Source of the DNA: Balamuthia mandrillaris
Taxonomy: Eukaryota > Discosea > Longamoebia > Balamuthiidae
DNA length: 64,000 bases
Assembly (NCBI GenBank): GCA_031835245.1
Contig: JAVKOQ010000072.1
Coordinates: 20,001-84,000, forward strand
Reading direction: 5' to 3'
The notes under the pieces were generated by a model that made no database searches, was not told the origin of the DNA, and worked only from the letters and a program-made list of their open reading frames with translations. A program made the translations under genes and the position numbers. Within the stretch, counting starts at the first letter, position 1. The number at the start of each line of letters is the position of its first letter. Positions 1 through 64,000 of this stretch are shown piece by piece.

Positions 1-179
1 CCTCTCCTCTCCTCTCTCCCCTCTCCTCTCCTCTCCTCTCTCCCTCTCTCCTCTCCTCTCTCTCTCCCTCTCCCTCTCCTCTCCTCTCCTCTCTCTCTCC
101 CCTCACTTTTCCTCTCTTCTGTTTTGCCTCTTCGCTTCTCTCCTTGGATAGTCGCTGATGTTGTTTTGCTTGAATAAAG
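1..179 (+). repeat. CT-rich low-complexity intron (partial)
   Basis: The first ~110 bases are almost pure CT/CCT repeats, followed by a pyrimidine-rich stretch that ends in AG at 178-179. The next base opens an exon of the DCAF8-like gene, so this is the 3' part of an intron whose 5' end lies outside the window. Confidence 0.75.
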
Positions 180-2148
180 GTTAAGATATGGGATGTGCAT
201 CACCACCGCCTTCTTTACTCGTATCAAAGCGGACATTCGGCAAATATCTTTTGGTTAGTCTTCCACCCGTTTCGTTCCTCCTCCGTTATCACCCTTCTTT
301 GTGGTTCTCTTACCGTTGTTTGCTTGTGCTTGTATGTGTTCCATTTGCTCATTTTGCTCGCATGCATGGTTGCATTCTTAGTGCAAAGTTTTTACCCTTT
401 ACTGGAGACGAGCAGATCATTTCGTGTGCTGGAGACTGCCAAGTGAGATACAACAACATCACCACTCACAGAAATGAAAACAGCAAAGAATTGTATAAAG
501 AGAACAACCTCAAAACGTTTTATTGTCATGATGACCGCGTAAAGAAATTGTGTACAGAACCTGGCTCTCCTTTCGTATTTCTAAGTTGCTCCGAGGTATG
601 AACTTTTTGCTCTCCCTCCTTTTTTTTTCACTTCTCTTATCTCAACATGGATATTAAAATTACAGGATGGAACTATTCGACGCCTCGACTTGCGAATGTC
701 ACATAGTTGTACAGATGCTACCCATTGTGAACGGAGCGTTGAGATCGACCTTCGTCGTGGAGATTGTTGTTCCAACAGACAAGGGTATAATTCCTACTTT
801 ACTTTAATTTAACAGTGAATACTCATTCTTTCCTTCCCTCCTTCCTCCCTCTTTCCTTTATTTATTCACAGCCGAAAGATAAGAGTGAACAGCATTGCTA
901 TCAATAATGACAATGGGCACTATTTAGTTGTTGGTGGTTCCGATCCTATCTGCCGTCTCTATGACCGCAGAATGATCAGCTCCAACCGATCTTCTTCTCC
1001 CAACAGAGCAACAGTGGCTTGGTTCCGCCCAGAGAGATTCGAACAATCAGATCAACAAGGTGGACATATCACAGGGGTAGCTTTCAGTACGGATGGATCG
1101 GAAGTGGTGGCCACATATGGAGGAGACTATGTTTATCTTTGGGAAGTGGAAAGAAGCCATACAACGTATGAAGAAGGTTCGACTCGTTTTGTATCTCCTA
1201 CAGCAAAACGTAAATATTCAGAGGCGAAAACAGAGGACGAAACAGAAGAATACGGAATGGACGTTGTTGCAGAAAGTAATAAGGAAGCTAAAGACAAGGA
1301 AAAAGAAGAAGAAGAAGATTATGAAACAGAATTGGATGAAAGACAAATCAAGTGGCAAAGCACAAAAGAAAGAATGAGGCTATTGCAAGAATCACAAGAT
1401 CGTGATGCAGAGAGAATTGAAGATGAAGTAGAAAAGGAAGCAGAAGAGGAAGAAAGTGACGAAGATGAACATGAACAAGAACAAGAACAAGCAACAACAT
1501 TGGACTCCGATCCAGCCAAGTTTTACGTCAAAAAAGTCTATAGACAGGTGTTCAAAGGACATCTCAATGTTCAAACAGTGAAAGAAGTAAGCTTTTTGGG
1601 ACCCAACAGCGAGTTCATCGCAAGCGGAAGCGACGATGGACGGATCTTCGTTTGGGAAAAGAGGACGGCCAAGATTGTCAAGGTTTTAGAAGGAGACAAT
1701 CATGTGGTCAACTGTGTGCGTGGACATCCGAATGGCGATCCTGTCATTGCTTCAAGGTTTGCCTTTCCTCTTCCACTTTGCTTTTTTATTTTTCTTTTTT
1801 TCGAATGAAATAATGCCAACGTTTTTTTCCACAACATGATAGTGGAATTGACGACAACATCAAGATATGGATGCCCATTTCTGAGAGTATAACCGGAATG
1901 GAAGACCTGGAAGAGATTGTGCAAAGGAACGAACGAGCGGTAATCTCTTCCCTTCACTTGTCTTTTTTTTTTCTCTTTCCCTTTCTAACCTTGGTTGAAC
2001 TTATGAGCAGTTGGAAGAAGGCCCACAACCAATGCATCTATCTCGTGCAGTCATAATGAACCTCCTTCGTATGATGAGAGAGGATGGAGAAAACGGAGAA
2101 GGAGGAGGAGGAAACGAAGAAGAACGCGTTGCTTGTCTTCAATCCTGA
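180..2148 (+). CDS. DCAF8-like WD40 repeat protein, 5' truncated
   Basis: Likely a substrate receptor of the DDB1-CUL4 ubiquitin ligase, related to DCAF8/WDR42. Exons read as 180-253, 382-595, 666-784, 872-1756, 1843-1939 and 2011-2148, and the frame is continuous across all of them (508 residues in the window). The first exon gives VKIWDVHHHRLLYSYQSGH, the second CAKFLPFTGDEQIISCAGD and the fourth GHYLVVGGSDPICRLYDRRM. These follow DCAF8 repeats in order, including the YDRR that sits where DCAF8 has its DDB1-contacting WDxR-type motif. A long Glu/Lys-rich acidic insert (about 1200-1500) separates the middle from the last blades, and the end (GIDDNIKIWMPISE) matches the last DCAF8 blade. The N-terminus lies upstream of the window. 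Family assignment is from remembered similarity. Confidence 0.85.
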
Positions 2149-2392
2149 ACAAAAAAAAATAAAACTCTGTCGACACAACAAAAAATTCATGTTCCCATGT
2201 GGCGTTGAACCTACGCCAATACCTGACGTCATTCATCAAGATCGATCTTAACTGCTCCTCAAGCGCGAGGGTTTTCGATGGAGATCTGTGATGCTTGAAA
2301 AAAACTGTAAGCTTGACCCCTCATGGTGGATCCGTTAAAATTTTTAATTTTATTTTTCGAAAAAGAAAAAGTAAGAAAAAAAGTGCAGCAAG
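2149..2392 (+). promoter_or_regulatory. Intergenic region with TGTCGACA and TGACGTCA palindromes
   Basis: This 244-nt spacer holds the 3' flank of the DCAF8-like gene and the probable promoter of the FCP1 gene. TGTCGACA lies at 2167-2174 and TGACGTCA (CRE-type, bZIP core) at 2224-2231, respectively about 225 and 165 nt before the FCP1 start codon. A short hairpin (GGCGT/ACGCC) lies at about 2204-2220. Regulatory function is inferred from the recurrence of both palindromes in other promoters of the window. Confidence 0.4.
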
Positions 2393-2973
2393 ATGGAAGA
2401 GAAGGAGATACGGTTTGAGCCTACTGCTGCTGCCACCACAACATCAGAAGGCCATGGGTATCGTTTGGTGGAATGGTTGGTCAACGCAGGAGACGAGATC
2501 TATCCGGAGCAAGCGTTGGCCGTGTACGAGGTCGAAGGGCAGGGGCCTGGAATGAGGCGTACCCTGCACTCATCTTTGGAGGGGGTCGTCCAATCGTTGG
2601 TTGTTTCCACTCACGAACCTTTGGAAGTGGGGTAAGTGATCACGCTCCCTCTTTTTGGTTTCAGGCAGGAAAAAATAAATGAATAAAATCTCATCATCAC
2701 AATGTGATTTTTAACAAAACACAAACAGACAGCCCGTGATGATCGCCCAAGTGTGCTCGCATGCGGTACAATTTCATGGGATGTGCAGCATTTGTTTTAA
2801 AGACCTATCTGAGTAAGTTGCTTTCAAATGATGTGACATTGGTAATGGTTCTCTTTAACTTTTTGTTCCCGAAGGCAACACTTCAACAGGTTAGACACGA
2901 AGCTGACTACCTTTTCTCTGATTCATTCAGAGCCAAACCTCAAAGTTACCAGAGAGGTCCGTTGCGATAACAT

Positions 2974-3009
<36 letters not shown>

Positions 3010-3751
3010 GTTCTCGATTAGATGGGTCTTTCTGGTCGACTCTTCTCCTCTTTCTTCTCTTCTCTTCAGGGTGTTCTTCTTTTCTCAACACAACAATTTT
3101 CCCTTACTAGGAAGCGGAGCGAGATGCTCACAAGACAGCCAGCCATTTGCTTGGTAACAAAAAGCTCTCATTGGTGTTAGATCTGGATCAAACGCTGGTG
3201 CACGCCACCAACGATCTCACCGTGGAGGCGCTTTTCGCCACTGATAAACCTCCAGAACAACAGACTCCAAAAGAGGAAGGTGAAGCTTCAGCGTCAACAA
3301 ACAAAGAAGAGGCCAGCGTGGCAGCAACACCTCTTCCTCCTAACAACCGCAAAAGCCAACTCATCGATCATCTATACTCGTTTCAGCTCAAGTACGCCCC
3401 ACATCCATTCTACATCAAGCTACGGCCTTTTCTCCTCGAGTTTTTGAGGGAGGTAGACCAACTTTTTGAGCTACATATATATACGATGGGGACCAGACCC
3501 TATGCCAACAAAGTTGCTGAGCTCATCGATCCTACTCGCTCTCTCTTCCGAAACAACATTCTTTCTCGTGACGAGTGCCAAAGTATGTTTTTTTTCCCGT
3601 CTCACACACCATTTATCTCTTCTCTCTCTCTCCCTCTCTCTCCCTCTCTCTCTCCCTCTCTCTCTCCCTCTCTCTCTCCCTCTCTCTCTCTCTTTCCCTT
3701 CTCTTTCTCCCCCTCTCTCTTTCTCCCTCTCTTCTCCCCCCTCTCTCTTCT

Positions 3752-3801
<50 letters not shown>

Positions 3802-4683
3802 ACAGTAACTAACAAGTTATCTTCCAGACATGAACTTTAAAAACTTGCAACGCTTGTTTCCTTGTGACGATTCAATGGTGATTATCATCGATGATAGAGT
3901 TGACGTTTGGGGCACTTGCAAGAATCTCATTCCTATTACTCCCTGTACGAAATCTTCTTTCTTATCTTTTTTTTGTTTAGTTTTTTGTTTTTATGTGGCT
4001 GTTGCTTTTACTTGTTTTCTAACTTTTAGTCATCCACAAATAGATCTTTTCTTTCATGACACAAAAGTGAACGCCTTGCCACAAGACCAACAAACTGCAA
4101 AAGATGGCGGTGCTCCCTCCAATTCAAGAAAACGGAAACAAAAGGAAACAACTGAAGGACCAAAAGACAAAGAATTGCAAGAACAACAAAGCGAAAAAGA
4201 GAACACAAAAGAGGAAGAGGCAACACTGAACAACGAAGAAGCACAAACAGAAACCGAACCCGACAAAAAACGAGCCAAAGTTATTTCTTCAGATCCCGCT
4301 TCTCTCTCTGCTAGCGATACTAGTTCCTCCTCATCTGATCTACCTCCCTCTTCTCCCACTTCATCTTCCTCTAACGAGGCACAACTTCAACAAGCACAGC
4401 AATCACAACTACCTTATCGAAAAGGAGCACTCACCGACAACTATCTGCTGCATGTTTTACGGCTGTTGAAACAAGTCCACCAAATGTTCTATGCAGAAAA
4501 CACGGGTGGAGAAGAAGAGGGAGAGGAGAAGGAAGAATTGGAAGAACGGCAACTTACACTTTCAAAACGTGATGTAAAATATTGTTTATACTTGGCACGA
4601 AGGAATATCTTGCACGGCGTTCACGTCCTCTTTAGTGGTATTTTCCCACTGCGTACAACACCTCACAGGTTTCTTTCTTTCTT

Positions 4684-4751
<68 letters not shown>

Positions 4752-4911
4752 CAGCACTCATCTACATTCTTAAGGACGGCGTTATGGTTGGTAGCAGAAG
4801 CGTTTGGAGCCAAATGCTACACCGAGTTTCATGATGACCTCACCCATCTGGTTGCAGCACAGGTACCGTAGTTTTGTTATGTTGTCTTTAGTTCCTCCAT
4901 CGTTTTCCCTA

Positions 4912-4957
<46 letters not shown>

Positions 4958-5591
4958 CAGGATGGAACCGTTAAAGTCAGAAAAGCTAGGGGACATTACC
5001 CTAATGTCAAAATTGTAAACATAGAATGGTATTTTCATTTCCTTCTTTTGTTCTTCTCCATTGATTTCTTTTGTTAAAAAATTTATTTCAAAAAACAGGT
5101 TAATCGATTCATTTACTTCTTTTCAACGGGCAGACGAAACGTTGTATCCAATCTCAACACCAACGGAGGAAGAAGCAAGTTTGGCTCGCGACGGTCGGTT
5201 GAGTCGAGAGCAGTTGAGATTGTTGCAAGAGCTCTACACGTGTTACGTGGAAGGAGTAGAAGAGTTGTTAAGGAAGCACGAACCAGAGAAGCTGCAACGA
5301 CAACAGGAAGAGCGACGCCTGTTGGAAGAGCGGGAAGAGGAGAAGCACAAAACAAAAGAGGAGGAAGGAAAAGAGGAGGGAGAAGAAAGAGATGAGTTCT
5401 TGGAGAGCATACTAGGCAGTGACGCAGATGAAGATGATGATGAGGACGAAGTGGAGGAAGAAGAGAAGGAGGAGGAAGAAAGAGAACCTGAAGAGAAAAG
5501 GAAAGCAGTTGTGGCTGAAGGAGAGGACGAATTCGCAAAGTTGTTGGAAGACGAGTTGTTAAGCAGTTTTGCAGATTTGGATGATCTTTGA
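2393..5591 (+). CDS. FCP1: RNA polymerase II CTD phosphatase, FCP1 type
   Basis: Removes phosphate from Ser residues of the RNA polymerase II C-terminal repeat. Nine exons: 2393-2631, 2729-2812, 2875-2956, 3111-3582, 3828-3944, 4044-4668, 4775-4862, 4961-5028 and 5099-5591, giving 755 residues. The N-terminal ~90 residues are the biotinyl-lipoyl-like module of FCP1 (YRLVEWLVNAGDEIYPEQAL), ending in a Cys-rich HAVQFHGMCSICFKDL. The catalytic FCP homology domain has LVLDLDQTLVH (nucleophile D159, D161) and continues with LFPCDDSMVIIIDDRVDVW. After a long Ser/Glu-rich linker a BRCT domain follows (FGAKCYTEFHDDLTHLVAA). The C-terminus is very acidic and ends in FADLDDL, as in FCP1 proteins that bind TFIIF. 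Exon 6 starts after AG at 4042-4043; the nearer AG at 4028 would bring in a stop codon. Introns contain CT microsatellites. Confidence 0.9.
3620..3797 (+). repeat. CT microsatellite in FCP1 intron 4
   Basis: About 180 nt of CT/CCT repeats on the sense strand inside the intron 3583-3827. Shorter pure (CT)n tracts sit in other FCP1 introns at about 2980-3006, 4687-4748 and 4917-4956. Confidence 0.9.
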
Positions 5592-5674
5592 TAATGATGA
5601 TGACTTTTCTTCCATTCTCTTTCCTCTCTTTTCTTTCTTCTCTTCAATTTAGTTCTCTTCTCTTTTCTTTCTTT

Positions 5675-6877
5675 CTACATAGAAACCACTTGAGGAGCTT
5701 CATCATCCGGTTCAACAATCGTAAAGTCATGATGAAACCGCTTCGTCAGGAACCGTCTGAACTTTCTGCACCGTTGGACCAGCCTCTCCTCCGCCTCTCC
5801 CTCCTCCAACACGGCAGCAAAGAACGAGCCCAGCGAGGGGGCCAAAAAGTTATCCTGCAGCAACTCATCCTGAAAGAAATCCACCGGCATGCGCTTCAAC
5901 TGGTGATGCAGCACCACCACGAACTCGAGGAAGAGCCCCGGCAGCTCCCTCAACGCCTCCTGACAGTTGCACAGCATCTCCACCATCCTCTTCCATTGCA
6001 GAAAGCCATCCAAGCATTGACCCAACAGGAAACACAAGTAGGCAAACTGCAACTCTCCCAGCAGCAGCTTGTATGCGGCTTCTTCTTCTTGCTTTGCTTC
6101 GGTTCCTCCTTTCTTGCTGTACTGATGGAGAAGAAGGTGACGAAGGAGATAGCTTTTGTCGAGGCCGCTGCGAGTGATCACGGCCGGAGTTGCGTCTTTG
6201 GGAATGAAGCGTTTGGGAATGGGTGTGTAGAAGCAGTGATGCGATCGACCCTTCTCCTTCTTCCCTGCTTCTTCCTCTCCCTCCACAACCTCTTGGATCT
6301 TGGGTCCGCCGCTTCGTTGGAGCTCTTCCTCCTCCTCTTCGGCGGCTTGGGACCAAATCGTTCTGCCAACGGGTTGAAGACGGGCCACCACTTCCGGTGT
6401 GACATGATTGCAAAGGTGGAGCCATGCCACCGCGGTGGTGGTCTTGTTCCTCCTTGTACTTCCTTCTTCCTCTGTTTCGGGTTGTTGAAGCGGATAAGGC
6501 CCAAGATAAGCATCAAAGTCAAAGCGCCGCACTCCCTCCTTAAAGCGGAGCGCCTCCTCCTGGTCCTCCCATCGCTCCTCGGGCACCAGCTCCTCCTCCG
6601 CGGTGCTCCACCGAAAGACCTTCACCTCCCCTCGTCCTTGCTGCGGGGGAGGGAAGTGCACAAAAATGGACTTGCGAGGGCTGAACGCGCCGCCGTGCTT
6701 GAGGGCAGGGCTGTAGTAGAGCAGGTGCATGCCTGGGGGGACCATCTTGACGCCCTTGAACTTGGGGCCGACTTGCCAGGAGTGGAGGTCGATGCCGAAC
6801 TCGGTGCCCTCCGGCACGTCCAAGCAGAGCACGGCCCCACCTCGCTGAGCCATATCGAAAGCGGTCGTCGCCTCCAT
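5675..6877 (-). CDS. AAR2: AAR2 family pre-mRNA splicing factor
   Basis: AAR2 binds Prp8 in the cytoplasm during U5 snRNP assembly and is later exchanged for Brr2. A single exon of 400 residues, close to the usual ~355-385. N-terminal CLDVPEGTEFGIDLHSWQVG and PKFKGVKMVPPGMHLLYYS are the hallmark AAR2 sequences. Further on come FLGPYP-like YLGPYPLQQ, then LGELQFAYLCFLLGQCLDGF, the conserved C-terminal helical core. An acidic linker (about residues 180-210) is longer than in animals. The ATG at 6875-6877 was chosen because homology starts about 10 residues after it; the upstream in-frame stretch is Lys/Arg-rich 5' UTR. Divergent from the next gene, sharing a 519-nt promoter region. Confidence 0.93.
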   Translation of the reverse strand: MEATTAFDMAQRGGAVLCLDVPEGTEFGIDLHSWQVGPKFKGVKMVPPGMHLLYYSPALKHGGAFSPRKSIFVHFPPPQQGRGEVKVFRWSTAEEELVPEERWEDQEEALRFKEGVRRFDFDAYLGPYPLQQPETEEEGSTRRNKTTTAVAWLHLCNHVTPEVVARLQPVGRTIWSQAAEEEEEELQRSGGPKIQEVVEGEEEAGKKEKGRSHHCFYTPIPKRFIPKDATPAVITRSGLDKSYLLRHLLLHQYSKKGGTEAKQEEEAAYKLLLGELQFAYLCFLLGQCLDGFLQWKRMVEMLCNCQEALRELPGLFLEFVVVLHHQLKRMPVDFFQDELLQDNFLAPSLGSFFAAVLEEGEAEERLVQRCRKFRRFLTKRFHHDFTIVEPDDEAPQVVSM

Positions 6878-7396
6878 CGCTTCTCTTCTCTTTTCTTTTC
6901 TTTCTTTTCTTTTCTTTCTTCGTGGGTTGGTTTTTCGGCTTTGAGCACACGAAAAAGACGCGAAACTTCCCAGCCTTGTCGACAACCTCATGTCGACAAG
7001 AATACGAGCAATTTTCAGATATTGTGTCGACAAGAATGCAAGCCATGCAAGGAATGGCATGCCTTCGGAAAGATGGAAACTTGCTGTGGAGAAGAAAGGA
7101 GAACGACGGGGAAAGTGCTGGCTGGCTGCTGTATCTGGTGGAAAAGCGTTGGAAAAAAATGTGGAGCGGCTTGTGGCATACCTTATTTCCTCCTAGGCTG
7201 CTTTTTTTTTTCCTTTGCTTCTGTTGGACTCTCTGAGATTTTTCTGTTGGATTGACAGCCAACCGCACAGCCACAAAAAAAACAACAGGAGCGCAAGCTA
7301 CCCACTCCTTCTTCTTGTTTTTTTTTTCACTTTCAGAAACAAACGTTCGAAACAGCAACACGTATCGTATAAACATATTTTTCTACGACCGCCACC
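6878..7396 (+). promoter_or_regulatory. Divergent promoter with three TGTCGACA palindromes
   Basis: Spacer between AAR2 (-) and the NTF2-like gene (+). It carries TTGTCGACAA at 6976-6985, TGTCGACA at 6991-6998 and TGTCGACA at 7025-7032. The last two share the 13-mer TGTCGACAAGAAT. The cluster lies 100-155 nt before the AAR2 start codon. No coding potential seen. Confidence 0.5.
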
Positions 7397-8134
7397 ATGA
7401 TGATGCTCAAGCGAAACCAGCACATCCAGGAGCTGAAGAGGAACCTCAGGACCCCTCTGCACACCTCCCTGAGCAAGGACGAGCAGGAGCTGGTCCGCAA
7501 TGTGATGAACCTCTATGACTCTACCGCCGCCAAGGACAAGCAAACCATTTCCACTGGGCTGGAACGGTTCTACAGCAAGGACGCCGTCTTCAGTGACCCC
7601 ATCCTCCAGGTGACGGGGCGCAACAACATGCTCGTCCAATTCTCGGCCCTGAGGAAGCTGTTCTACGAGTGCACCCCTCAGCTCATCAACGCTGCCTTTG
7701 TGAAGAACTCTTCCTCCAACACTGCTGGTGGCCAGGACGTGCTCATGCTGCACCTCATCATGGACTACAGGGTCCTCAAAGCCATCCCCCTAAGGCTCCA
7801 GTTTGAGCAGTTCACTGTGCTCTACCTGTCCTCCAATCCGGAGCAGACTTTGGCCAAGCTGGAGAGCGGCCCTGTGGCTCATGGACGAGCTGGAGTGGAG
7901 GCTTTGGAAGAGATGCCCATCGCCGGGGATGCTGAAGGCAATGGCAAGGGAAGAGGCAAAGGAGGTGCCAGCGCCCAGCAGAGGAGCTTGAGAAACCAAA
8001 AGGTCATTTACCATCAGGACAGTTGGGACGTGGCCTCGTTGATGGAAGGGTTGCCTATCATAGGTTTTATCTTTGCCATGTGGAAGCTCATCATCGGCAT
8101 GCTTACCAGTTGGATCTTCACCAGAATGTGCTGA
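7397..8134 (+). CDS. NTF2/SnoaL-like domain protein with C-terminal hydrophobic helix
   Basis: Single exon, 245 residues. Residues ~20-150 look like an NTF2-like (SnoaL/DUF2358-type) cone fold: a helix with VRNVMNLYDSTA, then GLERFYSKDAVFSDPILQVTG and a later FEQFTVLYLS strand. A Gly/Lys-rich linker (~175-195) interrupts the last part. The C-terminus has a hydrophobic stretch, LPIIGFIFAMWKLIIGMLTSW, which may anchor the protein to a membrane or pack against the fold. The start has a strong context (GCCACCATGATGATG), so any of the first three Met codons could be used. No catalytic residues are evident; enzyme or binding role unknown. Converges with the next gene (266-nt gap). Confidence 0.75.
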   Translation: MMMLKRNQHIQELKRNLRTPLHTSLSKDEQELVRNVMNLYDSTAAKDKQTISTGLERFYSKDAVFSDPILQVTGRNNMLVQFSALRKLFYECTPQLINAAFVKNSSSNTAGGQDVLMLHLIMDYRVLKAIPLRLQFEQFTVLYLSSNPEQTLAKLESGPVAHGRAGVEALEEMPIAGDAEGNGKGRGKGGASAQQRSLRNQKVIYHQDSWDVASLMEGLPIIGFIFAMWKLIIGMLTSWIFTRMC

Positions 8135-8400
8135 AGAACCACCAACACATATTGTGATGATGCATTCGTTCTTCTGCTCGCTCTCATCGTTAAAATAACA
8201 CCTTTTGTCTTTTTTCTCTTATTTTTGTGTTCTCTCTCTCTCGCGCTCTCTCTCTCATTCATCTTCTTTGCGTCAGGAGAAGAAAATGGGGGCCGTCCTC
8301 CAGCAAGCATCTTCCGCTGCATAAATGTATCCGCGACCTCGTGACGAGCGTCACAGTGCAGAAAATGAAAGAGAAAGTTGGCTATTTATTCCATTTCAAG

Positions 8401-9737
8401 CTACACTACAGCACAAAAGTCAGTCCCAGAGCGACTGGTCAAGCGAAAGCCTCCCACTAAACCCTTTTCATTAACGTCCACTAGCATCAAGGAAATGTCG
8501 GATCCCCGGTAGTTATGGCTGTTGGCTTGGTCAGAAGGAGCCGCGGTTAAATCGCTTTCAAAGAAAGTAAGTTGCAGAGAGGCGAGGTCGAATCGGTCTG
8601 CAGGGAGTGGTGCTTTAACGTTACTGTAGATGGTCACATTGAGTTTTGGGGTCTTGTCCTGGGCCTCTTTTTGCCAGGTGTTTCGTGCAATTGCTTTTGT
8701 CTTCACTCCTTGTTCTACCTGTTGCATGAAAATAAGTGAGTAAGAAAACAAACAAGGAAAGGAAAATGAAAATCTTTCACCTCTTGCTCACGTGAATACC
8801 ACTCCCTGCCCATGGAACTTCCCGAAACATAAGGGTAAAACCTCAAACACCAAGTGGTTCGATTGGTTTGAGAAGGAATGACATCGTAGTTAAACGTAGG
8901 GTACACATTACGGGTTTGAACAGTCCAGGCTTTGCTCTCTCCAGAAATGGTAGAAATCCAATTCCTATATTGATTATTGAGAGAAGAGAGGCGGCCAGCA
9001 CTAGGTACATGCATCATTATCCAAGGGAATTGTGTTCGAAGAGACTGTGGCTTAGAGTTGTAGTGCAGGTGGTGACTCCAAAGCCCGTTCCATAGCTGTA
9101 CTGGCAGCTGCTGACTATTAGAGTCAAATGGCAGGTTGAGTTCCAACGAGCTCGTCAACGGTACGTTTTTTGGTTTTATCCAGACTTCTAGATGACAATC
9201 ACCGGCTATCACAGGGACGTCCACCCTGCCTTTTGGGGCATCGAAGACAATAGGCTCTTTGGGGCACTCAACAAGGAAGGGAGCAACTTTTATCTCCAGG
9301 GTGCCTTTGCGAATAGGCCCCTCTCTGCTTCTCAAGTCATACTCTGAGGGTTGTTTGTTCGAAAGCCAAAGGGCACCCTTGAGGAAGGCCACGCTAGAGT
9401 ACTGTGAAGAATATTTAGGCGGCGTTTCGGGATCGAAGCTTACTTGATAGTGAAGAAATCTAGCTGTAATTCTGAGTTGCATATAGACTCCTTTGTTGGG
9501 AGCGGAGCCGTAAAAGTACAGTTGGCAGCCTCCTGCTGGCAGAAGTCCGTCCTCGGGGATGTCGAAAGTCAACGTTTCTGGCTCCGCGATCGTGAGGCTT
9601 TGGTTGCACCAGTCGGGCGTTACAATGATCTCTGTGGTACATCGCTGGGTAACGTGGTGCTCCACCGCAAAGAAACACGGCACAAGGAAGCAAGCGAAAA
9701 CCAGGAGCAGCGCTGTAAAAGTTGGCGAGGAGCGCAT
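8401..9737 (-). CDS. Secreted protein of unknown function
   Basis: Two exons on the minus strand, 8781-9737 and 8401-8718, joined in frame at EWYSREQE/VEQGVKTK (424 residues). The ATG at 9735-9737 begins a classical signal peptide (MRSSPTFTALLLVFACFLV, ending near CFFA). The rest is rich in Pro, Ser, Trp and Tyr with scattered Cys residues (for example DWCNQSLTI, GGCQLYFYG, GDCHLEVWI), suggesting a disulfide-bonded beta-rich extracellular or lysosomal protein. Several NxS/T sites (NQS, NRT, NVT) would allow N-glycosylation. There is no TM helix near the C-terminus, which ends TDFCAVV. I do not recognise the family. Confidence 0.75.
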
Positions 9738-10199
9738 TGTCAACGGTTTGTTATGTTAGGCTATGTTATGTTATTCCTTCTGTGTTTGTTATATTCAAAA
9801 AGCTCTGTGTGCAACAAAACTAGCAAAGGCCACATTTAATTCTGCAAAATTTTTCGAGGTATTTTTTTAGATAAATGAATTAATTCATTCTCAACATATT
9901 TCAAATACCATCAAAGACAGAAACAGAACAAAGAAATCTTGACAGCATGAAGAGGTTGACAGCAGAAGGCGTCCCCTCCCCAGTAGTGGAGGGGAAACAG
10001 ACGCGAAGCCCGAAGGGGGACACAGACGACAAAAAATAGAAAGAAGAGAGACACCACCAAAAAGCTTGGTTGGACAGCGCACTCCTTCCAATCTTACACA
10101 ACAAGTAGTGGAAGAAACAAAAAACCCAAACACAATTTTTTTTTTGTCTATTCTTTTCTGTAACTTTCAGCTACACAACAACAATAAAAAAAAAGATAG
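9738..10199. other. Divergent spacer with a strong stem-loop
   Basis: 462 nt between the secreted-protein gene (-) and the Rho GTPase gene (+), mostly AT-rich. It contains one perfect 8-bp hairpin at 9972-9995 (TCCCCTCC, 8-nt loop, GGAGGGGA), 205 nt before the Rho start codon, likely in its 5' UTR or promoter. No ORF is convincing. Confidence 0.4.
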
Positions 10200-10976
10200 A
10201 TGCAGTTCACTCATGTGAAATGTGTGGTGGTGGGGGATGGAGCCGTGGGGAAGACCTCCCTGCTGCTCAGCTACACCACCAACAGCATGCCGGGAGAGTA
10301 CATGCCCACCATCTTTGACAACTACTCGGCCAACGTCATGCTGGACGACAAGGTCTACTGCCTGGGCCTTTGGGACACGGCCGGCCAGGAGGAGTATGAC
10401 CGGCTGCGCCCGCTCAGCTACCCCTCCACCGACGTCTTCCTGGTTTGCTTCTCGGTCATCTCCCCGCCGTCTTTCATCAATGCCCGCGCCAAATGGGCCG
10501 CTGAGGTGCGACGCTACTGCCCTGACGTGCCCGTTCTGCTGGTCGGCCTCAAGACGGACCTTCGACAAGACCCCGTTGTGCTGCGGCGATTGGCCATTCG
10601 AGGGATGGTCCCCGTCACGATGGCTCACGGCGAGGCCATGGCACAGCAGGTCGGCGCCAAGTATGTGGAGTGCAGCGCATTGACGCAGGAGAACCTTGCA
10701 CAGGTCTTTGAGACGGCCATTCGAGAAGCTTGCAGGAAGGACGAGGAGGCAGAAGAACAAAAAAAGAAAAAGAACAAGAACAAGAACAAGAACAAGATGA
10801 AGAAGAGCACAAAGAAGCAGCAGAAAATCAAGAGGAAGACGGCCACAAACAACAATAACGACGGCGCAACGCCTGGATGCTTTTCTCCGATGCGAAGAAG
10901 CCGAAAGATTACCGAACACAACCAAACGGCCAAGCCCACGAACACTTCCCCCAACAACAAGTGCGTCACAATGTAA
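10200..10976 (+). CDS. Rho-family small GTPase with extended polybasic tail
   Basis: A membrane-attached molecular switch controlling actin. Single exon, 258 residues. P-loop GDGAVGKT at 12-19, effector region [13 protein letters not shown] (Rac/Rho type), switch [16 protein letters not shown] and SAL nucleotide-binding motif (ECSALT). The NKxD-equivalent reads LKTDLR, as in some fungal Rho proteins, rather than TKLD or NKKD. The C-terminus ends in CVTM, a CAAX box for prenylation. Between the G domain (~residue 180) and the CAAX box is an insert of ~75 residues made of Lys/Asn repeats and an MRRSRK-like basic patch, far longer than the ~10-residue hypervariable tail of most Rho proteins. The Rho insert helix region looks short and altered (residues ~120-135). 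Confidence 0.92.
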
Positions 10977-11083
10977 ATAAAGGATAAAAGAGAGATAGAC
11001 TCTTTGAGATGAGAACAAACGTAAAAAGTAATCTGAAGTTATGTAAATGAATTATATTTTGAAAAAGAACACCAAAGTTTTGT

Positions 11084-11618
11084 TTAGTTGCTGCCCTTCT
11101 TCTTATCCGCAGCCGCTTTCTTCTCTCCTGCTCCTCCTTTTCCTTTTTGTGCTCCTCCTTTGTTGTTGTTGTTGTTGCTCTTGGCAGCACCACCTCCACC
11201 CCCTCCCTTCTTGGGTGGCGCCTTCTTCTTTGCCCCATAAAAAGTGAAGATGGGTTTGCCGGGAATGGCTCCCTCTTTCTTCTTCTCAGGATCAGGGGCG
11301 CTCTCATCGCTGGACAAGTAGATCTCCAAGCTGGCCAAGCCCAAGGACTCCCGAATGAAGTCCCGGTGGTCCTCAAAGAATTGCTTCTCATCGAATGGGA
11401 TGTCCAAGCTCAATACCGCTGGTCCCTCCAACTTTACTCGTTCCTATTATTTTCGCAATAGAAAAGTGTTAGAAGAGAGAAAGAAGAGTAAACAGAATGA
11501 TAACAAAAACAAGAAGATGGAAAAGAAGCTCAGTGCATTTAAAAAGTGTCTCCAGAAAAAAGATCAGAAGTCTAACATGTTGTTTTTGCAAAACATCCTT
11601 GCCAAGAAGAGGGGACTG

Positions 11619-11677
<59 letters not shown>

Positions 11678-14600
11678 AAAACGTACAGGCATGATTCCAA
11701 CCAATCCCATGATTTTCTTGATGTCCTTCTTCAATGAAGCATCGTTCTTCAATTCCTCTACAATGACGTTCCTAAAGTCGTCTGGGAAATCATTCGTCTC
11801 CTGCACATCCAAATGATAATATTAGGTAACGAATTAAAGTGAAACAAGGAATTCTGAAAAATGAGAAGAGACAACAAACCTTGCGATAAACTTTTTGCAA
11901 ACCACGAATGGCCTTGGCTTGCCATTCAGGATAGCAGTTGCTGACATAGATGTAGGCTTTCGTGGTGTCCTCATATTGTCCCTCCATGAACTGCATCTTC
12001 TTCCTGAAGCCCTTCAAGTTCTCCTGCAAGAACTCGTTCTGTTGGAGCAAGAGTTCATTCACTTCTCCTCCTTCTGGCCATCGCGCTCTCAAAATGGTTG
12101 TTGGTTTCTGGTGGACACAATCAAAACAATGTTAAAGAAATAACAACGATCTGAGAAAGCATAAAGAATAGGAAGATAAAGAAATAGAAGCTCAGTGCTT
12201 TGAAAGTATCTCCATGAAAAGATCAGAAGTCTAACATGTAATTTTGCAAAAGCATCCTCGCCAAGAACACAGAAATACAACATAAAAGCAAGATTAAAAA
12301 GAAATACGAACCTTCAACATCTTGGTCCAAATGTAGTCGCAATAGTGAGGACAGAAGGGAGACAACAACAAGGCCTGCGCTTCAATAAACCTCATCACCA
12401 ACGCACGGTTCATGTTCTTCTCCTCCCTCACGCCCAACCTGTAGTTGTCACGCGCGTTCTGCAATTCATAAAAGCCCGTTCGCAACGCCTCTCGGAATTG
12501 CATTCTAAATGATAAGTAGCAGTGTAAGTTTTAAGAAAAGAAAGAAGAGAACGAAGAAACGACGAAGAAGTATAAGAAGGATAAAAGAGCTCAGTGCATA
12601 AAAAAAGTGTCTCCATGAAAAAGTATCAGAAGTCTAACATGTTGTTTTTGCAAAACATCCTTGCCAAGAAAGAAAACAGAAGAAAGAAAAAGAAGAAAAG
12701 CAGAAAGAAGAAGAAAGGAGAGCGAAACGTACTGTTCGTAAAACTCAGCTGTTTGCTTAATCGCCTTGTTGATCTCGGACTGGAATACAAGGTCAAAGAA
12801 ACCGGTGGGTTCTCCCTCTCTCAAGCTGTCCAACTTAGCCAAAATGTCCTTGGTCCATTCATGCTGGGCATGCAAACGAAGAACAGCCGTGTCCGCCGTC
12901 TCGTTGGCAAAGTTGGCGTCTTCCATCGAGTCACCGGCGTCTGCCAAAGCGAATCTCATTCCGTCCACTGAGAACAACTCCATTGCCTCTGCATTCATTC
13001 ATACAAAAACAAAACAGAAATTAGAAAAGTTATAGGTAAATGAGAGGAAACGAGAAAGAAAATTTGAGGGGGAAAGAATCAACAAGAAAGAAAAGCGAGA
13101 AAAAAGTGAAGAAATACCGCTCAAAGTCAAAAAGTTGCCCGTAGACTTGGACATCTTCTCCTTGTTCAAAAGGACGTGTCCATTGGCACGGATGCCGCGA
13201 GGACACTTCTCTTCGGGGAAGACGGCAGTATGCGTGTACAAGAAAAAGGTCAAATGGTTCTGAATCAAGTCCTTGCCAGACACTCGCAAGTCCAATGGAT
13301 ACCAGTACTCAAATTCCCTTCGCAAGGTCTTCAAGGTCTCCTCGGAGATGTCAGTTTCGGAGGCGGGATAGGGTCCGTTCAAGAAGATGTAGTCCCACAC
13401 TTTCCGTGTCAACTGCTCTGGTTTAATTCCTGCTGGTCCTGTTGCCTTGCCGTACAAATCGCCTCCTTCATGAATTATAAGCAGAAAGCAAAAAATACAT
13501 GAGTCAAAGACAAAGACGAAGAAGCAAACATGTTTTTTTTTTAAAAAAAAAACAACACAGTAGGCGGGGTGAAGACAGAAAGAAAAAGAATGCAAACCTT
13601 GCAACAAATGAGCAACAGTATAGTAAGCCATATAAATAGTGGAATCAGACAAGGACTCTATCAAGTACTGCTGGTCCCAAGGCAACTTTGTGCCCAAGCC
13701 ATAAGTACGAGAACAGGCCCACTGATTCAACCACTCCAAAGTTCTCCTGAACAAGGTCTTAGCCTCGTCGCCGTAGGTGTTGACGTTTTGCTCCAAGTGT
13801 TTAGCCGTCTTTTCTTTCCATTGCTCCTCGCCATAAGTGATGTACCACTGGTCGGTCAAGGCGCAGATACAAACATCACCAGAGCGAGAGATGACCGTCT
13901 CGGCGGGTTCGTAGTAAGGTACGGCCAAACCGGCCGCCAACAACTCTTCTTTGATCAAAGGCTTCGCCACGCGAACCGGGCTTAAAGTTAAAGTCAAGGA
14001 GAAAACAAATTTCAAAAAAGAAAGGCCAAAAAAAGACAGAAGAATGAAGGTAAATAATAAAAGGATACGTTCCCTTGTGTTCTCCAACTTGCATGATTCC
14101 CTCGTAGAAGCCCTTCATGTAGACCATTTCCTTGGCCTTGAGCAACTTATCCTTGTCCTTGTGGCTCTGCACCTTGAAGGCCTCGCAGGCGGTGATGGCC
14201 GCCAAGTTGCCCACACCGGGAATCTCAATGATGGGCACGGGTTCGAAGGGCATAACCCACTCCTCCTTCACGCCGTACTCATCGCGGTTGTATTGCTTCT
14301 TCTTCAAGTCCATCAAGGCGGCATAGTCATCGGGAGCATCGCTGGGCACGCTCGTGACCACGCCAGTGGCCTTGGTGGTGGAGATGGTTTTCATGGGTAG
14401 GGTATATACAACAGGGTACTGGGCCAAGGGAGCCTTCAACGGGAGGCCGATCAAGTCTTGGCCTTTGAAGGTGGCCAAGCAGACCGACTTGCCAAACTCC
14501 TTCGAGTAGCCTTGATAGCTCAAATCTATCATTATTTTAGTTGTTAGCCAATACAGACTATCATCAAGAGGAAAAGGGAAGTGAAGCGCAAAGAAAAGAA

Positions 14601-16065
14601 AAGAAAAAAACAAAAAAGGAGAAGAAGGACATACTTCTGGCAGCTTGGGCTGTGCACACAAACACGTCGGAATCGTTAATTTCAAAAGCGCCATAGTCAC
14701 CCTCTGGCAATACGAAGCAGTTGGTTTGGCCGTACATGGTCTCAGGTCGGAGGGTTCCTGGCACCAAGAACACGTCTTTGCCTTCCAAAGCAGCCATTTT
14801 GGGAGGGAAGGGAGGGATCACCTTCAACTTGATCAAGGTGTATTCTTGTGGCTGTACGCCCTCTCCTGAGGCACGATCGTGGTCAGCACAGGATTGGCCA
14901 TCCAATGGTGAGTAAATGGAAATCCTGTTGATGGAAAATAAATTGTTTGTTTCTTTTCTCTATTTAGAGGATCAGGAAGACAAACCTGTTGCCAAACTCA
15001 ATCTTGCCCAAGTCTTTCAAAGTTTCGAATTGCCAACGCACAAAGGAGTCATAGTAAGGATTAACATCAGTAGTAATGAAGGAACGCCGCCAGTCCACAG
15101 AACATCCCATTTTCTGCATATCTTGCTGCATTTTTCGAATGTTTAAGTATGAAAACTAGACACGCGAGAGAGAGAGAGAGAGACGAACCATAGCCAAAGG
15201 AGGAAAATAGGTCAACCAGTACTCCGCATCGGCAAAGTTTGGGATCTCGTTCTCAGGAACGCCCATTCCCTTCATGATCTCCCACTGGTACTTGGCCTTG
15301 CCCGTCTTGGAGGCGGCCTTGGACTTTTTGGAGTGGAAGGTCTCTGTGACAATCACTGTTGTAGAGCTCTCCTCTTTCTTCTCGGAGGGCTCCTCCACTG
15401 CCTCTGCCTCCACTTCAGCGGGAAACACGGGCGGGTTGCCATACTGTTCGATCTCTCGCTTCAACTTATCAGCACAAGCCTTTTGTTTAGAGTGTTTGGA
15501 GAAAAGTAAAGTGAGTTGCTCGTGCTAGGAGAAAAGCACCAACAAAGGCTCAAAAAAAACAGAAAAAAAACTTTTAAAATAAAACAATGAGATTAAAAAG
15601 AAAAAAAGGACCAGTGTCACTCATTTCATCAGAGTCACTGCGAAAAAAAAAAACCAAAAGTTTGACACACTCTCATCTCTTGCGCAGGACAGAGGGAGAG
15701 TGAGCGAACAAACAACAAACCTTGATGGGCATGCCGGTACAGTGGAAGCCAAAGGGAAATAGGCTGCGCTTGCCCTGCAACCTCTGGAAGGCGGCCGCGA
15801 ACTCGGCCTTGGACAAGGTAAAGGTGTGGCCCAAGTGGAGCCTGCCGTTCATGTAGGGGTAGGGAAAGGTGACCATGAACTTGGGGTCCTTCGCCTCGTT
15901 CTCGGCGGGGGCGTCCATCTCAAAGGGGTTGAGGGCGGCCCACTCCTGGCGCATCTCCTCCTCGATGGCGAGCAAAAAGTCTCGCTTGGCGAAGGACACT
16001 TTCTTCTCCTTGCCGTCCTCTTCGGGAACTGTCGTCGTCGTCGCGGTATTCGTTGGTGGTTCCAT
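11084..16065 (-). CDS. LARS1: Cytosolic leucyl-tRNA synthetase
   Basis: Charges tRNA-Leu with leucine. Twelve exons on the minus strand: 15721-16065, 15189-15479, 14986-15125, 14635-14924, 14069-14525, 13598-13980, 13118-13465, 12733-12988, 12312-12504, 11880-12107, 11687-11800 and 11084-11443; the frame holds throughout, 1134 residues. HIGH motif HLGH at 77-80 within [18 protein letters not shown]1 editing domain with [13 protein letters not shown] and [20 protein letters not shown] as [12 protein letters not shown]; then the anticodon-binding domain ([15 protein letters not shown]). Each block aligns in order with the human cytosolic enzyme. After the position of human FASEAEDK the last ~90 residues of the human C-domain are missing and replaced by a Lys/Gly/Asn-rich tail. 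Three introns share an 85-nt element (separate entries). Confidence 0.95.
11524..11608 (-). repeat. Intronic 85-nt repeat, copy A (LARS1 intron 11)
   Basis: In the 243-nt intron 11444-11686. Near-identical to copies B and C. On the plus strand it begins AGAAGCTCAGTGCA and ends CATCCTTGCCAAGAA. Followed on the plus strand by a (GA)n tract at about 11620-11671. Confidence 0.9.
12186..12267 (-). repeat. Intronic 85-nt repeat, copy B (LARS1 intron 9)
   Basis: In the 204-nt intron 12108-12311. 82 nt and more diverged than A and C: short indels, and AGCATCCTCG where the others read AACATCCTTG. Same orientation as A and C. Confidence 0.85.
12586..12670 (-). repeat. Intronic 85-nt repeat, copy C (LARS1 intron 8)
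   Basis: In the 228-nt intron 12505-12732. Its last ~46 nt on the plus strand appear identical to copy A. A short potential hairpin (TGTTTT-GCA-AAAACA on the transcript strand) lies inside the shared core. Confidence 0.9.
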
Positions 16066-16466
16066 CACTGCGATTAAGATTTTTGTGCGCGCGTAGCAGC
16101 AAGAGTGCTACTTCCTTTTTCTGCTACTTTTTTCTTTTGATCGCTGCAAAAAAAAAAAAAAAACGAGAAAAGAAAAAATAATAATTTCTTTTCTTTTCTT
16201 TTCTTTTTTTGCGGAACAAAACAAAATAAATAAATAATTTGATGGATTCGTGTTTTTCGTTGCGAGAAAAATCCCAGAAAAAAATTTGTTGGCGTGGACC
16301 AGGCGTCGATCTGGGGAGAAAGCCTTGCATACCAAACATTCTCGACATGTTTCAAATATTTCTGCTGAAATATGCATGCACCCGGAGTCGATCCTGTGCT
16401 GCATTCCAAGCATTCTTTGTATTCCAAAAAAAAAAACAACAGAAAAGAAAGAAAGGAACAAGGAAA
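16066..16466. promoter_or_regulatory. Divergent promoter region LARS1/DCTN5
   Basis: 401 nt between two head-to-head genes. Contains A-tracts, a TTTTC-repeat stretch (about 16185-16210) and TCTCGACATGTTTC near 16340. No gene seen. Confidence 0.4.
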
Positions 16467-17310
16467 ATGTCTTTGGAGTTTGATGTGCTGGAGCCGACGC
16501 CGGTCTTCTACAAGAAGTCAGAGTTTATAGAGACGCTCACAGGCAACAAGGTGAGTCGCAAATCGGGTCTTTGCGGCAGCCAAAACATCCGACTTCATGG
16601 CAAGGTACAAAGAGTTCACGGGATCGATGATGGGAGAGATTATTTTTTGAAAAATGTCTCTTCGTCTTCTTCCGTCCACATCAGACTATTGTCATGCCGG
16701 ATGCCATCATAAGAGGTGACCTCAGCGGCGTAAACGTTGGCAAGTTCTCTATCATTGGCCCACACTCTGTCATCAGACCCTCCTTCAAACGGTTTAAAGG
16801 GTTCGTTCTCTGCTCTCTGCTCTCTCTTGTTCACGAACTAAAACTCCAAAAAAAAAAAAAGCGGTATCTCCTTTTTCCCATTGACCATTGGCGACTATGT
16901 CACCATTGAAGAGTCCTGTATCATAAACGCCGCCACCATTGGCTCCTACGTTCACATCGGCAAAGACGCCATCATAGTACTTGCTTGCTTGCTCGCTTTT
17001 ATGCTTCTTTCTCTCTTCTCATCCTATTATTTTTCTCTCTCTCTCTCTCTCTCTCTCTGTTTCTCCTCTTTCGTTGCTGTACATCTTATCGACAACACTT
17101 CAACGCAAGTCTCGGCGCTGCGTGTTGAAAGACTGCTGCTACATCAAAGAAGGAAGCGTGCTGGCTCCCGACACGGTGGTCCCTCCTTTCACTGTCTACG
17201 GCGGCAACCCGGCTCGTTTCATAGAGAAGCTGCCCGAATGCTTTCAGCAAATGCAACAAGAAATAGCCACCGCCAACTACAATTGTTTCATTCCTGTCAC
17301 CGAAGACTAA
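16467..17310 (+). CDS. DCTN5: Dynactin subunit 5 (p25)
   Basis: Part of the pointed-end complex of dynactin, which helps dynein bind membrane cargo. Four exons: 16467-16604, 16685-16800, 16862-16976 and 17110-17310, 189 residues (human 182). The protein is a left-handed beta-helix; recognised segments are [61 protein letters not shown] and [12 protein letters not shown], then [15 protein letters not shown]. The end of exon 2 was placed at the GTTCGT donor (16801) because it keeps the length of the PxFKxFxxGxxFF segment equal to that in animals. The third intron has a CT microsatellite (about 17034-17058). Confidence 0.93.
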
Positions 17311-17378
17311 ACATCCACTTTATTGCACGATCATCTTCACACATTTCTTTTGTCATACTAACTTTTCGTTCATTCAAT

Positions 17379-19103
17379 TTAGAAGAAAAAGCGATCCAAA
17401 ACAAAGTCAGACGTTTCCATCTGAGCAGGAATGCCATACGTAGCCAACGCCTCTCCCACATAGAACAAATGACGCTCTCCTTGCAATGCATCGATGGCTT
17501 TGCTCCACCTGCCATCCTCTCCGAACCTCTCTGGCGGCACCGTTTGTGGATAGTTCCACAGCTCATCTCTTAACAGTTGGACCTGCTCTAACGAGGCGGA
17601 GGCGACACCCATGGCAGCCAGATCCTCTCGCAACCGTTCCTCAAAAGCCTCCGAGGACAGAGGCTCCTCCGGATGGGCATAAGCGAAGCAGAGAAAGACA
17701 TCGGTATCGTTGTAAGGCCTCGTGAAGACCGGGCAGTGATCGTAGAAATCGTTGCCAAGAGAAGGAGATTGAAAGTAGTTGGCGTAAGGATAAACAACCA
17801 ACGTGGCAGCGTTGTTGAAGAAGAACACGTCGGAGAAGCTGCTTCCATCTTCATTTTCATCGAGCGAAGGGATGTGAATCATGACGGATCTTGCTAATCC
17901 TGTTTTGACGGCTTCGAGGTATGGAATGACCGGCAGGTCTTTATCGAGATACTCCAACGTTTGGAAGGTCCTTGAGGCAAGTATGACCGCATCGAAGTGA
18001 TGCACTTCTTTCTCCTCTGCTTCTCCCGCTTCTTGTTTTATTGTCTCCACTAGCACTCGCCAGCGATGGCTCTTACCAACGCGGTACGGAGAGACCCTCG
18101 TGACTTCAGTAGAGAGACGTACATCGATCTCCTCTCGTCTCACCATCTCCTGAAAAAACGTTTCGTAGCCATTCGGAAAGAACTGGTATCTTCCCGGAGG
18201 CGTGGATGTCACCAACTCTTGTAGGTTGGGATGGATCTCGAACAACTCGAACAGAGCGCCAGCGAAGACCACCTGTTGAAGCTCCTGAAGCAACGATTTG
18301 ACCACAGTGGGATACGTCTGTGTGGCTCCCTTGAGCACTTCCACGGCCAAGGCTTCGTATGGATCCCCTGTTTGGAAGAACTGGTGAAGGAAGGCGATAA
18401 GTCCTGTGGCTGCTGGCACTTGGACTATATCTGCCCACTCCCCAAAGCTCATGTCCCTCTCTCCTCCCCAAGCACTCACATCGATGTCTTCTCTTCCTGC
18501 TGCAGAAGAAGCTGAAGAAGCAGGTGAAGCTTGAAGCAACAGAGCGAATCCAGCATTGAGCTGAGGGATGAGTTGCGGGATTGTGATGCCCTCTCCAAAG
18601 TAAGGAGGCAACGGCAAGAACTGCAGAGAGTCCAAGTCAAAGACGTTGGTGGCGGCCGCTATGAACCTCCGTTCGGTGCCATACTCCTCAAAGAGCCTCT
18701 CCAAAGGCGGATAGAGTGGCTCCTCTGCACCGTGGAGGCTGTAAGGAGGATAGATGATGGTGGAGAGGTCGTAGACGTGGTCTTGATAGAGGACGCTCTC
18801 GGGAATGCCGCCGCTTTCGGCCTCTCGCTCAAAAACGACCACGCTGTGGAAACCCTTGGAGAGCAGGTTTCTGGCTGCAAAGAGACCGGCTGGACCGGCG
18901 CCTACTATTGCTATCGATGCTCCTTTGCCAAAGCGAGGTCGAGGTATTCTTTCTTCGTCTTTAAACCAACACGAAGTGAGCGTTTACTCCCAAAGATGAG
19001 AAAAAGCAAAACACAAATACGTACCAAGAGCAGAACAGGAGAGAAATGAGGAGAAGCAAAGGATGCAGCACAGGAAGGAGGTGGACAGCACGAACTTCGC
19101 CAT
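17379..19103 (-). CDS. Secreted FAD-dependent oxidoreductase
   Basis: Two exons: 19025-19103 and 17379-18958, 552 residues. Exon 1 encodes a signal peptide ([20 protein letters not shown], cleavage near SCSA). Exon 2 begins with the Rossmann dinucleotide-binding motif [20 protein letters not shown] followed by SVVVFERE, the classic GxGxxG...E FAD fingerprint of the amine-oxidase/monooxygenase superfamily. The middle part (residues ~90-400) is poorly conserved; [19 protein letters not shown] looks like the second FAD-contact strand, and [20 protein letters not shown] the usual C-terminal G-E(D)-A FAD motif. Secretory targeting suggests an endomembrane or extracellular flavoenzyme. Prenylcysteine oxidase-like or amine oxidase-like chemistry is possible; the substrate cannot be told. 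Confidence 0.8.
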
Positions 19104-20046
19104 TGCCAGTTTAGTTTGTTTTGTGGAGGAAGAAACAAGATTGAGAGAGGAAAGGGAATGAAAGGTTCTTTCAGACGGAGAAAGCAAGCCTAGCGGTCAA
19201 CTCTGACGCTTGTATTTTTCTTTTTTTTTCAAGGAACGAACAAGCAGAGAAGCCACAGAAAAGGCAGATGCAATCGCCATGCATTCCATCCCGTTTCATC
19301 CGGGGGGCCTGTGTTGAACCATGTTGAAACATATATTGGGAGCCCTTTTCTTAAGGCGAAAGCGCTGAAAGCATGCGAAAACTCGCTCAGCATTCATCCT
19401 ATTGAGACGAGAGGTTTCCTCATCAACCCAACCATCAACGTTGACCCCTGGCAAGGAAAAAGTGAAGGGTGGTGAGGGTCTGTAGACGTCTCACGCGCTT
19501 TTGACCTTGCTCTGTGCACGTGCGGTTATTGGTTCAATCGTCTCACGTGACTGGTCACGTTCGCTCTCCTCCCTGTCTTAGAGCTCATCGGCGCCAACTT
19601 CGTCATCTCCTCGCCTTGCTCTCCCACCCGCCTGCCTCTTCCGTCGTTCGCAAAGGGAACGCCCTTGCCGGAAGCCAACTTTTCCGTGCGTCCCTTCTGC
19701 GGTTGCCCTTCGTTTTCGCCGTGGAGCACCACGGTTCGCTACTACGGGTCAGCGGAGGAACGTTGCATGAAACGGACTGAAGAGGACCAGAATGGTGAAG
19801 TGCACTTGGTGGGGACAAGGCAGCTCATAGCGCGAGAGAAAAGTCTGCGCAACCAAGGCATGGCAGGTGCGGGGGGGGGGGACCCGGAGGGACTCTTCAA
19901 GGCCACAAGGGAAGGGCCCTCTCCTCCTCCTCCAGGATCTGCTTGAGGGTCTTAGGCAAGGGGAAGGAGGGGCCTCTTCCGTGCCTCTTCCGTGAAGAAT
20001 AGAAGGAGGGCAGTCGGGCAGAAGGAGACGGACGACGGGGTTTAAC
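19104..20046. other. 943-nt intergenic region, no gene recognised
   Basis: Short open frames exist here but none shows family similarity or exon-like structure. Notable: TCACGTGA (E-box/CLEAR-like palindrome) near 19542 and a G10 run near 19872. The downstream part is the 5' flank of the Cys-rich protein gene. Confidence 0.35.
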
Positions 20047-21126
20047 ATGTTGCAACCAAACAAGCCGACCCACCGCTATTGCGTGATGTGCAACGAGCGG
20101 TTGGTCCCGCAAAAAGCTCCGCAAGAGCTCTGGGACAGTGTGGACGGCTCTTGTTCCTCGCTCTCCTCCGGTTTCCTGCAAAGACCCATTCCGTATGCCC
20201 TCTGCTTCGCATGCGACAGTGCCATGTGCTTGGCTCATCTTGCCTCTTCTGCTTGTTCCTCCCTCTCCTCATCGTCAAGACCGCTTCCTTCAGCAAACGA
20301 AACCACTCCAAAAAATGCCTCTTTCTTCCTGAAACAAAAAGGAGTCGTGGAGCTCAGCCCCGTTGAAGAAGACGACGAACCACACGAATCGATTCAAGCC
20401 CACTGTCCCTTTTGTTCCACCCAACGTTCCTTTCTTCTTCGGTTTACCTCAGCTTCCTCAAGGCCCTCCATATGTCGTCGTTGCGGCTCTTTCTTTGGAA
20501 CGGGTGACCCGCATTTTGAAGGAGGTTGTCCATCTCACAAGGGGCAGCACGAACTGCCGGTGGATGCTTCTGGCAAACCTGTCTTTGGCTTTGGGCTCTG
20601 TGACGTAGGGGGCATGTACGGCGTGGGCAGAGTGCACCTGCGAGTGTACCCCGGGCGGTGGACCTGCTGCGGAGCCCTGTGTTTTCATGATCACCTGGGA
20701 TGCCCTTTGGCGGACCTTCTTCTCGTTCATCCGTTCTCCTATCCTGAAGCCTTACGACAACGATATCAAGAGGGAGAAGGAGCGAGCGTGGGTGAGTGTT
20801 ACTTTGGATGTCAGAAGATTGAAGGAGGACACATGGAACGATTCGAAAAAGACAGAAAAGAAGAAGAAAAAGAAGAAGAAGAAGAAAAAGAAGAAGAAAA
20901 AGAGTCATTGACGGACTCTGTTCGTGCTGTGCTTGAGAGGCATAAGAACGACACTATTCAAACACATTACATAACGAAGGATCACAAGACAGTCCCGGTT
21001 GCATGGAGGAGCCAAGTCAATTGGAATGCTGGAACACCTCTTCGCTTTGCCCTGTCACAAGTGGAAGTGCCTCAGGACATTCGTGATATAGAGATCGAAA
21101 GAAACTTTGAGTTCTGGACTGGTTGA
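20047..21126 (+). CDS. Intronless Cys-rich protein, probable zinc binder
   Basis: 359 residues in one exon. Contains repeated CxxC pairs that could form zinc ribbons: CVMC (12-15), CFAC, CPFC, CRRC (in SICRRCGSFFG), followed by a Cys/His cluster GRWTCCGALCFHDHLGC. A second part has a Glu/Lys-rich coiled segment encoded by an AAG/AAAGAAG-rich stretch (about 20855-20905), then a short C-terminal domain ending NFEFWTG. A Ser-rich linker lies at ~60-85. I recognise no family; the Cys spacing suggests two treble-clef or ribbon modules. The absence of introns, in a locus where most genes have them, is shared with AAR2 and the Rho gene and so is not by itself a sign of transfer. Confidence 0.7.
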   Translation: MLQPNKPTHRYCVMCNERLVPQKAPQELWDSVDGSCSSLSSGFLQRPIPYALCFACDSAMCLAHLASSACSSLSSSSRPLPSANETTPKNASFFLKQKGVVELSPVEEDDEPHESIQAHCPFCSTQRSFLLRFTSASSRPSICRRCGSFFGTGDPHFEGGCPSHKGQHELPVDASGKPVFGFGLCDVGGMYGVGRVHLRVYPGRWTCCGALCFHDHLGCPLADLLLVHPFSYPEALRQRYQEGEGASVGECYFGCQKIEGGHMERFEKDRKEEEKEEEEEKEEEKESLTDSVRAVLERHKNDTIQTHYITKDHKTVPVAWRSQVNWNAGTPLRFALSQVEVPQDIRDIEIERNFEFWTG

Positions 21127-21149
21127 AATAACTTGTATTTTTGAAATCG

Positions 21150-21196
<47 letters not shown>

Positions 21197-21725
21197 CAAC
21201 CCCACGTTTGTTAGCTTTTTGGACATTGATTACCTGCTGTGGCCTAATAGTATCCGCGCTTTTAAGTTTTGTTAACACAGTACTACCAGTCTGTGTGGAA
21301 TGGATTGCACAGCGAAACATATCAACCTTGCCTATCGGGGATGCTGCTACCTCCCTCACTTGAAAATGCAGGCTTCCGGGCCATTGCACCAGTTTGGTGA
21401 AAAATCAAGCCACATTCATGAAACGGGAAACCTAACCCTGCGCGGATGGTTCCTTCCGGAAGCTAGGTAGGCCATCCTTTGATTGTCGATTGGCGGTTTG
21501 ATTACACCTGAACCACAAAAACGTTGCCATTGGCTGAACGACAAAAAATGAACGACAAAAATGATAAAAATGACAACAATGAGTGAAAGGGATGACAGGA
21601 CACCAGCCAAAAGGAAAATCTAAAAATAAAATAAAGAAAAGAAAAAAGAAAAGCAAAAAGGGTGAACTTGCTTTCATTCTTTGTGGAGAGAGAGAGAGAG
21701 CTCAAAAAAAAAAAAAAAAACAAGA
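21127..21725. other. 599-nt intergenic region with CT tract
   Basis: Holds (CT)n at 21152-21191, just after the stop codon of the Cys-rich gene and so probably in its 3' UTR. The rest is AT-rich with GA/A-rich sequence immediately before the F-box start. No gene seen. Confidence 0.4.
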
Positions 21726-22432
21726 ATGGAGCTTGGAGCGATAGAGCACTACATGCAGGAGGAATGGTTGCCCATCGAGCTGATGGACCTCCCCAACGAG
21801 ATCTTGTACATGATCCTTTGGCAGCTGCCCCTCTTCGAGGCCACGAACCCGCCTGCTCCTCTGCACAAGGGAGGACAGGGGCTCCGTGCCGATGCCTCAC
21901 AAGACAAACCCACGGAAGCGCAGCTGTTGGACCTCTACACTCCCTGGCCCTCCGTTCTGCTCCTCTCCAAACGACTGCACGCCGTGGCCTCCTCCATTTT
22001 CCACAACAAGGTCAAAGAGTTTGAGGACCTCATGTCCGGCACATGGGAGGGCAGAGGCCGCTGGGCCTCCTCCTACGCCTGGACCTCCATGGAGTTCAGC
22101 CTCCGCTTCGACCTCCGCCAGCGGACGGTGGAGACGGTGGGGGAGTGGTCCAACCGGGAGGACAAGGCCTCCCCTTGGACCATGTCCGGCACGTTCTCCC
22201 TCTCCAAGGGGACGCTGCAGCTGGACAAGAAGTTTGTGGGAGGGACCATGTCTGGCATGGTGAACAGATACCATGGATATAACTTTTATTTGCCTTGGTT
22301 GCCCAGCGTGGTGCCTCCACCACCTTTCTTGCAAGACTCACAATATGTAGGTTAACCCGGTCTAACTTTCTCTTTTCCCTTTTCTCTTTCTTCTTTTCTC
22401 TTTTCTCTTTTCTCTTTTCTCTTTTCTCTTTT

Positions 22433-22471
<39 letters not shown>

Positions 22472-22710
22472 CGCTCGCTCGCTCGCTCTTGCTCTCTTTG
22501 TCGTTCTCTTTCCCTAGTTTGTTGACCTGCCCCTTTTCTCCACCCCTTTCTCAACAGGCGGGAGTACCGGGATTCGAGCCAACACAAATACCAGCCACGG
22601 CAGCGCGCCTGCAAGGCCATTTCTCCATGCTGAAGTGTGACGACCGGAAGGACTTTGCAAGCTGGGTGGGAGCTCCTGGCCATTTCTTCTTCATCAAACC
22701 GGAGAGATGA
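21726..22710 (+). CDS. F-box protein
   Basis: Probable SCF ubiquitin-ligase adaptor. Two exons, 21726-22346 and 22558-22710, 257 residues. The F-box lies at residues ~15-90: LPIELMDLPNEILYMILWQL, then after an insert WPSVLLLSKRLHAVASSIFHNK. The F-box is split by an insert of ~30 residues rich in Pro/Gly/Gln. The C-terminal part (MSGTWEGRGRWASSYAWTSM, FSLRFDLRQRTVETVGEWS, then GHFSMLKCDDRKDFASWVG) looks like a small beta-barrel, similar in feel to domains that follow F-boxes in FBXO31-like and plant proteins; substrate unknown. The intron (22347-22557) carries CTTTT repeats and a CT tract. Confidence 0.7.
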
Positions 22711-23153
22711 GGGTGTTCCTTTTTTTGTTTTGTTTTTGAAAAGCTTTTTGTACTTCCTTATATTCACTTGGGGTCTCTCTCTCTCTCTCCTTTCTTCTCC
22801 TTCTCTCTCTCTCTCTCTCTTTTCTTTCTTTGGGACGCCTGTGCAATCTTCTCTTTGGTTGAAATATTTGCCCCTTGCAGCTCGTTGGTCTTTTATTACC
22901 CCACACGCCAGATATTGGCCGCAGCGAGTTTGAGTCCTAGCAAAGAACAGCTGCAGCTACCGCCTATTTCATGCACTACCCTTGTCGCTCTTCCTTCCTC
23001 TTCTTTCTGCTACCTTTTTCTTTCTTTTTTTTTTTTTTAAGTTTGTGATGCTACTCAATTCTCGGAAATTTTTAGAGGAGAGCAAAAAAAAAAAAAAAAT
23101 GTCTCAAATCTCATGTCCTGGCTCCGTCTGTTTGCTCACTAAAGAAGCAAAAG
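22711..23153. other. 443-nt intergenic region
   Basis: CT-rich tracts at about 22770-22825 and poly-T/poly-A runs; 3' flank of the F-box gene and 5' flank of the Nudix gene. No gene seen. Confidence 0.35.
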
Positions 23154-24431
23154 ATGAAGGGGCAGCGTGACACACTGCAACGGTTGGTTGTGGGCGGACG
23201 CACCTGCCCCTCCCTTTTTGCTTCTTCTGCTTCTCCTTCTTTCTCTTGTTCTTGTTTTTTTGCAACAGCCTCAGAAGGTGCTCCTCCTCCTTCTCGGCAG
23301 CAGTCATCCTTTTCGCCTTTTCCCTCCTTCACGAACGACGTCCTTGTTTCACTCTCGGAACGGTGGAAGCAAGTGCCGAAACGTCGGTTGAGTCCTGCCT
23401 ACCTCAAACAGTTCACCTCTGGGCCTCATCATCAGGAGGGAAAAAAGAGACCCCGACGCAGAGCGGCTGTGCTCGTCCCGTTTTGCAACGACGAGGAGGG
23501 AAGGGCGGCTGTGCTCTTCACCAAACGGGCTGCTTCCATGTCCCTTCACTCTGGCGAAGTCAGCTTTCCTGGTGGAATAGTGGAAGAGGGGGATGGAGGA
23601 GATCCCATCGTGACTGCACTTCGAGAGACCAGAGAGGAGTTGGGCTTTTCGGACCGCCTTCGCAACAAGATCCGAGTGATCGGACCCTTTCATGAGGCTT
23701 TGTCGAAAACAGGCATCATAGGTGCCTACCTCTCCCTCTTCTCTCTTCTCTCGTTCTTGTTCTTTGGGAGTTATTTCTTCTGTTCGCTGCGTCTCCTCTT
23801 CTCTCTGCTCTGCTGCTCTGTTCTCCTTCTCTCTCGCCGCTCTCCTCGTTTCTCTCATTCGCTTCTTTCTCTCACACACACATTCTCTCTCTCCCTCTCT
23901 CACCATCTTGCATCCTTTCTTCGTTCCTCGTTTCAGTGACCCCAGTGGTTGGCTTCATCGGCGACATGAAAGAAATAGGCGCAGAGATGCAGCCGAATCC
24001 AGATGAAATCGACCAGGTCTTCACCTTATCGCTGGACCAACTGCTGGACCCCGCCCACCAGGAAATGGTGGACTGGACTCCTCCTTGGCGAGGCATGCTC
24101 CAACTCAAAAGGTTTCTTTCTTGTTCCTTCTTATCGTTTCTTTCTTGTCGCTTCTTTCTTGTCGTTTCCTTCTTTCTTTCTCGTTGCTTTCTTGTCGTTT
24201 CTTTCTTTTTTTCTTTCTTTCTTGGCATTCCTTTCCTCGGCTTACATGTAAGTTTTGTTGTTAACATTTTCTTTGTTTCACAGCTTTATTGCAGGACCAG
24301 ATCCAATATGGGGATTAACAGCTCACATCTTAGACTTTGTTCTCTCCGAACTTGTTCTTCCTCTCGCATCACCTTCATCTTCGGCATCATCATCTTCTTC
24401 TTCTTCATCTTCTCCTTCCTCTAAACAATGA
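23154..24431 (+). CDS. Nudix hydrolase of the CoA pyrophosphatase group
   Basis: Hydrolyses CoA or acyl-CoA to phosphopantetheine and 3',5'-ADP in the NUDT7/NUDT8 group. Exons 23154-23721, 23937-24111 and 24284-24431, 296 residues. The CoA-group signature precedes the Nudix box: AVLFTKRAASMSLHSGEVSF then PGG, and the box reads GGIVEEGDGGDPIVTALRE followed by TREELGF (REXXEEXG catalytic Glu residues present). C-terminal GPDPIWGLTAHILDFVL matches the conserved WGLTA segment. The N-terminus (~55 residues; RLVVGGRTCPSLFASSASPS) is basic/Ser/Phe-rich and could be a mitochondrial or peroxisomal presequence. The tail is a poly-Ser run. The 3' end lies 17 nt from the 3' end of the convergent nibrin gene. 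Confidence 0.88.
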
Positions 24432-24448
24432 TAACATGTACACTCCCC

Positions 24449-25901
24449 TTAAACAAAGCTACTCTTTCTTCGCTTCGTTGCAGGAAGAACTAGGCTTCCA
24501 CTTTTCTTCGACGATGCTGAAGAAGCAGCAGAGGAAGCCGACATTCTCATCTTCATGATTTTGCCGCTCGTACTGCTGTTGGTTTTATGCTTGACGGCGT
24601 TCCAAAGTTCTTCTGCGACATGATTCTCTTCTTCCTCTCGTTTAGCCTCTTCTTGGGCTTCTTGCAACCATCTTTCCATTTCTTTGTTGTTTTTTCCGGT
24701 GGGTGAGCCTTCTCTTTCCTCGTCTAGCACGCATTTCACAACTGTTCTTGAAGGTGAAGTATTTCCTGTTGATGCTCTTCTGGGCTGCGTTGTTGTTTGG
24801 CCGTTAGCCTTGCGGCGGAACCGTTTAAAGTTTTGTTGTTGTGAAGTTGAAGGAGAACCAGAGGAAGAAGAAGGTGCAAGTGGACGAGCCACCAATTTGG
24901 TCTCCTGAATGATCATTATCCGCTCCCGAAAGGGTGTGTCTTCTTCTCTTTCCTCTTCTCTTTGTTGTTGAACTGAGGGCGATGATAATGCTTTGCTTTC
25001 TCCCTTGGTCGAATCTTCTTTCTTGGCATTGTTAAAAGCAGGTCGTTCGTTTTCTTTTTGACGTCTAAACAAAAACGAACACAATTTAGAAGTTGGAAAG
25101 AACTGAATAGCAAAAAAATAAATAAAAAATAAATTTAAAAAATAAACATAAATAAATATAAATGAATATGTTATACTTACGATGCTTTTGCTTCAGTTTC
25201 TTGTACTTGTTGCTTTAATTTTTCGCTCAAGTCGATTGCTTTCCGTTTTTTAGGTCTTCTGTTATCGTTGCTCGCTTCTGTTTGCTTTGGTGTTGTGTTC
25301 ACTTTCGTTACATTTACTTTCGGGGAAGTAGGAGGGGAAGAAGAGGCTATTATCATCACGTCCTCTTCCCGTTCTTTTTCTTCTCGTTCCTTTTCTTTGT
25401 TTGCATTTTCTTGTTCGTTTTCTTCTTTCTCTTCTGTCTTTTCTGCTTTCTCACTTGCTGTGTCTATCGCTACAGCTTTCTCCTTTGCTTCGTCTTCCTT
25501 TTCTTCTTCTTCCTTTTCTCTTTCGGTTTCTTTCTCTTCTTCATCCATTTCATCCAAGACGTCTTTCTGTCGTTTGTTATGCATTGGAAAGCAATCACTT
25601 ACATCTCCTCTGATAATCGCTTTCCTAAGAGTATCACTTGTAACAATGCATTCTTCTCCCGCAATCTCTTTCCACTGCAACAACTTCTTTTGTAACTGTT
25701 TCTCTTTTATGGCGTCTATGTGTTCGTTAGGACGTTTTAACGAAGAAGAGCGAACTAATGGATCGATGAGTGTGAATGGAGTATCGCGCAGCTGTTCAAA
25801 CAGTTTGCGGAGACCCGCTTCTTTGAGATCGTAGTTTTCAATTACCGTTCCGGAAAGAGCCAATACCACTTTTTTCAAGTCCATGAACTGCACACAGAGA
25901 G

Positions 25902-25952
<51 letters not shown>

Positions 25953-27231
25953 AAGTAAGAAAAAGAAGCAGAGAACAAGATTAAAAACAACAAGAATGAT
26001 CTTATGGACACTCACTTGACTACGAGAAAAGAAAACCACTGTTGCGCCACGTAGAAGATCGGTTGGTATGGTAGTAGACTGTGATAAAGGACTTTCTTCC
26101 CACTCGGGCTGATAGCTGTGTTAAAAACAATAACAACAGTTTAAGAAAAACAGAAAAGATACGAGGAGAACAAGAAAAGATACAAATAGTGCGTACTCTT
26201 GCACCGGTGGTGGTGGAGTTTCTATTTTGTCACGCTTGAGAATGGCCTCCAGCCAAGCGGGAGATACAAAAGGAAGGCCAGCCACTCGAGAAAGAATTAC
26301 TTGGTTGGAAGTACCTTCCACTTCTATCATCAACGAATGTGTGCTTCCCTCCGCTTTGCCATTCACATGAGCACCTATGATAAGTTGTTTGTGTTAGGAT
26401 ACATGCGATTTCATTCTCAGCGTTCTACATTTGCTGTTCTATATTCTGCTGGTCTGTTCTCCATTGCTCTTCCAATGAAAAAATGAAGAGAAGCAGAAAG
26501 AGTAGCGAGAATGAGAACAAACCTAGAGCCCGTATGGAGTTCATAACTTGAAGCTTTTGTCCTTGTGTAAGCCTAGAGCATTGAGGCTCCCAGTAGAACA
26601 CAGTAGGCTGATACGACAGTAGAAAGATACTTGGACAGATGCCAAAGCGAAGCGTGTCACCATCATTCAACTGGATCGTTGTCGTTGTGGAGTCTTTCTT
26701 TTGTGGTTGTTCGACTTTGACGCCATTTACACTCGTGCCAAACTTGCTTTTGTCCAGAAGGAAGATTTGTGGTGGCCGCGATGGATCGTTGAGGTTCTCC
26801 TTGGAGTGCTTCACGGTGAGCACTGCGTGGTGCCTCGAGACGGAGCGATCGTTCACCAGAATGTTGCAGCCTGCTTGCATAGGAAGAAGAAACAGGAGGA
26901 GGAGTGGAAGAAGAAGAAGAAGAAGAAGAAGAAGAACGCGAAAAAGGACCAAAAATGAGAAAAAAAGGAAAGGCAACGAAAGATGAAAAGAGAACCTTGG
27001 CGGCCAATGGTGAAACTGCCAACAGGAAGCCAGTAGTTTGTAGCTATGCAAGAAAGACTGTTAGCAAGAAGAAAAAAACAGTAGAAAACAAGCCACCACA
27101 TCAAACTATAGTTTTAAACAAAACACAGCAACAAAATCAAAAAAATAAAACGAGCAAAGCGAACCTAAGGTGGGTCCTACAGTAGAAGCAGAAGTTGGTG
27201 GCGGAGGAGGGCTGAGGGATAGGATCCACAT
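24449..27231 (-). CDS. NBN: Nibrin (NBS1), FHA-BRCT-BRCT subunit of the MRN complex
   Basis: Binds MRE11-RAD50 and recruits the DNA double-strand-break checkpoint kinase ATM. Seven exons: 27165-27231, 26996-27043, 26523-26870, 26197-26374, 26016-26115, 25181-25887 and 24449-25064, 687 residues (human 754). It begins MWILSL, as human NBS1 begins MWKLL. FHA domain: GSFTIGRQGCNILVNDRSVS then RHHAVLTVKH and KFGTSVNG. Tandem BRCT domains follow (FVSPAWLEAILKRDKIETP; second from DLLRGATVVFF). An acidic, low-complexity middle leads to a conserved C-terminus: NFKRFRRKANG matches the MRE11-binding NFKKFKKV motif, and EMERWLQEAQEE plus VAEELW match the ATM-binding tail (ELEEWLRQE, LADDLF). Intron 3's acceptor could alternatively be 3 nt upstream. 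Confidence 0.92.
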
Positions 27232-27337
27232 CCTGTCTCGTAATTCTCCTACTACTTTTTCTTTTTTTCCTCCAAAAATTTCCTAGAACAAAAGTTCCCC
27301 AAACCAAAAAAAAGATGGAAATTATTAAAAAAGAATG

Positions 27338-27408
27338 TGCATCCGCCGGGAGTTGAACCCGGGCCTCCCGCGTGGCAGGCGGAAATCATGCCCCTAGACT
27401 ACGGATGC
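27338..27408 (-). tRNA. tRNA-Gly (GCC anticodon)
   Basis: 71 nt on the minus strand. The acceptor stem pairs GCATCCG with CGGATGC. The T arm carries GGTTCAACTCC (B box). The anticodon stem TCCGC/GCGGG encloses the loop CTGCCAC, anticodon GCC. No intron. It sits between the nibrin promoter and the 3' end of the triple-SH3 gene. Internal A and B boxes are intact, so it is probably functional. Confidence 0.95.
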
Positions 27409-27783
27409 GGGTGTACCTGGAGTAAAAGAAAATTAAGAGGTCTTGCTCGAGTACGCCAGCAACATTCCTTTTCGTTGGCCGTTGTGCCCTCCTCCCTGGC
27501 AGCTTGCTGACGCTTGAAAGAACTCGCAGACCTCAGGAAGCAACTTCTTTCTCCTCTCTCAGCTCCCTTACGTCTATTTCAGGCACAAAGTTTCAAAAAA
27601 TGTGGAGCTGGAAGAGGGAATCGCCGAGCTGAAGAAGAGGAGTAGGAGACTGGACAGTCAGAATTTTATCCTCCCTGTCATGAAATAACAGTTTTGTCGA
27701 GAGAGAGGAGCCCAAAGCTCTTTTCTCCTCTGGTGCTTTTTATTATACAAAAAAAATAATGTTAAAGTAACAAAAATAATGTT
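27409..27783 (+). other. Spacer with a possible orphan 3' coding segment
   Basis: 375 nt. On the plus strand an open frame from about 27525 to 27688 ends VELEEGIAELKKRSRRLDSQ then NFILPVMK and a stop. It looks like the coiled-coil end of a protein and could follow an AG acceptor near 27582. No start codon or upstream exon could be found between the nibrin promoter and here, so it may be a gene remnant or chance. Confidence 0.25.
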
Positions 27784-30045
27784 TCAAGCAGCTTCCTCCA
27801 AAAACTTTTGCTCAAACATCTGCAACAACGTGGTCGTCTTCCTTTGTTGCATCAACATCAGCACGCTCATTCTCTTCATCTGCCACTCATCCCTCTTGTT
27901 CTCATCCTGAGTGGGCTTCAATGACTTTGGCAACGGCGGAAGTCTGTTACCTCCACTATGAACAAACCCTCTTCCTCTACCTCCTCTTCCTGCTGTTGGT
28001 TGGCCTCTTCCTCTTCCTGATTGACCTCTGCCTTGTCCTTGTTCTCTTCCTCGTTGATTTGACGTAACGCGGTTGTTTGGGGATTGTTGCACATTTTTGC
28101 CGTTTCTTATTTCTTCTTCTTCTTTTACGTGTGTTTCTCCACCACCACCTCCTTCGTTTTCCTGTTCTTGTTGTGATGGTAACTTGGGTAAAGGCTTATT
28201 CGGAATGGTAACTGTCCGTCCTCGTACCTTTATCGTCTGAGGGTTGCTGACGTCTGTACTTGCTGACGAAGAAGAAGGAGATAGGGAAGAAGCGGATGAT
28301 GCCAGAACTTGTTGCTCGGCAGAGTTGTTGTTGCTAGCGTTGAGCAATTTGGGTTTAGTGGCATTATCAGGTCGCGGAGGCGGATTGCTTCTACCAGGAG
28401 ATGGCAACCTCGTTGTAGCCGTTAGTGTCCCATTGTTCCTTTTCATTTCTTCTTTTTGTGCCGTGTATCTTTGTCCCTTTCTGCGTTGTTGTTCGGTCGA
28501 TGTATCTTCCGTGTCGGGACGAAGAGGTACCTCGTTTGGGTTTCCTTGAAGAACTTTGACAAAGTTCTTTGGAAAGATGCCCATCGTTGCACATTTTGTT
28601 TTGGAACTTCCTCCCTGCTCTTCTTCATCCACTTGAGCCCACCACCACGTTTCGTCTTCTCTTTGTACGACCCTAAAGATATCTCCTTTATGGAATCCAA
28701 ACTCATCTTCTTCCAATGCTTCAAAGTCTGCAATTGCTTCCACTCTAACAAAACACTTTTGGTCCCCTTCGTTATGTTTCGTTCGCTGTTGTTGTTGCGT
28801 CATTTGCTTTATCATTTCTTCATGAGAACGACGCCGTATGTTATTGTGGTCTCCAAGGACGCCACCGCTCATATTCGGATAGAGCAATGGTAACGCTTCA
28901 GGGTTTCCTACAATGACTTTAACAAAGTTCTTTGGAAAGATGCCTGTCTTTCGAACGCTGTTCTTGTTGCTGGTGTTGTTGGATAGAAGAAGACCGAACC
29001 ACCACCGATCATCCACTCGCTTTTGGACTTGTAAGACGTCTCCGTTGTTGAAAGCGAGCTCGTCAGCTTCCATCGCTTCGAAATTGGCTATTGCTTCTGC
29101 TTTCACTATCCCCGCTTCCTTTTCTTTCACCTTCTCTTTCTCCTTTTCTCTTTGCTTTCTTTTTTCTTCTTCTTCCTTTTCTTTCCGCTTCCTTTGCTCT
29201 TCTTCTGCTTCCCTTTCTCTCTTCTTCCGCTCCTCTTCCTCCTGCTCTCTCCGTCGCTTCTCCTCCTCTTCCTCTTCTTTCCTCTTCCGCTGTTCCTCTT
29301 CTTCCCTCTCTGTTCTCTTTCTCTCTTCCTCCTCTTTCTCCAAAGCTTGTTGTTGCGTTCGTAGCGGCAACAGCTCGACATTGCCTTCCAGCACCCTCAC
29401 AAAGCTTCTCGGAAAGATGCCCGTGTAGCCTTCATCATCCAACCCCCACCACCACTCCTCGTCCTCCCTCTCCACCACTACAAAAACGGCTCCTTTGGAG
29501 AACTCAAACTCGTCCTCCTCCTCCGCCGCAAAGTCCGTTGTGGCTTCCACTTTGACCACTTGTTGTGGCAGGAGGTCCTCCTCTTCCTTGTATTTGTCTG
29601 GCGTTGAAGAAGAAGAAGAAGAAAGAGAAGGAGAAGGAGAAGAAGAGGTGAGTGAAAGTTGTTGGCGTTGAAGTTCGGCCAAGACCTGATCGGCAGGAAG
29701 AGCCCAACGAAGGCTGTAGCGCTTGCGCTCTTCCCAAGTGGAGCCGTTGTCCGGCGGAGGAGGTCGACTAAAAGTGGTATCAGCGGAAGAAAGGACAGCA
29801 GAAGGCAACGTATCGAAAGGCTTTGTCAACGCATCGATCGGAGAAGATGAAGAAGAAGCGATTTCCTTGGTTTTGTTTTGGATGAGTTGTTCCATTTCAT
29901 GCTGAAAGGAGGCCACGCGTTGCTTGATATCTTCCCGAATGGCATGGACCTCTTGCTCGAGTTTGTTGGCGCAGGCGTCGAGCCTCTGCTGAAGGGCGGC
30001 CCCGGTCGGCTCCAACCCTGGCGGCAAGCCGCTTTCTTCTTCCAT
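27784..30045 (-). CDS. Triple-SH3 adaptor protein with RG-rich region
   Basis: Single exon, 753 residues. An N-terminal helical segment (~20-65) is followed by a Ser-rich linker. SH3-1 (~165-225): VKVEATTDFAAEEEDEFEF, EEWWWGLDDEGYTGIFPRSFV. SH3-2 (~315-385): VKAEAIANFEAMEADELAF, DRWWFG...GIFPKNFVKV. SH3-3 (~430-505): VRVEAIADFEALEEDEFGF, TWWWAQ...GIFPKNFVKVL. SH3-1 and SH3-2 are separated by a ~85-residue Glu/Lys/Arg coiled coil. After SH3-3 come Pro-rich segments (PPPRPD, PLPKLP) that could be ligands for SH3 domains in cis or trans, and an RG/RGG-rich stretch (~680-705; GRGRGQ, GRGGRGRGF) of the RNA-binding or methylated type. Probably an actin- or endocytosis-linked scaffold; the order of domains matches no named protein I know. 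Confidence 0.85.
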   Translation of the reverse strand: MEEESGLPPGLEPTGAALQQRLDACANKLEQEVHAIREDIKQRVASFQHEMEQLIQNKTKEIASSSSSPIDALTKPFDTLPSAVLSSADTTFSRPPPPDNGSTWEERKRYSLRWALPADQVLAELQRQQLSLTSSSPSPSLSSSSSSTPDKYKEEEDLLPQQVVKVEATTDFAAEEEDEFEFSKGAVFVVVEREDEEWWWGLDDEGYTGIFPRSFVRVLEGNVELLPLRTQQQALEKEEEERKRTEREEEEQRKRKEEEEEEKRRREQEEEERKKREREAEEEQRKRKEKEEEEKRKQREKEKEKVKEKEAGIVKAEAIANFEAMEADELAFNNGDVLQVQKRVDDRWWFGLLLSNNTSNKNSVRKTGIFPKNFVKVIVGNPEALPLLYPNMSGGVLGDHNNIRRRSHEEMIKQMTQQQQRTKHNEGDQKCFVRVEAIADFEALEEDEFGFHKGDIFRVVQREDETWWWAQVDEEEQGGSSKTKCATMGIFPKNFVKVLQGNPNEVPLRPDTEDTSTEQQRRKGQRYTAQKEEMKRNNGTLTATTRLPSPGRSNPPPRPDNATKPKLLNASNNNSAEQQVLASSASSLSPSSSSASTDVSNPQTIKVRGRTVTIPNKPLPKLPSQQEQENEGGGGGETHVKEEEEIRNGKNVQQSPNNRVTSNQRGREQGQGRGQSGRGRGQPTAGRGGRGRGFVHSGGNRLPPLPKSLKPTQDENKRDEWQMKRMSVLMLMQQRKTTTLLQMFEQKFLEEAA

Positions 30046-30260
30046 TTCTTTATCGGTTTTGTTAATTTCTTTTTTTTTTTTTGTGATATTGAGTTATTTA
30101 CAACGAAGCCAAAACATGTCGACAAAATATAACGAAATTTTACAGAGATTCGGATGCGGAGTAGCTGGAAAGTTCGTTGAAAAATGATAGAAATCAAAAA
30201 AATCTGCCGACCAAAAAAAAAGTTCAAACAAACAAAACAAAAACAAAGACCTTCCGAGAG
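30046..30260. promoter_or_regulatory. Divergent promoter with TGTCGACA
   Basis: 215 nt between the SH3 gene (-) and the thiamine-binding-like gene (+). TGTCGACA lies at 30117-30124, 72 nt before the SH3 start codon. Confidence 0.4.
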
Positions 30261-30692
30261 ATGCGTTTTCTATGTAGGCCTCGCTGTGGCTCTTCATTGC
30301 CCCCTTGGCGGTCTAACCGCGCATTTCGACATGGGCTACGACCCTGCGGCAGCCGCTTTTCCTCCTCCTCCTCCTCTTCTTCTTCGGTTGAGCAAACACA
30401 ACAGGCCAACAAAGAACGTGACATGATGGCCGAGTTCCAGGTCTACCCCATCGGCACCAAGGAGACCTGGTTCACCCACTACGTGCAGACCAGCACCAGG
30501 GTGCTCCAGAACCAGCAGCTGGAGCACGAGGTCCACCCCATGGGCATCATCGTGCAGGGCTCCACGGAGGAATGCCTGGCCGCCATGAAGGAGTGCATTC
30601 AGAGGAACCTGCGGCGCGCTCCTCGCGTGGTCCTCAGCTGCCGAGCGGACATACGACCCGGCACGGATGTATCCCAACGTGGACAAGAATGA
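30261..30692 (+). CDS. MTH1187/YBL001c (thiamine-binding-like) protein, probably mitochondrial
   Basis: Single exon, 143 residues from the ATG at 30261. Residues ~57-143 form the small ferredoxin-like fold of the MTH1187/YkoF-type family (yeast ECM15): FQVYPIGTKETWFTHYVQTS, HPMGIIVQGSTEECLAAMKE and VVLSCRADIRPGTD, with the conserved P-I-G-T near the start and the D-I-R-x-G-T end. Bacterial and archaeal members bind thiamine or hydroxymethylpyrimidine. The first ~55 residues (MRFLCRPRCGSSLPPWRSNR, then a poly-Ser run) are Arg/Ser-rich with no acids, typical of a mitochondrial presequence. An alternative start at the MM of 30423 would give only the conserved domain (89 residues) in the cytosol; dual use is possible. 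Confidence 0.82.
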   Translation: MRFLCRPRCGSSLPPWRSNRAFRHGLRPCGSRFSSSSSSSSSVEQTQQANKERDMMAEFQVYPIGTKETWFTHYVQTSTRVLQNQQLEHEVHPMGIIVQGSTEECLAAMKECIQRNLRRAPRVVLSCRADIRPGTDVSQRGQE

Positions 30693-30789
30693 AAACAAAA
30701 AAAAACATGAGGGCACTTGTTTTTGTTTCAGAGAGTGGGTCTTGTACATATGAAGTGTAAAAACGAGAAAAAAAAATAAACAGGGTTGT

Positions 30790-31431
30790 TCACTGGCTTC
30801 CCTTCTTGAGCTTCGCGGCCAGCTCGGCCACGTGCTTGCCCTGAGCCCTGCCGCAGGCCTTCTCGTTCTCGCTGACCGGACGGCTGCCATCCCCACCGGT
30901 GATGTAGGTGGAGCCGTAGGGGCTGCCTCCCGTGATCTCCTCCATGCTCCGCTGCTCGTTGCAGGTGTAGGGCAGGCCGGCGTAGACAAAGCCCAGGTGC
31001 AGCAAGGGGGCGATCATGGAGAAGAGCGTGACCTCGTTGCCGCCGTGCTGGGAGCCGCTGCCGGTGAAGGCGCTGGCCACCTTGCCCACCAGGGCGTTGG
31101 TGGCCCAGAGGCCTCCCAAGGAGTCCAGGAAGGTCTTGAGCTGGGCGCTTACAGCGCCGAACCGAGTGCCACCGCCGATGATGAGGGCGTCAGCGCTCTG
31201 CAGGATCTCCGTCATCTTCTGGCGGTCGGCGTCGATGAAGGGCACGTCCTTCATGGCCTGCTTGGCGCCGGTGGCGCCCATTTTGTCCACCACCTCGGGC
31301 GGCAGGGTCTCGGAGACCTGGTAGACCTCCACCTCCACGCCCTCCACCTGCTTGGCCCCCTCCGCGATGGCCTGGGCCATCACCCAGGCGTGCGTGTACA
31401 TGGAGTGAAAAACGATCACCACTTTGGCCAT
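30790..31431 (-). CDS. WrbA-type NAD(P)H:quinone oxidoreductase
   Basis: Flavodoxin-fold FMN enzyme that reduces quinones by two electrons. Single exon, 213 residues (E. coli WrbA 198). N-terminal VVIVFHSMYTHAWVMAQAIA is the FMN phosphate-binding loop. The middle has DALIIGGGTRFGAVSAQLKT, FLDSLGGLW and GKVASAFTGSGSQHGGNEVT, all WrbA hallmarks. The C-terminal part (GSPYGSTYITGGDGSRPVSE then NEKACGRAQGKHVAEL) is also typical. The ATG at 31429-31431 fits the family start; upstream in-frame codons are low-complexity 5' UTR. Tail-to-tail with the thiamine-binding-like gene (97-nt gap). Codon use is strikingly GC-rich at third positions, like the Rho, LARS and hemerythrin genes, suggesting high expression. 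Confidence 0.95.
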   Translation of the reverse strand: MAKVVIVFHSMYTHAWVMAQAIAEGAKQVEGVEVEVYQVSETLPPEVVDKMGATGAKQAMKDVPFIDADRQKMTEILQSADALIIGGGTRFGAVSAQLKTFLDSLGGLWATNALVGKVASAFTGSGSQHGGNEVTLFSMIAPLLHLGFVYAGLPYTCNEQRSMEEITGGSPYGSTYITGGDGSRPVSENEKACGRAQGKHVAELAAKLKKGSQ

Positions 31432-31877
31432 TTTAAATGTGTTCCTGCTTGCCGAGAGGTTTCTGTGTGAAAGGGGTTTATTTTTTTTTGCGTAGCAGCA
31501 GCAGCAGCGGTTTGTATCCGTGTGGTAAAAGAGGGAAAAAAAAACAAACACGGGATGATACGTTTAAAAGGTGCCCGCCGGGAAAGTTGAGGGAAACGCT
31601 GCGACAGAACCACGACGAAAAAAAAAACCTTCCCGGTGCCGGAAAGAAATGCCATTGGTTCGTCGGCCAGATTATTTTTTCCGTAATATTCCCGATAGGT
31701 TTCGAAATTTCGTTAGGATCTTATGATCTGCGATCGGAAACAACAGTCGATCTGGAGGGGAAGGGTCCAGGATCGACACCGGTGCAGAGCAAAAAACATT
31801 TTTGTTCGGAGTAATTTAGAGGAAAAACAAAGAAAGGAAAGACGCACAAACTGTTGCGGATCGTTTAGGAACCAGGC
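31432..31877. other. Divergent 446-nt spacer
   Basis: Probable shared promoter of WrbA (-) and the EF-hand gene (+). CAG/GCA repeats near 31494-31508 and a GATCGACACCGG segment near 31770. No gene seen. Confidence 0.35.
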
Positions 31878-32760
31878 ATGACGAGCACCACCAGCAAAGT
31901 GTTGTGTGTAGTCGGTGGCATCGCCGCTGCTGCTGTGGTTTCCGTTCCTCTCTTTTACTACCTCACAAAGCGCAACGATCATCATATCGCAGTTACGTTA
32001 AAAAATCCGTTTCTCCTTTTTTTTTCTTTTTCATTTTTCTCACTTCTTTTCTTCTTGTTTTCCTTCCAAGTTTAGGTTTTGTTGCGGCCGGACAACACGC
32101 TAACACCTGAGTTTCGAGCAAAGCTCACCGAAATATTCTTCACCTTAGATAAAGATGGCGGTTGGCTTTCTTCATGTTCTTTCTATGTCTTCTTTCTCCT
32201 TCCTCTTCTTCTTCTTGTTCTTCTCCTGCTGCTTCTTCCTTCTTCTTCTTCTTCTTCTTTTTCTTCTCCTGCTGCTTCTTCCTTCTTCTTCTTCTTCTTC
32301 TTCTTTTCTTCTTTTATCTAAAACTGAATTCACAACCATACAGATGGAGCACTGAACGAGGCTGAGATGGACAACCTTGTGTTCATGACGGAGGGGGTGC
32401 ACCTCACTCCCGAAATGTCTGAATTCATTCGGGCAAACTTTGAAACAAACAACAAAGTAACCTCTTCCCTCGGTCTCATCACTCTCTTTTTCTTTCTTGT
32501 CGTTTCTTTCTTTCTTTCTCTCTTCCTGTACTCCCTCTCTCTCTCTCTCTCTCTCTCTCTTTCCTTTGCTTCAATGCTTGTTCCTCTTTTTCTCAAACAC
32601 GAAAACAAAAACCAAAAAGGGCTGGTTAACGCTTCCAGGATTTTTGGCCTCGTACCAATGGATCGTCAACAATGTGGACGATAGAGCGGCAGAGGAGGCC
32701 CTCGCCAAGGACCTGCGGGTCTACGGCTACACTTACACCCAGTTCAAAACCTCCTCTTAG
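31878..32760 (+). CDS. Membrane-anchored EF-hand protein, Miro-like fragment
   Basis: Exons 31878-31991, 32076-32160, 32344-32456 and 32620-32760, 150 residues. Residues ~7-28 form a hydrophobic helix (KVLCVVGGIAAAAVVSVPLF), a signal-anchor. The EF-hand loop is assembled across an intron: FFTLDKDG plus DGALNEAEMDN gives DKDGDGALNEAE with all Ca-coordinating positions present. What follows (GWLTLPGFLASYQWIV) resembles the paired degenerate-hand ligand-mimic segment after the EF hands of Miro GTPases (LTLKGFLFLHTLFI), but no GTPase domain is present. Calcium sensing at a membrane (mitochondria or ER) is inferred. Introns contain TTC and CT repeats. Confidence 0.72.
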
Positions 32761-32956
32761 TTAACTTTCCTTCCTCTGGCGTTCCTTTCTTTCTGTTCCA
32801 TTTTTGTTTTTTTCGATTATTTGTCAGTTTTTGATATTTATCGAACACTCTCATTTTATTGGATTTTTTATCGATTTCGTGAATTTTGTTCAAAATATCG
32901 ATTTAATCTGTTTATTATCGCAAATATCCGAACAAAAAAAAAAAGAAAGAAGAAAG

Positions 32957-33330
32957 ATGTCCGCAAAGAGCAAGCTGTTGGAAGGAGCGAAACGAGCGGA
33001 AGTTCTGCGTTCGTTGCAAGGCTGGCAGGAATGCACGGGACGAGACGCCATCCGTCGTTCTTTCTTGTTCCGTAACTTTCGCTCCGCTTTTGATTTCATG
33101 GCTCACGTCGCCATTTTTGCCGATCAGGTCTTTTTTTTTCTCTAATGTTTTTTTTTGTTGATTCGAAGTACTGATGTTGCGAACATAAGTAGAAGAACCA
33201 TCATCCAGAATGGTGCAACACTTACAACAAAGTGGACGTGACGCTGTCCACCCACTCAGCCGGCGGTGTGACCGAGAAAGACGTGGAGTTGGCCACTTTC
33301 ATGGATGACACTGCAAAACGTTACAAATAA
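32957..33330 (+). CDS. PCBD1: Pterin-4a-carbinolamine dehydratase
   Basis: Dehydrates 4a-hydroxytetrahydrobiopterin to recycle the pterin cofactor of aromatic amino acid hydroxylases. Exons 32957-33127 and 33193-33330, 102 residues (human 103). Segments match the human enzyme in order: [33 protein letters not shown], then [20 protein letters not shown] and [15 protein letters not shown]. The active-site motif HHPEW, with the catalytic His pair, is intact and lies directly after the splice junction. The acceptor is a TAGAAG (NAGNAG) tandem: the upstream AG adds one Lys before NHHPEW and best matches the family length; the downstream AG would drop it. Confidence 0.95.
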
Positions 33331-33396
33331 CCATCTCTCTCTTTCTTCTTCTCTCTTTTCTTCTCTTTTTTTTTTTATTGTTTATTATGTCGGTAG

Positions 33397-33945
33397 TTAC
33401 TGTAAAGAAGGAGGCAGTTGCTCTCTTTGCTTCTCCGTCAACAAACTCGTCCACCTCTTCACTCTCTTCCAACTCTCATCTTCCTTTTTCTCCGCAGCCG
33501 AAACAGCGTAAGAAAGATCCAACAACGATTCCGCGGCGGCCACTTGAGCCTCCAACGAGAAGCCATACTTCTTTCTCATCTCCTCTGAAAGTACCATCCC
33601 CATCCTTCCTCGCAGCCACTCTAACCCTGGCACTTGTTTCATCATCATCTCTCGCTTCTTCTGTTCGTCTTTAAGCGAAGAAGAAGAAAAGAGGACAGAT
33701 GTTTCCATCATTCGAAGAACCGTTCGTCCCAACACTCCAATTAGGCGCAATGCTGTTACGATGGAGGAAGAGGAGGAAGAAACCGAAGGAGACGGACTGA
33801 GGAATTGAGGCCAAAGTTTGGTGACTATGAGGTCGTTGTAGGTCCATACCCATCCGCCGTACGCTCCCATCAATTCTCCACATTTCAACACTTGGTACAT
33901 TCCTAGTTTGTGTTTTGAAAAAATGAGACCAGTTAGAGAAAGGGA

Positions 33946-34007
<62 letters not shown>

Positions 34008-37000
34008 GGAAAGTTACCATTAGGATCATGACACTCTCGAATGCTGGTCATGAGACTTTGATCTAGCAACGTATTCAACGGGACCGGCAAAGAACAATGC
34101 GAAGAAGTTTCAGAAGAAGAAAAGGAAGGATGCCACCGACAAATCTCGCACAACTCCAAAAAGTCATTCTGCAACGTTCTTTTTGCTCCTTCGCCTTCTC
34201 CTTCCTCCTTTGTCATCGTCTCTTGTTCTTTCTCCTCCGTTGTTGCTGTATCCACTTCTGTCGTCAACAAAGATTGGATCCATTTATCCACCATTCTTTC
34301 TTCCCTTTTCTTTTCATCATTGCGAAGAAGAAGAGAAGGCCAAATTCTCGTCATATCAAGCAAGAAAGGAATCTCATTTCTTGTTCCTCCGTTACCTCCT
34401 TTCTCACAACTGACAACTTTCTCCTTTTCGTTTGCGTTGTTGTTGGCGGCAGCAGCTTGAACGATGAGAGCTTTGAAGAGCATATCAAAGCAGAGAACTC
34501 GTGCTCGTTGCAAGTCATTGCAAAGTCTCGCCAAAGCAGCGAAGCAGCGACAGAGGCTTGCTCGTTCCCAACGTGCCAGTTCAAAGTCGTTTTGGAGTTT
34601 CTTTCGTTTAGGGGTTGTCATAGGTGTTGCTGGGTTTGAGCGAAGAAGGAAGAGTAAACGATAGTAGGTGTCGTGATGAAGAATGGCAAAAGCAAAATGT
34701 TGCATCAACTTCTCCCAAAAAGAACGATTGCCTTCTTCTTTCTTCAACTCTGCGATTTTCCAAATGAGACAAACCAAAAGTTCTTCTTTTGGGCCGATCT
34801 TTCTTCGTTTCTTTTCGTCAGCGGCTTCGTTCTTCTTCCGTTTCTTCTTTGCATCGTTGATGGAAGCCGTTCGTTGTGCTCGTTGTTTCTTCCATTCTTT
34901 GACCGCTCTTTCACGAATGACTGTCACAAGAACAGGTACCAATCGCATCTCGTTGATGTTGTTTTCATGACTTAACTCTTCTGCCACCGCGTCAAATGTG
35001 GTTTTGTTCAGCCGTTTTAGCAGTTGTTTGATCGCCAAATCGCCAGAAGAAGAGGTTGTGCTGACTTTCTTTGTCTTTTTAGCAGGAGAAGGAGTAGATC
35101 GAATTGATTGAGGTTCTGTTGTTGCTTCTGTTCTGTTGTCGGGTTTTTCTTGGTCGGATCTCTTTCGTTTTTTCGAGGTAGACGCAAGTTGCTCCTCTGG
35201 GTGATTTGTTGCAGATAGAGAAGGAGGGGAACAAGAGAGGGTGGAAGGTTTTGTTGTTGTCTGTTGCGATCTGATCCCAGCAGCAAGAGTTTTTTGGGCT
35301 TTTACTGTTTTTCGTTTCAGGCTTTTCAGTTTAGATGAAGCAGCTGCTTTCTTGGTCTTAGTGGCTTTCGTTGATGTTTTAGTTGTATCTTTTTTCTCTT
35401 CGGTTTTCTTTTGAGATGCTGGCTCTTGTTGTTCAACAGGGAGTGTAGAAGAGACAAGGGCAGAAGTAGAAGATGAAGTACCAGAACAAGTCAACAGAGA
35501 TGAAGGGGTGGAAAGAGCAGATGATGATGAAGCAATGGGAGGAGAAAAGGAAGAAGAAACAGAGGGCAATACTTTTGAGGAAGAAGGAGATGGAAGAGGA
35601 GGAGAAGAAGCTGGTATGATTGATGAAGATAAAGAAGAAGGCGGTGGAGATCCAATTCCAGAGAGAAGCTCATCGATGCGGGAATAAGCAGTGTTGGTGG
35701 AGGGAGCAGATGAAGATTGAAAAAGTGAAGAAGTGGTTGAAGGATGAGGGGGTTGTATCCGGTGTTCCCGTGCAACAATTGGGGAGGTACTTCCGTTCTG
35801 TTCAATGTCTTCATAGGAGAATAGCTTCCGTCCATCTCCTTCGGTTGTTGTTCTCGTTCTTTTTTCTTGCGTCTTGACTGCTTTTTCTGTTTGTTTCTCT
35901 TTCTTTTTTTCTTCTGTTCGATTCTTTTCTTTTCTTTTTTCTCCCGTTTCTGATTGCTGCTTTTTGTTGTTTGAAAGGCTTTGAATGCTCTGCTCTATTT
36001 GCATCTCTGCATCTTGTGGCAGCAAGTCTTTTGGCATTACTGCTTCTCTCTCTTCGGGCTCTACCATCAACATTCTTCTCAACAGCTCTTCTGAGCGTCG
36101 CACCATTTCTTCTTCTTTTTTGTCTCGTTCTCGTTCTCGTTCTCGTTCTCGTTCTCGTTCTCGTTCTCGTTCTCGTTCTCGTTCTCGTTCTCGTTCTCGT
36201 TCTCGTTCTCGTTCTCGTTCTCGTTCTCGTTGCTGTTTTTCTCTTTCTGCTCGTTCTTCTTGTTCTCTTTCTTGTTCTCTTTGCGTTTGTTGTTCAACTT
36301 CAGGGGTTACCTTTTCTTCTTGTATTGTTTGTAGTTCTTCTGTGTCTTGTTCCACATCTTCTTCCATGTCTCCAAAAAGATTCTCTTCCATTTCTCGATC
36401 TCTTCTTTCTTCTTCTGCTGCTTCTTCCGCTTTTCTTTTCTGTTCTTCTTCTTGTTCTTCTTGTCTGTCTTTTGTCTTCCGATCTTCATCAACCTTTTGC
36501 ATAAATGTTGTATCTTCTCGGTTCTTGTCTCCCTCTATTTTCTTTGCTTCTTCATCTTCTTCGTCTGCTTCCTTTTCCTCTCCTTTCATTTCCTTCTCAA
36601 GTTCTTTTTCTAGTTCTTTCTCCAATTCACTCTGCATTTCCTGTTCTTCCTTCTGTTCGACTGCTTTACGCTCCAAAGTTTCTGCTTTGATATTTTCTGC
36701 TTGTGCTTCTTCAAATCTCTGCTCCTTGTCGTTCTCTTTCTCTTTTTTATGCTCGTCCGCTTCTGTTTTGAACAAATTCCATTCTGCGTCAACCAACCGC
36801 TGAATGAGTTGATCTTTTTTTCCCCAATGCCTCAACTCGAGTCGTTTCAGCATTTGTCCAAGTTCTTTCGTTGTCGTCTTCTGCAATTCAGCCGTTCTTT
36901 TCTGTTTCCATTCCTTTTCTTTGTCTTCTGTTGCTGTTTCATCCTTTTCTTCTGCTTCTTCTTGTTTTTGTGGTTGTCGATCCATCACAAAAACTTCATC

Positions 37001-38663
37001 CCGTTCTTCCAAATCAGGAACAATTTCACTCGCTTCTGTCTCGTTTTCTTTTTCTTTCTCTTTTTCAGCATCACCATCTCTAACAACGAAAGATTGTTGC
37101 GGAGTAGAAGCTTCCTTTGTTTCGCTTCTTCTATGTCTATGTTTTGCTGTTGGTTGTTCTTCGTTTCTCACTTTATCTTCCTGAAGTTGTTGCGGTAAAG
37201 ATGATGAAGGGATTATATTGGTTGGTTTATCGGCTACAACTGCAGCGGCAGCATAGGGCGCGTAGCTCAAAGTTGGTAACAGGGACTGCCATGACGAAGG
37301 AGTGGAGGCAGCGTTTCTCTTACCGTTCAATAAGGTTTTGGCAAGCTGTTTGTTATTTTGGAGCGCTAAGTTGGTTTTCTCTTTTTGTTGTGTTTGCTGT
37401 TGTGACGGTGGTTGTTGTTGGAGCTCTTCTCCAGCGGAACTTTCATCTGAGGCTCTATCTTCGCTTTCCATTCCTTCTAGTTCAATCATCAACTCTCTTT
37501 CCATCTCGTGACTTTCTGTGTCTTCCATTGCCTTCTCTCCTCTTTCTCGTTCTCCTGGTGTTGCTCTTGCTGCTTCTTCTTCTTCTTCACTTCCAACGTC
37601 CATCGATGTCGCCCCGGTGCTTTTTTTCTTCATCTCTTCTTCCATCTGTCTTTCAGCGGTTGTTCTCGTTTCTCCTTTTGTGCTCACTCGGAGCATCCTC
37701 TTTCCTCTCCCTCTCTTCCCCTTTCCATTGTTGCTTTCCTCTTCCACATCTTCTTTATCTTGTCCCTCCTCAATCATCGTCGTCGTCATCGCCTCTATAT
37801 CTTCCGGTACAGCCACTCCAGCCATCTCCATTTCTACCAACAGCCGCTCCACCTTAATATTCAACCGCTCATTCACTCGCTGCATATTCCTCAGCTTGCT
37901 GCAGAGGTGTACGTTCTCCCGGTTGAGCATGTGGAGGTCATGATCCTTGGCGCTGCTCTCCTTCTTCAACTTGTTGATCTCCCTGCGAAAGCCCCTCTCC
38001 ATCTCCTTCCAGTCGTGTGCGAGCGCAATGTCCGCCTCCAGCTGCCTATTGTATGCTTTGAGGGCGTTGAGTTGGCTTTCGGATTTTTGGAGGTCTGCCG
38101 TGAGGCGCTCGACCTGGCCCTCTCGTTGGGTGAGGCTCTGCCGCATGGGGATGACCTCGCGCAGCAGCTGGTCCATTTGGAGGCGCAGCGTGGAGGTGAC
38201 GCGTTGATCGGTTTCCATTTGGGCCAACTTTTCTTCCACTGTTTGTTTTGGATCATAACATAGGTCAGTCTATTGGCAAAACAACGAAAGGAGGGAGAGA
38301 GAGAGAGAGGGAGAGAGAGGGAGAGAGAGAGAGAGAGGAAAGAGAAACGGGGGAGAGAGAGAGAGAGAAGCGAAAATGCAAAGTCAGAAACAAAGAAGCA
38401 GCAAACGTACGGTCATGCACGGTTTGACGGAGCTCATGCTCGGTTTGAGAGGCCTGTTGGAGCTTCTGTTGGGAGGCCGTGTAGAGAGAGACGATGGTGG
38501 AGGTGTCGATGATTTTCTCTTTGAGCTTCAGCAGGTTGCTGCGCATGAGTTGGTTTTGACGCTGCAGCTCCTCTCCCTTCGGATCCGCTGGAGAGTGGGA
38601 CGAAGAAGAAGCAGAACAAGAAGAAGAAGAAGAGCCATGGTGAAGCGGAATCGGATCCTCCAT
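33397..38663 (-). CDS. Giant coiled-coil protein with SAP-like motif
   Basis: Exons 38411-38663, 34018-38238 and 33397-33902, 1659 residues. The N-terminal ~230 residues form a coiled coil (LRQTVHD/LEEKLAQMETDQR onwards). Then very acidic/Ser/Gln low-complexity follows, with a SAP-like motif (TTTKELGQMLKRLELRHWGK then KDQLIQRLVDAEW), which in other proteins binds A/T-rich DNA. Next is a (Arg-Glu)18 run encoded by a perfect hexanucleotide repeat. A Ser/Pro/Lys-rich region with nuclear-localisation-like basic patches leads to a C-terminal helical region from about residue 1190 (AIKQLLKRLNKTTFDAVAEE, then FAFAILHHDTYYRLLFLLRS, RWERASLCRCFAALARL) that looks like a helical-repeat domain, weakly MIF4G-like. 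Probably nuclear; no family assigned. Some other large nuclear proteins pair an N-terminal coiled coil with a C-terminal helical domain. Confidence 0.75.
33948..34006 (-). repeat. (GA)n microsatellite in intron
   Basis: About 58 nt of GA on the plus strand (CT on the transcript strand), in intron 33903-34017 of the coiled-coil/SAP gene. Confidence 0.9.
36123..36231 (-). repeat. (TCTCGT)18 coding hexanucleotide repeat
   Basis: About 18 perfect tandem copies of TCTCGT on the plus strand, read as CGA-GAA codons on the minus strand to give an (Arg-Glu)n run in the coiled-coil/SAP protein. The perfect copies suggest recent slippage expansion. Confidence 0.95.
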
Positions 38664-39225
38664 AGTACCAGCGGAAAGACAATACAAGAATCACTTTTTA
38701 CCGGTGTTTTGATGATGTGTAGTTTTTCTTTTTTTTTTGTTTGTTCTTCTTCACAACAAGTACAAAGAAGCCATCCAACAAAACCCGTTACGCAAAACGA
38801 AAATAAACGGGCAAAAGGGGGATCGGCACGAAAGGAAAAAGAGCAAAGCGGAGGGAGGAGAACCCTTTTGGAAAAAAAAAAGTGTTTCTTCTTTCTTTCC
38901 TTTCTTTTTTTGAGACCTGTTCTTTTCTTGACCTTTGCAAACCTCATGACGACCCGATTATTTTGTCGACAGGAAAAGATTCTAGAATATGTTTGAATTT
39001 CGGTTGGCCAGCAGGCACGGTTTGATTTTCAATTGGAGAATGAATTCAACGGGAGAAGCACATGGGAAGAAAAGAGAAGAGAAGAGAACGATGAAGAGAA
39101 GTGAAGAGAAGAGAACGACGAAGAGAGAGAGAAACGGAGGAGCTCTTTTCATGAAGTAGAAGGAAAAACAAACTTTTTTTTCTTACCCAAAAATATTCTC
39201 TCTTCTGGCCCACTCTTAGTTGTTG
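38664..39225. other. 562-nt spacer with TGTCGACA
   Basis: Promoter side of the coiled-coil/SAP gene and 3' flank of the small CsbD-like gene (both -). TGTCGACA at 38964-38971, about 300 nt before the start codon. GA/AG-rich stretch around 39065-39130. No gene seen. Confidence 0.4.
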
Positions 39226-39780
39226 TTATTGCCATTCCTTTTTGTACTCTGCTTTCATCCTGTCCTCCTCCAAGCTCTTCCTCTTTTCCTTCGCTTCCTC
39301 CCTCTTCTCCTCATCGGTCTGCCCTTGTTTTGTCCTTGTTTCCTCCTCATCGTCTTTCCTCCCTCTCTCCTCATGCCTCGCTCTGCCGCTGCCGCTGGCG
39401 TGGCTGTTCTGGCGATAGTTCTCCTGGTTGTTGGAGGAACGTATTCCAGGGGCGTCCGTGGGGTAGCCAGCCACCGGCTCGTGCCTCATGACGGAGAGGT
39501 CGGCCGCCATGCCGGCCTCCACCACGGCCCGGTCCGCTCTCGGCGTGCCCAGCTCCTTTTGCCTCTGGAGTATGCCCTCCCACTCCAGGCTCCTGTCGTG
39601 TAGGACCCTGCCGGTGGCCTGCTTCAGGGTGCCGCCCACCGTATTTTGGGGATGTGGTTGTTGAGGAGGAGGAGGAGGAGGAGAGGCGGAGAAGCAGAAG
39701 AAGCGCTTGTGGAGAAGGAAGAGAGGCGAAGAAGAGAAAGAAGAAGAATGGCGGCGAGGGAGATGAAGGCCGCGAAGCAT
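39226..39780 (-). CDS. CsbD-like stress protein, mitochondrial (one unit)
   Basis: Single exon, 184 residues. Residues ~1-45 are rich in Arg/Ser/His/Phe and Pro with no acids (MLRGLHLPRRHSSSFSSSPL), a likely mitochondrial presequence followed by poly-Pro. One CsbD-type unit follows: GGTLKQATGRVLHDRSLEWEG then ILQRQKELG. CsbD proteins are small bacterial general-stress proteins. The C-terminal half is highly charged (Glu/Lys/Arg) and probably helical, without recognisable domain. A larger paralogue lies 1.0 kb upstream on the same strand. Confidence 0.7.
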   Translation of the reverse strand: MLRGLHLPRRHSSSFSSSPLFLLHKRFFCFSASPPPPPPQQPHPQNTVGGTLKQATGRVLHDRSLEWEGILQRQKELGTPRADRAVVEAGMAADLSVMRHEPVAGYPTDAPGIRSSNNQENYRQNSHASGSGRARHEERGRKDDEEETRTKQGQTDEEKREEAKEKRKSLEEDRMKAEYKKEWQ

Positions 39781-40807
39781 CGTTTTGGTTTGGGGTTTCG
39801 GTTTATCGCTCTAGCGAAGCGGTTTGAAGAGCTTTTGTTTTCTTCGGGCCCGTCTCTGCTTCTTGCGGCGTTGTTTGCCGAGAAGCCTTCGGAGGAGTCG
39901 ACGGATGGGACCCACCGGGATGATGATCGGTATGATGATTGGAACGCCTATTTTGTTTACCACGCAAAAAAAAAAAAAAAACAAAACAAAAACAAAAACA
40001 AAACGGGTTTGGTCTTCTTTTTTTGAAGCAGTTGTGTGGTGAGTGAGAGAACCACAGGCCTGTTAAAAAATGGTTCGTTGCGGTGTTTGTTCTTGTTAAC
40101 TATTTTAATAGTTTGGGTTGGGCTTGCTTCTTTATATGCGGGATGCACGAGAAGACTTTAGAACGACAAAAAAGAGGAAGAAACTCGGAGGAAGATAGGC
40201 AGAAAAACCAGAAGCAGAGCGGAGAGCAACAAGCATCATCCGGCTATTTACCCAACAAAAACCTGATGGTCAGGTCCCCCCCCCCCATCCCGCCTCGGAA
40301 AGGAAGCACCCCTCCGGCGTGCACTCGGCAAGCATTGCCGGGTCGCATCGATGAAGATGACGCACGGGACTCCGTGATTCCAACGCTTAGATTGAGGCAC
40401 TCCCGGCAGCCCTCCCCCCGGCCAACGCTTTTGTTGTTCCCAGGTGCCTCCTCCCTCTCCCCACCGCCCCACTGCACACGCGACCAGCTCCACTCTCTCG
40501 CTCTCTCGCAAAAAGAACTACATCCTACCTAATCCATCGCTCTTTTTTTGCTTTCTCTCATTCTCAAACGGAATATTCGATGTGGCAGGCTGCGAATACC
40601 TGAAACGAGGCACAACAGGGGAAAAACAAAACTTGTATCTGTGTTATCCCCAGCCTTTATTTTTTGCCGGTGTTTGGTGGTGCAACATTTTTTTTTTTTG
40701 TTATTTCTGCATGGTCCAGCCGTTCTTGCTTGAACTTTCACTTTCGGAGTTTGAAGCGGAGAAACTTCAGCCAATGCACGAGTAAGAAAAACGAACGGTT
40801 GGTTTAT
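39781..40807. other. 1027-nt spacer between two CsbD-like genes
   Basis: Mostly featureless. Contains A-tracts near 39966, a C10 run at about 40277 and a GC-rich block (40290-40450) with an inverted GGCAA/TTGCC near 40330. Open frames here have no family similarity. No tRNA or snRNA pattern recognised. Confidence 0.3.
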
Positions 40808-41575
40808 TTACATTTTGCCGCCTTCGTTCCTCTCCCTCCTTCCCCTCTCCTCCAAGTCCTCCTTCCCCATCATCTTCCCGGCCTTCTCCTTCAAACTGCC
40901 CTTCATCTCGTGTCCCTTTTGCTTCATCCACTCCGCCGTCTTGTTCTGATGCTCCTCGCCCAACTGCTGCTTCCTGCCTTCCTCCTGCATGTCCTGGTTG
41001 CCTGCCATGCGTCCCATTCCCTCTTTGGCCTTGCCCATGACCCGGTCGCTCATGTTGGCGTCGGTGGACGGCCCGCCGCCCTGGCTCCTCTGCGCCTTGC
41101 CTTGGGCCTCCCAGTCCTCCCTGCCGGCTACCTTTCCGGTGGCCTCCTTGGCGCCGCCCATCATGCGGTCTCCCATTTGGGCGTTTGCGTGGGAGTGGCC
41201 GCCGCCCATGACCGTGTCCTTGACATAAGAGGCAGCGTCTTTGGCCTTCTCGCGGAGGGTCTCGGCGCCATGCTTGATGGCGCCTTGGGCCGAAGCCAGC
41301 TCGCTCTCGGTGCGGACTCGCTCGGCGGAGGCCGCCTTTATGCCTTCCTCGCGTTGGATGCGTCCTTCGGCCTCGAGCTCCCTGTCGCCGAAGATCTTGC
41401 CGGTGGCTTGCTTGACGCCCCCGGCGAGCTTGTCGCCGAGCGGGACGTCGTGGCGAGGATCCGATCCCCCCACAGTGGCAAAGGACCTCTGCGCGGTCGT
41501 CAAACGAAGCAGACGAGCATGCGGTTGGATGAGAGAGGAGGACGCGGAAGTGAAACGCACGAGTTGACTTCTCAT
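40808..41575 (-). CDS. CsbD-like stress protein, mitochondrial (four units)
   Basis: Single exon, 255 residues. N-terminal ~35 residues (MRSQLVRFTSASSSLIQPHA then RLLRLTTAQRSFATVG) are a textbook mitochondrial presequence with a likely cleavage near RSFA. The mature part has repeated CsbD-like units: GDKLAGGVKQATGKIFGDRE, GDRMMGGAKEATGKVAGRED, SDRVMGKAKEGMGRMAGNQD and a fourth, degenerate MKGSLKEKAGKMMGKEDLEE. Between units 1 and 2 is an LEA-like Ala/Lys helix (GAETLREKAKDAASYVKDTV). The pattern suggests an intrinsically helical protective protein, as with LEA and CsbD proteins that accumulate in stress or dormancy; a role in encystment is only a guess. A near match, TGTCGACC at 41830, lies in its promoter. 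Confidence 0.8.
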   Translation of the reverse strand: MRSQLVRFTSASSSLIQPHARLLRLTTAQRSFATVGGSDPRHDVPLGDKLAGGVKQATGKIFGDRELEAEGRIQREEGIKAASAERVRTESELASAQGAIKHGAETLREKAKDAASYVKDTVMGGGHSHANAQMGDRMMGGAKEATGKVAGREDWEAQGKAQRSQGGGPSTDANMSDRVMGKAKEGMGRMAGNQDMQEEGRKQQLGEEHQNKTAEWMKQKGHEMKGSLKEKAGKMMGKEDLEERGRRERNEGGKM

Positions 41576-41870
41576 TTTTGACCAAAGGTTTTTTTGTTTT
41601 TGTGTTTTTGTGGATGTTCTCTTTTCGTGTGTTTTTTGAAAAGACGAAAGGAGAGAAGGCAGCGTGAAGACGTTTTTGTTTTAAAGGCTGTTGTCGGGAA
41701 GGCAGTCGGAAAGGAGGCAGGAAAGTATGTAGAAAATAGGAAAATAATTGGCAGAAAATCGGATGCAAATCGAATGACAGGAGGGCATCGAAATTTCGCA
41801 ATTCATCCTCTCCTCTCCTCTCCCTTGTCTGTCGACCAAAAAAGATCCAAGCTCTCTTCTCCTCCTCCAT

Positions 41871-42728
41871 CTATTGTTGCTGCGCTATGGGAGACGGCCT
41901 CACCAGAGGGATGCAGACGGCGTCCTTGCCCTGCGTCTGCACCCAGGCGCCGTGCTTCGGGTCCACCACCCAGCTCCCCTTGTGCGTTCTGCCCTCCACC
42001 ACAAGCAGCGACTCTTGGGCCTGTTCTGCTCGTTCTGCTCGTTTGTCGCTTTGCTCCTTCTTGATGGCAATGGGCACTTGGAGCCTCGTCTCCGCCTCCC
42101 ACACCAAAAAGTGGTATCGCAGCAAGGCGTCGAACCAGTTCTGTGTCTGGTGTTCCGGTTGTTGGGGTTGTTCCGTTGGGGGCGGTTGCTCTCGAGGACG
42201 GTACCTCCAAGCGGTAGAGTGCTTGGGGCTCATGGTCGTAGCGCCGCTGCTCCACTGCAACGTGAGCTTATTATTAGCCCCTTGCGAAGATGAGGGCAGG
42301 AAGTGGGAGCGCAAGGGAGTGTTGGAGCCTCCGTTGAGCTGACGTTGCAACTCCGCAAGGGCCTCGAGGCCATGCTCGTTCCAGAGGGAGCTGCAGTCGC
42401 CCTGGGTCTTTCTCCAGTTGGCGTAGGTTTCCAGCGAGTCCAAAGCGCCTTTGGCGAAGACAACCCCCAACAGCATGTACTTCACGGCCTCGAGCGCTCG
42501 CTTCGGCTTTGTTTGCGGTTGTGGTCGGCTCTCCTCTTTGGCAGCAGAACAAAACGAGCGACGGCTCTGCAGTCTCCAACCTTCCACAACCATGCACAAA
42601 AGTTCAGCGAGGCGCCACACACGCATAACGCAGGGAGAAGAACCAACAACGAACCATCGCAACCCCTTTGCCGCAGAGACATCACCCTTCCAAGGCGAGG
42701 GAAGCCCTTGCAAGAGAGACCACCGCAT
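41871..42728 (-). CDS. Unknown, probably mitochondrial protein
   Basis: Single exon, 285 residues. The N-terminal ~65 residues are Arg/Ser/Trp/Leu-rich and nearly free of acids (for example VMRVWRLAELLCMVVEGWRL and QSRRSFCSAAKEE), typical of a mitochondrial presequence with RxF cleavage pattern. A possible single membrane-spanning or amphipathic helix follows (AVKYMLLGVVFAKGALDSLE). The C-terminal part is soluble with a Pro/Gln-rich linker and WFDALLRYHFLVWEAETRLQ. I do not recognise the family. An alternative start at the Met of MRVWRL (~residue 35) is possible. Downstream gene of a block of minus-strand mitochondrial proteins. Confidence 0.65.
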   Translation of the reverse strand: MRWSLLQGLPSPWKGDVSAAKGLRWFVVGSSPCVMRVWRLAELLCMVVEGWRLQSRRSFCSAAKEESRPQPQTKPKRALEAVKYMLLGVVFAKGALDSLETYANWRKTQGDCSSLWNEHGLEALAELQRQLNGGSNTPLRSHFLPSSSQGANNKLTLQWSSGATTMSPKHSTAWRYRPREQPPPTEQPQQPEHQTQNWFDALLRYHFLVWEAETRLQVPIAIKKEQSDKRAERAEQAQESLLVVEGRTHKGSWVVDPKHGAWVQTQGKDAVCIPLVRPSPIAQQQ

Positions 42729-42880
42729 CCACTTGGCCGCATTTCTCCGAGTTGCAACTTTCTTTCTGTCTTGTGCAGCGGCTGCCTGCTCTTCTTTTGT
42801 GACACACCGTGTTTTCTTGGAAAAAGAAAGTCAGAGAGGAGAGCAATGCCTTCTTTTGTAGGTATTGATGGTTGCTTGCT

Positions 42881-44254
42881 TCAAGCATAAAACTCTTCAA
42901 GCTCCTTGGGCACATCGTCCAGGTCTACAATGCGATGCGTGAGCCGAAACGGCTCTCTTCTCATCTGCTCCAACATTCCTTGCTCCAGCTGAGCCACCGC
43001 ATCAGCTCTTTCATCCGTTTGTTTTCTTTCGCGGCAAGCGTCCACCAAGGAGGCCAACATGTCTTGATCCGGCTTCATGCCGTGCGCTCTCATGGTGGCC
43101 AACACTTGCATGCCCTCCTCCACCTTTCCCCAACGAGCACAGGCCCTGAAGACCCGCTGCAACGTCCCTCTTTGAGGCAAACGGCTGTTCTTTGGCTGCG
43201 CGGTCATCTCCTTGAGTGCTGCTAGCGTGTGCTCAAAGTCTCCGTGACTGCTGCAAACGCGAATGAAAGCATCGTAGATGGGGGTATCTAGTTCCAATCC
43301 CGCGTGTCTCATGGCATTCCAAACGCCTAAAGCTCGATCCAACAGAGGGTGAGCATCGCCTTCGTCTTCTTCTTGCGCTTCACAAGCAAGAAGTAACGTG
43401 CGGTAGGTCAGCGAGTCGGGCTCCACTGCCTCCTTCTTCATTCGCTCCAGCATTCCAAAGCTTCGATCCACCACCTCCTTTTGCTTCTTCGTTTTGTTGT
43501 TGAAGACGAGCTCTTGCAAAAGAATGTTGAAGGTGGCTACGTCTGGTTTTAATCCTCGTTGCTTGATCGTGTCAAAGACTTGTTCCTGACGAGCCAAGTC
43601 ACCGTTGGCAGCAGCCAACCTCATCAAGGTGTTGAAAGCCACAAGGTTGGGCTTCACTCCAGCTGCCTCCATTCGTTGCAGGGCCTGAAAGGCTTTGTCA
43701 ACGTCTTTGGCCTCCACGCAGCTATCCAACAGCACAGTGTAGGTCACGATGCCAGGCTTCACTCCTTCAGCTTGTAACAGGTCTAACACCCCGAATGCTT
43801 GGTCCAAGTATTGTTGCTCGCTTCGTTCTACTTCGTTCGTTTTGTTGCTGCTTGAAGAAGAAGAAGAAGAAGAAGAAGAAGAAGAAGAAGAACAAGAAGA
43901 ACAAGAACAAGAAGAACAAGAATCAGGGGAAGAAGATCTGCCACAAGCCCGAATGAGATGGAGAAAGGTGAGCATGTCGGGCTTGACGCCAAGTTCCTTG
44001 CGTTGGTGGTAGAGAGCGAACATGTCGGCGACTTGTCTCTTCTCAGCAAGGAGGCAAAGCTCTTCGTTCATTCGTTGTGTTTGCTTGCGAATCTGGAAAG
44101 GGTTCCGTTCCTCCATTTTCTTCACTCGTTTTGTCTTGAGGCCGGTCGTAGAAGGTGCAGAGGTAGCGGTGGAATAGAGAAAAGGAGTGGATTCATGAAA
44201 GTGAGGGCGAAACGAAGAGGTGAAGACGAGGAAACGATGAGGGTGCTTCCACAA
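42881..44254 (-). CDS. Pentatricopeptide repeat (PPR) protein, organellar
   Basis: RNA-binding helical-repeat protein, probably acting on mitochondrial transcripts. The frame from 44254 to 42881 has 457 codons and at least seven ~35-residue PPR units, for example GVKPGIVTYTVLLDSCVEAK, GVKPNLVAFNTLMRLAAANG, GLKPDVATFNILLQELVF and AVEPDSLTYRTLLLACEAQ. A poly-Ser insert (~105-130), encoded by TTC/TCT-type triplets, interrupts the first repeats. The first in-frame ATG is at 44114-44116 (MEERNPF, 411 residues), but the 46 residues before it (HPHRFLVFTSSFRPHFHEST) resemble a mitochondrial presequence with no ATG. A pyrimidine tract and ATAAG upstream suggest a small 5' exon that I could not place in frame. 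Confidence 0.85.
   Translation of the reverse strand: MWKHPHRFLVFTSSFRPHFHESTPFLYSTATSAPSTTGLKTKRVKKMEERNPFQIRKQTQRMNEELCLLAEKRQVADMFALYHQRKELGVKPDMLTFLHLIRACGRSSSPDSCSSCSCSSCSSSSSSSSSSSSSSSNKTNEVERSEQQYLDQAFGVLDLLQAEGVKPGIVTYTVLLDSCVEAKDVDKAFQALQRMEAAGVKPNLVAFNTLMRLAAANGDLARQEQVFDTIKQRGLKPDVATFNILLQELVFNNKTKKQKEVVDRSFGMLERMKKEAVEPDSLTYRTLLLACEAQEEDEGDAHPLLDRALGVWNAMRHAGLELDTPIYDAFIRVCSSHGDFEHTLAALKEMTAQPKNSRLPQRGTLQRVFRACARWGKVEEGMQVLATMRAHGMKPDQDMLASLVDACRERKQTDERADAVAQLEQGMLEQMRREPFRLTHRIVDLDDVPKELEEFYA
43853..43922 (-). repeat. GAA/AGA trinucleotide run coding poly-Ser
   Basis: (GAA)n-like tract on the plus strand, read as Ser codons in the PPR protein. A second (GAA)n tract at about 44275-44333 lies just upstream of the PPR reading frame and may be intronic. 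Confidence 0.85.
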
Positions 44255-44730
44255 CGTTGCTTATGAAAAAGAAGAAGCAAGAAGAAGAAGAAGAAGAAGA
44301 AGAAGAAGAAGAAGAAGAACAAGAAGAAGAAGTGAGAACAGAACTGTAGAAGGAGAAAAGAAGAGGAGAAGCTAGCGTACTTGCGAAGGAAGGTTGTGAG
44401 ATCGTTGAACTGAATGTGAAACTAAGGGCATTACAGTTAGTTACAGCGAAAGCTCTTTAACAAAAATAACGTTACCTCGCTGGAAAGCTGCCAGGTGACG
44501 GCGCACCGCCAGGAACGACGGCAAGCGACGAGAAACACTTCCTCATCTCTTTTATTTGTCTTGTGGGAATGTGCTTTTCGCGTCGACATGAAGTGTATTC
44601 CTCTCTCTCTCTTTCCATTCTCTCTCTCCCTCTCCCTCTCTCCCCCTCTCTCGCGTTCCATTCTCTCTCTCTCTCTCTCTCTCTCTTTCCATTCTCTCTC
44701 TCTCCCTCTCTCTCTCCCTCTCTCGCGTTA

Positions 44731-44769
<39 letters not shown>

Positions 44770-44986
44770 TCTATCTTCAACTTCTTCTGGCTGTTTTGTT
44801 TCGTAGATTTCTTCTATAGCCTTGGGGAAAGGAAAACAAAACGACAGGCGCGTTTTCATTGAAGGGTTTTGGTGGAGGTGTGTCAGAACTGAGATTCTGG
44901 CCTCCAGGACGAGAGAGGAGGATGAAGATGTAGCAGGAGGTGATTTGAATGGGATGCTGTGGGCAAAGACAAGAGAGAGCTAAAGA
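44255..44986. repeat. Spacer with CT-rich minisatellite
   Basis: 732 nt upstream of the PPR gene. From about 44595 to 44775 a minisatellite of CT tracts is punctuated by recurrent CGCGTTCCATTCTCTCTC or TTCCATTCTCTC units (about four). Probably a promoter flank for the PPR gene (-). No gene recognised. Confidence 0.6.
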
Positions 44987-45265
44987 ATGTCCTGCAAGAT
45001 GTTGCGGTTGATAAGGCATATTTTCCTGCTCACTCTGCTCTCAGCAGGGGTCAGGGCTCCCGACGAACCGGCCCCATGGGGTGGTGGGAGTCGAACCGAC
45101 GCCCCGTTCGAGACCAAATCGGAGGGGATCCTCAAAAAGGATATACCCGATCGAGCAACTGTTGCGAAAGCAAAAGCTTTTCAAAAAAAAAAAACTAGAG
45201 GGCTAAGTCAAAGAGGAACAACCGGCGCCACCCTTGACCAGAAAACCCCAAAGAGGTCGCACTGA
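44987..45265 (+). CDS. Small ORF with N-terminal signal/TM segment
   Basis: 92 residues. MSCKMLRLIRHIFLLTLLSA looks like a signal peptide or anchor; the rest is a Lys/Arg/Thr-rich polar tail (PWGGGSRTDAPFETKSEGIL, KKKTRGLSQ). Ends 46 nt before the ATG of the sulfotransferase gene, so it may be a genuine small secreted protein, an upstream ORF or chance. No family recognised. It overlaps a chance tRNA-like B-box (see rejected items). Confidence 0.3.
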   Translation: MSCKMLRLIRHIFLLTLLSAGVRAPDEPAPWGGGSRTDAPFETKSEGILKKDIPDRATVAKAKAFQKKKTRGLSQRGTTGATLDQKTPKRSH

Positions 45266-45311
45266 GTGGCCGCTGTTTCCTCAGGATGCTCTTCGCAGAT
45301 TCACAGCAATA

Positions 45312-47712
45312 ATGATAGTCGCAAAGATAAGTAGAAGCACCCTTTTGACCTGTGGGCTTGCGGTGTTTGTGCTCTCTCAGGTCTTCTTTTTGGGGAGCCT
45401 CTTCACCACAGAGGAGGTCAAAGAGAGACAAGCTTCCGGCTTTGTGCAAACCAAATTCGTTCCTGTCTTGCCCATTGAGGGGCGGCTGCCTTCACCTCTT
45501 GCTACCCTCTCCGAAACCAACGAACCTTCAACGAAACAACCCCCTTCTCCTCCTATATTCATCTCCCCTTCTCCAACAGAAACCAGACGACCTGCTTCTT
45601 CGGCTTTGCTGCCCCCTCCTTCACTCTCTCACTCCCTAAACACAAGAGAGAGTCCTCCTCTCTCTCCATCCATGATCCGAAACGAAAACGATCCCCTCTC
45701 TCCTTCCAACCCTCCTTCTTCTCCATCATCTTCTTCTCTTTCTTCTTCGCCGTCAATAAAAACAACACCGGCACGAGCTCCCCCTCGCTTCAGCTCGGTA
45801 TCCAACTACCAAAGGCCAGCTCCCTCGAGTCCTGCTGCCTTCCGCCCCCCTGCACAGCCACAAAGCCAACCCACGCAAACTCCCTCCAAACCCTCCCCAA
45901 CAAGAACAACGGCCGAGAAGAACCACATCGTCGCGCGACCCCTCCCGCCGCCCGTTTCAGCCAGAGGCCCAGCCTCCACAGCCGCTCAACTGCCGCCGGT
46001 CACATCGTGGTACGAGTGGAGAGGGGACCCGCTCAACCCCAACCCAAGAGGCAAGGCCTGCACGGCCCAGCATTGCAAGGTCATTGCCTCTGGGTACACT
46101 CGCTCCAGCAGTACTTGGCAGGTTGCGTTTTTTTTTTTTTGTTCACTGTCTTCTCAAAAACAAAACAAAAGAAAAGCTGTATTTACTCACCGATACCGTT
46201 ACTTTTTGCACAGTTTAACGTGTTGAAGCTGTTGGTCCAAAGGGCAACGGGCCTTCCGGAGGACCAGGTGGCCTCCAACCACGGCCATGAGATCCGCAGA
46301 GCCAAGCAGCTGCTGGACGGCAATCCGGTGGCCGTTGCAAAGATTCATGAGTACTTTGATCCGTTGGAGCTGGCGGGCAACGCGGAGGGAAACGCCGTCT
46401 TTGTGTTCACCTCGATTAGAGATCCCAGAGACTCGGCCGCTTCTTGTCATCGCTTGATGGCCAAAGGTTGTCCTTTGTTGTGTTCTTCTTGCTTCTCTCT
46501 TCCTGCTTCCCTGACTTCTTCTTTCGCTTGGCGATGATCAGGAACGAAGCTGTTCGCGGGATCGTCCTCGTGCGAGAAACTTGTTCAAGAGTACTTTCAA
46601 TGGTATCAGCAATGGCTGCGCTTCTCCGACTACGACCTGTCCTACGTCGCCTCCGTTCATAACCCTGTTCAAGAAATACAAAACATGGCTCAAGTCAGTT
46701 TCTTTGTTTTTTGCCTTCGTTTTTTTTCCTCATTTGTAACAACCATAATTCAAAAAAGGTATTGGGGATAACGGACCTCACACGAGAAGACTTTGAAACG
46801 ATCCACCGGCAAGTGCTCTCATCCTACAAGAGCAAAGAGGGCAAAGCCGGTCCGGTTGCCAAATGGGATCCACAAACGGGTTTCAACACGAACCACATCA
46901 CGGACAGCGAGGGTGGCATAGGCTCCTTCCTCGAAGTTCTTCCAAAGGAGAGCATCCAAGTGCTTAACCATCACTTTGGGGAGTGGTTGTGCGTCTTTGG
47001 CTTTGCTCGTTGTAAAAAAGTGGAAGAAGGGGAAGAAGTGATTGTGGTGGAGGATTACGTGGAGAAGACAGCGAACGATGTGCCGTATTTCGGATTTCGT
47101 CCGACAGTTCCATTCGGAGGAAGATATGAAAAGGACAAGAGGTGCGATGGAACAGGCTGCAAAGTGGTGGTGATGGATAACTCGTTGCAACGTTCTTCTG
47201 CTGCGATATGGCAAATGGAGGCGGTTCGTTGGTTGATGAGCAAAGCTGTTACTTCTACACCAGAAGACATCCTCGTTGCTGAAACGCATGACCTTTTCGC
47301 CATCTTCCAACTTGTCCCTCACTCTCACTTTCTCGTTCACTTCGTCCAACAGTCAGCACCACAACAACAAAGAGCGGAAGAGGAGGAGATGGAGATTTTT
47401 CTTCGTCATGCTTCTTCTCCTTCGTCTCTGTCACACTTCTTCTTCACTTCACAAAGAGATCCAAGAGATGTAGTGGCGGATTGCAGTGGTGCTTGTCTGG
47501 AGGAAGCTTCACTAGTGGTGGAACGGCATCGAGAGTGGGTCTCCGCTCTTGCTGATCACGACACGCGTTTGGAGCGATGTCTTCGGGAGCCGGTGACAGA
47601 GCTAAGGGAAATGAGGGACACACTTGGCTTGTCGGAGGCGCAAGTGTCGGAGATGGAGTTGGAAGCGTTGGCAGAGTATTTGGATGGGTTGACGTTGTTT
47701 GAGACAGAATGA
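45312..47712 (+). CDS. Type II membrane sulfotransferase with two sulfotransferase-like halves
   Basis: Probable Golgi enzyme transferring sulfate from PAPS. Exons 45312-46121, 46214-46466, 46542-46693 and 46759-47712, 722 residues. One TM helix near the N-terminus (TLLTCGLAVFVLSQVFFLG), then a ~200-residue Pro/Ser stem. First catalytic-like half: VIASGYTRSSSTWQFNVLKL (PAPS 5'-phosphosulfate loop, RSSSTW) and VFTSIRDPRDSAASCHRLM (3'-phosphate motif, RDPRD). The second half has DNSLQRSSAAIWQMEAVRWL and FFTSQRDPRDVVADCSGACL in the same order and spacing style, so the domain appears duplicated, with a degenerate first loop in copy two (RSSAAIW). The catalytic base is not assigned. The upstream in-frame extension to 45234 lacks an ATG. 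Confidence 0.78.
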
Positions 47713-47817
47713 AACTGTTTTTTTTTTTTTTTTGGGCTTTTTCTCTTTGCTTCGTCTCTCTTGTTTCTTCCTTCTTTATTTTCTTATTCTTCGTGCTTCT
47801 TCTTCATGCTGATCATT

Positions 47818-50270
47818 TTAACAAGCAAAGTATTGGTAAATGGCAGTGCTGAGCTTTGGTCCGATCCTCTTGCGACGAACAACACCGTTGATAGCAGCAT
47901 CCTCAGCAACAACTGGCAAATCCGCCAATAACAATGCTTTCCGTTGTTCCAATGAAAGATTCTGTAGCTTTTTCTTTCTTCCTCTCTTCTTCTTTTCCTG
48001 CGTTCCATTTCCTTTTTCCATGCTCTGCTCTTCTTCTTTTGTTGTGTCTTCGATTTCTTTTTGCTTTTCTTCTCCCTCTTCTTGTTGTTGTTGTAGTCGT
48101 TCTTCTTCATCTCGGAGATACTCCATTTCGACCGCATTATAAGCAGCAACAAGAAAAAACGGCGTTGGGTACTGTCTCACGATGGCTTTCGCTTTGCTCT
48201 CTGAACATCTGTGAATCTGCATCAGTTGCTGCTTCCAAGTGTAACTGATGGAATCACTGCCTTTCTTCAGGCGTGAGTTGAACTCGTCAAAGAGCATCCA
48301 TCGAGTAGGCAGCTCTTCCTCCAGTTCGTACAGTGGAATAACAGCTGGAGATGAAGTGCTCTTTTTTCTCTTTTCTCCTCCTCTGTTGTTGTTGCAATTA
48401 CTCTTTCGCTTTCTGCCGTTGTAGTTGCTTCGCCCAGTATCTTCGTTATTTTTGTTGCTGTCTTCGCTGTTGCGGTTGTTCCTCGCTTCCTCTTCTGCTT
48501 CTGCTTCATCTTCCGTTTCTCCATTACTTTGAAGAAGTTGTGATGGTGGTTGAGAGAAACCACTTTCCAACTGGAATGTGTTGGAAAGAGAAGAAGAAGG
48601 AGGAGGAGAAGAACAAAATATGCCCCGACGCCGATAAAAATGGGTAATCTCCTCAGTCATTGTCTTGAGGTACCATACAGTGTCGTCCGTTGTGTTCGTG
48701 TGAACAAAAAATAAGTTTGGCCGATGGAAACGAAGACAATCGCAAACGCTTTCGAACAGCTCTTCAGTCAACAAGCAGTGATTCGCGTTGATGCCCTCAA
48801 CAAGGGTCACCACGTTCATTTTAGAGCGCAACAGTCGTTCTTGTTGCTCCGAGAAGCGACCACTCTCCATGGAAGAAGCCAAATCGGTGACTGATTTGCG
48901 TTCAATGATCCAATCTAGAACCAGTTCTTCTTTCTTCACTTCTTTCCATTCCTCAGTTCCTCCACTTCTTCTTTTTCTCAGTCTGCCTCTTCTTCGGTTG
49001 GTGGTTGCTGGTAGTTCTTGTGATTGAGTCTCATCGTTCCAAAGAGATGAAGAAGTTTCGCTTTCACTCAACAACGAATGGCTTGTTGTAACGGAAAAAG
49101 GCTTTTGGCTTTCTTGTCCTCTATCCCATTGTCGTTTACGTTCCATTTCGTAATATGAATCCTTTTCGCGCATAATCCAGAGAAAGTCGCCAGCCGCAAG
49201 AGCTCGTTCCTCGCAAGCAAGACCTGCTCTGTGCATGCATTGTAGGACTGGCAGTCGAACTTCGGTTGGCTCTCGAGTGTCCACCAACAACACCACTTCA
49301 AAGTCTTTGTTGATCTCTTCGCCGGAAATGACGCGGTTGAATACTCTGGAATAGGGTATGTTGTTGTTGTTGTTGTTGTTTGTAGGAAGAACATTTGTGC
49401 TGTAAGGTGTAGGAGAAGGTTCTGCCGGTTCTTCTTCGTCATTCCCTGCTTTTTCTTCTTCTTCCACTTCATGCGATTGGTTTAGGTTTTCTGTTTGTGC
49501 TGTTGGTAGGTAATCTTGTTGCTGTCTATCTACAACCGTTTGTTGGACTGCTTCTGTTGTTTGTTGTGATGGTTGTTGTTTGTGTTGCTCTAGTTCTTGA
49601 TGATTTTCTGGTAGTCTCTCTTCTTCTTCTATGGAGGAAGTCTCTTCTGTCTTGTACTCCGCTTGTGATACGGTCGTATCGTCATTCATTACCGTTAAAT
49701 TCGTTTCTTGGTTTGTGTTGTCTTCTATCACTTCATCAGATTGTTGGCCGAGTGTCGTTTCGGGTTCCGTCGCCATTGTCGAAAGTATTTCCTTGTTCGT
49801 CTGTTGCATATTTGTCTCTTGTTCTTCCAATTGCATTGGCGTAGTTGTTGCGCTTTGTTGTTGCAACTTAGAAGTAGAAATAGGAAGAAGAGAAAAGGGT
49901 TGAGTTGCTTCGACGTTTTCTTCTTGTGGAACGCTCCATTCAAATTCTGAAGCTTGGCTAGTTTCAAGAGATAGTCGCAAAGCCTCTCTCAGAGAAGCTT
50001 CTTCTTCATCCTCCTCTTGTTTTAACTTTAGCGCTTCTTGCTGTGATAGCTCCAACGCCTTTTGCAAAGCCAACTGATCGGTATCTATTTCCCCTTCTTC
50101 GGCCTTTATCGGTGCTGTTGTTTCGTTGTTGATTGTCCCAGAAGTTATTTCGCGCTCCTCTGGTTGTGAGGGTTGTCTTGACGGTGAACTAGTTTCGTAT
50201 TGAGAGCTCGACGTCGGGGTTAAACTAGTCAAGATGCGGAAAATGTGAGCCAAGAAACATCAGAGAGAAG

Positions 50271-50315
<45 letters not shown>

Positions 50316-53314
50316 AAAACAAGAATAAGAATAACTACCCAGTAGGAAGTGAATAGGCTCGTTGTAGAACATCTGGCTTTTTGCTTATAATTTCCGTGGA
50401 AACACTTTCTGTAGATCGAGACAACAAACTAGAGGATGTAGACGTGGATGGACTGTTCGTGCGGCTCTTCGGTGAATTCAAAGAAATATTTGATGACGAC
50501 GTTAACGTCGAAGATAGCGAAGTTGAAACTAAAGCAGTCGAAGAAGATGAATAAGATTGTGGTGATAATGATGGTGAGGGAGCAGTAGAAGCAGAAGTAG
50601 GAGAAGAGGCAGGAGGATGGAGAGAGGGATCCAAAGAGCAACCTTCTTGCCAAAGTTGCTCGGCAAGCGCTATGCCAGAAGGAGAAAGGCTGTATCGCTG
50701 GTCGGGAGACTTGATTACAAGCCCCTTTAGCACGAGAACTGTATCCATCGAAGTCCACGCTGTATACCACTTGCGAGAATCATGGCAGTGACCTTTTTCC
50801 TGCAAACAAAAAAAAAATACTTAAGAAATTTGAAATAACGAAAATGAGAGAAGAAAGAAAAAACAAACCCTTTCCCAAGGAGAATCCGTGAAAGGCCGGG
50901 CCAGATCTATAATCTCGTTCTTTGCCATGGAGTCGGGTTCGCTGAGTTGAAGCTGGTGACCCTTTTTCAAGATGAGAGCCTGATACATTGCCAGCATGAT
51001 AGCATAAGGACCGGACCGGTATCTTGGGATGTAGGGTCTTGGACTTCTGTTCTGTTTTCTTGTTGGTGGTGGAGGAGACGAAGCAGAAGAAGCAAGTGAA
51101 GACGACGAGGTAGATGAAGGAAAAGGAGGACCAGGAAGAACGGGTGCACCTAAAGCACCATTGATTCCAGAAGAAGGTGTAAGATATGAAGGAAGCGGAG
51201 AACCAGATGGAGACGAAGGTATAGTAGAAGCAGAAGTAGGAGGAGACGGCAAATTGGCAAGATCTTCGGGCTTCCATCCTGCCCGCCGCAACAAAGCCGG
51301 AGTAACGTTACTCAAAACGAGATGTCCGTACTGAGCTGCCAACGCGCGTGGAGCTTTCTTTGGGCCGTAGACACAGCTGAGGAAACCGCATACGATGTGT
51401 TTACACCACCCGCGGATTGCGTGGCGAAGGCCAGAGCCTGACTTGGCAAAAGCGGGACAGGTGCAGTGCGATGACTTGAGAAGTTGGTCTCGCCAAGCTA
51501 ATTGAACTGTGTATATCTGTTTGCCAGTTCCTGATTTTATAAAGAAAATACAGAACATTGAAAAATTGCGCTTTAAGTGAGAAAGAGCAGACAAACAGAG
51601 AAGAGTGAAAAAAAAAAGAGAAAACCACAAACCATATACAGTGACTGTGGTTTTATCAGGACCCTCCCATTTGTGCTGGATGGCACCAACGATGTAGTAC
51701 GCAAGGCCGCGATTGAGAGAATCCACGTCACAGTGCAAGTGCAAGTACTGAGGGAGCATCACCGGATTAGGAGAGTCCCCAGTTCCAATAGCCAAACCGC
51801 CAAATGAGGGCGATGCAGCTGCCGTGCCGAAAGCAGAAGCCGTTAAGCTCCCTAAATCTCCAACAAATGTTGGCGTCTCCAAGCAGCCTGTTGTTGGACA
51901 AGTACCAATCAAAACGTTAACATAGCAATGAACATTAGAGATGATAGGGCCAAAGAAGGAAGAAGGAAGAAGAGGTGAGCAGATTAACAAAAAAAAAATA
52001 CCTCTAATGGTTCTGGGTTGAAACTCAGACGTTTCTTCATCTGTGAAAATTAACGTGCGGGCAGCAGAAGTGGAAGCACGTTGATTTGTAGCACCAGTGG
52101 CGGCAATACTGGGAGAATGAGGATCTGCAGTCTCAGCGACACTTGTACTGCTAGTAGTCCTTCCCAAAGTTGGAGGACAAGAATGAAATTCTGTTTTTGG
52201 TTTGACTGTTTTCCAAGTAGTTACCGAAGAAGGAGGGGATCCTCTTCGAGGAGACTTGGGATCACCATTTCGTCGTGGAGGAGAAGCAAAAGCAGTTGAT
52301 TCCATTGACGAGGAAACAGGCGGTAAAGGAGAAATAGCAGCATAAGAAGAAACGGAAGGTAAAGCAGATGGTGATGAGGTAATCAACCGAGTTGGCGATG
52401 GTTGTGGTGGAGTTACAATGGCTGGTGTAAAGCCAGGAGAGAGTGGAGTACCGGCAGAAGGAGGCTCGGAAGAAGATAGAGCTCGAATGTGACGTAATAG
52501 AAGCTTTTGATGGCCGGGGAGAATTATACCAATACGTTCCAGGTCTGTCTCGCTTTCGATGCAACAAATGGCGTCTATTCGGTCATAACCCGACTTTATA
52601 AAGTTGGGAAGGTATTGAGGAAGGCCGATTGTCAATTGTAGCCATTGTTCCACACTTACTTGTGATATTAGTTGAGGTTGAATTTGAGTGGAAGGTGTTG
52701 GTTGAGACGAAGGTGAAGGAGGTGTGATGGAGGGAGAGGGCGTGAAGGAAGAAGAACGAGGAGGAGGAGTAGAGGCAGGTGGGGATGGAGCTCTTTCGTT
52801 GTGCATCGTTGGCGCTGCTTCCTCTTCTTCGTCTTCTTCGAGAGTGAGATCAAGTACCGAGGTGGCACGTTCTTGCTTGACCTGGGAAGCAAAAGGAGAA
52901 GTAGAAGTGGAAGTAGAAGAAGAAAAAGAAGGAGGAGGAGGCAATGATGGAGAAGGAGGTAGAGGAGAAGCAGTAGCAGAGGAAGGAGAGGAGTTAGCGG
53001 CAGCAAGTAACTGCAAAGCTGCTATTTCACGAAGCCCCAGCTCGATCTCGTCCTTGACAAACTTGCCCACGCCAGGCAGGAGCAGAGCCTCCTCCCCGCT
53101 ACTGATTGGCCAGTTGGCCGCTTCGATGACAGGAAGTACCTCGTAAGTAGCAAATAAAAATACAAACAACTATAAGGATGTTTCTATCAAAGACGAAAAC
53201 CAAAGAGATGGTTACCCGTTCCAAAGCTGCAACGGCACGAACGAGACCACGTGCACGATAGCCAACAACGCGTTCCTTAAGGAACAGAATGAGTGCTTTG
53301 TTCTCTTCGTTCAT
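47818..53314 (-). CDS. MUS81: MUS81 structure-specific endonuclease with inserted SAM and SWIM domains
   Basis: Catalytic subunit (with EME1) that cleaves branched DNA in recombination. Six exons: 53216-53314, 52002-53139, 51633-51887, 50869-51530, 50339-50799 and 47818-50224, in one frame, 1673 residues (human 551). Order: N-terminal HhH (~1-70; RAVAALER/VLPVIEAANW then LLLPGVGKFV); a SUMO-interaction-like SVLDLTLEEDEEEE (~126-141); SAM domain (~193-254; VSVEQWLQLTIGLPQYLPNF); SWIM zinc finger (C520, C522, C540, H542 in HCTCPAF...WCKH); winged helix (~660-775; RYRSGPYAIMLAMYQ, WTSMDTVLVLKGLV, YSLSPSGIALAEQL); two UIMs (~922-935 LALQKALELSQQE; ~946-962 SLREALRLSLETS); ERCC4 nuclease with VDTRE (~1186-1190), AGDF and IIERKSVTD (~1312-1319), fitting GDXnERKX3D; C-terminal HhH ending AIYQYFAC. 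Confidence 0.88.
50281..50311 (-). repeat. (GA)n microsatellite in MUS81 intron
   Basis: (GA)15-like tract on the plus strand within intron 50225-50338, CT on the transcript strand. Confidence 0.9.
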
Positions 53315-53670
53315 GGTGTGTTTTTCGTGTTGTTTTTTTGTGATGATGCTCTTTGTGCTGAAAAGAACCGTATCGCTTCGCTCTTCTTCTGTTCTATTTG
53401 CAAAGCTCTACTCTCTCATTCCTCTTTTTGCTTTTTCTTTGCGTCTCGTTTTCGAGCCTAACGCAAACAACTTCTTTTCCTTCTCTCTTCACTAATAAAA
53501 AACGCCGACGTTCCTACTCTCCTTCTTCTTCCAACTAACCGTTTTCTTTGCTCCTTCGTTTCAAAACACACGTCACAATCTTCTATTTTAAGAAAAACAT
53601 GATGTCACTCGAAGGTAAATTTAATGGATATTTCGATAAGAACCTTTCCGCCCTTTTTGTTAACCCACAG
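53315..53670. other. 356-nt promoter flank of MUS81
   Basis: AT/CT-mixed sequence upstream of the MUS81 start codon and downstream of the charged nuclear protein gene (both -). No gene or clear motif seen. Confidence 0.35.
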
Positions 53671-54240
53671 CTATCCGCTGCTCTCTTCGCGTTCGGTAGG
53701 GAGCGAGCCCCGTCTTTGTCGTCGCTCCAGATGAAGGGAATGGAGTAAGGCGTTGATCTCCGCGTAGGGACTGCTGCTGTGCTCCGCTTCGCCTTGCGAA
53801 CTGCTGGTGCTGGTGCTGGTGCTGTTGGTGCTTGACCCTACTTTTGCTTCTTCTCTCCGCTGGAGGGCGTCGGCCGGGGAAGAAGTGGTGCTTTCTTGAC
53901 TGGCTTCGCTTTCTGTGCCCTTTTCTTCTTCCTCTTCCTCCCCGTTTTCCTTTTCTTTTCTCCTCAAAGTTTTTTCAACTGCAAAATGGGGACGCCTTTC
54001 GCCGGCTGGGTGCGGTGAAGCACGCCGCCTTTTCTTTCTATTCGTTGGCACTGCCGCCGTTTGTTCTGTCGTTACCGCATCTACCTTCTTCTTCTGCTGT
54101 CCCGCTTCTTCTTCCGTGTCCCTTCGCTTACGTTTCTTCTTCCGGCGAAGGTGTTCCGGTCCACGTCCTACAAGTACGGACGAGGGAAGATCCGGTTGCA
54201 GATCGCTTTGGTTATCCCCCTCAAACTCGTTGCCTGCCAT
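53671..54240 (-). CDS. Charged, probably nuclear protein of unknown function
   Basis: Single exon, 189 residues. Contains clusters of basic residues typical of bipartite nuclear or nucleolar signals (RRKKKRKRRDTEEE, NRKKRRRASPHP, KTLRRKEKENGEE), an acidic run and a Ser/Thr-rich segment. Near the C-terminus YAEINALLHSLHLERRQRRG may be a short amphipathic helix. No domain recognised; low complexity dominates. The ORF is retained by its ATG, its codon use and its position beside a divergent promoter carrying TGTCGACA. Could be an RNA- or ribosome-biogenesis factor; that is a guess. Confidence 0.5.
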   Translation of the reverse strand: MAGNEFEGDNQSDLQPDLPSSVLVGRGPEHLRRKKKRKRRDTEEEAGQQKKKVDAVTTEQTAAVPTNRKKRRRASPHPAGERRPHFAVEKTLRRKEKENGEEEEEEKGTESEASQESTTSSPADALQRREEAKVGSSTNSTSTSTSSSQGEAEHSSSPYAEINALLHSLHLERRQRRGSLPTEREESSG

Positions 54241-54631
54241 TCGAAGTGGTAGTGTGCCTTCTCTGTGCCCTTGGGCAGTACTACTTTAGCGGCACAAAAA
54301 GCAACCACACTACTCGTTTGACGTTCTTCAGGTGTACTTTTTCTTTGCTTCTTCCTTCGCGTTGAGGAGCAGACTTGTTTTTATCATCATTTGCTGTCAC
54401 TGTTGTCGATAATAAAGCGGAAAAAATTATAAATGTCGACACCTCACCCTTTGTTCTGCATTGGAAGCTATGGATAATTTATCGCGCAGAAAATTATTGT
54501 GGAATACTTGCCAGCGAAAATTTCGATATTTTACCAAGTTTCCCTATGCAAATCCTTCCAAGAAGCCAAAAGAGTAGCGAAACACAGAGAAACATCGAAG
54601 AAACAAACCAGGCAAAAAGACGAAAGCAAAA
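54241..54631. promoter_or_regulatory. Divergent promoter with TGTCGACA
   Basis: 391 nt between two head-to-head genes. TGTCGACA at 54434-54441 is almost exactly midway (194 nt from one start codon, 190 from the other). AT-rich around it. Confidence 0.45.
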
Positions 54632-55510
54632 ATGCGAAGCGCTGTACGTAGTCACGTTCCAGCAAGCGGCATCTTGAGTTTGAGGAAGAGGAGAAAAGAA
54701 CGCTCGGAGAGACAAAGACGTCACCCAACCTCCACTCCAGACACTGTCTTTCCCCCAACTACTGACCCAATGAAAGAAGAGAAGGAACAGCAGACTAACG
54801 GCGAGAAGCAGGAGACAGAATGTGTTGACGCACATGAGCCCAACAATGCGCGTTCTCTATGTTTGTTAGCCCTGAATGACCGTCTCGCACGCCTGACAAA
54901 GCAGCTTAGTAGTATCCACAAATTGAAAGAAGAGGAGGAGCAGGCGTCCCCTTCAAACCACAATGAGCACGCCACCGAAGGTCTACTGTTGACCGAGCTT
55001 CACGATATTCAACAACTGTTGCAGCAGTTGGAAGGCTTCAGGCTGAACTCCCAAACCAATGATAACGAACCCTCTGCAGAAATGACACTACGAAAGAAAA
55101 GCTTTGCCAACGGAAGCATCCAAAAGGTGCTTTCTTGGAGAGCTCGTTCCATCCTGGCCATTGCATTGGAAGAGGAGAGCAAGATGGCATTGGAGCGGCT
55201 CCGGGTCATCACGTACGTGAGGGGCAAGAAGAAGAGAAGAGCATTGTTGGCGGATCAAGCGGTGGTTCAAGGGCAAGCCTGCAAGTTGTTGGCTGATCAG
55301 TTGCGAGCAACTTTGATGGATCATCAGAATGGGAGCAATGAGACCCATAAAAAAGAAGACGAAGAAGAGAACGAAATCCATAACGAACAAGTGACGATGA
55401 AAGAAAATGAAACAAGTACATCAACAATTGTTGCCTCTGGTGGAGAAATGCGCTGCTCGGAGGTGCCTGGAGGAACCAGAGAGAACGGTCACAAGAAGCC
55501 AAGAATATGA
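54632..55510 (+). CDS. Unknown coiled-coil protein
   Basis: Single exon, 292 residues. Basic N-terminus (SLRKRRKERSERQRRHPT), then two helical segments: LCLLALNDRLARLTKQLSS and LLLTELHDIQQLLQQLEGFR, predicted coiled coil. A more globular helical part follows (IQKVLSWRARSILAIALEEE then SKMALERLRVITYVRGKKKR and LLADQAVVQGQACKLLADQL). The tail is acidic and polar. I do not recognise the family. The head-to-head arrangement with the charged nuclear protein gene suggests shared regulation. Confidence 0.6.
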   Translation: MRSAVRSHVPASGILSLRKRRKERSERQRRHPTSTPDTVFPPTTDPMKEEKEQQTNGEKQETECVDAHEPNNARSLCLLALNDRLARLTKQLSSIHKLKEEEEQASPSNHNEHATEGLLLTELHDIQQLLQQLEGFRLNSQTNDNEPSAEMTLRKKSFANGSIQKVLSWRARSILAIALEEESKMALERLRVITYVRGKKKRRALLADQAVVQGQACKLLADQLRATLMDHQNGSNETHKKEDEEENEIHNEQVTMKENETSTSTIVASGGEMRCSEVPGGTRENGHKKPRI

Positions 55511-55993
55511 TGGAACAGTGAGGAGAAAAGTAATACAAGTAGGCCCCCAGTGAAATAGACACCAGGTCATCTTTGTTGTTTCATCTGTAAAAAGCAACCC
55601 ATTCCCCAACCAAAATAGCACAATCTCTCGCGAAACAATGAGAGAAACCACTCAGGTTTGCTCCAGAGAAACAACTCCAAGCCGAAATCTAGGAGAAAAC
55701 TGGGGAAAAGGTGGGATTACCCGAAAAACCCGAAATCGGAAATTAAAAAATCACCTAAAATGAACGAAGGTGACATCATCACTTGCCTATTATCCTATTG
55801 TCCGCACATAAAAAGTAGCGAAACGCCTTTTTGCCACACAAAAAAAAAAGTAGCGCGCGCGGCAATACAGCAGGTTTTCCACTTTGGTTTTTTTTTTTGT
55901 GCAGAGAACAACACAATACCCCTTGCGTTTCGGTGCTTACCTGTTGCAACAACATAACTCGAAGCACCAACTGGACCACACGAACCGTGCGTC

Positions 55994-56032
<39 letters not shown>

Positions 56033-56209
56033 TGTTGAGTGAAATTTTTCGATCTTTAAAAATCACTTTCCTGAACGCCCTATATATATATATATTTTTT
56101 TTTTGCTTTGCGTTATTCTGCTGCATCCATTCAGAGCTTCTGCCTCATTTGCTAAAGCTACAAAGCTTTCCTCGCAACAATCCATCAATAACGATCTGTA
56201 ACCCTCACT
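55511..56209. other. 699-nt intergenic region
   Basis: 3' flank of the coiled-coil gene and 5' flank of the CH/C2 gene. A (CT)n tract at about 55998-56029 is followed by a TA dinucleotide run at 56082-56093. No gene recognised. Confidence 0.4.
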
Positions 56210-59200
56210 ATGTGGGATCCATTCGCACCACCTGGGACTAGCCCTTTCCCTCAACAACAACAGCAAATCCATGCACCTCCCATGATGATGATGGGAGGAG
56301 GCTTTCCTCAACAACAAGTCGCTTCCCCGCCTCCTTTTTCTGGCCCTTTTCCTCAACAACCTTATTACGGCGCTCCTCTTTCTCAACCTGCGCCTCATCA
56401 CCAACCTGCTTTTGCAACACCTCCTCCCAGCAATAACTGGCCGCCTACCTCACCTCCAGGTACAGGCTTTGGTGGCTACCCTGCGCCACCGCACAGCGCA
56501 CCGCCGGGGGCTCATCCTTATGGCCCTCCTTCGGTTGTATCCCCTCCTGCAAGCGGCCCTCACTATCCACAACAAGCTTTTCCGCAGCAGCAACAACAAC
56601 AACATTATCCTCCTCAACAGCAACAGCAACCACAACAGCAACCGCAACAACGGCGTCAATCGTTGCCTCCCCATCAACAACAACCACAAACCTCCGCATC
56701 TTATCGTCAGCCTTCTTCTTCCTCTTCTTTACAGCAACAGCAGCCGCCACAATCAGCCTCTTCTCGTCGTCAATCCTCTTCTCCTTCTTTGGCACAACAA
56801 AATCCTCTCGTTAGCGAGCTGAAATCTGTGCAAAGAAACGGCAGTACTTCTTCTCTTCAAAGACCTCAACAACCTCAAGCGCGTTCTTCCTCTGCATTAC
56901 AAGCACCACCATCAACAATAGGGGGAGGAGACAAGAGCAAAGTCAGTCCACGAAGAACCGCTCCACTGGCTCGAATGGGAGAAACCAAAGTGGAAAGAGG
57001 ACAGGGAGAGTCCAAGCATGCCTATAGCACGGAGGAGACGCGCTCCTTTGCTCAGCATATCAATGAGGTGTTGGGCAACGACCCTGACCTGAAGAAGCAT
57101 TTGCTGTTAAATCCTCACTCAACGGAGCTGTTTGATGCCATCGCTGCCGATGGCCTTTTGCTTTGGTTTGTGCTTTCTTGTTGTCCTTTTCACCCTTTTT
57201 TCCTTTATTCTTTTTCTTTTCGTTTTAATTTCATATCTTCTCATTTTGCTTATTCTGTTGTTGCCATAAACCTTCCTTTTTTTTTCTTTTGCTTCTCTTT
57301 CTCGCATTAACAAAGTTTTTGCTGCCGATTGTGCGCAATAATACAGTAAGTTGGTAAATCATGTGCGGCCAGGAACTATCGCAGAGAATATGATATGCAA
57401 GAAGCCCAACATGAATCCATTTGAGCTGCGGCAGAACCTCATTTATGGCATTGAAGGCTGCAAACGCCTTGGCCTCGTCGTAGTTAACATCGGTCCCGAA
57501 GACATCAAAGACAAAACTGTAATTCTTATCTTTTCTCTATTCTCTCATAGCTATCTCTTTTCTCAACTAACTCATCTTATCTTGCAACAGCCACACTTGA
57601 TTCTTGGTTTGTTGTGGCAGATTATCAAGGTTTGACAACATGTTCTCCTCTTTGTCTCTTTTCTTCTTAAAATACTTATTTCTCTTTTTCTCTGTCTATC
57701 TCTTATTTTACCATCTTCAAAAGTTGGGTTTGATGGACGCTGTATCCGTCGAGAAACATCCCAACCTGGTAACGCTAATGGAAGAAGGTGAAAATGTCCA
57801 AGACTTTGTGAACCTTCCCCCAGAGGAAACTCTCCTCCGTTGGTTCAATTACCATCTAAAGCGAGCTGGACATCCTCGACGTGTCCGTAACTTTGGCAGT
57901 GATATCGCTGTAAGTAGACTTTCTTTTTTTCAACTAGCGAAAACAAACTAATTAAAACATAAAATTACACAAAAGGATTCGGAAAACTATTTGGTGCTGC
58001 TCAACCAACTGAACCCATCCCAATGCCGATTGGACGCTTTGCAAGAGCAAAACTTGGAACGCAGGGCTGAGGCCATGCTTCAAAATGCTGACAAAGTTGG
58101 CTGCCGTAAGTTTGTTGAACCAATTGATGTCGTCTTGGTACGTTTTTTTTTTTTCTTGTTCTTCTTCCTTTTTGTTCTTATTATGACGAAAACACAAACA
58201 AAGGGAAATCCAAAACTGAACTTGGCGTTTGTTGCCAACTTATTCAACAATAACGTATGTTTGGAGGACGATCGTTCTGGCGAACAACAACGTCGTCTGC
58301 AGGCTGAAGCAGAAGCCGCCATGCGCCAAAAGCTGGCCGATGAGGAACGTCGTCTTCGAGAACAATGGCAAGCTCAAGAGGCCGAGTGGCGAAGACAACT
58401 GGAGGAAGAGCGCCGTCGTCAAGAGCAGCTGTTGAATGCGGAGACAGCGGCCAGGATGAATAGGTTGAACCAGGAAGAGGCAGCCGCAAGAGAACGATTG
58501 AGAAGAGAGGAGGAAGAGAGCAAGCGACGCTTACAAGATATGGAAAGAGCAAAGCAAGAACAATGGCGCAGAGAGAACGAGGAGCGCAATCGTCAGAGGA
58601 TGATGGAGGAACAGAAAAAGATGGAGGAGGCTAGGAGATTGGATGAGGCAAGGCGGAGACAGCAGGCAGCAGAGGAGGAAGCTCGTCGTCAACAGCAGCA
58701 GCAACAGTGGTTGTATCAGCAGCAGCAACAACAGCTGGCGATGCAGCAGCAAGCCTGGGAACAGGAGCAACAAAGGCAGCGGCAAGAGTGGGAGGAGCAG
58801 CAACGACGCCTGGCCATGCAGCAACAGACGACCACCACTACCACCACTCACCATTACCATCACCAAAAACAACCGGATAAGGTTATTGTCAAAGGTTTGC
58901 TCTTCCTAGCGTCGCTCTTTCTTTCTCGTTTCTGTGTTCCTTACACTATTTTTTGTACTACAAACTAGTGTTGAAGGCAAGACGGTTGGCCAAGATGGAC
59001 AAGTTTGGCATCGGAAAGCCGGATCCGTATGCAACTGTGACCTATAGAGACCAAACCCAGACCACTCGAGCCATCTACGACACCAAAGACCCTACTTGGA
59101 ATCAAGAGTTTACAATGTACATCTTCTCTCACCTTTCTCTCTATCTCTTATCTCCTCGCTTTTCTGACCCACTAACACCATTTCCTTCTTGTTGGTTTAG

Positions 59201-59414
59201 TCACAACTTTGATCCAGCAGGCACAACACCCATTCACGTGGAGGTGTACGACAAAGAAACGCTCAGCAAGGACACTTTCCTGGGGCACGTTCGCGTAACG
59301 CCAAGCCAGGTGGTGAGCATGCAAGGCAGCCCCGAGTGGTTCACTCTGCAAAGCTCTCCCAAGGCCCGAGGTCGCGTCAAAGGAGATATACTCCTTCAGC
59401 TTAAGTTATGTTAG
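56210..59414 (+). CDS. Fimbrin-type CH-CH actin-binding protein with coiled coil and C2 domain
   Basis: Exons 56210-57165, 57347-57518, 57591-57629, 57724-57909, 57976-58137, 58204-58894, 58969-59116 and 59201-59414, 855 residues. The N-terminal ~250 residues are Gln/Pro-rich ([11 protein letters not shown] style). The tandem calponin-homology actin-binding domain follows at ~275-545 and closely follows fimbrin/plastin: [62 protein letters not shown], then [14 protein letters not shown]. The next ~190 residues form a Glu/Arg/Gln-rich coiled coil ([20 protein letters not shown]-like). A C2 domain closes the protein ([37 protein letters not shown]). Fimbrins have two CH pairs after EF hands; here there is one pair joined to a C2 domain, suggesting actin linkage to phospholipid membranes. 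Exon 3 is only 39 nt. Confidence 0.88.
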
Positions 59415-59486
59415 AAAGGGTTTGTGCAAAGCAACAAACAAAAAACAGAAGTATATAAAAGTATGTTTAAAGTTTTTCGTTTTTCT

Positions 59487-60197
59487 TTATGGTGAAGAGG
59501 AAGCGGAAGAAGAGGAAGAAGGAGATTCGAGTTGGATGGTAACAGGGCCGTCGTTTACCAATTCGACTTCCATCATGGCGCCAAATACTCCTTCTGCTCC
59601 ATAACGAAATAAGTGCTTGGAAGAAGAGAAAGAGGAAAGAAGCGGAAAGACAGAAGAGGAAAGATAGAAGTGCAAAGAAGAGAGAACGAGAGACGAAAAG
59701 AGAGAAGAGAACAGAGAATAGAACCTTTAACCCGATCTGGAACGTAGCTCTTTCGAACTTTCTCAACAAAGGAGGCGTAGAAAGCGCGAGAGCCGCCTTC
59801 GGCCGACCCGTCACGTCCTTCGGGCGGCATGGCGTTGTGAAAGTCGGGTTTATTGCCTTTCAGGATGCCGTACAGAGTGAACTGGCTGACCAACAGGATT
59901 TCATAGTTTTTGGCGGTGACGCTCTTGGTCCACGCCTTGCCCTTCTCATCCGGCCAAAGACGCATCCCAAGGATCTTGCGACAGCTGTTGAGCCATGGCG
60001 TCAGCGAGAAAGATCATATCACACATCTCCCGTGCAACGTTACAAAGAAAGAAGCAGGCGTACATGTATTCCGCATCTTCTGGTTTGTCTGTTCGTGAGA
60101 TGCCGACAAGAACCAAAAGGCCATTGTCAATGGCAGCAACTGTCTCCCCGTTCACATGGACGGCAGCTCGCAAGACGCGTTGCACGATAGCTCTCAT
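59487..60197 (-). CDS. DTD1: D-aminoacyl-tRNA deacylase
   Basis: Removes D-amino acids (and Gly mischarged on tRNA-Ala) from tRNA. Exons 60064-60197, 59725-59984 and 59487-59593, 166 residues. Start MRAIVQRVLRAAVHVNGETV is the family N-terminus. The middle contains GMRLWPDEKGKAWTKSVTAK and the catalytic-pocket motif LLVSQFTLYG. The third exon carries FGAMMEVELVNDGPVTIQLE, including the Gly-cisPro motif (NDGPVT) that sets chiral selectivity. The end is a short Ser-rich tail. Head-to-head with the hemerythrin gene across a promoter containing CRE-type palindromes. Confidence 0.93.
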
Positions 60198-60672
60198 GTG
60201 CGCTTCCTTGGGTTCCCTTCACCGTAACTTTTCCTGTTGGTGCTTTTCTGACGTCATTATTTCCTTTTACAATTTACGCATGACGTATGCTTCATAAATG
60301 GTGGAAGTGACGTCATCCAAGTAATGGATCGGGTGACGTCAGGACGAAAATCCTAAAATTCCAGTCATTCCGATCTTTGATCAATTTGGTGACGTCAGCA
60401 GATGGAAAGAAGAAGGAAATTTAGAAAGAAATCAAGGAGGAGGTTGATAGGCAATCGATGGTGCAGCAATGAAGAAAGCATGTTTTCCAACTTTCCACCC
60501 GTAACGCAACGCTTTTGGCCTCACGTGAACGCTATGGCAGCTTGCTTGCATTTTTACAGAAAATCCAAAGCGAGAACTCCACCGCTCCCCAACTTTAAAA
60601 ACTGTGTTTTTTTTGTTGGCTTTTGTTCTCTTTTCTTCTTCTTTCCATCCGACTGAACAAGAAACTAACACA
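60198..60672. promoter_or_regulatory. Divergent promoter with CRE-type palindrome cluster
   Basis: TGACGTCA at 60249-60256, 60308-60315, 60334-60341 and 60390-60397, plus the half-site TGACGT at 60281-60286, all within 150 nt. A TCACGTGA E-box-like palindrome lies at about 60521. bZIP (CREB/ATF-like) and bHLH binding is inferred from motif identity. Confidence 0.65.
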
Positions 60673-61120
60673 ATGGACTGCGAAAGCGTTTTGAAGAGAG
60701 ACCACGCCAAGGTGAAGAGCTTGTTCCAGGAGCACACCACCGTCACCAACCTCGAGAGGAAGCGCGCCATCGGGGACCAGCTCATCAAGGAGCTCTGCAT
60801 CCACTCCAACATCGAGTGCCTGGTGCTCTACCCGACCATGAGGAAGTGCCTCCCCAACGGCGACCTCATCGTCAAGAAGGCCTTGGAGGAGCACCTCACC
60901 GTGGAGAACATGCTCAACGACCTCAGCAAGCTCAGCCCTGACCAGCCCGACTGGGACAGGATCATGGGCCTGTTGATGAGGGACACCCTGAGCCACATCG
61001 ATGACGAGGAGCAGAACCTGCTGCCCGAGCTGCAGAAGAACCTCACTGCTGAGGAGTGGCTGAACCTGGGCAGGCGCTTGGAGCAGAGCAAGGGCTCCGC
61101 TCCTACCAGGCCTCATGTAT

Positions 61121-61160
<40 letters not shown>

Positions 61161-61325
61161 TTTGCTTCTTCTCTCCTTCTTCTTTTTCTTCTCGATTTTC
61201 CTAACGTTGTGCCTCAAAAAAAACAGCCCCATATGCCAAAGGAAGGAATGACGGCCAAGATTGCCGCTGCCTTGGCTGCTCCCGCCGACAAGATGGCTGA
61301 TACCCTCATGGGACGCACCAAGTAA
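60673..61325 (+). CDS. Hemerythrin-like HHE domain protein
   Basis: Non-haem di-iron protein, usually an O2/NO or iron sensor or store. Exons 60673-61116 and 61227-61325, 180 residues. A four-helix bundle with all expected ligands: H11 (KRDHAKVK), H44 and E48 (IHSNIE), H74 and E78 (EEHLTVE), H108 and E112 (SHIDDEE). The C-terminal exon adds an Ala-rich helix (MTAKIAAALAAPADKMADTL), not part of the iron site. Codons are strongly GC-ending (CTC, AAG, GAG), as in the WrbA and Rho genes, suggesting high expression. The promoter carries four TGACGTCA palindromes. The intron begins with a CT microsatellite (61119-61157). Confidence 0.92.
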
Positions 61326-61871
61326 GAACTCGTGTGGGAGGAAAACAAAAACCAGGCGGATGGGCTTCCAACACACCGAGAGATTCCTCTATTTGTTGTT
61401 AGAGAGCCAATCCCTTATTTCTCTCTTGTCTGCATCTATAAATACAATTTTGTCATTCCCAAATGCTCTCTTCTCCTTCTCCTCTTCTCTGCATTCTCTC
61501 TATTCTTCCCCAAGGGAATGAAAAAGATGTGATGGAAAAGTACTTGAGAGAGGAACCTAGGGGTACAACGCGGGGGCTCCCTGGGAGTCAGAGGCGGCAC
61601 TCGGTGTTCTTATCCAGGCCTTGTTTGTTTGATCCTTTTTTTGGAGGGTCAGAAGAGAGAAGACTAGCGGAGGAGAGAGCGAGAGAGCGAGAAACTGAGA
61701 GAGAGGGAAACAAGCGATTGAAAGTGAGAGAGAGAGAGAGAGAGAGAGAGAAAATAAAAAGGACTATTTTTTTTGTTTGAGAAGCGTATATTTTGAAAGT
61801 AGAGAGGTAGTTTACAACAGGAACAGAATATTGTTTCTTTTGCTTTTTTTCTGGGGTTTTCTGGCGTGCGT
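61326..61871. other. 546-nt convergent spacer
   Basis: Between the ends of the hemerythrin (+) and cytidylyltransferase-like (-) genes. A GA-rich tract (about 61672-61750) lies in the middle and could be in the 3' UTR of either. No gene seen. Confidence 0.4.
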
Positions 61872-63473
61872 TCATTGCGGGGAGGCTTCGTGGCTCTGTA
61901 GAAGCTTTGTTCGCTTGGGGTGATGGGGGTCCGCTTTCTTGTTGGTTTTGTGGGCGGCCCCGCTCAGCAGCTTTTCTCGCAGCATGGTGCTGCTCACGCT
62001 CGAGGTGTAGGGGAAGAGGTGGATCCGCATGCCGAGCTTCTCGATCAGCTGCCGACCGGGGAAGGTGGGCATGTCGTTGCCTCTCATGTACACAGAGAAC
62101 GCTGCTTCCTATTGTTTGGTTTTTAAAAGAAGAGGAGAAAACACATGTTAGTCACGTGGTGCACAAACAGTTTACAACAAAAAACAGAGCCACAAAAGCA
62201 AACGACACGTTATCCAAGAGCGCCTCTTATTCCTGAAGGTTCTCCCTCCCTCTTCTTCTCCTCCTCATTTTCGCCCTTTGCCGTTGTCGTTATTGTCCTT
62301 AGCGGGTGATGGTGGCCGAAGCAGCGCGGCTCGTCGTCGTCGTCGTCGTCGAGAGAGACAGAGAGAGGGAGTCCCAGGAAGGAAGGCCTTTGGGTTCAGG
62401 GCTCGTTCGTCGCGTCTAGCTTTCACAAAGCAAACACACACAATACAAAAAGAATAGAAGGAATGTCCATCCATGCATGGCCTTTCTTCTAGTCTTTTGC
62501 AAAAAAAATAACGAAAAAGAAACAAAAAAACCTGGACGGGTGATCCATGGACAACAAAAGAGAAGAGAGAAAGGGAGAGAAGCCGACGCTTACCTTTTTG
62601 TCAATGATGGCGGCCAGGTAGGGAGTGGGATCGGTGGACGGGATGACAAACGCTCGGTCGGCGTACTTGGCCACGTTGGCCAGCCGCTTCTCCAGCGGGT
62701 CGATCGGCCACTTGGCCTTCAGCTTGTAGATGGAGAGGTCATCGTGTACGCCGATGACGAGCTTGCAGCCCTCCCCGCCGAAGCGCCGCATGCGGGAGAA
62801 GAGGATCTTGTGGCCGTAGTGAAAGAGGTCAAAGCAACCGACGGAATAGATGAAATGGATGGGAGCCCTGTCCTTTTCTTTGGAGGAGTTGGCAGAGGCG
62901 GAAGTGGAGGAAGAAGAAGACGAGGACGAAGAACCCGGAACAACGACGTCGTTGAGACCAGACAGCGAGGAAAAGACCTCCTTTTCCTTTTGGCTGAGCT
63001 CTTTGTCGGAGGGGGCACCGGGTGGGGACGTCTCTGGCACTTCTTTCCTCTGCATTTCTTTTTCCAGCTCGTCCAGCCGTGAAGTTTTTCTAAACATGAT
63101 TTGGATTTTTTTTAAAATAAAATAATAATAAATATATGCAGCAAGAGAAAGAGAGCGAGTGGATGTATAAACAACACGAACACTGTTCGAATTTTAAAAA
63201 TAAAAGAAAATAACAAAAAAAAAAACAATTATATAAATAGTGAAAGTAAAGAGAGAAACGGACGAAAAAAGGAGGCAAACAGCAGGAAAATTGGAAGAAA
63301 GCAGAAAAGCAGAAACATGACAGTAATTCAATTTTCGTTTTAAAAAAATTCCAATAACCAAAAACAACAATACAAAAAAAAAAACTACAACCAGAAAGAA
63401 ATGAAAGGAGGTGGAGACCTTACCTTAATTCACCGGCGTACCAGGCGGACAACTTGGACTCATAGTATGACAT
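61872..63473 (-). CDS. Cytidylyltransferase-like nucleotidyltransferase (phosphocholine/phosphoethanolamine type)
   Basis: Probable CTP-dependent enzyme of phospholipid synthesis. Exons 63424-63473, 62594-63089 and 61872-62108, 260 residues. Catalytic core: YSVGCFDLFHYGHKILFSRM with the HxGH motif (HYGH), GCKLVIGVHDDLSIYKLKAK, PIDPLEKRLANVAKYADRAF; the last exon has SVYMRGNDMPTF and YTSSVSSTMLREKLLSG, equivalent to the RTxGISTT signature of the family. Exon 1 (MSYYESKLSAWYAGEL) joins cleanly to KTSRLDELEKEMQ; exon 2 has a long Ser-rich segment before the core. Only one catalytic domain, so closer to choline-phosphate than to the double-domain ethanolamine enzyme, but no amphipathic membrane-binding tail is seen. 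Exact substrate unknown. Two introns (485 and 334 nt) are the longest for their position. Confidence 0.82.
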
Positions 63474-64000
63474 TTGCTTAGTTGGTTGTTTGGTTTTGTG
63501 GTTTTGTTGGATATGTTGTTGTGGTTTTGTTGGATATGCTGCAAATAGTAATGTAGGGTGAAAGAGGGGGAGAAATAAGACAAAAAAAAGCAGAACAAAA
63601 AAACTATTATTTAACGCGGAATGCGGCACAATAAAGAGAAAGAGAGAGAGAGATGTGAACGCTTTGAAACAATTTAAAAATAATGAATTTGGATGCATGG
63701 GCTTTCCGTGCCAATATTTATAGTATTCACCAATCTTGGAATTTTCCGGGCAGGTTCCTTATTCCGTGATTTACCTGCATTGTGATTGGTTCGGAAATAT
63801 TGTTGTACCGGAAAAATTAATCTCTCAACCAATCAGAAATCGTAGCATCGTTGTATCGTGTAATGACGTTGTCACCCAATGACGTGGCACATTCGACAAA
63901 AGGTAAATTTCTCGGTAATGACGTGGATGTTTCATTAAAAGGAAACATTTAATGAATCAAACCCAAATTAATCACCACGGAAAATTCAATTTTTGTCGAC
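63474..64000. promoter_or_regulatory. Promoter region with CCAAT boxes and TGACGT half-sites
   Basis: 527 nt upstream of the cytidylyltransferase-like gene (-). It contains ATTGG at about 63785 and CCAAT at about 63830, three direct TGACGT half-sites (63864-63869, 63880-63885, 63919-63924) and, at the window edge, TGTCGAC (63994-64000), a truncated copy of the recurrent palindrome. No gene seen. Confidence 0.45.

Follow-up and report, generated by a model that had tools for sequence, protein, structure and literature searches.

Human MUS81 has about 551 residues and is engaged via SLX4 (UBZ, SIM, SAP), which binds the N-terminal HhH of MUS81; the nuclease needs control because it cuts chromosomes. 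The DNA analysed here, a 64,000-nucleotide stretch of a Balamuthia mandrillaris contig (the window), raises the question of whether one gene can join the MUS81 nuclease to SAM, SWIM, SUMO-binding-like and ubiquitin-binding-like modules, and what such an enzyme would do. We propose that the gene is a duplicated, probably active MUS81-type structure-selective endonuclease that recruits itself through readers carried in cis, a reading to which we assign a probability of about 0.55.

The window gene is composed of six exons, which GT-AG splicing joins into a single frame encoding a MUS81-type nuclease (Table 1). The protein contains, in order, a probable HhH, a SIM-like motif, a SAM domain, a SWIM finger, a winged helix, a putative tandem UIM, an ERCC4 nuclease, and a C-terminal HhH. 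The continuous six-exon frame described in an earlier note on this DNA is borne out by the splice sites and by coding-type length differences from a second copy of the gene on contig C103. Fifteen of the 16 exonic length differences between the copies are multiples of three, as against one of nine intronic differences (Fisher p 7e-5), and the C103 copy supports all exons and introns as one set. The lone exonic exception is an extra 46-base stretch near the C-terminus in C103, which shifts the frame and removes the C-terminal HhH. Introns 2 and 3 of the window gene are stop-free and have lengths that are multiples of three. Their reading as coding sequence was rejected, since the C103 copy differs by 1 and 3 bases in intron 2 and by 4 bases in intron 3, and the GenBank protein P0001 splices both.

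Table 1 Features of the MUS81-type gene in the window (all on the minus strand).
Feature	Residues	Position	Strand	Evidence
Whole MUS81-type gene	1673 aa	47818..53314	(-)	six exons
Exons 1-6		53314-53216, 53139-52002, 51887-51633, 51530-50869, 50799-50339, 50224-47818	(-)	GT-AG splicing
N-terminal HhH	4-72	53023..53305, split by intron 1 (53215-53140)	(-)	HHH_8 0.0084 as cut-out, below cut-off
SIM-like motif, VLDLT then acidic run	128-140	52819..52857	(-)	motif search and shuffles
SAM domain	194-256	52471..52659	(-)	Pfam SAM_1 1.2e-9; Caskin/Eph SAM structures 2e-11
SWIM zinc finger and preceding stretch	462-556	51355..51741, split by intron 3 (51632-51531)	(-)	profile and ligands
MUS81 winged helix	664-770	50644..51033, split by intron 4 (50868-50800)	(-)	Pfam MUS81-like_WH 5.7e-8
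Tandem UIM	920-965, cores at 925 and 950	49945..50082	(-)	RAP80_UIM 1.2e-4 as cut-out, below cut-off
ERCC4 nuclease with VDTRE, GDFLW, ERKSVTD	1182-1395	48655..49296	(-)	whole-protein Pfam 7.5e-15
C-terminal HhH region	1510-1671	47827..48312	(-)	Pfam EME1-MUS81_C 1e-12

The modules belong to a single polypeptide, as the earlier note had held. Exon 2 by itself encodes half of the HhH, the SIM-like motif and the SAM domain, and intron 3 interrupts the SWIM finger. P0001 is identical to residues 145-1673 of the window model, starting without the HhH and SIM, and P0002 begins at the first methionine; the two span SAM or HhH through to the nuclease. A deep paralogue on contigs C158 and C104, 35% identical to the window protein over the trimmed core, has the identical order HhH-SAM-SWIM-WH-ERCC4-HhH. 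It is very improbable that two separate genes have been read as one, although two GenBank models for the paralogue have late starts: P0003 begins within the SAM of C104, and P0004 in the region read as intron 3 of C158. We rejected this explanation on the 782-residue frame of the window DNA, which carries on unbroken from HhH to within the winged helix, the paralogue order, the GenBank models, and the C103 length differences. The description of the protein as three times the usual size fits a comparison with human MUS81, but the plainer MUS81 of the same genome already has 867 residues.

The nuclease core is that of MUS81. The ERCC4 domain was recovered by the domain search that had been recommended, and its region matches MUS81 structures at 9e-13 and aligns to 2ziu with the nuclease motifs intact. 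The HHH_8 match of the N-terminal HhH cut-out lies below the curated cut-off (only 0.16 in the C103 copy), and the whole-protein Pfam scan, even at E 10, reported neither HHH_8 nor UIM. The N-terminal HhH nevertheless aligns to the HHH_8 of the paralogue (6e-12) across an intron of identical place and phase. An NCBIfam scan gave weak matches only, none above cut-off. The predicted SAM domain is a solid assignment at the level of sequence: in the whole-protein scan SAM_1 scores 38.8 bits against the Pfam cut-off of 23, and SAM_2 matches at 2.4e-9.

The SWIM finger has its CxC and CxH ligands at 51465-51394, and a profile built with the paralogue matches a bacterial-looking SWIM protein, P0020, at E 3.2e-6, but the finger alone reaches E 0.2 and 11.7 bits in Pfam, under the cut-off of 19.6. 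The ligands sit in exon 4, so the boundary of 51633-53314 that the earlier note gave for a possible separate HhH/SAM/SWIM gene did not hold, while its single gene did. An AlphaFold2 model of the paralogue P0004, built from four alignment rows, has a mean pLDDT of 35.8 and is too poor to judge the SWIM fold. The window protein shares the SWIM-type CxC..CxH zinc finger with SWS1/ZSWIM7; however, in alignment its SWIM matches P0020 far better than the SWS1-like exons of the genome. The search for a separate SWS1 gene, which had been suggested, found an SWS1-like gene: among three ZSWIM7 matches, C510 has both zinc halves and C480 the first half, and in the frames read at the best-scoring match, C89, SWIM ligands are lacking. 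Because this separate gene is kept and the window SWIM is nearer to P0020, the window SWIM belongs to another kind than SWS1, and its origin as a captured SWS1 was rejected. A further candidate SWIM gene at C120:96676 has no SWIM ligands in its frames and was taken as a chance match.

A charged stretch separates the two UIM cores, whose 25-residue spacing is the register of RAP80. The stretch matches the RAP80 chain at 0.0067; as a cut-out, both RAP80_UIM and UIM (0.012) fall below the curated cut-offs. The two UIMs reported earlier are putative, with the RAP80 register but Pfam scores below cut-off. The C103 copy keeps the pair (Pfam UIM 5.5 there); neither the paralogue nor the plainer MUS81 has it, and it was found in the window type only. 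An excerpt of PMC7692841 states that such UIM spacing in RAP80 selects K63 chains and places the RAP80 SIM about 40 residues before the UIMs. In RAP80 (UIMC1) a SIM accompanies the UIMs in one protein; by that excerpt the separation differs, as the SIM-like motif of the window protein lies about 790 residues ahead, and there is no other kinship. The SIM-like motif, VLDLT-LEEDEEEE, is present as reported, and a putative SUMO contact is suggested by the motif. When residues 76-190 were shuffled 20,000 times, its core never arose, with a pattern chosen after reading.

It is possible, though we doubt it, that the modules are real and the SIM and UIM motifs are due to chance or idle, in a specialised paralogue that uses SAM and SWIM for oligomerisation and DNA binding only. 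SAM and SWIM are common to both large types, which have different SIM and UIM motifs, and the SIM and UIM matches are short, with patterns set after the sequence was seen. This explanation has to accommodate a 25-residue spacing of two UIM cores that no shuffle out of 50,000 reproduced (also a pattern set after the sequence was seen), a pair kept in C103 with a dN/dS of 0.14 over the UIM stretch (few changes), and two other SIM-like motifs in the paralogue, as many as which arose in 3 of 20,000 shuffles.

The paralogue C158 has Pfam matches to HHH_8, SAM_1 (4e-12), SWIM (0.012), WH (1e-13) and ERCC4 (8e-21). Two of its introns coincide with window-gene introns in both aligned place and phase, and a further one agrees in phase and lies just before the SWIM. 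Since the domain order is the same, SAM and SWIM are ancient features that have been retained, and their single insertion before the two large types split would be the simplest account. Decay of the window gene, as an extra copy of little function, is improbable. The frame-shifting stretch in C103 and the branch length of the window row (2.1, the longest of 13) are in its favour, as is the ERCC4 dN/dS of the window pair, which at 0.43 is not below that of several linkers (few changes). However, the reading frame of the window copy has no interruption and its nuclease motifs are intact, all but one of the exonic length differences keep the frame, and SAM, SWIM, WH and UIM have dN/dS of 0.09-0.15 (few changes). 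For the N-terminal HhH of type B the dN/dS is 0.50.

Compared with MUS81 elsewhere, the window protein follows the customary order of a probable N-terminal HhH, winged helix, ERCC4 nuclease (motifs intact) and C-terminal HhH, but differs in having SAM and SWIM inserted ahead of the winged helix, a putative tandem UIM before the nuclease, and 1673 residues. Three protein searches, each scoring no more than 8000 candidates with exact words in common, gave, among the matches listed, 15 MUS81-like proteins outside Balamuthia (P0005-P0019). SAM or SWIM was detected in none of the six scanned with Pfam at E 1, the precomputed domains of the remaining nine list neither, and the CxC..CxH pattern occurs in 0/15. 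The claim that the usual MUS81 is without these inserts therefore stands among the matches listed, and Acanthamoeba or further amoebae could have orthologues that lie outside them. No such architecture was found in the viral contigs scanned, and a literature search found no MUS81 with these modules.

We hypothesize that the window MUS81 would pair with EME1 through the C-terminal HhH and would cut branched replication or recombination DNA, as expected from its family. The SIM acting on SUMO and the tandem UIM on K63-linked ubiquitin could hold the enzyme at damaged chromatin, SAM could let the enzyme assemble with itself or dock onto further SAM proteins that the genome encodes, and SWIM could make a zinc-based contact with DNA or protein. 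The enzyme would thereby recruit itself, whereas human MUS81 is recruited via SLX4. By analogy, the best reading is that SUMO and ubiquitin reading, supplied by SLX4 in humans, would be carried here in cis together with SAM and SWIM.

In humans and fission yeast, MUS81 is targeted and activated via partners. According to an excerpt of PMC5344696, it is through SLX4, which scaffolds the SMX tri-nuclease, that ubiquitin and SUMO reading is linked to human MUS81; the window protein would make a like link, but SLX4 uses UBZ and SIM in trans rather than UIM and SIM-like motifs in cis, and we claim no sequence kinship. The SIMs of fission yeast Eme1 matter, as stated in an excerpt of PMC9032445, and there SUMO is read within a MUS81 complex, with the SIMs on the non-catalytic partner instead of the catalytic subunit. 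A natural MUS81 with in-cis readers would allow a test of whether reading SUMO and ubiquitin suffices for targeting.

The plainer MUS81 of the genome, on C129, has HHH_8, ERCC4 and EME1-MUS81_C, and neither SAM nor SWIM in the Pfam scan; an EME1 gene is present, and SLX4 has a weak candidate. Loss of the plainer MUS81, EME1 or SWS1 was rejected, as each is still found. The proposal that partner functions were fused into one polypeptide is right about modules in cis, but a transfer of these functions with loss of the separate genes is not supported. The large enzyme is an addition, given that the plainer MUS81, EME1 and the SWS1-like gene are retained. We tentatively speculate that a self-recruiting MUS81 that reads SUMO and K63-ubiquitin, assembles through SAM and carries a bacterial-type SWIM may act beside a partner-dependent plainer MUS81. 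The genome has three MUS81 types, plainer, SAM-SWIM and SAM-SWIM-UIM, which provide internal controls.

The window gene codes for a MUS81-type nuclease of 1673 residues. Its six exons lie on the minus strand, every intron is GT-AG, and all modules are in one frame; the single continuous frame described in the earlier note is borne out. The GenBank protein of this copy (P0001, 1529 residues) is identical to our model from residue 145 to the end. The identity of the gene as mus81 was already known from its GenBank title, 'Crossover junction endonuclease mus81, variant 2'. For B. mandrillaris genomes, a published annotation is described as having combined RNA-seq reads and Funannotate (PMC10471605). 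In the window, neither intron 2 nor intron 3 interrupts the reading frame, and an unspliced frame of 782 residues would extend from the helix-hairpin-helix (HhH) into the winged helix.

The assembly (775 contigs, 64.8 Mb) contains a second copy on contig C103, whose GenBank protein (P0002, 1569 residues) starts at the first methionine. The two copies are 93.9–98.5% identical in exons and 85.9–95.5% in introns. Length differences are multiples of three in 15 of 16 exonic and one of nine intronic cases (Fisher p = 7e-5). The window copy is intact, whereas the C103 gene has an extra 46-base stretch near its end that causes a frameshift and loss of the C-terminal HhH. Window positions 35361-55872 recur on C103 (pieces L009/L010) in opposite orientation, with about 81–91% DNA identity in long pieces; the two regions may be homeologues or strongly diverged haplotypes. 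The SAM-SWIM paralogue (type B) likewise occurs on two contigs, and the plainer MUS81 (type A) on two almost identical ones.

The whole-protein Pfam scan reports ERCC4 (7.5e-15), EME1-MUS81_C (1e-12), SAM_1 (1.2e-9), MUS81-like_WH (5.7e-8) and SWIM (0.2), and neither HHH_8 nor UIM. The N-terminal HhH reaches 0.0084 with HHH_8 as a cut-out. Among the sequences of solved structures, matches include MUS81 (9e-13) and the Caskin-1 SAM domain (2e-11). The nuclease motifs VDTRE, GDFLW and ERKSVTD are all intact.

The SAM and SWIM assignments of the earlier note have statistical support, although SWIM is weak alone. A search of a database of 5.77e9 with a profile built from the window and C158 (type B) proteins, both trimmed, found the SWIM-bearing protein P0020 with 3.2e-6. 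P0020, which we take as bacterial from the look of its sequence alone, has a Pfam SWIM match of 4e-7. The match spans both CxC..GWCKHIV and the stretch ahead of the zinc ligands. In single comparisons with P0020, the window protein reaches 5e-6 and C158 9e-16; comparisons with the genome's SWS1-like exons yield 0.013 and 0.19.

Two UIM cores, LQKALELS and LREALRLS, lie 25 residues apart within residues 920-965. The cores of RAP80, FALALKMS and LRKAIAES, have the same spacing, and the alignment is ungapped between cores (E 0.0067; ataxin-3 is next, 0.01). Among 50,000 shuffles of residues 771-1175, 56 had two relaxed cores and none had two at a distance of 25, with a relaxed pattern defined after inspection of the sequence; a stricter pattern matches the first core only. 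In RAP80, a rigid helix between the UIMs is described as allowing only K63-linked ubiquitin to bind both (PMC7692841). The pair is kept in the C103 copy and missing in C158 and C129 (type A), where the cores were sought.

A search of the genome found at least eight ERCC4 places. Type B (1395 residues) has the domain order of the window protein: HHH_8 (6e-12), SAM_1 (4e-12), SWIM (0.012), WH (1e-13), ERCC4 (8e-21) and EME1-MUS81_C (4.8e-7). The two are 35% identical in a domain-trimmed alignment, in which two phase 0 introns, intron 1 within the HhH and another in the winged helix, have matching positions. Both have a phase 1 intron just ahead of SWIM, in a stretch too loose for alignment. The type B SAM lies on a separate 525-base exon with phase 1 on either side, a form that would be expected from exon shuffling. 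Counter to our type B model, the GenBank proteins begin late, P0004 (C158) in putative intron 3 and P0003 (C104) inside SAM, perhaps because a long CT repeat fills intron 2 (1723-2082 of L012, from C158). Type A (867 residues) has HHH_8, ERCC4 and EME1-MUS81_C; the Pfam scan reports no SAM, SWIM or winged helix, the last being recognised by eye only. In a 13-row tree the window protein has type B as its sister, with support of 90/91 that is slightly under the starred level. Support for all three types from Balamuthia as a group is 61/74, and P0017, a MUS81-like protein from outside Balamuthia, is placed close by; the window protein, type A and P0019, another outside protein, have long branches. 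Window-like SAM domains occur at 15 or more genome places among the matches listed, four of the 15 being MUS81 types B and C.

Features of the window and related loci (C, contig; L, contig piece with local coordinates)
Feature	Location	Strand	Remark
MUS81 type C, window gene	window 53314-47818	-	ERCC4 place
MUS81 type C, second copy	C103 (L009 2516-8013)		ERCC4 place
MUS81 type B	C104, C158		ERCC4 place
MUS81 type A	C129, C562		ERCC4 place; the pieces compared show no difference over 2586 and 691 bases
XPF	C34		ERCC4 place; identity by eye
EME1	C129:43254 (L008)		ERCC4 place; 2ziv_B 9.8e-9
SWS1/ZSWIM7-like gene	C510 (L047), C480 (L046)		both zinc halves; first half
AAR2 splicing factor	window 5678-7060	-	
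tRNA gene	window 27338-27408	-	Rfam
Protein with three SH3 domains	window 27787-30045	-	
Open frame, 1522 aa	window 33674-38239	-	no Pfam match at E 0.01
PPR protein	window 42884-44254	-	

The SAM and SWIM modules are old and look constrained. By Nei-Gojobori counts up to residue 1548, with few changes per module, dN/dS between the C71 (window) and C103 copies is 0.15 for SAM, 0.15 for SWIM, 0.09 for WH, 0.14 for UIM, 0.31 for HhH, 0.43 for ERCC4 and 0.37–0.87 for linkers. Residues 1500-1548 have four amino-acid changes and no silent one, and hence no ratio. Between C158 and C104, also with few changes per module, the values are 0.04 (SAM), 0.18 (SWIM), 0.07 (WH), 0.20 (ERCC4), 0.23 (C-HhH), 0.50 (N-HhH) and 0.25–0.55 (linkers).

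We hypothesize that the window protein acts as a nuclease together with EME1, reads SUMO and ubiquitin, and uses SAM for assembly and SWIM for contact. It would hold in cis inputs like those of SLX4 and Eme1. In human SMX, SLX4 is described as bearing UBZ, SIM and SAP and as the activator of MUS81-EME1, acting via the MUS81 N-HhH (PMC5344696). Eme1 SIMs are reported as important in fission yeast without Rqh1 (PMC9032445), and the human MUS81 winged helix as binding DNA (PMC3834828). The earlier note had proposed that partner functions were fused into one polypeptide. The modules do share one frame, but a plainer MUS81, EME1, a weak SLX4 candidate (E 0.003) and the separate SWS1-like gene for which that note suggested a search all persist, which makes the large enzyme an addition, not a replacement. 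Among the open-licence papers listed, none reports a MUS81 with this architecture in its title or abstract opening. The architecture as described, the three MUS81 types and the RAP80-like UIM pair are newly described here.

Base skew is strong at window positions 36001-38000, overlapping the stretch of the 1522-residue open frame. SWIM matches number 64 genome-wide. At least 14 begin 2293-2322 bases from the first base of a contig, and several lie equally far from a contig end, a placement suggestive of an element with SWIM, possibly a transposase, next to chromosome ends.
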